Of a stretch of 39,649 bases of DNA, positions 1 through 39,649 are shown piece after piece; position 1 is the stretch's first letter, and each line of letters opens with the position of its first letter. Origin of the DNA: Candidatus Pacearchaeota archaeon (lineage in GTDB: Archaea > Nanobdellota > Nanobdellia > UBA10117 > JAFCGI01); the NCBI GenBank assembly GCA_017608235.1, contig JAFCGI010000010.1, forward strand, positions 1-39,649, written 5' to 3'. The notes under the pieces are model-generated. The model searched no databases and had not been told where the DNA came from. It saw only the letters and a list, made by a program, of their open reading frames with translations. Made by a program: the position numbers and the translations under genes.

Positions 1-107
1 CCACATATTTCTGTAATAAAGTCTTCTTCAAGAACTTCGGCTTTAATTATTTGCCTTGCTAATTTTACTCTTTTTAAAACTCCTTTTAATATAATATCTT
101 TTAACAT
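1..107 (-). CDS. Truncated copy of small hypothetical protein (same gene as 39427-39642)
   Basis: The ATG at 105-107 opens a minus-strand frame that runs off the left end after about 35 codons. It is identical to the first half of the 71-residue protein at 39427-39642, and joining the ends restores one gene. It should not be counted as a separate gene. The start is preceded by an AT-only leader with no Shine-Dalgarno sequence, like the two genes next to the right-hand copy. Confidence 0.85.
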   Translation of the reverse strand, partial: MLKDIILKGVLKRVKLARQIIKAEVLEEDFITEIC

Positions 108-114
108 ATAATTT
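1..114. repeat. Left copy of 114-bp terminal direct repeat
   Basis: Bases 1-114 are identical to 39536-39649. A gene that is complete at the right end (39427-39642) is cut off here. The simplest reading is a circular or circularly permuted genome reported with an assembly overlap, so one copy is redundant. A genuine short terminal repeat is possible but less likely, because the repeat covers part of a coding sequence and ends just past its start codon. Confidence 0.9.
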
Positions 115-124
115 ATTGTTAATT

Positions 125-160
125 AGAGGGGGTAGAATAGTTATCTAAACCACCCCCTTT
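125..160 (-). promoter_or_regulatory. Intergenic stem-loop after a stop codon
   Basis: A nine-pair stem joins 125-133 (AGAGGGGGT) to 152-160 (ACCCCCTTT), with one G-U type pair and an 18-nt loop. It begins four bases past the stop codon at 164-166 and ends 18 bases before the next start at 107. No U-tract follows on the minus strand, so it is not a classical intrinsic terminator. Its loop side resembles the hairpin at 1256-1285: both contain GGTGGTTTA next to the G-run. Confidence 0.7.
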
Positions 161-163
161 GTT

Positions 164-406
164 TTATTTTGCACCCCATTCTTTCAATTTTAGTTGCTCT
201 TTGATACATTGTTTTCTGCCAATTATTCCACAGCGGTACTTACACAATGATATACCTACTCTTTTGCCCTTTTTAAGTATAATTATCTTGGTATATCTCC
301 CACATTTTTCCTCTAATGGGAAACTACAACAAAGTGGTTCTAAAATCTCTGGGTAGAATAACAAGCAGTTATCTAATTTCCGTTTCTTTTTCTTAAATAT
401 TCTCAT
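164..406 (-). CDS. Small basic cysteine-containing hypothetical protein
   Basis: The 80-residue protein begins with a lysine/arginine-rich stretch (residues 2-11) and carries seven cysteines in the order C, CC, C, C, C, C. This could bind a metal, although no standard zinc-finger spacing stands out. The start overlaps the stop of the HNH gene at 403 in an ATGA, and an AGGAGGG Shine-Dalgarno sequence lies inside the end of that gene, so the two are translationally coupled. It is the last gene before the circle junction in the early operon. I do not recognise a family. Confidence 0.7.
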   Translation of the reverse strand: MRIFKKKKRKLDNCLLFYPEILEPLCCSFPLEEKCGRYTKIIILKKGKRVGISLCKYRCGIIGRKQCIKEQLKLKEWGAK

Positions 407-762
407 TTTTCTCCCTCCTTTAACCTGTGATAGCGGTTCTTAAATACTTTTGGCTTATCCCAGCCATTCTTCTTCATAAAACCAATACTTCTCATCTGTG
501 GCGGTGCTTCTGTTTTCTGAAGTTGTTGAATAATATTCAGTAAAAAATCTATGTTGTCATCAAGCATTTCATCGTGGACTATTCTCTCACATCTTTTACA
601 TAGTATTGCTATATTTTCTTTAGCACCTGTTCCTCCTAATCTTCTCGGTTTTTTGTGATGTTTAACTAAATCTTTAGTAGTTCCACAGAATAAACATCTT
701 CTCTCTTTCGCCATTTTCTTTAATACCTTGCCTTTGACTTTTCTTTTCTTTCGCTTCTTCAT
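403..762 (-). CDS. HNH endonuclease-like protein
   Basis: The protein has a very basic N-terminus followed by a compact HNH/zinc-ribbon module: CLFC, then KHHKKP with the catalytic-type HH pair, then an asparagine-containing stretch and a second CKRC pair with a following histidine. HNH enzymes nick or cut DNA using one metal ion. A GTG at 771 would extend the frame by three codons, but the AGGAGGTG Shine-Dalgarno overlaps that GTG, so the ATG at 760-762 is preferred (119 residues). The gene is coupled to the next through an ATGA overlap. It may be a packaging-associated HNH nuclease or a free-standing homing-type enzyme. Its position far from the terminase favours the latter. Confidence 0.8.
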   Translation of the reverse strand: MKKRKKRKVKGKVLKKMAKERRCLFCGTTKDLVKHHKKPRRLGGTGAKENIAILCKRCERIVHDEMLDDNIDFLLNIIQQLQKTEAPPQMRSIGFMKKNGWDKPKVFKNRYHRLKEGEK

Positions 763-767
763 TTTTA

Positions 768-792
768 TCACCTCCTATTTAGTTTTTAATTT
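768..792 (-). promoter_or_regulatory. Duplicated Shine-Dalgarno leader, copy 1
   Basis: Twenty-five bases here are identical to 1859-1883. On the minus strand the block ends in AGGAGGTGA, a near-perfect Shine-Dalgarno sequence, 5-6 bases before the start codon. The exact duplication ahead of two unrelated genes (HNH nuclease and HAD phosphatase) suggests a mobile or copied translation-initiation cassette. It also decides the start codon in both genes. Confidence 0.8.
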
Positions 793-806
793 ACTTAATA
801 ATTCTC

Positions 807-899
807 TTTTGGGGAAATATAGGTAGAGATAATCGTCATTATCTCCTTACCGTGCTTCTGTTGCCTCACGGCAGGACTTGTTCTATTATTCCCCCAAAA
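807..899 (-). ncRNA. Multibranched structured leader (candidate cis-regulatory RNA)
   Basis: The closing stem pairs TTTTGGGG (807-814) with CCCCAAAA (892-899) and may extend through AATA/TATT. Inside it are two local hairpins: an eight-pair stem GAGATAAT/ATTATCTC (826-833 with 838-845, loop CGTC) and a five-pair stem CCGTG/CACGG (850-854 with 867-871). The element fills the gap between the stop region of the 886-1236 gene, with which it overlaps, and the HNH gene start. No U-tract follows. It could be a leader control element or an RNA stability or processing structure. I do not match it to a known riboswitch. Confidence 0.5.
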
Positions 900-1236
900 A
901 AGAACTATTTATATTTAATAAACTTTTTATATCTTCAAATGAAACAATTGCTCTATCTGCTAATTTTTTTAATTGTTCTTTTTCTTTGTTTGTTAAAAAT
1001 CTCTCATATCCAATAGAATTAAATGGATATTGACTACGACACAATTGACTTCTTAAAAGATAGTTCTCCGTTTCCAATTGATTATTGCGAGATTTAACCA
1101 TACCATAATCCCAATATGGACTTATTGGAGGAGGGGTTATTAAAGAAGATACATTAGTCTCAGGAATTTGACCCATAATAAAACCTATTATGAATACTAC
1201 TATACCTATAATTATTCCTATAATTATTGTTGTCAT
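886..1236 (-). CDS. Small membrane-anchored hypothetical protein
   Basis: The 116-residue protein opens with a strong hydrophobic segment (about residues 3-23, rich in Ile, Gly and Val) that fits a single N-terminal transmembrane anchor. A proline-rich linker and a polar, possibly helical C-terminal domain follow (about residues 50-110). Small anchored early proteins of phages often affect the host envelope or exclude other phages, but nothing here proves that. The start has an AT-rich leader with no Shine-Dalgarno sequence. A G/C hairpin lies directly upstream at 1256-1285. Confidence 0.65.
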   Translation of the reverse strand: MTTIIIGIIIGIVVFIIGFIMGQIPETNVSSLITPPPISPYWDYGMVKSRNNQLETENYLLRSQLCRSQYPFNSIGYERFLTNKEKEQLKKLADRAIVSFEDIKSLLNINSSFLGE

Positions 1237-1255
1237 ATATTTATATTTTATTTAG

Positions 1256-1285
1256 GAGGGGCAGTCGTTTGTTAAACCACCCCTC
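1256..1285 (-). promoter_or_regulatory. Intergenic stem-loop after the HAD gene
   Basis: A six-pair stem (GAGGGG/CCCCTC, 1256-1261 with 1280-1285) encloses an 18-nt loop. It starts one base after the HAD phosphatase stop codon and ends about 20 bases before the next ATG. No U-run follows on the minus strand. It resembles the 125-160 hairpin in stem composition and in the GGTGGTTTA sequence on the 5' side of the loop. Confidence 0.65.
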
Positions 1286-1286
1286 A

Positions 1287-1853
1287 TTAGTTTGGTTGCA
1301 TTCCCTTCAATATTGTGTGAATATCGTTCCAATCGTTAGCCCGATAGCCGAATGGATATTTAAGATTATAATCCTGTGTATAGCAGATAGTTGCTAAGCA
1401 TTGTTCTCTTAAAGCGAATAATACTCTGGATTCATCGTCGATTATTACATCGGGACATTCTAACACTGCTATTTCCAGCTTTCTTAAATGGGCATCTTTC
1501 CTATCCACAAAGATTAAGTCGCCGTAAGGCATTTTATTTAATCCCAGAGAATAGGCAGTTGCTTCTTCTAATGCTGGATTTCTTGCTGTGCAATACAATA
1601 TCTCGTTCTTAGGATTTCTCATAAATATCCTCAAGACTTCTCTTGCTCCTTTATATGCTTTAAGTTCGGCATAAAATTGGTCGTTTTGGAACATTTGCAT
1701 TGTCCACTTTCCTGATTTTGTCCTCCAGTAAGAGTCATCTTTATCTTTTAGTGCTTCCCAATCTAACTCTTTGCCGAATAGTGCTTTGTGTAATATATCT
1801 ATTTCGTGATATGTTGGGAATAAAGTTCCATCAAGGTCAATCATTATCAGCAT
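1287..1853 (-). CDS. HAD-family phosphatase (5'-nucleotidase-like)
   Basis: The N-terminus has the HAD motif I D-L-D-G-T (Asp6 nucleophile and Asp8 general acid/base, counted from the chosen start). Motif II is the threonine in YCTARN near residue 89, a lysine-rich motif III region lies near 119-125, and motif IV is the Asp pair in VIIDDE near 139-140. The 188-residue size matches small soluble HAD enzymes such as 5'(3')-deoxyribonucleotidases. It probably dephosphorylates nucleotides or another small phosphate ester; the substrate is not visible. A GTG nine bases upstream is rejected because it lies inside the AGGAGGTGA Shine-Dalgarno sequence, so the ATG at 1851-1853 is used. It sits in the early operon near a nucleotide-pool protein (2375-2698). 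Confidence 0.8.
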   Translation of the reverse strand: MLIMIDLDGTLFPTYHEIDILHKALFGKELDWEALKDKDDSYWRTKSGKWTMQMFQNDQFYAELKAYKGAREVLRIFMRNPKNEILYCTARNPALEEATAYSLGLNKMPYGDLIFVDRKDAHLRKLEIAVLECPDVIIDDESRVLFALREQCLATICYTQDYNLKYPFGYRANDWNDIHTILKGMQPN

Positions 1854-1858
1854 ACTTT

Positions 1859-1883
1859 TCACCTCCTATTTAGTTTTTAATTT
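1859..1883 (-). promoter_or_regulatory. Duplicated Shine-Dalgarno leader, copy 2
   Basis: This block is identical over 25 bases to 768-792. The AGGAGGTGA lies about five bases ahead of the ATG of the HAD phosphatase and rules out the in-frame GTG as start. Confidence 0.8.
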
Positions 1884-1895
1884 TCTCTCTCAAGA

Positions 1896-1954
1896 GTAGG
1901 GCTGAAAAAGTATGAGAAGAATCTTTAGTCGAGACCCAAAAAGGTCAGCCCTAC
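1896..1954 (-). promoter_or_regulatory. Ten-base perfect inverted repeat in the HAD gene leader
   Basis: GTAGGGCTGA (1896-1905) pairs exactly with TCAGCCCTAC (1945-1954) across a 39-base loop. The element occupies the space between the stop of the upstream small gene (1973) and the duplicated Shine-Dalgarno leader. No U-tract follows. It belongs to the set of strong stem-loops placed between early genes and may insulate messages or mark processing sites. Confidence 0.65.
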
Positions 1955-1972
1955 ACTTCAAAAAATAAATTA

Positions 1973-2227
1973 TTAAAGTTTTAATTTTCTAATCTTTTTT
2001 ACTGCTCCACAAGGGATAAATTCTAAGTGTAAAAATGGCATAGAATCTGGGTCATCTTGTTTTCCCATAGAAAGAATAATAAAATTCTTATCTTTTTTAA
2101 TAAAATACCCTATTATTTCACAAGCAATATCATTTTTTAAACCATCTTTAATATCTTCTTCATTACTCCAACCACTCTTTCTAAAAGCATCAATCCAAGT
2201 TATTAAAATTTTGTCTCCTTTTTTCAT
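1973..2227 (-). CDS. Small hypothetical protein
   Basis: The 84-residue protein starts MKKGDKILITW and is a mix of predicted strands and charged turns, compatible with a small beta-barrel, but I do not recognise a family. The start has the recurrent AT-only leader ending AATAAAAATATG and no Shine-Dalgarno sequence. That leader is shared with the starts at 7251 and 7437. Codon use and spacing agree with the neighbouring early genes. Confidence 0.65.
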   Translation of the reverse strand: MKKGDKILITWIDAFRKSGWSNEEDIKDGLKNDIACEIIGYFIKKDKNFIILSMGKQDDPDSMPFLHLEFIPCGAVKKIRKLKL

Positions 2228-2246
2228 ATTTTTATTTTTTAAATTC

Positions 2247-2369
2247 CTATTTTTTCCCTAATTTATTATGTCTTCGTTGACGCTCTGCTTCTGTTCTTGG
2301 GCGACCTGCTCTCCTTTGTCCTGCATTGCCATTGCGAAGACCTGTTCCTTTTTTTGGTAATTTTGCCAT
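2247..2369 (-). CDS. Very small basic protein (40 aa)
   Basis: The ATG at 2367-2369 opens a 40-codon frame ending at 2247-2249. The product is rich in Arg, Lys, Gly and Asn, with a central GRPR and a C-terminal QRRHNK stretch, so it may bind nucleic acid. It fills the gap between 1973-2227 and 2375-2698 with only a few bases on either side, which supports it as a real gene of the operon. No family is recognised. Confidence 0.6.
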   Translation of the reverse strand: MAKLPKKGTGLRNGNAGQRRAGRPRTEAERQRRHNKLGKK

Positions 2370-2374
2370 ATTTT

Positions 2375-2698
2375 TTATTTTAATATCTCGTAAAGGTATC
2401 CCATTGTATTGAATAGAATACCACATAATGCTTTTTCTTTTCCTTCTCGGCTTTTATATCCTCTATGTTCTAACCATAAATCCATAAAATGTCTTGTAAG
2501 GGACTTCATATAAACTTCTTTACTCATTCCCTTTTGCCAGTTATCACTTGCTCTTAACTTTCCATCTGCTTGTTGGCGATGAAAGTGCATATACTGGGCA
2601 TACCTTTGTAATACTATTGGGCTTAAAAATCCTTCTAAATCATATTTTCCATCTTCTGTATCTCTTGTTGCTCCTGTTTTAAATTGACGGATTTTCAT
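2375..2698 (-). CDS. dATP/dGTP diphosphohydrolase N-terminal-domain protein (DUF5664-like)
   Basis: The 107-residue protein contains the signature order of this phage family: TGATRDTEDGKYD near the start, then EGFLSP.VLQRYA.YM, HR.QADG, SDNWQKG and SLTRHFMDLW. By homology to the dATP/dGTP diphosphohydrolase N-terminal family (formerly DUF5664) it may act on deoxynucleotide pools. Related MazG-type enzymes in other phages help exclude or replace normal purines. No PurZ or DatZ partner is visible here, so a modified-base pathway is not supported. The start overlaps the stop of a 54-residue gene in an ATGA. Confidence 0.75.
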   Translation of the reverse strand: MKIRQFKTGATRDTEDGKYDLEGFLSPIVLQRYAQYMHFHRQQADGKLRASDNWQKGMSKEVYMKSLTRHFMDLWLEHRGYKSREGKEKALCGILFNTMGYLYEILK

Positions 2699-2859
2699 AT
2701 ATGCTTTATTATTTTTTTGAAATTCTTATTCATTTTTTCTATCTCCCCTATTATCTCTTTCTTAATCTCTTCTTTTTGCTCTTTTAAATACCTTCTACAA
2801 TCATTGTTTTTTTTGGCAACTAATTGTTTTGTTAATTTTATATATTCCTTATTAGTCAT
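2695..2859 (-). CDS. Small lysine-rich helical protein (54 aa)
   Basis: The frame from the ATG at 2857-2859 to a TGA at 2695-2697 overlaps the next start by ATGA, a strong sign of coupled translation. The product is almost wholly charged and helical (many Lys and Glu), starting MTNKEYIKL and ending in a Lys-rich tail. It may be a coiled-coil or nucleic-acid-associated protein. The tandem hairpins at 2895-2946 lie about 36 bases upstream of its start. Confidence 0.6.
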   Translation of the reverse strand: MTNKEYIKLTKQLVAKKNNDCRRYLKEQKEEIKKEIIGEIEKMNKNFKKIIKHI

Positions 2860-2894
2860 AATGTATAGATTTATCTTTATTTTGTATAGATTTC

Positions 2895-2946
2895 AACCTG
2901 TTCCATTTTTGCACAGGTTCAGTATGTTCCATTTTTGCACATACTG
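2895..2946 (-). ncRNA. Tandem hairpins with identical loops on different stems
   Basis: The first hairpin pairs AACCTG (2895-2900) with CAGGTT (2914-2919). The second pairs CAGTATG (2920-2926) with CATACTG (2940-2946). Both enclose exactly the same 13-base loop, read on the minus strand as TGCAAAAATGGAA. Different stems around an identical loop are what selection on a loop-binding partner would produce. As DNA, the same bases form a 17-base direct repeat with a 26-base period. The element is the leader of the 2695-2859 gene. A CsrA-like ANGGA motif is present in each loop, but any binding partner is a guess. Confidence 0.6.
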
Positions 2947-2993
2947 ATTTCGTCTAAATATCCTATGTGGCGTAACCTTTAGTTTATTGCTCA

Positions 2994-3161
2994 TTAATAT
3001 ATAAACCACGAACTAATAATAACTGCAAACATAACTAAGATTAAACTTGCTAAGATATTTTGATTCATTACTACTTCTAAGGCCGATATTGTTCCTACTA
3101 TTATTAGGGCAAAGATTAACATTCCTTTGTCCATATTCTCGTTTTTAAATATTGGTTTCAT
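2994..3161 (-). CDS. Small two-helix membrane protein (55 aa)
   Basis: The longer frame begins at 3251, but that start lies inside the upstream phosphoesterase gene and the frame then crosses a perfect hairpin. The ATG at 3159-3161, ten bases after the hairpin, is more likely. The product has a short charged N-terminus and two hydrophobic segments (about residues 14-31 and 36-54), which fits a small integral membrane protein. Its function is unknown; holin-like or host-membrane roles are possible, but it lies outside the lysis cluster. Confidence 0.55.
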   Translation of the reverse strand: MKPIFKNENMDKGMLIFALIIVGTISALEVVMNQNILASLILVMFAVIISSWFIY

Positions 3162-3171
3162 AAGTTTAGGT

Positions 3172-3204
3172 GAGAGAGCATAGAGGTCGTGGCTACGCTC
3201 TCTC
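3172..3204 (-). promoter_or_regulatory. Intergenic stem-loop after the phosphoesterase gene
   Basis: An eight-pair perfect stem (GAGAGAGC 3172-3179 with GCTCTCTC 3197-3204) is topped by an inner TAG/CTA pairing. It begins seven bases after the phosphoesterase stop and ends ten bases before the preferred start of the small membrane protein. No U-tract follows, so it is not a standard terminator. Confidence 0.65.
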
Positions 3205-3210
3205 TTTGTT

Positions 3211-4056
3211 TTAATATCTCTTACCACTTGGGGCAATAAACTTTCCATCAAATATAGAAATTACAGGGAACAAGCTAAAGATTTTTTTAGTAAAATAGAA
3301 TACCAGAAAACCATTTACCCAAGAGTGAGGTCTATTTCTCATAAAGTCAGGATTCATCTCGCAACCACAGGGCAAGGACATTCCAGTATGGGGTTCATTT
3401 TCCACTGGTGTTATCTTGGCATATGTCTGAGGACTATGAACATGACCATATACTACATTCTTTTCGTAGACATTAACTGTCTTTTTGGCGTGTGCCTGAT
3501 TTGTATATTGTCCGTGGATAAAATAAACCTTACCAACCTTGGCGTATTCGCCATATTTATATACTTCCCAGCCTCTTTCTTTTAGGTGCAGATTATTCTC
3601 AATCTCCCAGTATCCTTCTCCTCCTCGTTCTTTATCAATAGCAAGTTCTACCCAATCTTCGTGATTACCATTCAACCAAATTTTTCTACAATCTTTGGGA
3701 AGGGCTTTTTCTAATGGGTCAAGCATATCCTTTTTAAATTCAGTATATTCAGCGAGTATTCTTTTCCCCTCCATCTTCCTTTCTCTTTTCTTTTCTTTCA
3801 TCCAATGGTCAATAGCATCAAAATTCATATTATCTCCACCAAAAACAAATACATCAGGTTTTTTCTTTCTAACAAGTTTCAGAAAGTTTTTCCAAAGAGG
3901 TCTATTGTGGTGAGGATGGTGTGCATCATAATATGCTAATCCTGTTTTTTGTAATACTGTCATTTCTTTCATCTCCTTTCCTTTTTTAATTTTTAATTTA
4001 CCTTTCTTACGACCTTCTTCTTTTTCTTTTAGCATATTTTCTTTCAGCCTTTTCAT
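3211..4056 (-). CDS. Calcineurin-like metallophosphoesterase
   Basis: The 281-residue protein carries the ordered metal-binding motifs of this superfamily: D-x-H (Asp44, His46), GGD (Asp75), GNHE (130-133), a histidine in FIHGQ (near 176) and GHVH (near 205). These enzymes use two metal ions to cleave phosphomono- or diesters, including nucleic acids and nucleotides. The N-terminal 30 residues are extremely Lys-rich. The start overlaps the stop of the upstream HNH gene (TAATG). In a phage early operon it may process DNA ends, RNA ends or nucleotides; the sequence does not say which. Confidence 0.85.
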   Translation of the reverse strand: MKRLKENMLKEKEEGRKKGKLKIKKGKEMKEMTVLQKTGLAYYDAHHPHHNRPLWKNFLKLVRKKKPDVFVFGGDNMNFDAIDHWMKEKKRERKMEGKRILAEYTEFKKDMLDPLEKALPKDCRKIWLNGNHEDWVELAIDKERGGEGYWEIENNLHLKERGWEVYKYGEYAKVGKVYFIHGQYTNQAHAKKTVNVYEKNVVYGHVHSPQTYAKITPVENEPHTGMSLPCGCEMNPDFMRNRPHSWVNGFLVFYFTKKIFSLFPVISIFDGKFIAPSGKRY

Positions 4057-4622
4057 TATTTACTATCTAAAAATTCTTCTAATTGTTCTTTTGTATTATT
4101 CCTACGACCATATATTTTATGGAATAAATCATGACATTTTTTGCAAAAAGTGATTCCATTATCTATAGCAAAGCGTAATTCTGGATATTCGGCAAAGTTT
4201 TTAATATGATGAGAATGTAAATAAATCGCTTTACCTTTCTCACTCATTGATCCACATTTTTGACAAGTCCAAGCATCTCTTGCAAACACTGCCTCTCTCC
4301 ATAAACGGATTTCTATACTACTTCTTATTTTATGATTTTCTGGAGTAATTCCTCCTTTAAAATTAGGATTATCTTTACCTGTCGGAAAACTATAAGCATT
4401 TGCTGGTTTTGGATGTCCTATATGAGAATCCCTTAACTTCTGTATCATTTTTTCTGGTAAGTATTTATCTTGCCAATAATGAGCATTATTCTTTTTAATC
4501 TTCTTTTTATGTTCTTCGGATAAAGGTATCCCCTTGAGTTTCTTTCTTATTTTCTCTCTTGTTTCTTGAGAAGTTTTATGTCCCTTAACAAATCTTCCCT
4601 TTTTATCTCTTTCTTTTTCCAT
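4056..4622 (-). CDS. Homing-type HNH endonuclease with NUMOD3-like repeats
   Basis: The N-terminal third has two NUMOD3-like DNA-binding helices (SQETREKIRKKLKG and LSEEHKKKIKK), followed by a GKDNPNFKGG turn typical of free-standing phage HNH nucleases. The C-terminal half has the zinc/HNH core: CQKCG, HSHHIKNF with the catalytic histidines, an asparagine and FCKKCH. It probably makes a site-specific nick or cut that promotes its own spread. It is inserted between the phosphoesterase and the 3D-domain gene with almost no spacing. The protein at 19899-20558 has the same architecture, suggesting related mobile genes. Confidence 0.85.
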   Translation of the reverse strand: MEKERDKKGRFVKGHKTSQETREKIRKKLKGIPLSEEHKKKIKKNNAHYWQDKYLPEKMIQKLRDSHIGHPKPANAYSFPTGKDNPNFKGGITPENHKIRSSIEIRLWREAVFARDAWTCQKCGSMSEKGKAIYLHSHHIKNFAEYPELRFAIDNGITFCKKCHDLFHKIYGRRNNTKEQLEEFLDSK

Positions 4623-4623
4623 T

Positions 4624-5106
4624 TTACTCTATCAACTTATAATATACAATTTCTTCAGTTTGCCGACCAAACTCTTTGGCCTCCTCAATATCAAACATTA
4701 AAATATCAAAATGTTCACAACCATATCTCTTGTTCATTCTATCCTGAACCTCAAGAGATTTACCACCTATTTTAACTTCTGTGCCAAATGGTAAACAATT
4801 ATTTGCTACATATCCCTCTTTAACCTTTTTACCCGAAGCAGTTATATCTGGCGTTGAATCACACTGCCACCAGACAGGATTGTATGCTGACAGACTTGCT
4901 AATACTTTATGTTCTGTGAACATATATGGTGGCGCTTGTGCTATTAAATAACTACTTAAATTATATTCAACCTTTTCTTCTGGCACTCTTGCAAAAGCTA
5001 TAAACAATAATGACGCTATGATAATTAATATACAAGATACAATCCAGATAGCCATTGCTTTTTCTGGGTGTATCCATTCTAATGGCGGCTCTTCTTGTTT
5101 AGACAT
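4624..5106 (-). CDS. Membrane-anchored 3D-domain protein (putative cell-wall enzyme)
   Basis: One hydrophobic helix (about residues 17-39) anchors the protein. The C-terminal part (about 78-148) matches the 3D domain, named for its three aspartates, of the RlpA/MltA-like double-psi beta-barrel class: DITASGKKVKEG, LPFGT, VQDRMN and HFDI followed by a FGRQ end, with Asp122, Asp134 and Asp139 candidates. Such domains occur in lytic transglycosylases and cell-wall-associated proteins. An anchored 3D protein in the early region, away from the amidase/holin lysis genes, may remodel peptidoglycan or act after superinfecting entry. Confidence 0.75.
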   Translation of the reverse strand: MSKQEEPPLEWIHPEKAMAIWIVSCILIIIASLLFIAFARVPEEKVEYNLSSYLIAQAPPYMFTEHKVLASLSAYNPVWWQCDSTPDITASGKKVKEGYVANNCLPFGTEVKIGGKSLEVQDRMNKRYGCEHFDILMFDIEEAKEFGRQTEEIVYYKLIE

Positions 5107-5130
5107 AAGTTTTTTATTTATCTTTTGCCT

Positions 5131-5619
5131 TTATCTTAAAACATTTTTAATAAAACTCTTTTCTTTTTCTTCTTCTCTAATTTTCATAATACGATTTTTT
5201 AATATAGCAGAATCTATTCTTTCTCTTTTAGCTTTTAGTTTGATTAAGTTTTTGCCTTCCCGGACTGAAAAATTAACCATTTTAGTATCTCCCCTTTGAT
5301 TCTCTTTGGTGTCTTTTATCTCATTAGGATCAAACTTATAAAAGTATCCTGACTTCTGAATATACATTACAATGTATTTCTTTTCAAAAATGGCTTTGGT
5401 CCAAATCTTTTTAGATACACTTACCACATCACCATAGGTGTCTTTCTTTGCTACTAAATAGAAATCATCTATCCTATTACTAATTATACCATACTTATCG
5501 CTGATTTGTGTCAATATGTGTGGATAATGAAATACTTTTTCAAAGATTAGCATTGCCTCATCTAATATGCTTCTGCTTCCGAATTTTATCTTGGTATTTT
5601 TGAATGATTCTTTAAACAT
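5131..5619 (-). CDS. Hypothetical early protein (162 aa)
   Basis: The protein is a mixed alpha/beta sequence with a hydrophobic strand centre (KYIVMYIQ near residue 83), followed by a Lys/Arg/Glu-rich helical C-terminal third. No catalytic motif is convincing. It lies directly downstream of the cytosine methyltransferase gene (four-base gap), so it could be its partner, for example a cognate nuclease or accessory protein, but a PD-(D/E)XK signature is not visible. No family is recognised. Confidence 0.65.
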   Translation of the reverse strand: MFKESFKNTKIKFGSRSILDEAMLIFEKVFHYPHILTQISDKYGIISNRIDDFYLVAKKDTYGDVVSVSKKIWTKAIFEKKYIVMYIQKSGYFYKFDPNEIKDTKENQRGDTKMVNFSVREGKNLIKLKAKRERIDSAILKNRIMKIREEEKEKSFIKNVLR

Positions 5620-5622
5620 ATA

Positions 5623-6252
5623 TCAAACTAATGTTTTATATTCTCTAAATGCTTCTTGAAAGATATGTAAACCAAGTTCAGGTTCTACACAATTATTTAG
5701 CATTTGTTCTTTTGTTATACTCTTATTCTCTTTAAAATCTTCAAACCCTAATTTTACTTGTTTTGTTTCTAATTTAGCAGTAACAATAGTATCTTCTGCT
5801 TTCAAATTATTTATGTAGAAATTAGTCCAGAAATAATGTCTTCCACATTTTTGCGGTTGTATTAATGGTTTATAATAAGTAATTACATTTTCTACTACGA
5901 ATTTTCCTCTGAATTTTGTTCCTGAAGTATGAAATATCTGATTTAAAAAAATAATCTCTTGCCATAGTTTCATATCTGGATAAATAGCTTTAGTGTTACC
6001 AGAACCAACTCCAGCTATATTTCTTATTCTACTATGGCTCTGACAAGGCGGAGATGTCCATATAAAATCATAATTGTCAAAATTTTCTAATAAATACTGA
6101 TGAGCATCTGCTATTATAACTTGATCTTTTGGAAAAAAACTTTTATATACTTTTCCTACATCTGGATTAAATTCAACAGCAGTTATTTCGTGTTCATCTC
6201 CCCATAGTTTTCTATTGCCACCTATTCCACTATATAAATTAAGTATTTTCAT
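5623..6252 (-). CDS. Short C5-cytosine DNA methyltransferase
   Basis: Motif I (NLYSGIGG, residues 5-12) binds S-adenosylmethionine. Motif IV with the catalytic Cys (SPPCQSHS, Cys70) and motif VI (VVENV, Glu121) are intact. At 209 residues it is much shorter than typical 300-400 residue enzymes; the target-recognition region and motifs IX-X seem reduced and a canonical QxRxR motif VIII is not seen. It probably methylates the phage's own DNA to escape host restriction. The start overlaps the stop of the NinB-like gene in an ATGA, tying it to the recombination cluster. Confidence 0.85.
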   Translation of the reverse strand: MKILNLYSGIGGNRKLWGDEHEITAVEFNPDVGKVYKSFFPKDQVIIADAHQYLLENFDNYDFIWTSPPCQSHSRIRNIAGVGSGNTKAIYPDMKLWQEIIFLNQIFHTSGTKFRGKFVVENVITYYKPLIQPQKCGRHYFWTNFYINNLKAEDTIVTAKLETKQVKLGFEDFKENKSITKEQMLNNCVEPELGLHIFQEAFREYKTLV

Positions 6253-6653
6253 ATATCTACTTCATTAGGCAAGGGAATTACAACTTGGAAATCACTTAAT
6301 TCATATACTCTTATTAACTCTAAATATCTTTCAAATTCAATAGTGTTTAAATCAGAAGTTTTTTTAACTGTTGGAAGATCACCACCTTTTCGTAAAAATT
6401 TCCATTTGAATGCGTTGTGCATCTCATCTGGAGTGTAGCCATGATAATCTCCTGCAATCCTAATAACTACACCCCAATAATACTTATTCTGATTAATACT
6501 TCTAATAGTTTTATACTTTCGAGCAATAATTTGTATAATCTTTCCTTCTAAATTTCTAATATGTTTTTTATATCCATCAGGATCATCAAGTATAACATCG
6601 CCATTATTAACTTTTCCTCTAAATGCAAAATCCATATTAAAATGGTATTTCAT
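6249..6653 (-). CDS. NinB/Orf-like recombination protein
   Basis: The 134-residue protein has the characteristic RSxxQNKYYWG helix followed by GYTPDEMHNAFKWKFL and a C-terminal ERYLELIR segment. This pattern is shared by lambda NinB (Orf)-type and related phage recombination-mediator proteins, which bind SSB and single-stranded DNA. Its gene overlaps the SSB-like gene by 17 bases upstream and the methyltransferase gene downstream, as expected for a recombination module. Assignment rests on motif resemblance, not alignment. Confidence 0.65.
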   Translation of the reverse strand: MKYHFNMDFAFRGKVNNGDVILDDPDGYKKHIRNLEGKIIQIIARKYKTIRSINQNKYYWGVVIRIAGDYHGYTPDEMHNAFKWKFLRKGGDLPTVKKTSDLNTIEFERYLELIRVYELSDFQVVIPLPNEVDI

Positions 6654-7251
6654 CTACATTAATTTCTCCTACATCCTCACCCGGCACCTTCCCATTAAAA
6701 AACTCTTCTGCTTCCTTATCTGAACCACCCGCTACAGGAACAACCTTTTTAGGTTCCTGTTTTGGTTTTGGATCTTCGTCTTCTTCTATAATAGGTATTT
6801 CACCTGTATTTTTAATTCCAACTTCCTGATTAACAGTTCTTTTGACATCAATAAAACCTGTCATACCATTCTTTTTATATTCAAGTATAACTACTTCTCC
6901 ATGTGCTAATTCAGACATTCTTTGAACAAAATAGTGTAATTCGTCATTCTTATCCTTCACTGGAACATTATACCTTTTTTTCTGTCCTTTTTCTTCAAAG
7001 ATATATTCTACTTCAGTTCTTTCTTGTTTAGTTATATAATCAGTTCCCTTAGCATATTTTTCTGAAATTAGCATAACTGTATGTGGGCCAGTTCCAACGA
7101 CAACCATTTTGGGCTTACCATCATCGTTTAATTCTACTTCGCCATTAACTTTTTTTTCTACACGATTACATAATTGAAGACGAGGGATAGGCATTTTACC
7201 TGCTTTTGTCGCCCTCTTAACTAATTGTTGTGATATTGTTTCTTCTGACAT
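6637..7251 (-). CDS. SSB-like single-stranded DNA-binding protein
   Basis: The N-terminal two-thirds are beta-rich and basic. The C-terminal third is disordered and acidic with proline, and ends in VDEIPF, close to the bacterial SSB tip DDDIPF that recruits partner proteins. The 204-residue size and the position between a RecB/Cas4-like exonuclease and a NinB-like protein support a role in coating single strands during recombination or replication. The start has the AT-only AATAAAAATATG leader and no Shine-Dalgarno sequence. The OB fold is inferred, not proven. Confidence 0.65.
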   Translation of the reverse strand: MSEETISQQLVKRATKAGKMPIPRLQLCNRVEKKVNGEVELNDDGKPKMVVVGTGPHTVMLISEKYAKGTDYITKQERTEVEYIFEEKGQKKRYNVPVKDKNDELHYFVQRMSELAHGEVVILEYKKNGMTGFIDVKRTVNQEVGIKNTGEIPIIEEDEDPKPKQEPKKVVPVAGGSDKEAEEFFNGKVPGEDVGEINVDEIPF

Positions 7252-7284
7252 ATTTTTATTTGTTATTTTGACTTTTTAACCTTT

Positions 7285-7437
7285 TTAGTATGCGTTTCTG
7301 GCTAAATCATAAATATTATCAATAACACTTATCAAATTGTCTTTTTCCTCTTTTAACTCCTCTATCTGATCATCTCTATCTTCTACCACTTCATTGAGTT
7401 CATCTACTTCTTGTTGTAATTTTTCTTCATTAGTCAT
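7285..7437 (-). CDS. Small acidic coiled-coil protein (50 aa)
   Basis: The ATG at 7435-7437 opens a 50-codon frame ending at 7285-7287. The product is almost entirely charged, with heptad-like Leu/Val/Ile spacing from residue 7 to 40, so a coiled coil is likely. It has the same AATAAAAATATG leader as its neighbours and fits neatly between the exonuclease and SSB-like genes. It may be an oligomerisation or adaptor peptide of the recombination module. Confidence 0.6.
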   Translation of the reverse strand: MTNEEKLQQEVDELNEVVEDRDDQIEELKEEKDNLISVIDNIYDLARNAY

Positions 7438-7444
7438 ATTTTTA

Positions 7445-8227
7445 TTAGTTATTTTTGTAAGACCTTTTTTGATTGATTTTTTGCCAAGTATAAACTCCTA
7501 AACAGCATCTAAATACCTTGATAAGATTATCAACTTCTTTTCTATCAACACTCTGAACTTCAAATGGAGTTATTTCTTTGTTTTCTTTTGATAATCTTAA
7601 AATCATTACTCCACCATCTATCTGTTCTCCAAGTTCTTCTTCTTTGGCTTGTAAATAAGCAGATGCTTGTAAAAACATTTCAGGATAAATTGCCTTGCTG
7701 GTTTTAAAATCTACTATGGTTTTCTTTCCATTAACTTCTGCTAATAAATCAAATGTTCCTGCATAATGATATTTCTTTGAGTAGATCTTCTGTTCGCTTG
7801 AAATTAACTTTACTTTGTTTTCTTTTGCCCATTTAAAGAATCCGTCAATCGCTTTCTGCATTTCTTTATTTATTGGTCTTTTAGGAATTTCTTTCTTATC
7901 TAATACTGCCTTAACATATTTTTCTAACCACTCGTGGATTTGAGTACCAATATCTCCTGCTTTACTTAATCTTTTTTTATGAGCAGATTTTGTTTCTTCT
8001 AATAATGTGCTTATTTCAATTTCGTCTAATGCTATGCCGGGTTTTAGATTTTTCTTTAAGTATTCTATTCCCATATTTACTGCCCAATACTTGAGAGCAG
8101 GTTTGTCAATTATTCCAGTAATAGATGTTACCCCATAAACAGTTTTTCCATTAACAGAATAAATATGTTTTGTATCATCGAATGAAAGTATTAAGTTGTC
8201 ATCGTATAATTTGAATTCTTGTTTCAT
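7445..8227 (-). CDS. PD-(D/E)XK exonuclease (RecB/Cas4-like)
   Basis: The 260-residue protein has the ordered core of RecB-type nucleases: His98 in GTQIHEW, Glu145, Asp160 in AGTFDLL, Asp173-x-Lys175 in VDFKTSK and Gln187 in QASAY. These enzymes resect double-stranded DNA with divalent metal. No Cas1/Cas2 or four-cysteine Cas4 cluster is present, so a phage recombination exonuclease is the best reading. It acts with the SSB-like and NinB-like proteins encoded just downstream. Its start overlaps the YopX gene end in an ATGA. Confidence 0.85.
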   Translation of the reverse strand: MKQEFKLYDDNLILSFDDTKHIYSVNGKTVYGVTSITGIIDKPALKYWAVNMGIEYLKKNLKPGIALDEIEISTLLEETKSAHKKRLSKAGDIGTQIHEWLEKYVKAVLDKKEIPKRPINKEMQKAIDGFFKWAKENKVKLISSEQKIYSKKYHYAGTFDLLAEVNGKKTIVDFKTSKAIYPEMFLQASAYLQAKEEELGEQIDGGVMILRLSKENKEITPFEVQSVDRKEVDNLIKVFRCCLGVYTWQKINQKRSYKNN

Positions 8228-8553
8228 ATAAGTAACTCTTTATTTTCATATATATTGCCAATGACTTCAATTATTGTATCAACAATAAACATTCCATCAG
8301 GATTCCATCTACCCCTTGCCATTTTCACTTCTTCATTACCATATGGCGTTTTTATTATATCTCCCTCATAAATCTCAACACCATTTTTATCTTTTAAACC
8401 TATGTATTGTCCAACTGTATTCCAATCTATTTCAACTTCGTGAGCAACCATATTTTGCCAACTACCACTAAAAGAATCTTTTAATATCCAATAGAAAAAC
8501 TTACCATTTCTTTTATTTATTGCCCTAAATTTTATTTCTCTTTGTTTATTCAT
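8224..8553 (-). CDS. YopX-family protein
   Basis: The protein shows the family landmarks: REIKFRA at the start, then GQYIGLKDKNGVEIYEGDII in the middle and VIGNIYEN near the end, over the usual length of roughly 110 residues. YopX proteins are common in phages and prophages of Gram-positive and other bacteria, and their role is not established. It is coupled by ATGA to the exonuclease gene. A G/C hairpin (8562-8601) lies immediately upstream of its start. Confidence 0.85.
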   Translation of the reverse strand: MNKQREIKFRAINKRNGKFFYWILKDSFSGSWQNMVAHEVEIDWNTVGQYIGLKDKNGVEIYEGDIIKTPYGNEEVKMARGRWNPDGMFIVDTIIEVIGNIYENKELLI

Positions 8554-8561
8554 ATTTATTT

Positions 8562-8601
8562 AGTCGGGGAGAGATTGTGTTGCCGCACCCTTCCCCCGAC
8601 T
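8562..8601 (-). promoter_or_regulatory. Intergenic stem-loop ahead of the YopX gene
   Basis: AGTCGGGG (8562-8569) pairs with CCCCGACT (8594-8601), an eight-pair stem with a 24-base loop. It lies between the stop at 8621 and the ATG at 8553, nine bases upstream of that ATG. There is no U-tract and no Shine-Dalgarno sequence between stem and start, so it may influence access to the start or protect the message. Confidence 0.65.
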
Positions 8602-8620
8602 GCAACCCAATAAACGACCT

Positions 8621-8854
8621 TTAAAATGTGATACTTCTACCTTCTTTTTTTCCTTCTTCTAATGCCTTATCAATATAACTTACATCTGCTATTGCTTCAT
8701 CTTGTGCTTCTTGACATAATCTTTCTTGGTCCAAGTCTTCTCTTGGTGTATTTTCTTTTTCGTCAAAGTCCTGATCCTGTTCGCCCAGCTCCCAATAATC
8801 ATTTGATTCTTTTCTCATGAATGTTGGGATTTGTTGGTATTCTTGTTTAGTCAT
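8621..8854 (-). CDS. Small acidic hypothetical protein
   Basis: The 77-residue protein is strongly acidic (many Asp, Glu and Gln) with little hydrophobic core beyond a C-terminal segment, so it may be partly disordered. Highly acidic small early phage proteins can act as DNA mimics, but that is only a compositional hint. The start is preceded by the AT-rich leader ATAATAAAATAACATG and no Shine-Dalgarno sequence. Confidence 0.6.
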   Translation of the reverse strand: MTKQEYQQIPTFMRKESNDYWELGEQDQDFDEKENTPREDLDQERLCQEAQDEAIADVSYIDKALEEGKKEGRSITF

Positions 8855-8890
8855 GTTATTTTATTATGTTATTTTTTGCCGACCTTTTTA

Positions 8891-9184
8891 TTAAGTATCA
8901 AGCATCCCCCAATCTTCACCTAATACCCATCTTAAAGTTTCTAATCTTCCATTCAACATTCCCCACTCCATTTCACTATAAGGGCCAAGATTCTTTTTTC
9001 CATATTCTTTCTCCATTTCTTTTGCCGCTTTAATTCCACCTTTTATATAACCAGATTTTTTTGATTTAGGATTTTCCTTTAATTCTTTTGGATATACTTT
9101 TTCCATTAAACATTGATGTCTGTCATACCAAACCTTGTCTTCAGTTATTTGTGCTTCTTTTTCTATTTGTTTTATTTTTCTCAT
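8891..9184 (-). CDS. Conserved-type hypothetical phage protein (97 aa)
   Basis: The sequence contains DKVWYDRHQCL, a GGIKAAKEMEKEYG helix, GPYSEMEWGMLNG and a terminal RWVLGEDWGMLDT. I have an impression of similar small proteins in environmental phages, without known function. The tryptophan-rich C-terminus suggests a folded helical domain. It follows the HTH gene by 12 bases, so the two are probably on one early message. Confidence 0.65.
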   Translation of the reverse strand: MRKIKQIEKEAQITEDKVWYDRHQCLMEKVYPKELKENPKSKKSGYIKGGIKAAKEMEKEYGKKNLGPYSEMEWGMLNGRLETLRWVLGEDWGMLDT

Positions 9185-9196
9185 AAATATAAATTG

Positions 9197-9361
9197 TTAT
9201 TTTGTTTTGACCTTTAACTTTTCTTCTTTTAAAATTCTATAGAAAGTTGAAAGAGGAATATCAAAAATTTCTGCCATGTCATCCATATCAATTTCACTCT
9301 TAACATTTTCCCAAACTTTATACAATATTTTATTTCTTACTTTAATTAGTTTATAGTTCAT
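9197..9361 (-). CDS. Small helix-turn-helix DNA-binding protein (54 aa)
   Basis: The ATG at 9359-9361 opens a 54-codon frame. Residues about 27-48 read as a helix-turn-helix of the resolvase or AraC-like small type: an acidic helix with MAEIF, a turn at D-I-P, then a recognition helix STFYRILKEE. It is the first gene after the strong early promoter at 9390-9418, which makes it a good candidate for an early regulator, perhaps autoregulating through the palindrome and GGGTATCCC sequence at that promoter. It is too small to be a full CI-type repressor. Confidence 0.7.
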   Translation of the reverse strand: MNYKLIKVRNKILYKVWENVKSEIDMDDMAEIFDIPLSTFYRILKEEKLKVKTK

Positions 9362-9389
9362 ATCTTTTTATTATTCTCATTCTATTATC

Positions 9390-9418
9390 ATTTTAGCATT
9401 TTGGGATACCCTTGTCAA
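9390..9418 (-). promoter_or_regulatory. Strong sigma70-like early promoter
   Basis: On the minus strand a perfect -35 TTGACA (9418-9413) and -10 TAAAAT (9395-9390, five of six consensus bases) are separated by exactly 17 bases. The expected start is near 9383, giving a leader of about 22 bases to the HTH gene. The -35 is preceded by GGGGG, and GGGGGTTGACAA is shared with the promoter at 10216-10243. The spacer carries GGGTATCCC, a possible operator half-site pair. Confidence 0.8.
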
Positions 9419-9606
9419 CCCCCTGTGGATATTGACACAAGAGAGTTTTCCACAGGGTAGTTTTTATTTTTTCTGTTTTTAGTATTTAAATTAATCTCTA
9501 TAAATTTTCGCCGATTTTTATTTTTTCTCCAATATTTCCAAGAAACGCCTTGTGGTCTTTTTGGTCTTCTTAATTTAATAAAGCAAAAACTATTTAGTCT
9601 TTCCAT
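9415..9606 (-). CDS. Possible small basic protein upstream of the early promoter
   Basis: The 63-codon frame is rich in Arg, Lys and Asn, with a KRPQGVSWKYW segment. Its start overlaps the end of the small frame at 9590-9763. Its last 14 codons are formed by the palindrome at 9421-9457 and its stop lies inside the -35 box, which makes the C-terminus look like read-through of control DNA. It may be a real gene whose tail has been captured or a chance frame. No family is recognised. Confidence 0.35.
   Translation of the reverse strand: MERLNSFCFIKLRRPKRPQGVSWKYWRKNKNRRKFIEINLNTKNRKNKNYPVENSLVSISTGG
9421..9457. promoter_or_regulatory. Perfect palindrome with two DnaA-box-like sites (candidate origin or operator)
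   Basis: CCCTGTGGA (9421-9429) and TCCACAGGG (9449-9457) are exact inverted copies. Each arm contains a near-consensus DnaA box in opposite orientation: TGTGGATAT (9424-9432, eight of nine bases of the complement of TTATCCACA) and TTTTCCACA (9446-9454, matching the relaxed TTWTNCACA). The site sits directly upstream of the -35 box of the early promoter, beside AT-rich DNA. It could be a DnaA-dependent origin element or the operator for a phage regulator. Confidence 0.55.
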
Positions 9607-9763
9607 TATGTTTTGAACTTTGAAATCTAAATTTAATCCCGTTATCTCTTAATATTCTATAAGCAATTTTTTCAGCACTTGTTATATTTTTTTTAAGTGC
9701 CTTCTTATATTTTTCATTATTCTCGTTCTTTAGTTTTTGTAATTTTTGTGATTTTTTATTCAT
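9590..9763 (-). CDS. Short basic protein, possible nuclease-family fragment (57 aa)
   Basis: The ATG at 9761-9763 opens a 57-codon frame. After a Lys/Gln/Asn-rich start it reads ITSAEKIAYRILRDNGIKFRFQ, which resembles the opening helix and strand of DUF559/VSR-fold nucleases, but the catalytic part is absent. It could be the remnant of such a gene or an unrelated small basic protein. The stop overlaps the next frame's start. No promoter or Shine-Dalgarno sequence is evident. Confidence 0.4.
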   Translation of the reverse strand: MNKKSQKLQKLKNENNEKYKKALKKNITSAEKIAYRILRDNGIKFRFQSSKHNGKTK

Positions 9764-9772
9764 AGTAATTAA

Positions 9773-9841
9773 GTGCTACGGAAGGGTTGAGCTAATTACC
9801 GACTATTAGGTCAGAAAAATTAAGAAATTTTTAACCTAATA
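9773..9841. repeat. GTGCTACGGA motif copy 1 with adjacent long hairpin
   Basis: GTGCTACGGA at 9773-9782 recurs at 9890-9899, and both copies are followed 15-20 bases later by ACCGA. Right after copy 1, TATTAGGT (9804-9811) pairs with ACCTAATA (9834-9841) around an inner AAAAATT/AATTTTT stem, making a 38-base near-perfect hairpin. No coding frame explains this stretch. The repeat may be a protein operator or the conserved beginning of two related transcripts. Confidence 0.5.
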
Positions 9842-9889
9842 AAAATCGTAAATTCCTTATGACACAAAGAGTTAAAAAAAATAAATGTT

Positions 9890-10071
9890 GTGCTACGGAT
9901 GGTATATCACCATATAACCGATCAGATAAGCAGTATTGTATTGATACCGGATATAGGACTCGTGCATTATATCCGTTTCTGCTGCTATAAAGTCCCTCCC
10001 ATTAAAGCTATCTGACGACCTTAACGGTTGTGGAGTTGACAAGTCGGTAGAGTCATTGCTCCCTAATTTTT
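9890..10071 (+). ncRNA. Candidate structured non-coding RNA with pseudoknot (strand uncertain)
   Basis: This gene-free stretch begins with GTGCTACGGA copy 2 and a small TGGT/ACCA hairpin (9900-9912). An eight-pair stem CGGATATA/TATATCCG (9948-9955 with 9968-9975) follows, whose loop base block GGACT (9956-9960) can pair with AGTCC (9991-9995), an H-type pseudoknot. It ends with GGAG..TGAC/GTCA..CTCC (10032-10062) followed by TAATTTTT, resembling a terminator on the plus strand. The loop of that last hairpin (GTCGGTAG, 10043-10050) can pair with CTATCTGAC (10008-10016), giving an alternative fold. The plus strand fits best, but no strong promoter is seen there. Confidence 0.45.
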
Positions 10072-10090
10072 AACCTACTTTGATTTGTAG

Positions 10091-10124
10091 AAAAAACAAA
10101 AGAGCGCCTAATCAAAGACGCTCT
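10091..10124 (-). terminator. Intrinsic terminator of the small RNA
   Basis: On the minus strand a six-pair stem AGAGCG/CGCTCT with a 12-base loop is followed at once by TTTGTTTTTT. This is a textbook rho-independent terminator and gives the small RNA a defined 3' end. Confidence 0.8.
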
Positions 10125-10210
10125 CCATGTTTCCAATGACAGAAACAATATTTTGACACAAAAGTGCCAAAGCTTTTTCACTTTTTAATTGTAATATTAT
10201 CTCTGTCATT
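10091..10210 (-). ncRNA. Candidate phage small RNA of about 120 nt with own promoter and terminator
   Basis: A strong promoter (10216-10243) predicts a start at about 10209-10210, exactly the first base of a long rod-like hairpin. AATGACAGA/TCTGTCATT close it (10202-10210 with 10135-10143), AATATT/AATATT continue, and AAAAGTG/CACTTTT form the tip, with asymmetric internal loops between. About ten bases later an intrinsic terminator follows: AGAGCG/CGCTCT (10119-10124 with 10101-10106) and TTTGTTTTTT (10100-10091). No open frame of note lies inside. The rod with internal bubbles is loosely reminiscent of 6S-type RNAs, but no homology is claimed. Confidence 0.65.
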
Positions 10211-10215
10211 CTTTT

Positions 10216-10243
10216 ATTCTACTCTTTCTAAAATGTTTGTCAA
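10216..10243 (-). promoter_or_regulatory. Sigma70-like promoter of the small RNA
   Basis: A perfect -35 TTGACA (10243-10238) and a -10 TAGAAT (10221-10216, five of six) are 16 bases apart. The promoter lies right after the terminator of the lysis genes and right before the long hairpin. GGGGGTTGACAA is shared with the early promoter at 9418, and TTGACAAACATT is shared with the promoter at 35935, so the three phage promoters look related. Confidence 0.75.
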
Positions 10244-10257
10244 CCCCCCCCCTAATT

Positions 10258-10294
10258 AAAACAGCTCCAAGAAAGGCCGAAAACTTGAAGCTGT
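10258..10294 (-). terminator. Terminator after the holin gene (end of late operon)
   Basis: ACAGCTTCAAG (10294-10284 on the minus strand) pairs with CTTGGAGCTGT (10271-10261) with one G-U pair, giving an 11-pair stem and a 12-base loop, followed by a short U-run. It lies 21 bases past the holin stop and just before the small-RNA promoter, so it is the likely end of the late transcript. Confidence 0.75.
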
Positions 10295-10314
10295 CTTATC
10301 TATATATAGTAAAT

Positions 10315-10533
10315 TTATTCTAACTTCATCTGTAATTGGGGCAGATTTACTTTCAAGAATTTTGTAATTTCCCCAAATATCAATCCGACAATTGCAATTA
10401 GTTGTGGAGATAATTCTAAAAGATTTAAGACATCTAAAATAAGTGCTAAAAATCCCGCTATCGCATATCCGCCAATTCTCCAAAGAAGAGATTGGAATCT
10501 TTTGATTATTACTTCCTTTAATTCTGTTTGCAT
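10315..10533 (-). CDS. Putative holin (two transmembrane helices)
   Basis: The 72-residue protein has a charged N-terminus (residues 1-18), two hydrophobic segments (about 20-40 and 44-60) and a short polar tail. This matches small class II-type holins. It follows the amidase gene by 13 bases and is the last late gene before a terminator, the usual place for a lysis pair. The holin opens the inner membrane so that the amidase reaches the cell wall. The overlapping frame 10256-10483 is a shadow. Confidence 0.7.
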   Translation of the reverse strand: MQTELKEVIIKRFQSLLWRIGGYAIAGFLALILDVLNLLELSPQLIAIVGLIFGEITKFLKVNLPQLQMKLE

Positions 10534-10546
10534 GATTTTGTATTAA

Positions 10547-11053
10547 TTAATTTAAGAAACGACCTTTGTTTTCTAACATCCAATTATATAAATTTTGACC
10601 GGGACATAGAGTTGGATAATAATTTCTATGTCCTCTTAGCGATTTAATGCCTGACTTCTTTTTAATTCTATCTAATACCTTTGTTAAAGATTCTATTTGT
10701 TTATTTGACATTCTCTCTCGCATAAAATTTCCACAGAGACATATATCAATATGAAATCCCTTATAAGCACTTGTAGCGTGTCCCGACTCATCTAAGCTTC
10801 TGGCCCAGTGTTCTTCTCCATCACCAGTAATCAAACAATTATAAGCGCAATAAAATCCTAAACTACTCTGGGAGTACCCTCTATTTTTATGTCCTCTATT
10901 TATTGCTTCAAAACTTGTACGATCTCTATCTGTAGCTGTGTGATGAATTATTACATCAACTTTTTTATTAAGAATTTCTCTTAAAAGCATTTGATATAAC
11001 TTAATCAATTTTGTAATTATCGCTATTTGTTTTTTTAATATTTCCACTGACAT
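10547..11053 (-). CDS. N-acetylmuramoyl-L-alanine amidase (endolysin, Amidase_2/PGRP type)
   Basis: The 168-residue protein has the zinc-ligand pattern of T7-lysozyme-type amidases: the HH in IIHHTA (37-38), GHR (141-143) and Cys150 in PTLCPG. The fold spans about residues 32-165; an extra N-terminal helix (1-30) precedes it. It cleaves the bond between N-acetylmuramic acid and L-alanine in peptidoglycan, so the host is a bacterium with a cell wall. It forms a lysis cassette with the downstream holin. Its AT-only leader TAATAAAATAATATG recurs at 12190. Confidence 0.9.
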   Translation of the reverse strand: MSVEILKKQIAIITKLIKLYQMLLREILNKKVDVIIHHTATDRDRTSFEAINRGHKNRGYSQSSLGFYCAYNCLITGDGEEHWARSLDESGHATSAYKGFHIDICLCGNFMRERMSNKQIESLTKVLDRIKKKSGIKSLRGHRNYYPTLCPGQNLYNWMLENKGRFLN

Positions 11054-11066
11054 ATTATTTTATTAT

Positions 11067-11858
11067 TTAATGTTTAAACCTATTTCCCTTAGAACGATTT
11101 AGTTCTTTTTCTAATGGTTGTAAGTTTTTTAATGCCCAACACTCTTGGAATTTTGGATCTTCGGCAGTAGTATATTTAAACCATGATTTAGGTATTTTAT
11201 GATCTATTTCCCAATAACTTCCATAATTATCCCATGTCATATTTTCATCAAAAAGATTCTCTAAATGTTTTACTAAATCCTCTATCGTATATTTAACTAA
11301 TTCTTCCCAACTTCTTCTCGCTTTTCTTCCTTTTAATACGACCCTAATTACTTTTGCTATATTATTATCTAATTTTCCTCTTGGTGTTGAAAGTCTTTTC
11401 CGTGCACCTTTTCTACAATACTCTCTAACTTTTTCTATGTTATCTTTTCTCCACTTTCTATTAGTTTCTCTAACTCTTTCTGGATGTCTTTTGCGAAATG
11501 TCTTTTGTCTTTTTAAGAGAGATTTTTTATATCTTTCAGAATATATCTTTTTATATCTTTTTCTATATTCTTTCATTCTTTCTATATTGTTTTCCCGCCA
11601 TTTTTTACCTTGTGCTTTTATTCTTTCCTTATTCTCTTGACGATATTTTTTATCATATTCCTTTATCTTTTCTTTATTATTCTGACGATATTCTTTACTC
11701 CATTTTATCCTTCTTTTTTTATTATTCTCCAACCATTTCTTATGAGTTTTTTCTACTCTTGTTTGGTTGTTCTTCTGCCATTTTTTTGAAGCATCACGAC
11801 ATTTTCTACGATTATTCTGATAGTATTTTTGTTGTCTTTTATATTTTTTATCCCACAT
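11067..11858 (-). CDS. HNH endonuclease with long basic repeat region
   Basis: The first 165 residues are a tandem array of roughly 13-16 residue units of the type Y-R-x-N-N-K-E-K-I or similar, extremely rich in Lys, Arg and Asn, probably DNA-binding helices. The C-terminal 100 residues form the nuclease core: WEIDHKIPKSWF with the catalytic His, CWALKNLQPLEK and NRSKGN. This architecture is common in free-standing phage HNH enzymes of homing type. A promoter-like pair (11865-11893) predicts a start at the ATG itself. It sits inside the lysis region, interrupting otherwise compact late genes. Confidence 0.85.
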   Translation of the reverse strand: MWDKKYKRQQKYYQNNRRKCRDASKKWQKNNQTRVEKTHKKWLENNKKRRIKWSKEYRQNNKEKIKEYDKKYRQENKERIKAQGKKWRENNIERMKEYRKRYKKIYSERYKKSLLKRQKTFRKRHPERVRETNRKWRKDNIEKVREYCRKGARKRLSTPRGKLDNNIAKVIRVVLKGRKARRSWEELVKYTIEDLVKHLENLFDENMTWDNYGSYWEIDHKIPKSWFKYTTAEDPKFQECWALKNLQPLEKELNRSKGNRFKH

Positions 11859-11864
11859 AATCTT

Positions 11865-11893
11865 ATAATACTACCTTTTGTAACGAAAAACAA
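11865..11893 (-). promoter_or_regulatory. Possible promoter for the HNH gene, predicting a leaderless message
   Basis: TTGTTT (11893-11888, weak -35) and TATTAT (11870-11865, -10 with five of six consensus bases) are 17 bases apart on the minus strand. The expected start, about seven bases after the -10, coincides with the ATG at 11858. The weak -35 makes this tentative. Confidence 0.4.
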
Positions 11894-11937
11894 GTTATTA
11901 CGTTATCATTATAAAGAATAAAGTTTTTAACTTTTCG

Positions 11938-11967
11938 CCCATTTCCGAATAAAGGAATGGGTTTTTT
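11938..11967 (+). terminator. Terminator-like hairpin facing the plus strand
   Basis: CCCATT(T)CC (11938-11946) pairs with GGAATGGG (11954-11961), with one bulged base, and is followed on the plus strand by TTTTTT. On the minus strand no U-tract follows. No plus-strand gene ends here, so it may block antisense transcription or, as RNA on the minus strand, act as another inter-gene stem-loop after the 11966 stop. Confidence 0.5.
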
Positions 11968-12190
11968 AATTCTTGGTTAATCCGTCTTTGTTAAATTCTT
12001 CGTCACATATTTCCAAATGTATTTTTCTGACTCTGTTTTTCGGAGTTTTAATATTGAATACCTCTACTAAAGATTCATAGTCCATCAAACATTTCCCTTC
12101 TACTAATCTCAAGTCTGTGTGATATCCTAACTCGTCTCGTGGCTTTAAATACACCGTTATTGGTTTCCAAATATCTTTGTTGTTTATCAT
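11966..12190 (-). CDS. Hypothetical protein (74 aa)
   Basis: The protein has a beta-rich N-terminal half (PITVYLKPRDELGY), a DLRLVEGKCLMDYESLVEVF core and a C-terminal VRKIHLEICDEEF stretch. I have an impression of similar small soluble proteins next to lysis genes in environmental phages, but no function is known to me. It follows the XhlA-like gene by one base, so the two are co-translated. The leader is AT-only. Confidence 0.6.
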   Translation of the reverse strand: MINNKDIWKPITVYLKPRDELGYHTDLRLVEGKCLMDYESLVEVFNIKTPKNRVRKIHLEICDEEFNKDGLTKN

Positions 12191-12191
12191 A

Positions 12192-12437
12192 TTATTTTAT
12201 TACTAATCCTAAAAGAGAATATAAAATTGCTGTGCCGACTATTCCAGCAGTTCCCCATACAATTTTTTCTATTGTTTTAGAGGCATATCTCTTTTCTGAC
12301 TTCTCAAAAATTTCTTCTACTAACTTTTGATTAGCCAACTTCATACCCTCTATCGTTGGCATTTTCTCTAATGCTTCTTTAATATAATGAATATCTTGTT
12401 TCATTGCTATTATTTTTTCGTTAATTGTTTGTTTCAT
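12192..12437 (-). CDS. XhlA-like protein: coiled coil plus C-terminal membrane helix
   Basis: The first 50 residues are amphipathic and helical with heptad-like spacing. Residues about 58-79 form one hydrophobic helix near the C-terminus. This layout and the 81-residue length match hemolysin XhlA-type proteins, which sit in the membrane with endolysin and holin and help lysis. The position upstream of the amidase and holin agrees. It could instead be a Gram-positive-type accessory holin. A divergent promoter-like sequence on the plus strand lies just upstream. Confidence 0.6.
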   Translation of the reverse strand: MKQTINEKIIAMKQDIHYIKEALEKMPTIEGMKLANQKLVEEIFEKSEKRYASKTIEKIVWGTAGIVGTAILYSLLGLVIK

Positions 12438-12452
12438 ACGACTTTATTTTAC

Positions 12453-12481
12453 TTGACAATGTTTTTTATTTAGTTTATTTT
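12453..12481 (+). promoter_or_regulatory. Plus-strand sigma70-like promoter
   Basis: A perfect -35 TTGACA (12453-12458) is followed after exactly 17 bases by TATTTT (12476-12481, four of six). It is placed so that transcription would begin at about 12488, the A of the ATG of the only convincing plus-strand gene. That would make a leaderless message. Confidence 0.55.
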
Positions 12482-12487
12482 TAGTTA

Positions 12488-12661
12488 ATGAATAAAGAAA
12501 TTAAAAATGTTTTAGTTATTATCTTCTTTTGTTATCTCGCAATTTCTTTGTTAAATGGTGTTCGAATGACATGGATAGAACGAAGATGGATTTGTGAAGA
12601 TTTTAATAACGCAGAATCAACGACTTTTTCAGAATGGATTACCAATTCAGGAACAGATTAA
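12488..12661 (+). CDS. Lone plus-strand small membrane protein (57 aa)
   Basis: The frame fills the gap between the XhlA-like gene and the 1,556-residue gene and ends four bases into the latter's stop region. The product has a short charged N-terminus, one hydrophobic helix (about residues 8-22) and a polar outer part with one Cys and several Trp, consistent with a signal-anchored peptide. It is the only likely gene on this strand and has its own consensus-like promoter. It could be a moron-type gene expressed independently, such as an exclusion or lysis-control protein. No family is recognised. Confidence 0.5.
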   Translation: MNKEIKNVLVIIFFCYLAISLLNGVRMTWIERRWICEDFNNAESTTFSEWITNSGTD

Positions 12662-15600
12662 TATCTTTCCTTTAATCTAACTTTTCTCATTAATACATTT
12701 TGTTGATGTGTCTTACTCCATTGATTTTTAACAGGATGTTCTTGCCAGTAATACTTAAGATGTTTTTCTAACTCTTCTGGAGTTACCTCAAAATTCTTGA
12801 GGTATTTTTTTATTCCCTCAATCTCTTTTTCCTTTTCTGCTGGAGTCAAAGTTGTCATTGGACCAGTCAACTGATAAACCTTATTACTTAATAACTTATC
12901 TATATCAATTAGTAATTTAGATTCCCATTCATCTCTCATAGATTGGGGAACTAATTTAGCACCTAATATATCATTTACTGTTTTGTTGTAATTCTCAATT
13001 GCTTTTTTGGGATCTTTAATACTTCCTAAATAGTAATACAATTGTTCTTGCTGATCCCTTAAAGAGAATAATCGATTAGTTATTACTTGTTGTCGTTTAT
13101 CTGCCTCTGTCTTTGTCGACCTAATCCCTAACATTGCTGCTATACTTGCGAATACAGCATCTACATCCTTCTCTCTTAATTGTTTATATACACTAACTGA
13201 AATTGGTTCTAATCTTTTAACTTCATGAGTAGCAAGTTTCTGCACCTTTAATAAGAATGGATCAGTGATCTCAAATACTTTGTCCTCTTTCCAATCGTAA
13301 ATGGCTTGTCCTTGAAGCATCTGGCCAAAGTCAACCAACATACCAAATGTAGATGCTTTCATTCCACCAACCCTTTTAATGCTTTCAGTAACTGCTATAT
13401 CTGGTCTTCCTCGTAAAACATTAAAATAGATATTCCAATAATCCTTATCATAAGTCATTAAATCTATCATAATTTTTCTACCTTTATCATCTTTTTTGCC
13501 AGTATCAATTTTAAACAAATCTCTAATATCTTCTAATTTTTCTGGTTTGTCTGGTGATTTACCTGTTAGTATAAGTGTCCCAACTGTGGCCATTATTCCT
13601 GTAAGAAGAAGTGAATTGACTACATTAAATCTTGATCTACCAGCTCCATAGGTTCCCTTAACTCCCCATTGAGAAAATCCTTTTAGAATAGTTCTATAAT
13701 TACCTTCGGCATAACCCGGAGCCATAAACACAAACCTCAATAAAGTAGTAGCTGTAGCTCCTCTACCAAATAATCTTTCATTCATCATACCATAAAAGTT
13801 TTGACCTTCCTTTATAATCTCTATTTTTTCTAAATCAGTTAGCATTCTGCCTAACTTGTTTTCTTTAGCAGATACAAAATCTAAATACTTAGTATATTTG
13901 ACTTTTGGAATATAATTATTAAACATCCAATTAACAAATCCAAGAGGGATTTTAGTAGGTATGATACCAAACTTTGTAAATGCTCCTAAATAATTTCCTC
14001 TATAAACTTTATCCATAGCATCAGATAAAGCTCTTTTGGCTTGAAACTCAATACTATATTTATGACTACCACCAAGTTCTACATATTCTTTAAATTCTTT
14101 TGTTTGAAAAATAGGATCATTAGTTTTAAATCCAAATGTTGCTCCCCTAACTGCTGTTTTTTTATAAGCAAATCCCAACCAGCCACTATCTGCTAACGAT
14201 TGCTTAGCAATAACAAGAGCATGAAAACCACTACCAACAAACTTAATAGTTCTCAAAAAGTTATTTACTTTTCTCAAGGCGTTTAATATTGGTATTCTTG
14301 ATATTTGATTAGTTTTAATTAGGTTGTTAATAAGTCGAGCCAAGTTTGGTTCAACTCTTAATTCTTTGAAAACAGGATCATTTATCTTGTCCCATGTTGC
14401 CGGAGCAGGAGTTATTTGGTCTATATATATTCCTTTTCCAGTTCGTAATAGTTCTTCTCGCATCCAAACCATGCCTTCTAATTTGGCAATAGCTCTGAAC
14501 TCTGCTCTCAAATTAGCAACTGGGTTTTTATGTTTAAGTTTTAATCCATAATCAGCAGCATCAGCAACTGTAGGAATGTTTTTTGTTTTAATAAATCTTT
14601 CCGTACTTCTCCAATAATCTAAAAACTTATCAACCATTTGAGCATTCTCATACATTCCATAAAAGTAATCTTCAACTTTATGTATATCCTTACCAGCAAC
14701 TTTCTGTAAAAACTTATAGTTAAAATCGGCTATTTCCTGAATAACCTTTTGTTGAATGGGTAATTTTAATTCTTTGGGCAATGACTTAATAGCATCTGCT
14801 TGAATACGCAACGCATTAGCTGAGGCAGGATTTCCTCTTGATAACATTAAGTTTTCTAAATCTGCATCTGAAAAATTGTTGTTATACCATTTTTCAAGTT
14901 CGCTGATATTGGTATCAAGCGTTGTTAATCTCTTTTGATCAAACTCTACTAATCTGGCTTCCGGGTGATGAATACCTCTAATAACTGCTGAATAAGGTTT
15001 TCCAGATACTAATTTAGCAGGTTCAATTATCCTCATTATTATTTCAGGAATATACCTTCCTATTTTCCATAGATATTTTCCAGCTTCCATTGCTTTATTA
15101 AGAGTAGGTCTTAATTCTTCTACAATAAACTTATCAACTCCGGGATCAGGTAGTCCAGCATATAGTTTAACTTCTTTCTTTATAGGTGGTTTTTCTATTT
15201 CTGGTAATGGTTTAACTTCTTTTACTGGTAATCCCTCAATAAAGTCATCTAATTGTTTTATTATTCCACCACTAATTCTATCGTATCCATAAACCATCTC
15301 TCCTGTTTCTAAATCCCGAACACTTTGAGTAGCAAGAAATTCTTGAGTATCTTTTGGAAGTTCTTTAATATATTTATCAGCTATACGAGCTAATTTTCTG
15401 CCCATATCCTCTCTTTGAATAATATCACCAACCTTGCCTTCTTTTAGTTTTTTGTTATACAAGTCTTCTATATCACTTAATGCTTTTTTTGCCTCTTGTG
15501 CTGCTGGTTCTAATTCTTTGGGGATAGCTTCTTTTATACCTAATTCAGTCTCAAAATACTTCGCCATCTCTTTTATTTTTTGTTCTGTTGTTGCAGTTTG

Positions 15601-17328
15601 TTCTTTTAAATACATTGCTTTATCTGCAATATCCTCTAAAACAACCTGATTAATATTTGGAAAAGTCTTTTTAATATTTTTAATAAATTGTATTGAAGTT
15701 ATATCATTCTCTACATATTTTTTAGAGAACCTCTTAGCGATTGTAATTTGTTCTGGTGTGATAGCTCGTTTTTCGGGTATAAGTTGTTTAGAGATAGGTT
15801 TCTGTTCAGATGGAGTGATTTTAGGAGTGGGTTTAATAATAGGTTTAACTACTTCTTTCTTAAAAAGTCCTTCAAACATCTTAGGTTTAATTATTGGAAT
15901 TTCTGGTTTGATATCTTTCTTTTCTATTTTTTGCAGTACAGTGGCAGATATTCCACCTATTCCTCCAAAAGCACCGATCCCCAATGTTTCAGTTAGCAAT
16001 CTTTCTAATCCTTCGGGAGTATTAATTCCATGATATTCTCTTTCTTCTATTGGTGCTTGAAATGTCTCTGCAAGTTCTTCTTCAAATACTTCTCCGATAA
16101 TACCATTCCAACCAACCTGTCTGGCCAATCTTTCTAATCCAGCAGGTGCTTTAGTTAATCCTATTTTTGTAATCCATTTGCCAAATGTTGCCTTGCCTAA
16201 TAAAGACATAGGATTTTCTACAAACACACCAGCATATTCTGTAATATAATCTACTGCTGTTGTTCCTATGGCCATTTTTAATGCTTTTTCAAAAGAAACC
16301 TTTTCTTCTAACTGGCCATACATTTTTGTATAAATAGGAGATGTTAGTTTTTCATAATTTGGTATCAAATATTCTGCTGTCCTCTCAGATATTTCAATCG
16401 GATTTGAAAATCCATGAGCCACTATTCCGATTGATTTTCCCAGCGCATCACTAACAGATATTTTAGCAGGAAGTTGCCAAGTTTTTTGAACAACCTTAGG
16501 AAGAGAAATCATGGCTTTTTCCCCTATTAATTTTGTTATTCCCTTCGTAGCAATTTTTGATACTGGTTCTGCTACTAATGATTTTAATGCTCCCCATTCT
16601 GCTATATAAGTAGGCATACTTGCAATAATTGATCCTACTCCATATCCAACACTTCCCTTTACTGGTAAATTCTTTGCTTGATATTTTTCAATTAAACTTT
16701 TATCAAAATCTGTCCATTCTTTCTCTGGTTTTTTTGATAGTTCGATTGCATAAATTGCTTCACCAAGATTACCTGCTGATCCCAAAAATGGAACAAGTTT
16801 TTCAGGTTCTTTAATTGTGTCCTGAAACCCCCTTTTAACTTCTAATAAAAATTGGGGATCAGTATCTATTTGATCTAAAAATGTTTTATATTTATCTCTT
16901 GCTATTTCTAAGTTTCTTGTCTCTTGAGCTTTTTCTGCTTGAGCAGGAGTTCTCATAGCAAGAGCAGATATTCCAAATGGTTTGAAAGAAGGAATTTTTT
17001 CTTCTTCCTCTTTAGACAATCTTACTTTTTCTTCTAACTCTGATATTTCTGTTCCAACCATTTCTTTCATTTTTGTTTTTGCTCTCACATTCATCATTTC
17101 TTCTTCTACTATAGTGTGCTGTCGTGGAGAAAACCCTGCTTCTTTCAACTTTTCCATAGCAGGTGTCATTTCTACTCCCTCCCATGTAGGTTGAGTAAAA
17201 ACATCACTCCACTTTTTTTGTGTAGGTTCTAATTCTTTTACTGGTTTTTTTTCAAAAATACCTTCAAACATTCCTTTTTTCTGTTCCTTTGCACTTGGAA
17301 CTTTTGTATCAAATAGGTTTTTAAACAT
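12658..17328 (-). CDS. Giant ejection/internal virion-type protein (1,556 aa)
   Basis: The largest gene sits at the end of the tail genes, where podoviruses encode ejection or internal virion proteins that enter the host with the DNA. The N-terminus is charged and carries a repeated short motif, FEGIF-EKKP and later MFEGLFKKE. Hydrophobic stretches (about 230-275 and 440-465) and a long helical C-terminal half with further hydrophobic patches (about 1000-1250) follow. The C-terminal part resembles the large polyvalent proteins of podoviruses, with an LPD38-like feel, from memory. No transglycosylase or kinase motif stands out. It starts three bases after the 408-residue gene. Confidence 0.6.
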   Translation of the reverse strand: MFKNLFDTKVPSAKEQKKGMFEGIFEKKPVKELEPTQKKWSDVFTQPTWEGVEMTPAMEKLKEAGFSPRQHTIVEEEMMNVRAKTKMKEMVGTEISELEEKVRLSKEEEEKIPSFKPFGISALAMRTPAQAEKAQETRNLEIARDKYKTFLDQIDTDPQFLLEVKRGFQDTIKEPEKLVPFLGSAGNLGEAIYAIELSKKPEKEWTDFDKSLIEKYQAKNLPVKGSVGYGVGSIIASMPTYIAEWGALKSLVAEPVSKIATKGITKLIGEKAMISLPKVVQKTWQLPAKISVSDALGKSIGIVAHGFSNPIEISERTAEYLIPNYEKLTSPIYTKMYGQLEEKVSFEKALKMAIGTTAVDYITEYAGVFVENPMSLLGKATFGKWITKIGLTKAPAGLERLARQVGWNGIIGEVFEEELAETFQAPIEEREYHGINTPEGLERLLTETLGIGAFGGIGGISATVLQKIEKKDIKPEIPIIKPKMFEGLFKKEVVKPIIKPTPKITPSEQKPISKQLIPEKRAITPEQITIAKRFSKKYVENDITSIQFIKNIKKTFPNINQVVLEDIADKAMYLKEQTATTEQKIKEMAKYFETELGIKEAIPKELEPAAQEAKKALSDIEDLYNKKLKEGKVGDIIQREDMGRKLARIADKYIKELPKDTQEFLATQSVRDLETGEMVYGYDRISGGIIKQLDDFIEGLPVKEVKPLPEIEKPPIKKEVKLYAGLPDPGVDKFIVEELRPTLNKAMEAGKYLWKIGRYIPEIIMRIIEPAKLVSGKPYSAVIRGIHHPEARLVEFDQKRLTTLDTNISELEKWYNNNFSDADLENLMLSRGNPASANALRIQADAIKSLPKELKLPIQQKVIQEIADFNYKFLQKVAGKDIHKVEDYFYGMYENAQMVDKFLDYWRSTERFIKTKNIPTVADAADYGLKLKHKNPVANLRAEFRAIAKLEGMVWMREELLRTGKGIYIDQITPAPATWDKINDPVFKELRVEPNLARLINNLIKTNQISRIPILNALRKVNNFLRTIKFVGSGFHALVIAKQSLADSGWLGFAYKKTAVRGATFGFKTNDPIFQTKEFKEYVELGGSHKYSIEFQAKRALSDAMDKVYRGNYLGAFTKFGIIPTKIPLGFVNWMFNNYIPKVKYTKYLDFVSAKENKLGRMLTDLEKIEIIKEGQNFYGMMNERLFGRGATATTLLRFVFMAPGYAEGNYRTILKGFSQWGVKGTYGAGRSRFNVVNSLLLTGIMATVGTLILTGKSPDKPEKLEDIRDLFKIDTGKKDDKGRKIMIDLMTYDKDYWNIYFNVLRGRPDIAVTESIKRVGGMKASTFGMLVDFGQMLQGQAIYDWKEDKVFEITDPFLLKVQKLATHEVKRLEPISVSVYKQLREKDVDAVFASIAAMLGIRSTKTEADKRQQVITNRLFSLRDQQEQLYYYLGSIKDPKKAIENYNKTVNDILGAKLVPQSMRDEWESKLLIDIDKLLSNKVYQLTGPMTTLTPAEKEKEIEGIKKYLKNFEVTPEELEKHLKYYWQEHPVKNQWSKTHQQNVLMRKVRLKERY

Positions 17329-17330
17329 AA

Positions 17331-18557
17331 TTAAATACCTTCAAGTCCATAATCTTGAGGATGTGTTGGGTTTACAAACATCTCAAAGTATTCATCAAAT
17401 TTTCTTCTACTCAATCCTTGTTGATGCCAAGCTTCTTTAGCTTTTTTATAATCATTAGGAGAAATATATCCATCAGTTCCTCTGATAGACATTATTTGTG
17501 TTTTCATATCTGCTTTAGCTATTTTTAATTGTTCTGCTTCTGTAGTTATTTTTTCACCTTTTGCAAATCTTCCCTCATCTCCCACTACCTGCATTTCTCC
17601 TTCATCAGTATAAAACAAAGCTGTTCCATTTGGAGCTATCATAAACTTCCAATCTTTAGGTTCAGATGGCATTTCAAAATCTACATCATAAGATTCTTGA
17701 GTCAATTTTCCTGTTTTAGGATCTACTCCATAAGCCAATATTTTCATTCCTGTTGGAGTAGTTATTGATTGATAGTTCCATTTAACCTGACTTTCCTCAG
17801 ATAAGCTATTATTATAAACTGCATCAAATTGAAGTTCTGACCAATCTGTTTCTTCTAAAAACTGATTATAGTATTCTTCATTTGCTTTCAATCGTTCTAA
17901 AGAAACTCCTGATTTTGCTAATTCTTTTATGTCTTCCCTCGTTTCATCTCTTGTTTCTTTAAGATAACCTAAATATGCTTCTTGTCCAGCTAACGCTTCA
18001 GCTTTCTTTAATTGAATTTCCTTATCTGCCCTTTCATCTGCCTTAACTAAAATAGATTGTATTTTGACATTTCTTTCCTCTTGTAATAACTGAATATTTT
18101 CTTTGGTAAGTCCTTTTGTTTTTTCCATTTGAGCTTGTCCTATATCAGAAGTTAATATTCCGCCTCTGGCTCCCATTGCTCTTGTTTGTCCCAATCTTTC
18201 TTCTCCTCGCTGTTCTTCTTTTTGAACCATACCAGTAAACATTTTATTTATACTATCTAAATATGATTGGATACTTTCTCTTTTCTGTTCTCTAATTGTT
18301 GCTTCGTCTTCTGATGTTACTGGTTTAAACTGGCTTAAGTATCCTTCAGCTTCTGTTCCATATCTACTGACTCTTGGTTTTATTTCTTCTTTTATTTCTG
18401 GTTCTATTTCTGGTTTTATTTTTGGTTTTATTGTTTCTTGAGCTTTTGGATCATACCATTTTTCACCAACCTTAGTTGGAGCAATGTATCCTTTCTTTTT
18501 CCATTGTGTCATTTCTTTCTCTGATTGGGGATATTTGTCTATATATTTTATTGCCAT
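17331..18557 (-). CDS. Putative internal virion or ejection protein (408 aa)
   Basis: After a short N-terminal domain resembling a tag or HTH-like module (MAIKYIDKYPQSEKEM..GYIAPTKVGEKWYDP) comes a low-complexity linker of alternating Lys/Pro/Glu/Ile units (about residues 42-62). A long helical, Glu/Lys/Gln-rich coiled-coil region (about 80-240) and a mixed C-terminal domain follow. Its position between the adhesin and the giant ejection protein, and three-base spacing to the latter, suggest a partner in the virion core. Function by sequence alone is not recognised. Confidence 0.55.
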   Translation of the reverse strand: MAIKYIDKYPQSEKEMTQWKKKGYIAPTKVGEKWYDPKAQETIKPKIKPEIEPEIKEEIKPRVSRYGTEAEGYLSQFKPVTSEDEATIREQKRESIQSYLDSINKMFTGMVQKEEQRGEERLGQTRAMGARGGILTSDIGQAQMEKTKGLTKENIQLLQEERNVKIQSILVKADERADKEIQLKKAEALAGQEAYLGYLKETRDETREDIKELAKSGVSLERLKANEEYYNQFLEETDWSELQFDAVYNNSLSEESQVKWNYQSITTPTGMKILAYGVDPKTGKLTQESYDVDFEMPSEPKDWKFMIAPNGTALFYTDEGEMQVVGDEGRFAKGEKITTEAEQLKIAKADMKTQIMSIRGTDGYISPNDYKKAKEAWHQQGLSRRKFDEYFEMFVNPTHPQDYGLEGI

Positions 18558-18561
18558 ATGT

Positions 18562-19914
18562 TTAATTTGTTTTATACCAACTTATAATTACTACTCCACC
18601 TGCGCCTGCTCCTCCATCACAATCATTTGATGAACTATCGCATCCACCCCCACCTCCTCCGTAAACACCTCCAGCTTCTCCATTTGCATTACTACGACCT
18701 CCTTTCCCGCCACCTCCAAGAACACTCGATCCACCAGTACCACCTAAAATATCAACTGGTGGTGTTCCTCCTCCACCTTTAATATTTATATCTCCACCAG
18801 ATCCTATTCCTCCTGCTCCCCCATCAGCTCCACTTCCATTACTACCACCAGTAGCTGATAAATAAGATCCAAAATTAGTAGGATTTCCAACAACAACAAC
18901 CACAGTTGATGTTCCACTTAAATCAAGTATTTCTCTTGCATATCCACCTCCTCCTCCTCCTCCAGTAGTTCCGCCAGCAGCAGCTACATTTCCTCCACTC
19001 CCACCTCCTCCAACAACTTCTACTGTAAAATATTTTACTCCCGTCGGTACAGTAAAAGTAGCATTGGCAGTATAAACTTGGTTATATTGTATTATGTCAA
19101 GAGTAGTAGTTCCGCTAAATGTAGTTTCTCCTGTAAAAGTAGCATTTCCACTCCAGCTATAATTTTCAGTTAGATCTAAAAATCCTTGACTTAATTTTCC
19201 ATCAGTTCCTGTTATTGGTACTAAATTAGTAGCTGAACTTGTGGTATTACAAAATAAATTAGGTATTGCTAAATAAGCTGCACTGCTTCCTGTAGCTGTC
19301 CCTGCTATTAATTCAGAAGTAGTTGCTAATTCTACTAAACCCTTTGTAGAAAACAGAGCATCAGCTGTTCCACTAAACGATAAATCATCAGCATATTTTT
19401 TATCTATAATATGCGTATTTTCTGTAAAAGTAGGATGACTTGCATACTCTAATTCATTAGGAAATGTTTCATCTCCATTAATAATTCTGGAGATAATTGC
19501 TAATTGAGGATAATTAGAAACCTTGACAGACGCTCCCCTACGATGAGATTCTTGCAGAGCTGTGACTTCTAAATCACCATCAATAGGATCTATACCTCTA
19601 ATCATTGAACTAATTGCTGTACTCGAAGCAGTTCCACAAACAAATTCTTCTGAAGCTGAACCTTCATCGATAACGAAACAAACATAACCACTTAAGGCAT
19701 CTCCTGATTTATCTGTTCCCGACACAAGCGTCATTGATGTTGCGCTGGAAGTTATTTTACTTGCTAAACTGGTTTCAAATAAAGCAACCGTGACAGGCAC
19801 GACGGCACCTAATGAATCTGATTGAGGTTCTTGATAAAATCCTAAAATTCCTCCTATTGAGATAGCAATAGCCATAATTACTGCTACTGCTTTTTCTATT
19901 ATTGTTGTAAACAT
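18562..19914 (-). CDS. Glycine-rich adhesin-type protein with N-terminal anchor
   Basis: An N-terminal hydrophobic segment (about residues 8-27) is followed by a Ser/Thr-rich beta region with paired cysteines. The C-terminal 170 residues are a glycine-rich domain with many GGGG blocks, ending GGVVIISWY, typical of the glycine-rich tip domains of phage tail fibres and surface proteins. Such domains bind host receptors. A membrane anchor at the start is unusual for a tail fibre. The start overlaps the end of the HNH gene upstream by 16 bases. Confidence 0.7.
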   Translation of the reverse strand: MFTTIIEKAVAVIMAIAISIGGILGFYQEPQSDSLGAVVPVTVALFETSLASKITSSATSMTLVSGTDKSGDALSGYVCFVIDEGSASEEFVCGTASSTAISSMIRGIDPIDGDLEVTALQESHRRGASVKVSNYPQLAIISRIINGDETFPNELEYASHPTFTENTHIIDKKYADDLSFSGTADALFSTKGLVELATTSELIAGTATGSSAAYLAIPNLFCNTTSSATNLVPITGTDGKLSQGFLDLTENYSWSGNATFTGETTFSGTTTLDIIQYNQVYTANATFTVPTGVKYFTVEVVGGGGSGGNVAAAGGTTGGGGGGGYAREILDLSGTSTVVVVVGNPTNFGSYLSATGGSNGSGADGGAGGIGSGGDINIKGGGGTPPVDILGGTGGSSVLGGGGKGGRSNANGEAGGVYGGGGGGCDSSSNDCDGGAGAGGVVIISWYKTN

Positions 19915-20558
19915 ATTTTTTTCTTTATATTAATTTTTCGACTTTGAAAATACTTTGTCCAATAATCTCTATTTTTATTAACTTTTGAGTTACAACTATG
20001 ACAAAGAGTAATTAGATTATCGGAATTACAATTCTTTTTGTTATAATCTTGATGGTGAACATCGTGGGCAATATCTCCTTGTGGTTTTCCACATAACTGA
20101 CAGATATAATGGTCTCGTTCTCTGATACTTCGTCTTAATGTTTCTGTCCAATCCATTGAATAGGGTTCAAAAGAACTTCCATTGTTCCAACCATGATTTC
20201 TACTTCCTTCCATCCACGGACATTTTCTTCCTTTTAATGCTTTACTTATTTTTTTTCTGACATCTAATCTTTTTGATGGATTTTTATCTCCAGTAAGCAT
20301 TCCCATTTTTGATTTACTCATTCTTTTCCTAACTTCTTCGGAAAATTTTTTTCCTTTATTTATTGGATGTAATTTCTGCCATTTAAGAAAACATTTTCGA
20401 CATCTATTTTGTTTCTTAAAATACTTTCCAGTTCTTTGGTTCTTTTTAAATTCACCATAACCACTTAATTCTTTTCCACAATCAATACACTTAGGTTTTC
20501 CTCCTTTCCAATGATTTGATTTCTTTCCAATTAATCTTTTATAAATTCCCTTTGGCAT
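19899..20558 (-). CDS. Homing-type HNH endonuclease
   Basis: An N-terminal four-cysteine zinc module (CIDC..CRKC) is followed by NUMOD3-like helices (KFSEEVRKRMSKSKMG and RKKISKALKG) and a C-terminal HNH core: CQLCG, HDVHHQDYNKKN, SDNLITLCHSCN. It closely parallels the architecture of the protein at 4056-4622. It lies between two tail genes and overlaps the adhesin start by 16 bases, so it is probably a free-standing invader that targets a related phage lacking it. Confidence 0.9.
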   Translation of the reverse strand: MPKGIYKRLIGKKSNHWKGGKPKCIDCGKELSGYGEFKKNQRTGKYFKKQNRCRKCFLKWQKLHPINKGKKFSEEVRKRMSKSKMGMLTGDKNPSKRLDVRKKISKALKGRKCPWMEGSRNHGWNNGSSFEPYSMDWTETLRRSIRERDHYICQLCGKPQGDIAHDVHHQDYNKKNCNSDNLITLCHSCNSKVNKNRDYWTKYFQSRKINIKKKICLQQ

Positions 20559-20568
20559 ACTTTAATAC

Positions 20569-22449
20569 TTATACATACTTTGTAGGTTGTTTTCGACTTT
20601 TAATTCTAATGTCTTTATAATGTACTTCTGTGACTGATACATATCCGAGTGCCAATGCTTCAAATCTTAATGTTATTAAATTAAACTTACTCGTTGGCAT
20701 AGTCATTTCTCTTACATATCTATAGGCCACAGCTCCTCCAGTTCCACCTCCAACTTCTTTAGATCCTATTGTAGTTCTCCCTATCGATATTTCTTGTCCA
20801 GTATCTACATAGCTTCCAGTTCCCAATATCTGCCCTACTTCTACAAATCCTCCATTGTCAACTTGAACTGAAACTTTTAATATCTGATCTTTCATTATAT
20901 CTCCGATAACAACTAATTTCTTACATTTCTTTAATCCTTCAAAATCTAAGTTATCCTCATTTAATTTTCTATAATTAGAAATTATTGAATCATCATCATC
21001 CCATCCTGAAAATAAAGTATAAACATTATCTGTCATAGAATCACCTGCTATTAGAGTTCCACTATATTCAGCCAAACAACTTGCATAATAATCCATTACA
21101 TCTATTGATTTTTTAACCTTATCATATACTATCATTCTATTGTTTTCTGTTGAAATAGATGTCCGGCAAGTACAAAGGATATAATCACCCCATTCAAACA
21201 TAAATGCTTTATTAAATTCATATACTGATAAATCTATGCCTACTTTTTTCTTTCTATAAATATGTTGTTTAGAAATTGATTTAGGCAATACCTTTTCACT
21301 ACCCTCTTGGTATCCAATTAATTGAAGTTCGTAATCTCTATCATCTCCTCTATTTATAATATAAATTCCATCACCCGTTGCTACTCCAGCATTCTTATTT
21401 GGTATCCCTACTTTTTCTCTATAAATTAAATTTGTAGCATTAGTATCATCAGATGTTAAAGTTAATACCCAAGTTTTATTTTCGTGGATACAATACTCCT
21501 GATTTCCTAAACTTAATATGTTTTGTAAAATGCCACCATCATCTTGTCTCATAACAAATCCTTCGCTGGCTACTCTGGTAGCTGACTTAGTAAAATCAGC
21601 AATTCCTCCTACTGTTGAATCTTCCCATTGATAATCACAAGTTATGGCTTGGCTATTAGAAGGAGCAGTATTAAATGTTACTGAAATCGCACCAGACATA
21701 TAATTGATTGTCCCAGTACCTCCCTTATCTCCTGTTAAAGTGCCATCATTGTTATCTTTAAATGTTTCTGTTCCATCTGTAGCTACTATTCCAAAACAAG
21801 TTCTTTTAGCTCCTCCAGCTTTGAATGCTAAGGTATCTGAAAATGTTTTTTCACTTCCATCACCTGTTCCTATATTTTCAACACTAACTGTAGTATAAGT
21901 TTGATTATCTATTTTAGATCCATAAACCCCTGTCTTGTCATCATTCCTTCCCCATAAGAAAGTTCTATTTTGTTTAATTAAAATATGTCCTTTATAATTT
22001 TTACTTGAATCATAAATCACAACATAAGAAGTAGGATTAGCCATCATTATCTTAATATAAGGTCCATTAGGACTATTTATAAAGAGCTGATCTCCGGCTA
22101 AAGAATGATATTCGGCAAAAGATATTTCCTCTCCATCAGCATCATCTCCTAATATATCACTTCCTACTTCTCCCCATGTTTCAGCAGTTGAGTCATAATA
22201 CTCAAGTTTTTTCCCTCTGGTTCTATAAAGTAGTTCTGTACCATCTGCCATCTTGGCTTTTATCTCGGCAGTAATCTTTCCTGACCCAGTATTTTCATCT
22301 CCTAAAATAAAATATCCTCGTCTTAGCTCTATTTTGTCTGACAAGGTTAGCCAATTTGAAGAGCTTGAGGCCACACCTCTTGGCAAACTTCTCGATTCTA
22401 AAGTATCTATCACTCCTAAAATAAAATCTGTGATCTTTATTATATTCAT
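20569..22449 (-). CDS. Tail tubular-type (tail stabilisation) protein
   Basis: The 626-residue protein begins with a short segment containing ESRSLPRGVASSSSNWLTLSDKIELRRGY. This is typical of the podovirus tail proteins that form the tail tube or nozzle beneath the connector (T7 gp12-like function). The rest is beta-rich, with repeated propeller-like strands and GTG/DGS turns. The gene is coupled by ATGA to the connector-type gene. Assignment is by resemblance and gene order. Confidence 0.65.
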   Translation of the reverse strand: MNIIKITDFILGVIDTLESRSLPRGVASSSSNWLTLSDKIELRRGYFILGDENTGSGKITAEIKAKMADGTELLYRTRGKKLEYYDSTAETWGEVGSDILGDDADGEEISFAEYHSLAGDQLFINSPNGPYIKIMMANPTSYVVIYDSSKNYKGHILIKQNRTFLWGRNDDKTGVYGSKIDNQTYTTVSVENIGTGDGSEKTFSDTLAFKAGGAKRTCFGIVATDGTETFKDNNDGTLTGDKGGTGTINYMSGAISVTFNTAPSNSQAITCDYQWEDSTVGGIADFTKSATRVASEGFVMRQDDGGILQNILSLGNQEYCIHENKTWVLTLTSDDTNATNLIYREKVGIPNKNAGVATGDGIYIINRGDDRDYELQLIGYQEGSEKVLPKSISKQHIYRKKKVGIDLSVYEFNKAFMFEWGDYILCTCRTSISTENNRMIVYDKVKKSIDVMDYYASCLAEYSGTLIAGDSMTDNVYTLFSGWDDDDSIISNYRKLNEDNLDFEGLKKCKKLVVIGDIMKDQILKVSVQVDNGGFVEVGQILGTGSYVDTGQEISIGRTTIGSKEVGGGTGGAVAYRYVREMTMPTSKFNLITLRFEALALGYVSVTEVHYKDIRIKSRKQPTKYV

Positions 22450-23114
22450 AAGTCGATAGCGTTATCTCTATTATATACTCTTGGACTCGCAAATCCTGCC
22501 CTGCTATCCATTGACTTAAGCCACAATCTTGTATCCCATCTAACCATTCCCTTATAAAGTAAATCTCCTGTCTTTTTATGAGAAGGCCATTGTATTCTGG
22601 TCAAAGTATCAGCATCGATTCCTTCAAGCCACATTTCAGCCATTCTATATGCCATTAGTTTATGAAATCTTGCTGGCCAAGATGGCGATTCAGCTGTAGC
22701 TATTAATTCATCTGTTACTGCAAAATAGAATAAATAAATTGTTTTATCCTTTCCAACTGTTCCACAAACATATAAATTATTATTAGCATAATCAATCGCA
22801 TACCTTCCTGAAACATCTTTGTATTGCAATAAATCCACATAATCAACCGGATGATATTCATCTTCATTATTACTACTATCTACTAATTTAACATTATGTT
22901 CTACTGAAAAACCTGATGGTAATGATTTAGCATCTGTATAGTTTTCACTTGTAGAAAAAGACAAAGAAGTATCTCTGGTTAAAAGCATTTTCCAGTTTCT
23001 TTCTTCCTCTACTATTGTTTTAATAGAATTGAGTAGATTTAAACCAAGTTCATCTGAAATTGATTCATCGTCTACAAGTTGTCTAAAAAATGTAATTATT
23101 TCTGCACCTGTCAT
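22446..23114 (-). CDS. Head-to-tail adaptor / tail tubular A-type protein
   Basis: The 222-residue protein has an N-terminal helical part (LVDDESISDELGLNLLNSIKTIVEEERNW), a central beta region and a helical C-terminus with FHKLMAYRMAEMWL. This layout is common to the adaptors of podoviruses (T7 gp11-like, P22 gp4-like) that sit between portal and nozzle. ATGA overlaps on both sides tie it to the tail protein and to the protease-like gene. The assignment is moderate and based on layout and context. Confidence 0.6.
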   Translation of the reverse strand: MTGAEIITFFRQLVDDESISDELGLNLLNSIKTIVEEERNWKMLLTRDTSLSFSTSENYTDAKSLPSGFSVEHNVKLVDSSNNEDEYHPVDYVDLLQYKDVSGRYAIDYANNNLYVCGTVGKDKTIYLFYFAVTDELIATAESPSWPARFHKLMAYRMAEMWLEGIDADTLTRIQWPSHKKTGDLLYKGMVRWDTRLWLKSMDSRAGFASPRVYNRDNAIDL

Positions 23115-23983
23115 GATATTGTTATTTTTTTAAGAAATATGTTTTTAATATATTCCCAGATTCTTCTCCAAAACGACCAAGCAAATACCTTTGCTTCTTC
23201 CGGAGATAAATCTATAAATTGATATGCTCCATACTCTTTATATTTAAAATACTTATTTATTATATCTTGGCTAAAAAAGAATAGTCCATCTTTGCCCATA
23301 CTCTTTCCATTACTTAATTGTCCCACTAAAAACCATTTTCCATCTATTTTTTTCTGACCACAGATTTTTAAAGCATGTCCAAACAAAGAAGTCCCTTCAA
23401 AGTCAATTATACCATCTTTTGCATTATTCCACCCTGTTTGCCATATCACTCCTGTTAGGATACTCGATTTACTCTCTCTGTGTTGCCACAGGTTAGCCCT
23501 AAAACAGTTAAAAGTGTCATATGGGCCATCTACCTTAAAATAGCTCTTTTTTCTGTGTATGAGGGCATTACTGTCTAATTTAGATGGCCAGTTCTCCCAG
23601 TCAGCAATAAAGTTTCTACCATCAGAAATATCGAATGGTGCGTCTGCTTTTTCTAAAAAACCTACTTTTATTGCTACCTTACAAGCATCTCTTAAGTTAG
23701 CACCCCAAGTTTCCCAATTTCCTTGAGCTTTCTTAACTTGGCTAAAAAACCATTCCATCGAAAGTGGTACATTTTCCTGATCCTCTGATACTGCACAACT
23801 GGCAGCAGCTACACAAATATCAGAAGTTCCTTGATCTTTTATATTTACTCTATCACAAACCATGAAATCCTTATCAGGGATAGCTTTAACATCAATAGTT
23901 CCAAATACTTTATTTAAACTAAAATCTCTACTATCTTTTGGTAGCTTTTGCAACCCTTCTATGATTTGTATTTCTTTTTTCAT
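23111..23983 (-). CDS. Papain-like (C1-family) cysteine protease
   Basis: Residues 51-57 (QGTSDIC) supply the oxyanion Gln and catalytic Cys57; GHALKICG gives His203, and Asn225 in QLSNGKSMG occupies the third position. The fold length (about 250 residues) fits. Similar putative proteases occur in environmental phages, perhaps in the virion to trim host surface proteins or mature tail parts. The C-terminus has an amphipathic Trp-rich helix, possibly membrane-seeking. The frame extends upstream with a TTG, but the ATG at 23981-23983, right after the upstream stop, is preferred (290 residues). Confidence 0.75.
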   Translation of the reverse strand: MKKEIQIIEGLQKLPKDSRDFSLNKVFGTIDVKAIPDKDFMVCDRVNIKDQGTSDICVAAASCAVSEDQENVPLSMEWFFSQVKKAQGNWETWGANLRDACKVAIKVGFLEKADAPFDISDGRNFIADWENWPSKLDSNALIHRKKSYFKVDGPYDTFNCFRANLWQHRESKSSILTGVIWQTGWNNAKDGIIDFEGTSLFGHALKICGQKKIDGKWFLVGQLSNGKSMGKDGLFFFSQDIINKYFKYKEYGAYQFIDLSPEEAKVFAWSFWRRIWEYIKNIFLKKITIS

Positions 23984-23984
23984 A

Positions 23985-24197
23985 CTATTGATTAGGCACA
24001 AATAGGATTATACCCTCTGGATAAGTTATTTTAATTCCATTTTTTATTTGATTTGTGATATTTATTGCTCCATCATTTGCTCCTTTCCTGTAAATATTAT
24101 CTCTTACTTTTTCCCAACCTATATAGAGATTAAATCCTATTGAGGCGATTATTAAGATTACTCCGATTATTGTTAGTATTTTTTTTAATTTTTTCAT
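23985..24197 (-). CDS. Small anchored protein (70 aa)
   Basis: A Lys-rich N-terminus and one hydrophobic helix (about residues 7-27) precede a polar C-terminal domain ending in a hydrophobic strand. The protein is likely anchored with its C-terminus outside. It ends one base before the protease gene and follows the fibre-like gene at 24207, so it belongs to the surface-protein cassette. No family is recognised. Confidence 0.6.
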   Translation of the reverse strand: MKKLKKILTIIGVILIIASIGFNLYIGWEKVRDNIYRKGANDGAINITNQIKNGIKITYPEGIILFVPNQ

Positions 24198-24206
24198 AAA
24201 TTTTAT

Positions 24207-25673
24207 TTAATAAATTACCTTCCAAGAATCTCCTATATTAACCCAAGCACCTGATACATCTTTCCAAACATCTCCTATATTTATTTTCATTAATTCTACT
24301 GCTTTCCAAGCATCTCCTATGTTGATTTGCATATCTGTTCCTACTGATATAGGGTCTTCAGCAATATAATCAATGTAATGAGTTTGACCTGATGCTACAA
24401 TATAAAAGCTAATCCATAATTCGTCTAAAGTAGTCCAAGTTCCATTATTGGTAACCCAATCTGTCCAAGTATCTTCATCCATTCTAAATCTGGCTTTATC
24501 ATCTGAAGCCCGCCACTCTATCTCAAAAGAATGCCAAGCATTAAGGGTATAATCAAAGATTCCAGTCTGCCAAGCAGAGCCATTGTGATACCTGAAAGAC
24601 CCATTTAAGAAACCCATAAATACCTTAGCCGCACCGCCTGAAACTAAATAGAATGATAGATTATGGTCTCCCGAACCTGCTATCTGAAAATAAAAGGTCA
24701 GTTTCCCATCAGCCAATGCACTCCCTGATTTTTTCATTTCTTCAGTCCCTGTATGAGCATTTGAATCCCTTATTGCTTTTGTTCCCTCTTTAACCTCTGT
24801 TCCTTGAACATCAATATTGGCATGAGCTGTCCAACTTCCTTGCCCGTTTAAATCTCCATCATTATAAGAATTAAAGTTGTCTGTAACAATGGTAGGGTCT
24901 AACAAACCATACCCGCCTTCACTTCCGACTACTTCCAGAAAAAACTCTTCCTTGCTAATCACAGATGAAATATTAACCTTTATTTTAAAATAAGCAGTCT
25001 CACTTTTAATAAGATTTACCTGTGTCTTTTTATCTGCTCTTTGGTTGGGTTTATCCTTCTCTAATAGATTACTTTTAGTGAGAAAGCTATCAAACTCTTC
25101 TTTTGAATAATCAGATATTTCCGACAAATCCCAATTGCCTGTTCTTCTCTTTTCTAAATGTGTTCCAATTTCTTCTTGTTTAATACAGGTTTTTTTTATT
25201 AATTCCTTTGTAGTTGTGCTTTCATAACTACAATCATATTTAACATCTTGATAATCGGAAATAATAGCATCATACGAACCAGTGATATTTAATCTTTCAA
25301 TACTTTCAACAGTTATGTCTTCTCTCGGAGAAAAGAATTGCAGATTAGATAATTGTCCTTTTCCACTTTTGTTTTTAACTGCTACATAAACCGTAACATA
25401 ATCCCAACTAAATAGATTAGAATAGAATTCCTTATCAGTATAAATTAGCAGATTTTCATTGGAATTCTCGTCTGTATAAGGAAACTCAATTACTTGTTCA
25501 TCAACTTCTATTGGAATAATGGTGGTTGGGGGTGCGATAACCGTAGAAGCAACAGCAACCCCTATAATACCAAGAACAACAGCAATTTCTTTTACTTTCT
25601 TTTTACACCAACGACCAAAGGTTTTAATTTTGTCCCAGATATTAACTCCAAATTGTTTTATTTGTTTAATCAT
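24207..25673 (-). CDS. Anchored lectin-like protein with C-terminal WK repeats
   Basis: The 488-residue protein has a basic N-terminus and a hydrophobic segment (about residues 29-52). Residues about 270-440 form a concanavalin/LamG-like beta-sandwich (DNFNSYNDGDLNGQGSW, then WHSFEIEWR and HYIDYIAE), which often binds glycans. The last 45 residues hold three tandem units of the type INIGD-x-WK, a short repeat often seen at the end of fibre-like proteins. It is a good candidate for receptor or glycan binding. It overlaps the upstream methyltransferase stop. Confidence 0.65.
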   Translation of the reverse strand: MIKQIKQFGVNIWDKIKTFGRWCKKKVKEIAVVLGIIGVAVASTVIAPPTTIIPIEVDEQVIEFPYTDENSNENLLIYTDKEFYSNLFSWDYVTVYVAVKNKSGKGQLSNLQFFSPREDITVESIERLNITGSYDAIISDYQDVKYDCSYESTTTKELIKKTCIKQEEIGTHLEKRRTGNWDLSEISDYSKEEFDSFLTKSNLLEKDKPNQRADKKTQVNLIKSETAYFKIKVNISSVISKEEFFLEVVGSEGGYGLLDPTIVTDNFNSYNDGDLNGQGSWTAHANIDVQGTEVKEGTKAIRDSNAHTGTEEMKKSGSALADGKLTFYFQIAGSGDHNLSFYLVSGGAAKVFMGFLNGSFRYHNGSAWQTGIFDYTLNAWHSFEIEWRASDDKARFRMDEDTWTDWVTNNGTWTTLDELWISFYIVASGQTHYIDYIAEDPISVGTDMQINIGDAWKAVELMKINIGDVWKDVSGAWVNIGDSWKVIY

Positions 25674-26274
25674 TTTTCTTTTTAATTATTATCCAATCAG
25701 GGGTAAAAGTATAAGACAAGAAATCCTTTCTTTTAATAAAACCAGCAAATGCCAATAAGACATCCTTCGCACCGATATCGTGTCCTGCAAAAACCCCTCC
25801 TTCCTTTACTAAAGGATAGTAATTTTTCATATCTTCTTTGACAAATTCATACTTATGGTCCCCATCTATATAAACGAAATCTAATCCCTTCGGGATTTTC
25901 TTATAGGCTTCGTTTGATGATTCTTTTATCCATACTATTTTGTCTTTGAATTTAGATAATCTCCGATGAGCTTGATTCTCAGCATCATCCACCTCCTTCT
26001 GGGTGCATACGATAATAGGATTATTCTCTATATTATGTCCCTCATATTCTTTATAAGGGTCTATAAGATATAACTTTTTAATGGGTAAATACTCCAATAT
26101 ATGTAAAGCATTCTCTCCTCCACATACCCCAACCTCTACACCAACCAAATCTTTCCTTCCCGGATAACATTTTCGGATAGATTTCATAAAGGGTCTGGGA
26201 TAGCAATACCGGATATCAAGTCCAATATAATGAAAAATATCGTGGATTAATTTATGTAGTTTTTCTTTAATCAT
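25666..26274 (-). CDS. Class I SAM-dependent methyltransferase
   Basis: The Rossmann core is visible. Motif I is VGVEVGVCGGENA (about residues 43-55), the acidic end of strand 2 is LYLIDPY, DFVYIDGDH is the post-core motif (about 132-140), and AGHDIG follows. The layout fits the Methyltransf_24 type, which includes O- and N-methyltransferases acting on sugars or small molecules. No DNA-methylase NPPY or PC motif is present. Placed between the fibre-like and lectin-like genes, it may modify a glycan or cap structure connected with adsorption. The start overlaps the upstream stop (TAATG). Confidence 0.75.
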   Translation of the reverse strand: MIKEKLHKLIHDIFHYIGLDIRYCYPRPFMKSIRKCYPGRKDLVGVEVGVCGGENALHILEYLPIKKLYLIDPYKEYEGHNIENNPIIVCTQKEVDDAENQAHRRLSKFKDKIVWIKESSNEAYKKIPKGLDFVYIDGDHKYEFVKEDMKNYYPLVKEGGVFAGHDIGAKDVLLAFAGFIKRKDFLSYTFTPDWIIIKKKND

Positions 26275-28817
26275 TATGGTGTATATTTAATAAAGATTGA
26301 ACCTATTGTTGTTGAAGCCGCAGTAGGTGGTTCTCCTGTTCCATAAGATACATTTATAATTTGGTCTGTTGACGCAGTTCCATGGTCAGCAGCTTCCCAT
26401 TCTCCAGTAAGTGTTTCACTTGCTGATAAATCTAATAAATTAGCCTCTGTTATTCCACCAATGGTTGTTGCTGTAAATGCTCCTGTAATATCAACAGTTC
26501 CTACAATCGTAGTAGTAGCCAAAGTAGATATGCCTGAGGCATTTAGATTAGTAGTAGTAGCATCTCCAGAAACTATTATATCTCCAGCATCAATGGTTTC
26601 GTGAGTATCTAAATTAGTAAACCAACCCTTTGATATTCTGCTTCCTGACTCTGCTAAAGCACCTGTCATTGTTAAATTCCCAGCTCCTAATGCTAATCCT
26701 CCGAAAGTAGGAGTAGAAGCTTGAGCTATGTCTTGCGGGAGAGAAAAAGTTATTGTTTGAGAAGAAGAAGCTATTATGATTTGGTTTGCTGTTCCAGTAA
26801 GAATAACAGAACCTGTTATACTATTTACATCATCAACTCCTGCTCCAGTTCCAGCTGGAGTGTCCCAAGAAACAGCCGATACTCCTGATTTTAGATATTT
26901 ATCAGCATCTGCGGCTAATCTAATCCAATTAGAACCATTAAAATATATAATATCTCCTTGTGTTTCTCCTGTAATTGTTAAATCTTCTACATTCCAAATT
27001 CCTGAACTTATATTTATATCTCCTTTGTCATCATCAGAAACTATTGAACAAGTAAGAGTATTTGTAATATCTGTATCAACTACATTTGTCCAACTCCAAT
27101 TATGTAAATCAGTATCTACTTCAATCGTAGCATTAGATAAAATTGCCGAAGTTCCTCCTGTAATAGTAAGAACACTTGAAGTTACTTCTGTTAAATTTCC
27201 TTTGTTTATATTTATATCAAAACTATCTGTTGGGTCTTCTACTATACTAAAAGTAGTCCCGTCAAAATCAAGATTTATCGCATTTGTGCTTTGGTCTGCT
27301 CCATCTATTTCAAGATTGGCAAAAGTGTTTGTGTCTGTATAATTTCCCGAATGTATATTAGTTTCTCCCTGATCAGATGTCCAATCAATATGCTCATTGG
27401 CTACATAATTCTCCAAAGCATCGTGGTCGCAGGTAATTGCTCCATTAGAAGCAATAGTGCAGTCATTACTCATAGCCACTCCTACTGGGTCATTAGAAGC
27501 ATCTCCTACATAAATATAATTATCTGTCAAAACCATATCTGTATCATTATCTGCCAGATATTCTGTTGAAGAAGCGATATAAGCGTCTAATAAAGGACTA
27601 TCTAAAATCAAGGAAGTAAAATCTGCATTTCCATCACTATCAATATATCCCACTTCGGCATTGGCATAATCTTTAAAATAAAGTTTATTAGCACCAGCAC
27701 TATCTCCCATACGAATCATAGTATCCTCTCCTGAAGGGACAGTTATAGCGTGAGGAGAATGATGCATTATTACCATTTTTCCCTGATTGGCGTGGGAATA
27801 AGAAACATACCCGACTCTGGAAACAGCACCAGTTGTCGGAGTGGTAGTTACCATATCTCCATTAGTAGAAAGATATAAAGCATCTCCGTCACTCCAATCC
27901 GAAGTATCCAATGTGTTTAATTCTCCTCTAACCCTGACTAAAATTGTCTGTCCTGTGGTTTTTGTTTCCGCAGCCACACCTACAAAAGCATGTTTTGCAG
28001 AATTTGTATTGTCAGCTAAACTTACTTGTGGAAATTGTCCAGTTGCTCCTGAAATATAAACCACTTGTCCTTTTGTTATATCTTCAGCTGCTTTACAAGA
28101 TAAAGTTAGTGCAGAAGCAGCAGCAGTTCCTATTCCTGTTAAATTAGAACCATCTCCACTAAAAGAGTTAGCAGTTACGGTTCCAGTAACATCTAAGGTC
28201 CCTGTCGCAGTTGTAGTTGCTAAACTCGTAATACCCTCAACAGTTAAAGCACCCGATATAGTCCCACCTGTTAATTCTAAATAAGAAGTGTCTAACGAAC
28301 AACCCTCATCTGTTCCATCACAAGAAAAAGCACCAAAATCATCACTTGCCATATTAGTTGAAGTAACTGAAGTTAAATATCCAAAAGCATCTATTTCAAG
28401 AGAAGTATAATAAGAACTTGAAGCGGCTAACCAAATCGGGTCGGATTCAGAAGTTAGAAAACTATCAGCCGAGTTTAGATTCCCAGTAATAACTAAATCT
28501 CCAGTAGATACATCTATCCAGAATGGAGCAGTTGCTGTAGCGTTATCTCCTAATACTAAATCAGAAGTAGTGGCAGTTAAATATGTAAATCCGGTTGAAG
28601 TTGAAAATAGAGAACCACCTGTACCGCTAATTCCAGTTAGATTACTTCCATCTCCATAATAAACAGTTGTTGAAGTTCCTATATCCCAGCTGGAATCTCT
28701 GGGTACTAAATAAGTTCCATCTAAAGTAAAGAATGGAAGCTGTTGAATAGTAGATCCAAATACTGCAGACCCACAAAACAATAAGATTATTGCTGTTATA
28801 ATTAAATTTTTATTCAT
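26274..28817 (-). CDS. Large secreted-type tail fibre or surface protein (847 aa)
   Basis: A classic signal peptide (residues about 1-21, ending in AVFG) precedes a Ser/Thr/Gly-rich beta-structured protein. Repeated short units such as GDGSNLTGI (residues 55-63 and again near 225) and LDVTGTV-like strands suggest a beta-helical or trimeric fibre. Paired cysteines are present. A signal peptide on a fibre is uncommon and may mean display on the host surface. The gene is coupled by ATGA to the upstream repeat protein. Confidence 0.65.
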   Translation of the reverse strand: MNKNLIITAIILLFCGSAVFGSTIQQLPFFTLDGTYLVPRDSSWDIGTSTTVYYGDGSNLTGISGTGGSLFSTSTGFTYLTATTSDLVLGDNATATAPFWIDVSTGDLVITGNLNSADSFLTSESDPIWLAASSSYYTSLEIDAFGYLTSVTSTNMASDDFGAFSCDGTDEGCSLDTSYLELTGGTISGALTVEGITSLATTTATGTLDVTGTVTANSFSGDGSNLTGIGTAAASALTLSCKAAEDITKGQVVYISGATGQFPQVSLADNTNSAKHAFVGVAAETKTTGQTILVRVRGELNTLDTSDWSDGDALYLSTNGDMVTTTPTTGAVSRVGYVSYSHANQGKMVIMHHSPHAITVPSGEDTMIRMGDSAGANKLYFKDYANAEVGYIDSDGNADFTSLILDSPLLDAYIASSTEYLADNDTDMVLTDNYIYVGDASNDPVGVAMSNDCTIASNGAITCDHDALENYVANEHIDWTSDQGETNIHSGNYTDTNTFANLEIDGADQSTNAINLDFDGTTFSIVEDPTDSFDININKGNLTEVTSSVLTITGGTSAILSNATIEVDTDLHNWSWTNVVDTDITNTLTCSIVSDDDKGDINISSGIWNVEDLTITGETQGDIIYFNGSNWIRLAADADKYLKSGVSAVSWDTPAGTGAGVDDVNSITGSVILTGTANQIIIASSSQTITFSLPQDIAQASTPTFGGLALGAGNLTMTGALAESGSRISKGWFTNLDTHETIDAGDIIVSGDATTTNLNASGISTLATTTIVGTVDITGAFTATTIGGITEANLLDLSASETLTGEWEAADHGTASTDQIINVSYGTGEPPTAASTTIGSIFIKYTP

Positions 28818-29593
28818 AAAAACTTTCTCTTATTTTCTTTTGATTCTTCGACCATTCCTGTTGGGAATTGTATATTAACTGGTCTTTTTAAATCTTTTCT
28901 TAATTCTTCTATTTTTTCATCAATAATTTTTCTGACTTCTTCTAACTCCTTATTTAAAGCACTTCCTGAACTTTTAGATAATTTATTAACTAAATCACTA
29001 ATCTTTTGCAATTCTCCAGATATTCTGGAATAATCAACTTTTTCCGGCTTAGGAATATAAATATCTTGAATAGCGTTTAGTACAGGAGATAAATCAATCT
29101 TCTCTTGCTCGGGAATATGAATATTTTTTATAGCCCTTAAAACAGAATTAATATCTACTTTTTCTGGTTTAGGAAATTTTACAGATGGAATCTTTACTTC
29201 TGGTATTCTTTTGATTTCATCTTGGACTATTTTTCTAACCTTTTTATAATCAATTTCTCCTCCTCCACCTCCATAAACAGGATTATATCTCTTCTGTACT
29301 AAAAACTCTTCTTGATTGACAGAATATAAAGCACTTTCAGTAGTATATCCTGAATCAGTATAAACCCGAGTAGTTATAACAACATAAAAACCTTCTCCCG
29401 AAGGATCAGCTGGAACTTGCCACTTTTCTGTAAATCTTTGATTGCCTTGATCAGTAAGATTAACTGTATCTAAAAGCACATCAGTTTTAGCATTTCTAAT
29501 TTTTGCTTGAACATAATAAGTATTTGTATCTTTCGGATCACTAATCTGCCGGCAGATAACAAAATACTCTCTGGGATCTAATTGTATTGGCAT
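28814..29593 (-). CDS. Protein with beta domain and three IP-PEK repeats (259 aa)
   Basis: The N-terminal 105 residues look like a beta-sandwich domain. The middle (about 130-205) has three tandem units of about 25 residues of the type I-x-I-P-x-x-E-K-x-D-x-S-x-V-L-x-A-I. The rest is a coiled coil (about 205-245) with a basic end. The architecture fits a trimeric spacer or fibre-attachment protein. It is co-translated with the large fibre-like gene through ATGA. Confidence 0.6.
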   Translation of the reverse strand: MPIQLDPREYFVICRQISDPKDTNTYYVQAKIRNAKTDVLLDTVNLTDQGNQRFTEKWQVPADPSGEGFYVVITTRVYTDSGYTTESALYSVNQEEFLVQKRYNPVYGGGGGEIDYKKVRKIVQDEIKRIPEVKIPSVKFPKPEKVDINSVLRAIKNIHIPEQEKIDLSPVLNAIQDIYIPKPEKVDYSRISGELQKISDLVNKLSKSSGSALNKELEEVRKIIDEKIEELRKDLKRPVNIQFPTGMVEESKENKRKFL

Positions 29594-29610
29594 ATTTTTT
29601 AACTCTTAAC

Positions 29611-30018
29611 TTATTTTTCTATTGTGCTCACAACAACTTCACCTCCTGAAGCAAGTCCGTAAATCTGGCCTATATAAAGATTGTCTGGCCCTATTGTATA
29701 ACATTCTCCTGCTTGAAGATGATACCCTTCGTTAACTGCTACACTGGTAGTTGCTCCTACTAAATGCAACCAGACAGCATTTGTACTATCATTATTACAA
29801 AGCTCTGCATAAACTCTCCCTGAATTAGCTGAAAGAATTGATGTCGCAGAACTCGTAGCCACAGTAGTGCTTGAATTTGTCACCCCGCTTTGAATCCTAT
29901 TAAAATCTCCACTTCCAAAAAGATAGGGATTTGCAGGAAGAGATTTAATTACTAAGTATCCAAAAAGGACAATACAAATAAGCAATATTCCTGATAATAA
30001 ATTTAATTTGTTTTCCAT
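29611..30018 (-). CDS. Anchored virion-type beta-sandwich protein (135 aa)
   Basis: A hydrophobic N-terminal helix (about residues 8-27) precedes a domain resembling phage capsid or fibre accessory proteins: a Ser/Thr-rich linker, then ANSGRVYAELCNNDS, WLHL, AGECYTIGPDNLYIGQIYG. The first eight residues resemble those of the upstream protein at 30083 (both have N-K-E/L-L and LLSG), as if duplicated. It may be a decoration or surface protein. A U-G-containing 11-pair hairpin precedes it. Confidence 0.55.
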   Translation of the reverse strand: MENKLNLLSGILLICIVLFGYLVIKSLPANPYLFGSGDFNRIQSGVTNSSTTVATSSATSILSANSGRVYAELCNNDSTNAVWLHLVGATTSVAVNEGYHLQAGECYTIGPDNLYIGQIYGLASGGEVVVSTIEK

Positions 30019-30039
30019 AATTTTAAATTTTAGGTCCTC

Positions 30040-30074
30040 TCTACCCTGCGCCTCTTTTAGAAACGCAGAGTAGA
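30040..30074 (-). promoter_or_regulatory. Intergenic stem-loop ahead of the 29611 gene
   Basis: TCTAC and CTGCG (30040-30050) pair with CGCAG and GTAGA (30064-30074), with a G-U type pair in the middle, forming an 11-position stem around a 13-base loop. It lies nine bases past the 30083 stop and 22 bases before the next ATG. No U-run follows. Confidence 0.65.
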
Positions 30075-30082
30075 AAAAACGA

Positions 30083-30712
30083 TTAGTCAGCGACTTGAAA
30101 TGAAGTTACTATGACAGCAAATTCTGCCGCCCTTACACGAGTGATTTGTATCCAAGCCCACTCATTCTGCTCAATAACTACATCTCCACCTGAGGGTTCA
30201 AGTAATTCATTGCCAGTCCCAGCCGCAATAGTTGTAGATGTGGCTGCTGTAGCAGCATTCTCAAACAATACCACTTTTGAATCTCCAACAGTTGTTAAAC
30301 AATCAGCTGCTAAAGTAGTAGTTGAAGGTAATGTTAAAGTATATGCTCCTTTAGCAGGAGTCAAACTTAAAACAGCACTATTACAAAACTCAGCTGCTGT
30401 CAAAGTTGATGTAGTATCTCCGGGAGTAAGAGTAGTTACATCCCCACCATAAATTAGATTATCAACATTTGTCTCTCCTGTTACATCTAAAGTTGATGAA
30501 AAAGCACCACTGGTAAAACTAACTCCACCAGTTCCACTAATTACTTCCGTACCATCGACTGCAATGCCCTCGTCAAAGGATTCTTGAATATTGTGAATCA
30601 AGCCACCCATTTGAACCTGAGATCCTCCACTTCCAACTACTCCAATAATTAAACCTATTAAAAGAATAGCTGCACCACTGAGTAACGATAATGAATTAAG
30701 TTCTTTATTCAT
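30083..30712 (-). CDS. Anchored Ser/Thr-rich beta protein (209 aa)
   Basis: The N-terminus is a hydrophobic anchor (about residues 8-27) followed by a Gly/Ser linker. The remaining 170 residues are Ser/Thr/Gly/Ala-rich beta strands with two cysteines and few charges, like phage fibre or decoration proteins. It is the first gene downstream of the major capsid gene, a usual site for decoration proteins. The anchor is at odds with a plain capsid role, so membrane display is possible. Its start resembles that of the 29611 protein. Confidence 0.55.
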   Translation of the reverse strand: MNKELNSLSLLSGAAILLIGLIIGVVGSGGSQVQMGGLIHNIQESFDEGIAVDGTEVISGTGGVSFTSGAFSSTLDVTGETNVDNLIYGGDVTTLTPGDTTSTLTAAEFCNSAVLSLTPAKGAYTLTLPSTTTLAADCLTTVGDSKVVLFENAATAATSTTIAAGTGNELLEPSGGDVVIEQNEWAWIQITRVRAAEFAVIVTSFQVAD

Positions 30713-30723
30713 AAGGTTTTTAG

Positions 30724-30751
30724 TAGGGAGTGAGAATTAACCCACTCCCTA
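30724..30751 (-). promoter_or_regulatory. Stem-loop after the major capsid gene
   Basis: TAGGGAGTG (30724-30732) and CACTCCCTA (30743-30751) are perfect inverted copies with a ten-base loop. It starts seven bases past the capsid stop. Only ACTAAAAACC follows on the minus strand, so it is not a classical terminator. It may protect the 3' end of the highly expressed capsid message or partly terminate transcription. Confidence 0.65.
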
Positions 30752-30757
30752 AGTTAA

Positions 30758-31987
30758 TTAGAAAGCGTCAGATCTAATCTGAACATCGACCAATTGATCG
30801 GCACCCTCTTCGAATGTCTTAATTCCGAATAATGTCCAAGTGACAAAATCCTTTCCAATATAACCACTTCTATCTTTGGCTTTAAAATTGGAAAACTTTT
30901 GAATTACTAAATCGATAGGTTTGCCTTGACCAAATAACACATGCTGAATTTGTTTGGTAGTTGTCCAAATATCAGCTTCAGCTGCAATAGCTTCTGAAAC
31001 TTCGATATAACTCTTACCAGTTGTCTTAAGAGTCATATAGGTACCTCCATCAGTAGCAACAACATTCTTTAGAAGTGCCTGATTAGCAGCACTTACCTTA
31101 ACATATCCTGCGTCTGTATCAGAATCTACTGAAGTTCCCGGAGTGTTGATAGCAGCAACTAATGAATCCAATGTTTTAGCTTGATCAGAACAAATATGGA
31201 TTGTTCCTGCAACTGCACCAAGAGTTCCCTTAAAATTGAATTCAACACCATTAATGGTAACTGTATCTCCTTCAGCAAAGATAGTTCCATTCTCTAATCT
31301 GCAACTGTGGCCCAATGAATTGGATTTATAGAGGTTAAACCCCATAAATTTGCCAATATGTCCATTCTTGCCAGTAGAATCACCTAATGAACTTTCCTTT
31401 CCACCTAAGTATTCTAAGAGCTTTTCTCTAAACTCTGGTGAAAGAACTGCCCATCTGTTGTTGTCTTCAACATCCAAATGACTTAACTTTCTATTAGCGA
31501 TAGTAAAGATTTTCATGACATTTGAGGTAGTAAGCGTTAGCCCATTACCATCTGTGCCACCAAGATCACCATCGTCAATAGACGAGGTAGCATTATCATA
31601 CTCACCGAAGAATTGTCCATCAATTTGGTTTCCCATTTTGACAGCACCATCATCGGCCCATAGATTAGCTTCCTTATAATTACTTTGAATTACATCAGGT
31701 TCTCTAATATAAAAAGTAACTTCTTTCTCTTGATTAATAGTTAAGGATGAATCAGTAGCAGTAATATCCTGACGGGTATAACCACCTTCTGAACCAAGAT
31801 CATTAACTACAAGAGAGGATCGATATGGTCTATGAACCGTATCACCCCTTACAAGTAACGATTTCTCTTCAAAGTTGGCGATTGCACGATAAACATCTGT
31901 TTTCTCATGTTTTCTCTGCATACGCCGAGACCAATACTCTGGAAAGTTATCGCTTAATGAATTAGCCATAAAGCGTTTTGTAGCCAT
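30758..31987 (-). CDS. Major capsid protein (P22-type coat fold)
   Basis: The 409-residue protein has the P22 coat-like opening (ANSLSDNFPEYWSRRMQRKHEKTDVYRAIANFEEKSLLVRGDTVHRPY) in slightly diverged form, a helical spine region near LSPEFREKLLEYLG, and an inserted beta domain of about 100 residues (about 235-335: TVTINGVEFNFKG, SLVAAIN, VKVSAANQALL). That insertion is the counterpart of the surface-exposed insertion domain of P22-like coats. It follows the scaffold gene by 44 bases, as expected for capsid assembly. Confidence 0.85.
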   Translation of the reverse strand: MATKRFMANSLSDNFPEYWSRRMQRKHEKTDVYRAIANFEEKSLLVRGDTVHRPYRSSLVVNDLGSEGGYTRQDITATDSSLTINQEKEVTFYIREPDVIQSNYKEANLWADDGAVKMGNQIDGQFFGEYDNATSSIDDGDLGGTDGNGLTLTTSNVMKIFTIANRKLSHLDVEDNNRWAVLSPEFREKLLEYLGGKESSLGDSTGKNGHIGKFMGFNLYKSNSLGHSCRLENGTIFAEGDTVTINGVEFNFKGTLGAVAGTIHICSDQAKTLDSLVAAINTPGTSVDSDTDAGYVKVSAANQALLKNVVATDGGTYMTLKTTGKSYIEVSEAIAAEADIWTTTKQIQHVLFGQGKPIDLVIQKFSNFKAKDRSGYIGKDFVTWTLFGIKTFEEGADQLVDVQIRSDAF

Positions 31988-32031
31988 TATGAGCTAATCA
32001 AGAATTTCGAGATTGACTTATAATGACTATA

Positions 32032-32904
32032 TTATTTTACGATTTTACCATCTCGATGAATGGTAAATTTGGGTTGCTTTTTCTCCATGTACTCACAATA
32101 CTTATCAAAGTCTGCACCAGAAGCATTTTTAATGTCATCTTTAGTCCAGTTATCATAGTTTGTGAGCTTGCCCTTTGCTCCACCCGCAGAAGATTCTGCA
32201 CTCTTTTTCCCTTTGGATTCACCTCGAAATTTGTCGAACTCTTCAAATCTCCAGATTCTCTTCAAAGGTACTTTGGCAAACTCTTCTGTAAAAGCAAGGT
32301 CTTTTAGAAGTTTTTTAACTTCTGCTTGATCACCTTCTTTGACATCATCTAAGGAAAGAATATCTTTTTTAAACTCTTGATCAAAGATTCTGTCCTCTTT
32401 AGTATCGGCAAGATCCTTTTCAAGTTTAGAAATTCTATCTTTGCTATCTTTGTCTAATCCTTTCTGTCCTCCTACAATACCAATAAGATCTTTAATCATA
32501 CCTTCTTCCAGTCCATATTTATCACTTATTTCTTTTATCTTATCTGCTTGAACAGGAGTAGATTTTTTTGTTGCTTCCTCCAACTCTAATTGGAGTTTAT
32601 CAATCTTCTCCTCATATTTCTTTTCAGCGATCTTATGTTTCCAGATAGGCATTGTTTTTGGAACCCTGCCTTCCTTCTCTTCCTTCTCTTCTTCCTTTTT
32701 TTCTTTCTCCTCTTCTTCTTTCTCTTCTTTCTCTTCTTCTTCCTTAGGTTTGTCCTCTTCCTTTTTTTGGGATTCCTCCTTTGGTTTTTCTTCAACCTCC
32801 GGCTTATCCTCTTCAGAATCTTTTTCAGATTCTATCTCATCCATGATCTTTTTTGACTCTTCGTCAGGGGCATCTTGGATTCCCTCTTTTTTTTCTTCAG
32901 GCAT
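32032..32904 (-). CDS. Capsid scaffolding protein
   Basis: The protein starts with a very acidic, Glu/Lys-rich disordered region (about residues 1-80), followed by coiled-coil segments (about 90-170) and a basic, aromatic C-terminal tail (last 70 residues) that could bind the coat. Size (290 residues), charge and place directly before the coat gene are typical of scaffold proteins. The frame extends nine codons upstream, but these lie in a perfect palindrome, so the ATG at 32902-32904 (MPEEKK) is preferred. Confidence 0.75.
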   Translation of the reverse strand: MPEEKKEGIQDAPDEESKKIMDEIESEKDSEEDKPEVEEKPKEESQKKEEDKPKEEEEKEEKEEEEKEKKEEEKEEKEGRVPKTMPIWKHKIAEKKYEEKIDKLQLELEEATKKSTPVQADKIKEISDKYGLEEGMIKDLIGIVGGQKGLDKDSKDRISKLEKDLADTKEDRIFDQEFKKDILSLDDVKEGDQAEVKKLLKDLAFTEEFAKVPLKRIWRFEEFDKFRGESKGKKSAESSAGGAKGKLTNYDNWTKDDIKNASGADFDKYCEYMEKKQPKFTIHRDGKIVK

Positions 32905-32912
32905 GTTATTTA

Positions 32913-32930
32913 TGTACTTGCTCAAGTACA
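32913..32930 (-). promoter_or_regulatory. Palindrome ahead of the scaffold gene
   Basis: TGTACTTG and CAAGTACA are perfect inverted copies separated by two bases, so the RNA would fold with a four-base loop GAGC. It ends eight bases before the preferred ATG. It may restrain scaffold translation or serve as a protein-binding site. Confidence 0.55.
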
Positions 32931-32995
32931 AGTTATTTTTTATGGGTGACTAACCTCATAGGTGATTTTGATAAGTTGCTCACTCCACAACACTA

Positions 32996-33060
32996 TTGAT
33001 AGCACTACTATTGCTCCAAAAGATTCCTGCTAACTCTCAGAGCAATGATAGTGCTATCAA
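32996..33060 (-). promoter_or_regulatory. Very strong stem-loop in the scaffold leader
   Basis: The 21-base arms (32996-33016 and 33040-33060) form 12 pairs, a two-by-two internal loop and seven more pairs around a 23-base loop. It is the longest stem between genes in this genome and lies between a small basic gene (stop 33070) and the scaffold gene. No U-run follows. A second small pairing GTTG/CAAC (32975-32991) lies next to it. It could balance scaffold and portal expression by RNA processing. Confidence 0.65.
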
Positions 33061-33069
33061 AACAGGATT

Positions 33070-33252
33070 TTATTCTCTTGATTTTGAAGGTACTATTTTT
33101 CTTCCCTTAACTTTACTGACAAAACTTTTAGCAAACTTCTTAAAGCTCTTTCCATGAACCTTCTCGCTAAAAGTTCGGATATACTTATCTCCTTCAATTA
33201 CATCAACCGCTTTTGATACTTTTATTTTTGGTTTGTTTATCTTTTTAGCCAT
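33070..33252 (-). CDS. Small very basic protein (60 aa)
   Basis: The product has about one third Lys and Arg and no acidic clusters, with FKKFAKSFVSKVKG near the middle and SKSRE at the end. It might bind DNA inside the capsid or a partner protein. It lies between portal-associated and scaffold genes along with another small basic gene. It is not recognised. Confidence 0.55.
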   Translation of the reverse strand: MAKKINKPKIKVSKAVDVIEGDKYIRTFSEKVHGKSFKKFAKSFVSKVKGRKIVPSKSRE

Positions 33253-33286
33253 AAAATTTATATTAGATTCTTTGTAAAACGACTTT

Positions 33287-33442
33287 TTAAGAATATCTTC
33301 TTTGTTTAGTTTTTATTTCTCCCCAAACAGCTTTCTTACTGCCGGGCAATTTACATCCATGAACATACTTATTATCAGGTAAAGACTTAGTAAATTTCTT
33401 ACTCCCTTTGGTTGCCACACATTTTAAAAATTTTGCAGGCAT
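33287..33442 (-). CDS. Small basic protein with two cysteines (51 aa)
   Basis: The ATG at 33440-33442 begins one base after the upstream stop, and the 51-codon frame ends at 33287. The product starts MPAKFLKCVATKGSKKF, and CKLPGSKKAVW follows. Lys, Gly and Ser dominate, with Cys at 8 and about 30. It may be a capsid-internal or nucleic-acid-binding peptide. Compact spacing in the structural operon supports it as a real gene. Confidence 0.55.
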   Translation of the reverse strand: MPAKFLKCVATKGSKKFTKSLPDNKYVHGCKLPGSKKAVWGEIKTKQRRYS

Positions 33443-33443
33443 A

Positions 33444-33803
33444 TTATTCTAAGTTATCATCAATCTCTTTTTCTATATTTGAAAGAGATTTTTCTGCTCC
33501 ATTAAAGATGTTAATAAACCATCTCCAGCATTCTCTCTCCCTGCGAATTGCTTTTCTCTCTTCGGAATCACTATCTAATTTTTTATCTTCTGATAAAGAT
33601 GATGTACATCTCTTCTCTTTTCTTTTCATTTCTTCAATTATTCCCTGTACCCCTAAATTATCTTTTAACTTAGTAATGGCAAGGTTTTTTCTAATATCCT
33701 TTCCCCATTCTCTAATGGTCATTTTGTCATCATCGAAAGCGCTGGGGTTAGAAAATTCCTTTTCAAGTTGTTCTAATTTTTCTAATATCTGTGGAGTTTT
33801 CAT
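33444..33803 (-). CDS. Coiled-coil hypothetical protein (119 aa)
   Basis: The sequence is highly helical and charged throughout, with heptad-like spacing in the first 20 and last 25 residues and a Cys-Trp-rich centre (ECWRWFINIF near residue 95). Coupled by ATGA to the portal gene, it may assist portal or scaffold assembly. No family is recognised. Confidence 0.6.
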   Translation of the reverse strand: MKTPQILEKLEQLEKEFSNPSAFDDDKMTIREWGKDIRKNLAITKLKDNLGVQGIIEEMKRKEKRCTSSLSEDKKLDSDSEERKAIRRERECWRWFINIFNGAEKSLSNIEKEIDDNLE

Positions 33804-35824
33804 ACATTTGTACCCATTCCTCTAAAAACACCTGAGATTTTTTGACTCATACTCATTGTTTCTTCGGGGGTTTCGGGCGATGGTTCTCTAACATCGACTT
33901 TCTCAGATACGCCTAATTTTCCTTCTTCTGGTTTTTCTTCTTTTGGTGGTCTATTTAAGGCCATCATATTAGCCATTCTGGCCATGTTTTCAGCAGCAAT
34001 TATCACATGGGCTTCGGCATATTCCATTAGTTTCATATACCATTCCTTTTTCTGCATTTCTTTTTTGTCTGACTCGTTTTTACCAAAATCAATCTTATCC
34101 AGTGCAAAATCCATTATATATTTGATAAACGCTGTATTGGCGCCTCTATTGATCTGTGGTTCTCTACCTTGTAAAATATCTTGGATTGCTTGTTCTGCTT
34201 CTGAAAACAACTCAAGATTACCTTCATTCTCTTTGTCTGCTGCCATTTTAATATCTGCTTCATCATATCCTCCAACCATTAATATCTGTGTCCTGAGCCA
34301 GTTAAGATTAGTTGTCATCTTCAAGTCCGGATCTTTCTGGATAAGCATAAGAGATTCTTTCTTTTCTCTTTTTTGTACTTCATTTAATCTTTCTTCTGAA
34401 CTCCCACCAGTAATAGTAATATCAAACTCAGTTATGGGCCTTAAATCCTCCTTAGTTAGATCATCCCATTCAATTCCTCGAGAGCCAATCATCTTGACTG
34501 CCATATTCTCAGTCAAATGTTCTTTTAATCCATGCCAATATCTTAATCCTTTTTCAGCCCATGCTTCTTTATATGATTTATTAAATAGTCCTAATCTATC
34601 TGCTACCTGTTGAAGATTGCCAAAATATACTCCTACTTTCATATCTTCATCAGCAGATCCCTGAATATCAGAAGTTATTCCTGTCTTTCTGCCCAATAAA
34701 CTATCAACTATTCCCATTAAATCAATCGTTCCATCAAGTCCTTCTGTTTTAAACTCATAAACAGCATCTTGTATTCTTCTACCTTGTGCGAGTTTAAATT
34801 CTACTAATCCATCGGGTCTATATTCTAATTGAGATGGATCCGGTATTGCTTCAAAATCATATCCCCTCATTCCTGCATTTATCTTCTGGCGATTGTTTAT
34901 TGTCTGCGTAAATAAAACATCCATTATTTCACATAATGGTCTGGCATCATCTGCCGGTGCTTTGCTCCAAAAGTTGAAAGCGTCAGGGTTAGTGGCCCAA
35001 GAAACATAGGGCCATTCATTGGACTCAAACACATCACTTAATTTATGTGCTCTTACCCATATTCCAGTGCTATATTCAAATAATAAATAATACCTTTCGC
35101 CTTCATGAGTCATATACCACTCAATAAATCTTACGGTTGGTACACCAACATAGGTATTACTTTCAATATCAAGCCCTAAAGAGTCAAATCTTTCAGTTGC
35201 TTCTTTGTATAATTGCTCGTTCTTTTTAAAGTCATCTGTATTAAGAGCATTAAATAATTTATTAACTTGTGTTTGATCATAAATATCACCTTCAAGTTGA
35301 GTTTTAGTTTTCCAGATATTCTGTTCACCCATAAAGCTATGGTTGCTCAAATGTCCACCACCTTTTGGCTCGCAAAGAAAATTGTTGTGATCAATGACAT
35401 CTAAATTAGATTTATATTTTGGATCAGACTCTGCAAAGTATTTAGTTATTCCTCTGCCTGAAAAGATAGCTAACTTCTTTTCACATCTATCCTTAAAGTT
35501 CCAGTTGCCATGATTAGTATCACTATCTATTTTCCAAGCGCTGGAAACCTTGAGAGATCTCTTAAGGTCCGCTAAATCAGTATATCCGAAATTAACAATA
35601 GGCGGATCATCTATTTTAGAAAGTAGAGTATCAACAAAACCAGACATGACAGGCAGGTTAATTGAAAACTTACCTTTTAATGTCTTTCGCTTTTTGCCAT
35701 AGTAATATTCCTCATTCTTGGCAATATCATCCATCCTCTTTTGTTTGAACTTAGCTGCTGTCTGCACTTGCAAAACAGCTATACTTGTGAGTTTATCGGC
35801 CAATGTTTGATTAAGATGTTCCAT
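33800..35824 (-). CDS. Portal protein
   Basis: The 674-residue protein has the layout of podovirus/siphovirus portals: an N-terminal helical region, a beta-wing part, and helices with GITSDIQGSADEDMKVGVYFGNLQQVADRLGLF (about residues 385-420), matching the clip/stem of long portals. A Gly-rich loop and a long helical C-terminal tail with LMEYAEAHVIIAAENMARMANMMALN follow. The frame extends to 35848, but that start lies in a terminator stem. The ATG at 35822-35824, nine bases after the U-tract, is preferred. Confidence 0.75.
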   Translation of the reverse strand: MEHLNQTLADKLTSIAVLQVQTAAKFKQKRMDDIAKNEEYYYGKKRKTLKGKFSINLPVMSGFVDTLLSKIDDPPIVNFGYTDLADLKRSLKVSSAWKIDSDTNHGNWNFKDRCEKKLAIFSGRGITKYFAESDPKYKSNLDVIDHNNFLCEPKGGGHLSNHSFMGEQNIWKTKTQLEGDIYDQTQVNKLFNALNTDDFKKNEQLYKEATERFDSLGLDIESNTYVGVPTVRFIEWYMTHEGERYYLLFEYSTGIWVRAHKLSDVFESNEWPYVSWATNPDAFNFWSKAPADDARPLCEIMDVLFTQTINNRQKINAGMRGYDFEAIPDPSQLEYRPDGLVEFKLAQGRRIQDAVYEFKTEGLDGTIDLMGIVDSLLGRKTGITSDIQGSADEDMKVGVYFGNLQQVADRLGLFNKSYKEAWAEKGLRYWHGLKEHLTENMAVKMIGSRGIEWDDLTKEDLRPITEFDITITGGSSEERLNEVQKREKKESLMLIQKDPDLKMTTNLNWLRTQILMVGGYDEADIKMAADKENEGNLELFSEAEQAIQDILQGREPQINRGANTAFIKYIMDFALDKIDFGKNESDKKEMQKKEWYMKLMEYAEAHVIIAAENMARMANMMALNRPPKEEKPEEGKLGVSEKVDVREPSPETPEETMSMSQKISGVFRGMGTNV

Positions 35825-35831
35825 AGTATTT

Positions 35832-35873
35832 AAAAACAGGCAAATCATCTCTTTAAGAGATACGATTTACCTG
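35832..35873 (-). terminator. Intrinsic terminator or attenuator before the portal gene
   Basis: CAGGTAAATC (35873-35864 on the minus strand) pairs with GATTTGCCTG (35846-35837), with one U-G pair. An inner five-pair hairpin ATCTC/GAGAT extends it, and TTTTT follows (35836-35832). It lies between the promoter at 35907-35935 and the portal start, so it may attenuate the structural operon unless read-through or antitermination occurs. Confidence 0.8.
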
Positions 35874-35906
35874 CTGTGGTTGACCACTAAGTAAGGTTAT
35901 TAGTTT

Positions 35907-35935
35907 ATTTTATTGTTTATTTTAATGTTTGTCAA
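35907..35935 (-). promoter_or_regulatory. Consensus promoter ahead of the portal operon
   Basis: TTGACA (35935-35930) and TAAAAT (35912-35907) are separated by exactly 17 bases. The expected start is near 35900, giving a leader of about 70 bases that holds the terminator hairpin. The 12 bases TTGACAAACATT are identical to those of the small-RNA promoter at 10243. The -35 region overlaps the end of the preceding gene. Confidence 0.75.
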
Positions 35936-36122
35936 TAGCAATGTTCCCATCAAAGATTTTCTCAGGTTCTTTGACAATAACTTTATGAGGTTGTCCTGCG
36001 TGAACTATCAACTCTACCTTGCCGAATCTAAACTCATTCCTTATAAACTTTATAAGCTGGATTTCTTTCTTCGTTAATTCGAATTGTATTTTTTTATCCT
36101 TCACTTTCAAATGTTGACTCAT
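35922..36122 (-). CDS. Small DUF2292-like protein (66 aa)
   Basis: The core reads LIKFIRNEFRFGKVELIVHAGQPHKVIVKE, close in pattern to DUF2292 proteins, in which a helix with R-x-F/Y-G is followed by two strands. Such proteins are found in phages and bacteria with unknown function. It overlaps the terminase end by 29 bases and carries a promoter in its 3' part. It might be a packaging accessory. Confidence 0.6.
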   Translation of the reverse strand: MSQHLKVKDKKIQFELTKKEIQLIKFIRNEFRFGKVELIVHAGQPHKVIVKEPEKIFDGNIAIDKH

Positions 36123-37551
36123 ATGGTTTTTGTTTATAAGGTTTTCTTGACTCTGGTTGCTGTGCTATCTGAAGTTGATAAGCAGCAGAATCAAGCGTAT
36201 CATCATTTACTCCCTTAGGAAACCTTGCTTCTTCTTCTTCTAAATCACTACATTCTTTTTCTATATGAAAGATCGACCCTGCGCTATATCTTGGAATCAA
36301 TCCTCTTATTCTAAGATTCTTGGCTTTCCCTTTAGTTTTTAATGGTTCGACTGTAAAGAATTTATTTCTCTTTTTCATTTCCTCATCTAAAAATGGTTTG
36401 ATAGCAGATGTATATGCTCCCTCTTCTATTCCAAACTTCTCCGGGCTTACTTCTTCATTTAACTTAAACATCAGATTAATAAGCTCTACTGAGTCAAACT
36501 TTATTCTGAAAGATCTAAAGTTCCATTTGTTTTCTTTATCTACATAGTTGATTGTGATACCAATAAAATCTGATTTGTCTGTTAAAGCCCAAGCAGGATC
36601 GATAGTTATAAAGCGCCGGGTTTCTAATTTCAATACTTCTTCTAAATTTCTGGAATGGAACCAATCTTTCTTAAATTCCCTGCTTTCTTCATCTACCGGA
36701 TTCTGTTGATAGAGTGCAGACCATTCATATGGACCTAAATCTTGTTTTCTTTTGTTTAATATCTCTAATGGAAATCTATATGGCCATAATGCTTCTCCTT
36801 TACTTCTACACTCTTCATCTTCTTCTGCTATCGCTGGAAACTTAATAACTTCCCACTCATCTAATCTGCCTTGCTCTTTTGCTTGTTTTAATATTCTACC
36901 AATTAAATCATCATCGTGCCATCTTGTTGCAATTACTATAATTGCTCCATTCCCTTCTTCTCGAGTTAAGAAAGTTGATAACCACCACTTCCAATGTTTT
37001 TCCCTGATAACTTCACTATCTGCTTCTTCTCTATTTTTAATAGGATCATCAACTATTCCTATTTTAAAACCCTTACCTGTTATCGGCCCTCCAATTCCTA
37101 CAGCATTATATCCTCCACCTGACTTAGTTAACCACTTTGCTTTTGCTTGAGTGTCTGCTCTTAATCTTGTATTAAAGATTGCCTGATAATTAGCGCTGTT
37201 CATCAGATCTCTGGTAGCTAAACCAAAGTCAGTTGATAAGTCCTGAGAATAACTGGTAACAATAATTGGAAAGTCAGGATCCTTGCCTAATACCCAAGCG
37301 GGAAACTTAATAGATGCTTCTTCGCTCTTCCCATGTCTTGGCGGTAATTCTAATATAATTCTGGCTCTCTCTCCTCTCTTAACTTTTTCATAAGCATTCT
37401 GAAGTTTCTCAGCAATAATTTCATGATGCCAATTCGCTTGGTATTTTTTATCTGTAACTATAGCAAAATCAATCAAATTATCCTTTGCTGCTTTTGTTGC
37501 TATTAGTTCCTTTTGTTCTTCTTCTGATAAGTTGTTCAAATTGTTCGTCAT
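36094..37551 (-). CDS. Terminase large subunit
   Basis: The 485-residue protein has an ATPase with Walker A PPRHGKSE (residues 70-77), a Walker B-type strand FKIGIVDDP (162-170) and an ATP-coupling ATRWH (209-212). The RNase H-like nuclease domain has Asp318 in TIDPAW, a Glu in FGIEEGAY and an Asp in DDTLDSAAYQ near the end. It pumps DNA into procapsids and cuts the concatemer. Whether it cuts at a specific end or by headful is not visible. Its start overlaps the putative small-subunit gene. Confidence 0.95.
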   Translation of the reverse strand: MTNNLNNLSEEEQKELIATKAAKDNLIDFAIVTDKKYQANWHHEIIAEKLQNAYEKVKRGERARIILELPPRHGKSEEASIKFPAWVLGKDPDFPIIVTSYSQDLSTDFGLATRDLMNSANYQAIFNTRLRADTQAKAKWLTKSGGGYNAVGIGGPITGKGFKIGIVDDPIKNREEADSEVIREKHWKWWLSTFLTREEGNGAIIVIATRWHDDDLIGRILKQAKEQGRLDEWEVIKFPAIAEEDEECRSKGEALWPYRFPLEILNKRKQDLGPYEWSALYQQNPVDEESREFKKDWFHSRNLEEVLKLETRRFITIDPAWALTDKSDFIGITINYVDKENKWNFRSFRIKFDSVELINLMFKLNEEVSPEKFGIEEGAYTSAIKPFLDEEMKKRNKFFTVEPLKTKGKAKNLRIRGLIPRYSAGSIFHIEKECSDLEEEEARFPKGVNDDTLDSAAYQLQIAQQPESRKPYKQKPYESTFESEG

Positions 37552-37870
37552 TTAATTCAAACTTATTTATTACCTCTCCTTCAATTTGATGACTTTGTTT
37601 AGGCATGCCATCCACATAATTCCATATCGTTTTAATAGTATCCCACTTTTTCTTTTTAACTAATCCCCAGATGATTTCTCTAAACTCTTTTATCTTTGCA
37701 TCTTTTTCATTGGTTCCTGACAACATTCTTTTAATCTCTGTAGTAATAGATAAAGAACCCTTAGGCCTACCATTAGGATTACCTGATTGTCCCTTCTTAA
37801 ATAGATGTGGCATTGTCTTTCTCTTATCTACCACTTGTTTTTTTTCTGTTTTATCAGTTTTCTTTTTCAT
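37478..37870 (-). CDS. Putative terminase small subunit (DUF5681-type N-terminus)
   Basis: After a Lys-rich start the sequence reads FKKGQSGNPNGRPKGS, the hallmark of DUF5681 proteins, which in phages often stand directly ahead of the large terminase. The remainder is a helical, basic domain (about residues 50-115). The gene overlaps the large-subunit start by 74 bases, which supports the pair. Small subunits bind the packaging site. The assignment is positional plus motif. Confidence 0.7.
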   Translation of the reverse strand: MKKKTDKTEKKQVVDKRKTMPHLFKKGQSGNPNGRPKGSLSITTEIKRMLSGTNEKDAKIKEFREIIWGLVKKKKWDTIKTIWNYVDGMPKQSHQIEGEVINKFELNDEQFEQLIRRRTKGTNSNKSSKG

Positions 37871-37909
37871 AACAATTTTTCTTAATTCCTCTTTGGTATA
37901 TTTTTTATC

Positions 37910-38038
37910 TTATCTTTTTAATTTATAGAACTCCAGTGCTAATGAGTCTATCCCCAACTTCTTTCTTAACCACCTAAATATCCAGTGCCTCTTTCTTAAT
38001 TCTATATACACTTTCCTACTTTTTTTTATTTGTTTCAT
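37910..38038 (-). CDS. Small very basic protein (42 aa)
   Basis: The ATG at 38036-38038 overlaps the preceding stop in ATGA, and the 42-codon frame ends at 37910. The product has many Lys/Arg and Trp (RKRHWIFRWLRKKLG) and may bind nucleic acid or form an amphipathic helix at a membrane. Coupling makes it likely to be real, though its role is unknown. The 40-base gap to the next gene holds nothing I can identify. Confidence 0.55.
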   Translation of the reverse strand: MKQIKKSRKVYIELRKRHWIFRWLRKKLGIDSLALEFYKLKR

Positions 38039-38466
38039 CTTCTTTTCTTAAGTTTCTTTTTAACCTTTTTAACTACGCTCTTAACTTTTGGAAAGAACCA
38101 CTTCATATGTATTTCATCTTTATCTTCATCATAAACTAAGGATTCTGCGGTTCCCCAAATATCATCTAAATGTTCCCATCTAAACATATGCCAAGTATAT
38201 CTTATAAAAATATCTTTAGCATTAAGTAAAAACCTCATCTTTTCTTTATCCTTTTCTGTCCAACCTTTCTTATCGGCATAACCAGCTACAATTTCATTAA
38301 ATTGTTTATTGCTTTTCTTTTCCTGTTCTCTGTACCAATGAACACTAACCCCGAGAGAATGAGCAATCTTCTGATCTATTTTATTTATTTCCTCATTTGA
38401 TTTCTTAAAATAAGATGGCGCTTTGATTGACTTCTTCATGTTTTTATATAACGAGAATATTGACAT
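38035..38466 (-). CDS. Hypothetical helical protein (143 aa)
   Basis: The protein is helical and charged, with KIAHSLGVSVHWYRE (about residues 31-45) resembling the helix-turn-helix of phage regulatory or small terminase proteins. An aromatic central segment (FIRYTWHMFRWEHLDDIWG) follows, then a basic C-terminal tail. It might be a DNA-binding protein of the packaging region, a second small-terminase candidate. Not recognised with confidence. Confidence 0.6.
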   Translation of the reverse strand: MSIFSLYKNMKKSIKAPSYFKKSNEEINKIDQKIAHSLGVSVHWYREQEKKSNKQFNEIVAGYADKKGWTEKDKEKMRFLLNAKDIFIRYTWHMFRWEHLDDIWGTAESLVYDEDKDEIHMKWFFPKVKSVVKKVKKKLKKRR

Positions 38467-38470
38467 AATT

Positions 38471-38707
38471 TTATAATTTATTTTCTGATGGATAAAGCGC
38501 TTCTTTTAATTTTATAAAAGCATCACTACCCGCAGCTTTAATATAACTATCGCCACTCTTTTCTACATCAGATATATAAGCAACAATGATCTTGCCACCA
38601 ACTTTTTCAACCTCGTCTAATTTCTTAATTCGTTTTTTAGTAGCAGTTTTGTTATTTTTTGACCTTTTAAATCGCTTGTATGCCCTCTCTAAAATAAGAG
38701 TTGACAT
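38471..38707 (-). CDS. Small basic hypothetical protein (78 aa)
   Basis: The N-terminal 35 residues are Lys/Arg-rich and helical. A beta segment KIIVAYISDVE follows, then an Ala/Asp/Lys helix ending PSENKL. Spacing to both neighbours is three to four bases, consistent with an operon. No family is recognised. Confidence 0.6.
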   Translation of the reverse strand: MSTLILERAYKRFKRSKNNKTATKKRIKKLDEVEKVGGKIIVAYISDVEKSGDSYIKAAGSDAFIKLKEALYPSENKL

Positions 38708-38710
38708 ATA

Positions 38711-39088
38711 CTATAACTCATTTTTATAAAATTCAATTAAATCTTCAAGTTCTTTAACTTTCCACTTTTTAATCTGATCTCCTTTTCTCTTTAGTTCCTC
38801 TATTATACCATGTCCATAAATTCTTTCAAGTTTGATTGCATAGTTTATTAGGTTCCCATGTAACCATTTATTACAATGAACACATTGGCAGTGAATATTT
38901 CTTAAGTCAAAATCTACACTATCTCTATGAACAAAATGTCCTGCTTGTTGTTCTTTCCAATCTCTCTGATCACCGCAAGTAAAACATTTTCCTTTTTCTT
39001 TCTGTCTAATATACATTGATTGAAGTTTCCACGCTTTCTTTCTTAGTTTGGTTATTGATTTTTCTTTAATCTTTGGTTTCTTCTTCAT
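38711..39088 (-). CDS. NinG/Rap-like recombination nuclease
   Basis: The protein fits the NinG pattern: a basic helix with AWKLQSMYIR, then CFTCG (35-39), QQAGHFVHRD with catalytic-type His, a LRNIHCQCVHCNKWLHGN cluster (about 62-79) and a C-terminal helix-rich YGHGIIEELKRK. NinG (Rap) is an HNH-type structure-specific nuclease that resolves recombination intermediates in lambdoid phages. Together with the NinB-like and exonuclease genes it forms a recombination kit, here split on both sides of the circle joint. The start overlaps the upstream gene in ATGA. Confidence 0.8.
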   Translation of the reverse strand: MKKKPKIKEKSITKLRKKAWKLQSMYIRQKEKGKCFTCGDQRDWKEQQAGHFVHRDSVDFDLRNIHCQCVHCNKWLHGNLINYAIKLERIYGHGIIEELKRKGDQIKKWKVKELEDLIEFYKNEL

Positions 39089-39228
39089 ATCTTCTTTATT
39101 TCTTTGATAAGCTTGTCTATATCTTTAAATATCTCTGGTTCTTTTCCTTCATCGTATATGTCTCCCCAATACATAGTAAGATCTTCTAACTTTTTTATTA
39201 TTATCTTTTTTAATTCTTTATTTTTCAT
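39085..39228 (-). CDS. Small charged protein (47 aa)
   Basis: The ATG at 39226-39228 gives a 47-codon frame ending in a TGA that overlaps the NinG-like start in ATGA. It starts MKNKELKKIIIKKLEDL and continues with an acidic, Tyr/Trp-containing middle and a Lys tail. The leader AACAATTAAATTTATATG is nearly the same as at 39421, hinting at a duplicated initiation cassette. No function is assigned. Confidence 0.6.
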   Translation of the reverse strand: MKNKELKKIIIKKLEDLTMYWGDIYDEGKEPEIFKDIDKLIKEIKKI

Positions 39229-39241
39229 ATAAATTTAATTG

Positions 39242-39421
39242 TTAGATTTTGCTTATTTTATCAATAATAATACCTGTTATCTTTGATTTCATTCTTTCTT
39301 CACCTTCCAAAATTCCTTCTCTTTTTTCTTTCTGAAATAAATGACTTGCCATTTCTACAAATTCTTTTGTCCCTTTAAACTCTATCCTATTGTCTTTGTT
39401 TATAATTATACTATTCTCCAT
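39242..39421 (-). CDS. Small charged protein (59 aa)
   Basis: The ATG at 39419-39421 gives a 59-codon frame. The product begins with a beta-like stretch (MENSIIINKDNRIEF) and continues as a charged helix rich in Glu and Lys. The leader TAACAATTAAATTATATG is shared, with one base difference, with the next gene (39228). It follows the 71-residue gene by five bases. Confidence 0.6.
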   Translation of the reverse strand: MENSIIINKDNRIEFKGTKEFVEMASHLFQKEKREGILEGEERMKSKITGIIIDKISKI

Positions 39422-39426
39422 ATAAT

Positions 39427-39642
39427 TTAATTGTTAGTTAATCTTTTAACCCAATAATTTTTGTCTAATAGAAAATCCATCAACTTTCCTTTCGCACTTT
39501 TTTCTCTAAAAGCAGTATCGTTAAAACCAAGTTTGCCACATATTTCTGTAATAAAGTCTTCTTCAAGAACTTCGGCTTTAATTATTTGCCTTGCTAATTT
39601 TACTCTTTTTAAAACTCCTTTTAATATAATATCTTTTAACAT
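39427..39642 (-). CDS. Small helical hypothetical protein (71 aa), spanning the circle joint
   Basis: The complete gene starts at the ATG 39640-39642 and ends at 39427. The first 25 residues are Lys/Arg/Ile/Leu-rich and helical, with an acidic centre and a KGKLMDFLLDKNYW segment. The first 107 bases of the window repeat its start, proving that both ends join here. The leader ends in AT-only sequence; it is expressed with the packaging-region genes. Confidence 0.75.
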   Translation of the reverse strand: MLKDIILKGVLKRVKLARQIIKAEVLEEDFITEICGKLGFNDTAFREKSAKGKLMDFLLDKNYWVKRLTNN

Positions 39643-39649
39643 ATAATTT
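39536..39649. repeat. Right copy of 114-bp terminal direct repeat
   Basis: This is identical to bases 1-114. Removing one copy gives a circle of 39,535 bases. The repeat carries the N-terminal half of the 71-residue gene, so gene content is unaffected. Confidence 0.9.

Follow-up and report, generated by a model that had tools for sequence, protein, structure and literature searches.

A promoter, rod-like hairpin and terminator at the head of a phage early region as a possible default-terminated leader

In phage lambda, the PR'-tR' arrangement is Q-dependent and yields the phage 6S RNA as its terminated product. Phage 21 likewise has a terminator, tR', after its late promoter, and readthrough there is brought about by Q (PMC6606751). 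The putL RNA of phage HK022, about 70 nt in length, acts on downstream terminators (PMC9378689). Base pairing is the mode of action of the phage-encoded small RNAs OOP, sar, VpdS and PreS, in the case of VpdS and PreS with Hfq (reviewed in PMC12197685). A unit composed of a promoter, a long hairpin and a terminator (unit A) in a stretch of phage DNA of 39,649 nt, analysed in full and called the window below, was compared with these systems.

The comparison suggests that unit A may work like the lambdoid PR'-tR' arrangement. Both have a strong, constitutive-looking promoter, a short structured transcript and an intrinsic terminator with an operon beyond it, and in this phage two gene blocks were handled alike. 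In unit A, a sigma-70-type promoter was followed by a terminator within approximately 200 nt and then by module genes, the first ORF lying 325 nt further on. Unlike the lambdoid arrangement, unit A stands at the early rather than the late module, its RNA of approximately 120 nt begins with a long 5' rod, and there was no homology; among the 30-odd proteins scanned, about 25 of them from the window, none was recognised as N-, Q- or NusG-like by Pfam. Because no antitermination factor was found among these proteins and a site for one would be hypothetical, membership of the PR'-tR' class is not claimed. As in HK022 putL, two stem-loops occupy the very start of an early phage transcript; in contrast to put RNA, the second stem-loop of unit A is the terminator itself.

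The window corresponds to the IMG/VR contig IMGVR_UViG_3300033148_002949 (39,649 bp). A 114-nt direct repeat was present at both of its ends, which indicates that the phage genome is complete and either circular or circularly permuted. The window was binned as contig 38 of a 1.2-Mb genome, in an order whose genomes measure 0.3-1.0 Mb, and the nearest relatives in named genomes of one tail-region protein were found in Patescibacteria bins. The host is probably a small bacterium of the Patescibacteria; both the host and the bin membership of the phage are likely rather than proven. The ORFs taken as genes lay on the minus strand throughout, in the order terminase, portal, capsid, tail, amidase (10547-11053), holin-like lysis ORF (10315-10533), unit A and early genes. 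A terminator-like hairpin 3' of the holin-like gene (10257-10298, minus strand), with a 15-pair stem followed by TTTTAATT, closes the late/lysis operon. Most genes of the phage had no Shine-Dalgarno sequence. Among the few Shine-Dalgarno-like starts seen were those of two GTG-start genes, each preceded by a near-identical 36-nt leader (AAATTAAAAACTAAATAGGAG-GTG; 760-795 and 1851-1886).

Promoters were searched for with an assumed sigma-70-type consensus, which may not be that of the unstudied host. The promoter of unit A (10216-10243, minus strand) comprised the -35 hexamer TTGACA (10243-10238), with a G run just upstream, a 16-nt spacer and the -10 hexamer TAGAAT (10221-10216). An exact TTGACA combined with at least 5/6 of the -10 hexamer occurred only three times in the window (at 35935, 10243 and 9418), always on the coding strand; for that strand, shuffled sequences gave a mean of 0.43, and three or more in 1.5% of cases. 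The transcript, of approximately 120 nt (10088-10210), is predicted to start at 10210/10209, where the first base of an 18-pair stem lies. This stem (10210-10193 with 10152-10135, around a 40-nt loop) forms the rod (10135-10210) and contains 2 G-U pairs besides 16 Watson-Crick ones; per shuffled genome, with both strands counted, 0.03 stems having 16 or more Watson-Crick pairs were expected. The two remaining pairs wobble only in minus-strand RNA, in agreement with the direction of the promoter. The intrinsic terminator followed at 10126-10099, with 11 pairs (GGAGAGCGTCT-TTGATT-AGGCGCTCTTT) and then TGTTTTTT.

The earlier note on this DNA had thus correctly placed a minus-strand promoter whose first transcribed base is the first paired one, a terminator about 120 nt downstream, and the whole between the end of the lysis genes and the early genes. 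Its long interrupted hairpin of three stems was borne out in part: one long rod is present, and only this rod and the terminator hairpin were found, the two small inner hairpins being weak. The fold of 10210-10088 had an energy of -48.3 kcal/mol as compared with -21.65 +/- 3.25 in shuffles (z -8.2; 0 of 200 shuffles as strong) and was the second strongest among the 1,978 segments scanned over the whole window. In the shuffled window, 0.00 promoter-terminator units were expected. The short transcript is the predicted default product, and as both of its ends are folded, it would be stable and may have a further role. The replication-origin nonanucleotide TAATATTAC inside the rod was disregarded, since approximately two copies per genome are expected from composition.

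The favoured reading, to which a probability of about 0.4 is assigned, is that unit A is a default-terminated leader and that readthrough of its terminator into the early region is the control point. Host RNA polymerase would start at the strong sigma-70-type promoter just past the terminator of the late operon, and the transcript of approximately 120 nt, its 5' end locked in the rod, would stop at the intrinsic terminator unless it were read through towards the first early ORF (9763-9590, minus strand). From these sequence features we infer promoter activity, default termination and regulated readthrough. The phage would employ the device twice, once for the early region and once ahead of the portal gene.

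The region downstream of unit A bears on this reading in both directions. No minus-strand promoter matching at least 9/12 positions occurred in the non-coding DNA (9765-10087) that separates the terminator from the first early ORF. This ORF, of 57 codons with coding-like codon usage, would therefore depend on readthrough, which favours a leader. Against a leader, a helix-turn-helix-like ORF at 9361 has a promoter of its own (9390-9418, minus strand; TTGACA-17-TAAAAT with TG before the -10 hexamer) with no terminator in between. Given this promoter and the gap of 325 nt, most early genes need not depend on unit A, and both features favour a separate RNA.

Within this gap, approximately 310 nt (9765-10075) had no convincing ORF on either strand and a fold z of about -2; a long-range stem ACCGACU/AGUCGGU, a hairpin CGGATATA..TATATCCG and two copies of the motif CCGTAGCAC were noted there. 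The matching position in relative G391 is occupied by an integrase gene, so an attachment site or a second structured RNA is possible in this stretch. DnaA-box-like TATCCAC(A) sequences were seen beside early promoters in the window (9405-9460) and in relatives G387 (28360-28370) and G388 (10240-10220).

How readthrough might be regulated was addressed through the fold. No alternative pairing of the 5' arm of the terminator was found for unit A (p 0.44 against shuffles), and deletion of the 3' arm cost 19 kcal/mol without an alternative partner appearing. Antiterminator alternatives for unit A and for the portal-gene unit seemed plausible in constrained folds and were rejected because they did not stand out against shuffles. 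As unit A has no antiterminator fold, a processive antitermination factor, as with lambda Q or N, would be the probable regulator; if readthrough is not regulated at all, the RNA itself is the product.

The unit before the portal gene (unit E) was found by a scan for long intergenic hairpins. Its promoter, TTGACA-17-TAAAAT (35907-35935, minus strand), had its first 12 nt identical to those of the unit A promoter; outside the hexamers, 15 of 22 positions agreed, as compared with 6.3 on average (p 1.5e-4). A hairpin GUGGUCAACCAC and then a long stem with U5 followed (35832-35889, minus strand), about 10 nt upstream of the ATG that probably starts the portal gene (35824). The long stem comprised 17 pairs, and between the window and its relative L042, four of these had changed in a compensatory manner, two on one side only, and none was broken. 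This covariation signal was lost when the partners were slid; the sequences compared are two independent ones, so the shuffle control is weak (35/500). Compensatory changes, the support that the earlier note had asked for, were thus seen in unit E. The hairpin GUGGnCAACCAC (35889-35878, minus strand, in the window; 2587-2600 in L042) was invariant, while the adjoining stem had changed, and it is a possible binding site for a regulator of the portal leader. Unit E, with its covarying stem and invariant hairpin, is a concrete candidate for a regulatory RNA family.

Relatives (G386-G392 and L042; 45-80% capsid identity) were gathered by capsid-protein alignments, and most of them share gene-order blocks with the window. 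The same architecture of promoter, hairpin and terminator was found before the portal gene in L042/L040/L041, G390 (L058) and G389, and in G394 before a TerS-like gene. At the spot corresponding to unit A, G387 had a 10/12 promoter and a 21-pair rod that closes two hairpins and ends in U7, and in G391 the integrase gene was directly preceded by a terminator, with a structured leader and the promoter TTGACA-18-TATACA upstream of it; G388 and G389 had a promoter followed by an ORF, with no rod, which counts against a leader. In G386 (L054, 283-150, minus strand), a terminator, an 11/12 promoter, a 22-pair rod enclosing two hairpins, and a U-tract formed a unit that stands alone: it had no ORF of 20 codons or more, and no ORF lay near it on the available contig, a further point against a leader. 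Units were then defined as a promoter of at least 10/12 and a stem of at least 9 pairs, 4 of them G-C, with a U-rich tail, within 180 nt. Eight such units occurred on the coding strands of eleven records, where 100 shuffles gave 0.11 on average, an enrichment that is descriptive because the rule was set after units A and E had been seen. On the opposite strands, G389 had one unit and G386 had two different ones, including the 283-150 unit. The recurrence of the device at the starts of gene blocks suggests that it is probably built-in on/off control rather than a one-off.

Unit A itself is known from one genome, and the contigs of relatives at 70-80% identity stop before the region. Searches of 433 kb of related contigs and of 18 genomes from the order detected no homologue of it in sequence or structure; its covariance model matched only itself and its own complement, and no DNA similarity to phages, its own genome or the related records was found. 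A 20-nt match in L011 was attributed to chance, as it lay inside a coding-looking stretch. Searches for TerL or MCP in approximately 370 genomes of the phylum and class returned only the genome analysed here. A suggestive alternative fold was seen only in the G387 leader (L068, 11415-11545), where pairing of UGUCUAA..CAACAAGAA with UUCUUGUUG..UUAGACA (16 pairs, p 0.01) would compete with the rod and terminator; this leader is a candidate for a true attenuator.

If terminator readthrough is the switch, the default-terminated leader is testable from metatranscriptomes alone. The phage promoters would also offer a first look at recognition by the host polymerase, and in a limited literature search, gene control in phages of Patescibacteria appeared to be little studied. 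A broader version is considerably more doubtful. It holds that a family of phages of Patescibacteria-type bacteria runs both of its transcription modules with long-hairpin terminators close to the promoters and with its own antitermination system, the unit A RNA doubling as a stable small RNA.

A tentative alternative, judged nearly as likely as the leader, is that unit A makes an independent regulatory small RNA of 120 nt whose targets in trans would be RNAs or proteins of the phage or the host. Unit A shares with OOP, sar, VpdS and PreS a promoter of its own and a predicted phage transcript that is short and terminated; base pairing with a target, or an Hfq site, would be putative in its case. 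Its own promoter, its strong terminator, the folding of both ends and the lack of an antiterminator fold suit this alternative, as do the 325 nt of non-coding DNA downstream, the separate early-gene promoter and the ORF-free unit of G386. The absence of homologues in the contigs and genomes searched speaks against it. Furthermore, no trans targets within the phage rose above chance, the longest perfect antisense match to the phage coding strand being an ordinary 13 nt, and the position of unit E in a 5' UTR argues for cis action. The self-contained small-RNA unit of the earlier note stands as far as its own promoter and terminator and a predicted short default product are concerned; given the second unit before the portal gene and the comparable units in relatives, a cis-acting leader is at least as likely.

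Particular classes of RNA were also considered. Rfam searches at gathering and permissive thresholds gave no match except a tRNA in a relative (RF00005; L054 644-715), which lies in a non-coding stretch upstream of TerS in G386. A polymerase-binding RNA, as had been suggested, found no support: the rod-like shape is shared with bacterial 6S RNA (RF00013), whereas unit A gave no 6S match and has a continuous 18-pair stem without a central bubble, together with an intrinsic terminator hairpin. The phi29 pRNA is of similar length and also has paired ends; in contrast, unit A had no Rfam match, its inner hairpins were weak, and this phage has an ordinary large terminase. A phi29-pRNA-like three-way junction was tried for the rods that close two hairpins in G386, G387 and G391 and at 930-772 of the window and was rejected, as neither a family match nor, by eye, consistent loop pairing was found. 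The suggested decoy, taken as a CRISPR-repeat mimic, was likewise unsupported: the phage's own assembly contained no second copy, no repeat and no Cas1, the host being itself uncertain. By the tests made here, unit A thus appears not to be a 6S RNA, a put RNA, a pRNA or a CRISPR-repeat mimic.

That no coding frame explains the stretch, as had also been claimed, proved incorrect. An ATG frame of 33 codons (MTEIILQLKSEKALALLCQNIVSVIGNMESVFD; 10209-10108, minus strand) has its start codon at the first or second base of the predicted transcript, and its codon score was within the coding range (21-27% of coding windows were lower), a level reached by only 2.5-2.7% of non-coding, off-frame open windows. 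Unit A could accordingly encode a peptide of 33 residues on a leaderless mRNA whose start codon is hidden by the rod. The chance of 33 open codons was estimated from base composition at roughly 7%, and because most phage genes have no Shine-Dalgarno sequence, its absence here does not exclude translation. However, the stop codon sits in the terminator loop, the units of G391, G386 and E contain no comparable peptide, and the frame in G387, of 42 codons, has an unrelated sequence. Since the frame does not recur in the G391 and G386 units and coding has no need of an 18-pair rod, this reading is considered unlikely, a rival rather than the favourite.

It is quite unlikely that unit A is a mere insulator, with hairpins that keep late transcripts out of the early region or make mRNA ends more stable: long intergenic hairpins are common in this phage family, but those at 30080-30034 and 33060-32996 have neither a promoter nor a U-tract, both of which unit A has, and the late operon is already terminated by the hairpin at 10298-10257.

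These two hairpins (minus strand) flank capsid genes, and both recur in place in L042 with a different sequence; that at 33060-32996 showed two compensatory pairs and one broken pair. Hairpins directly 3' of the capsid gene were also present in relatives. A very strong rod at 772-930 (minus strand; z -8.2), which closes two hairpins and has neither promoter nor U-tract, was found between ORF 886-1236 and an HNH endonuclease ORF (403-771) and is perhaps part of an HNH element.
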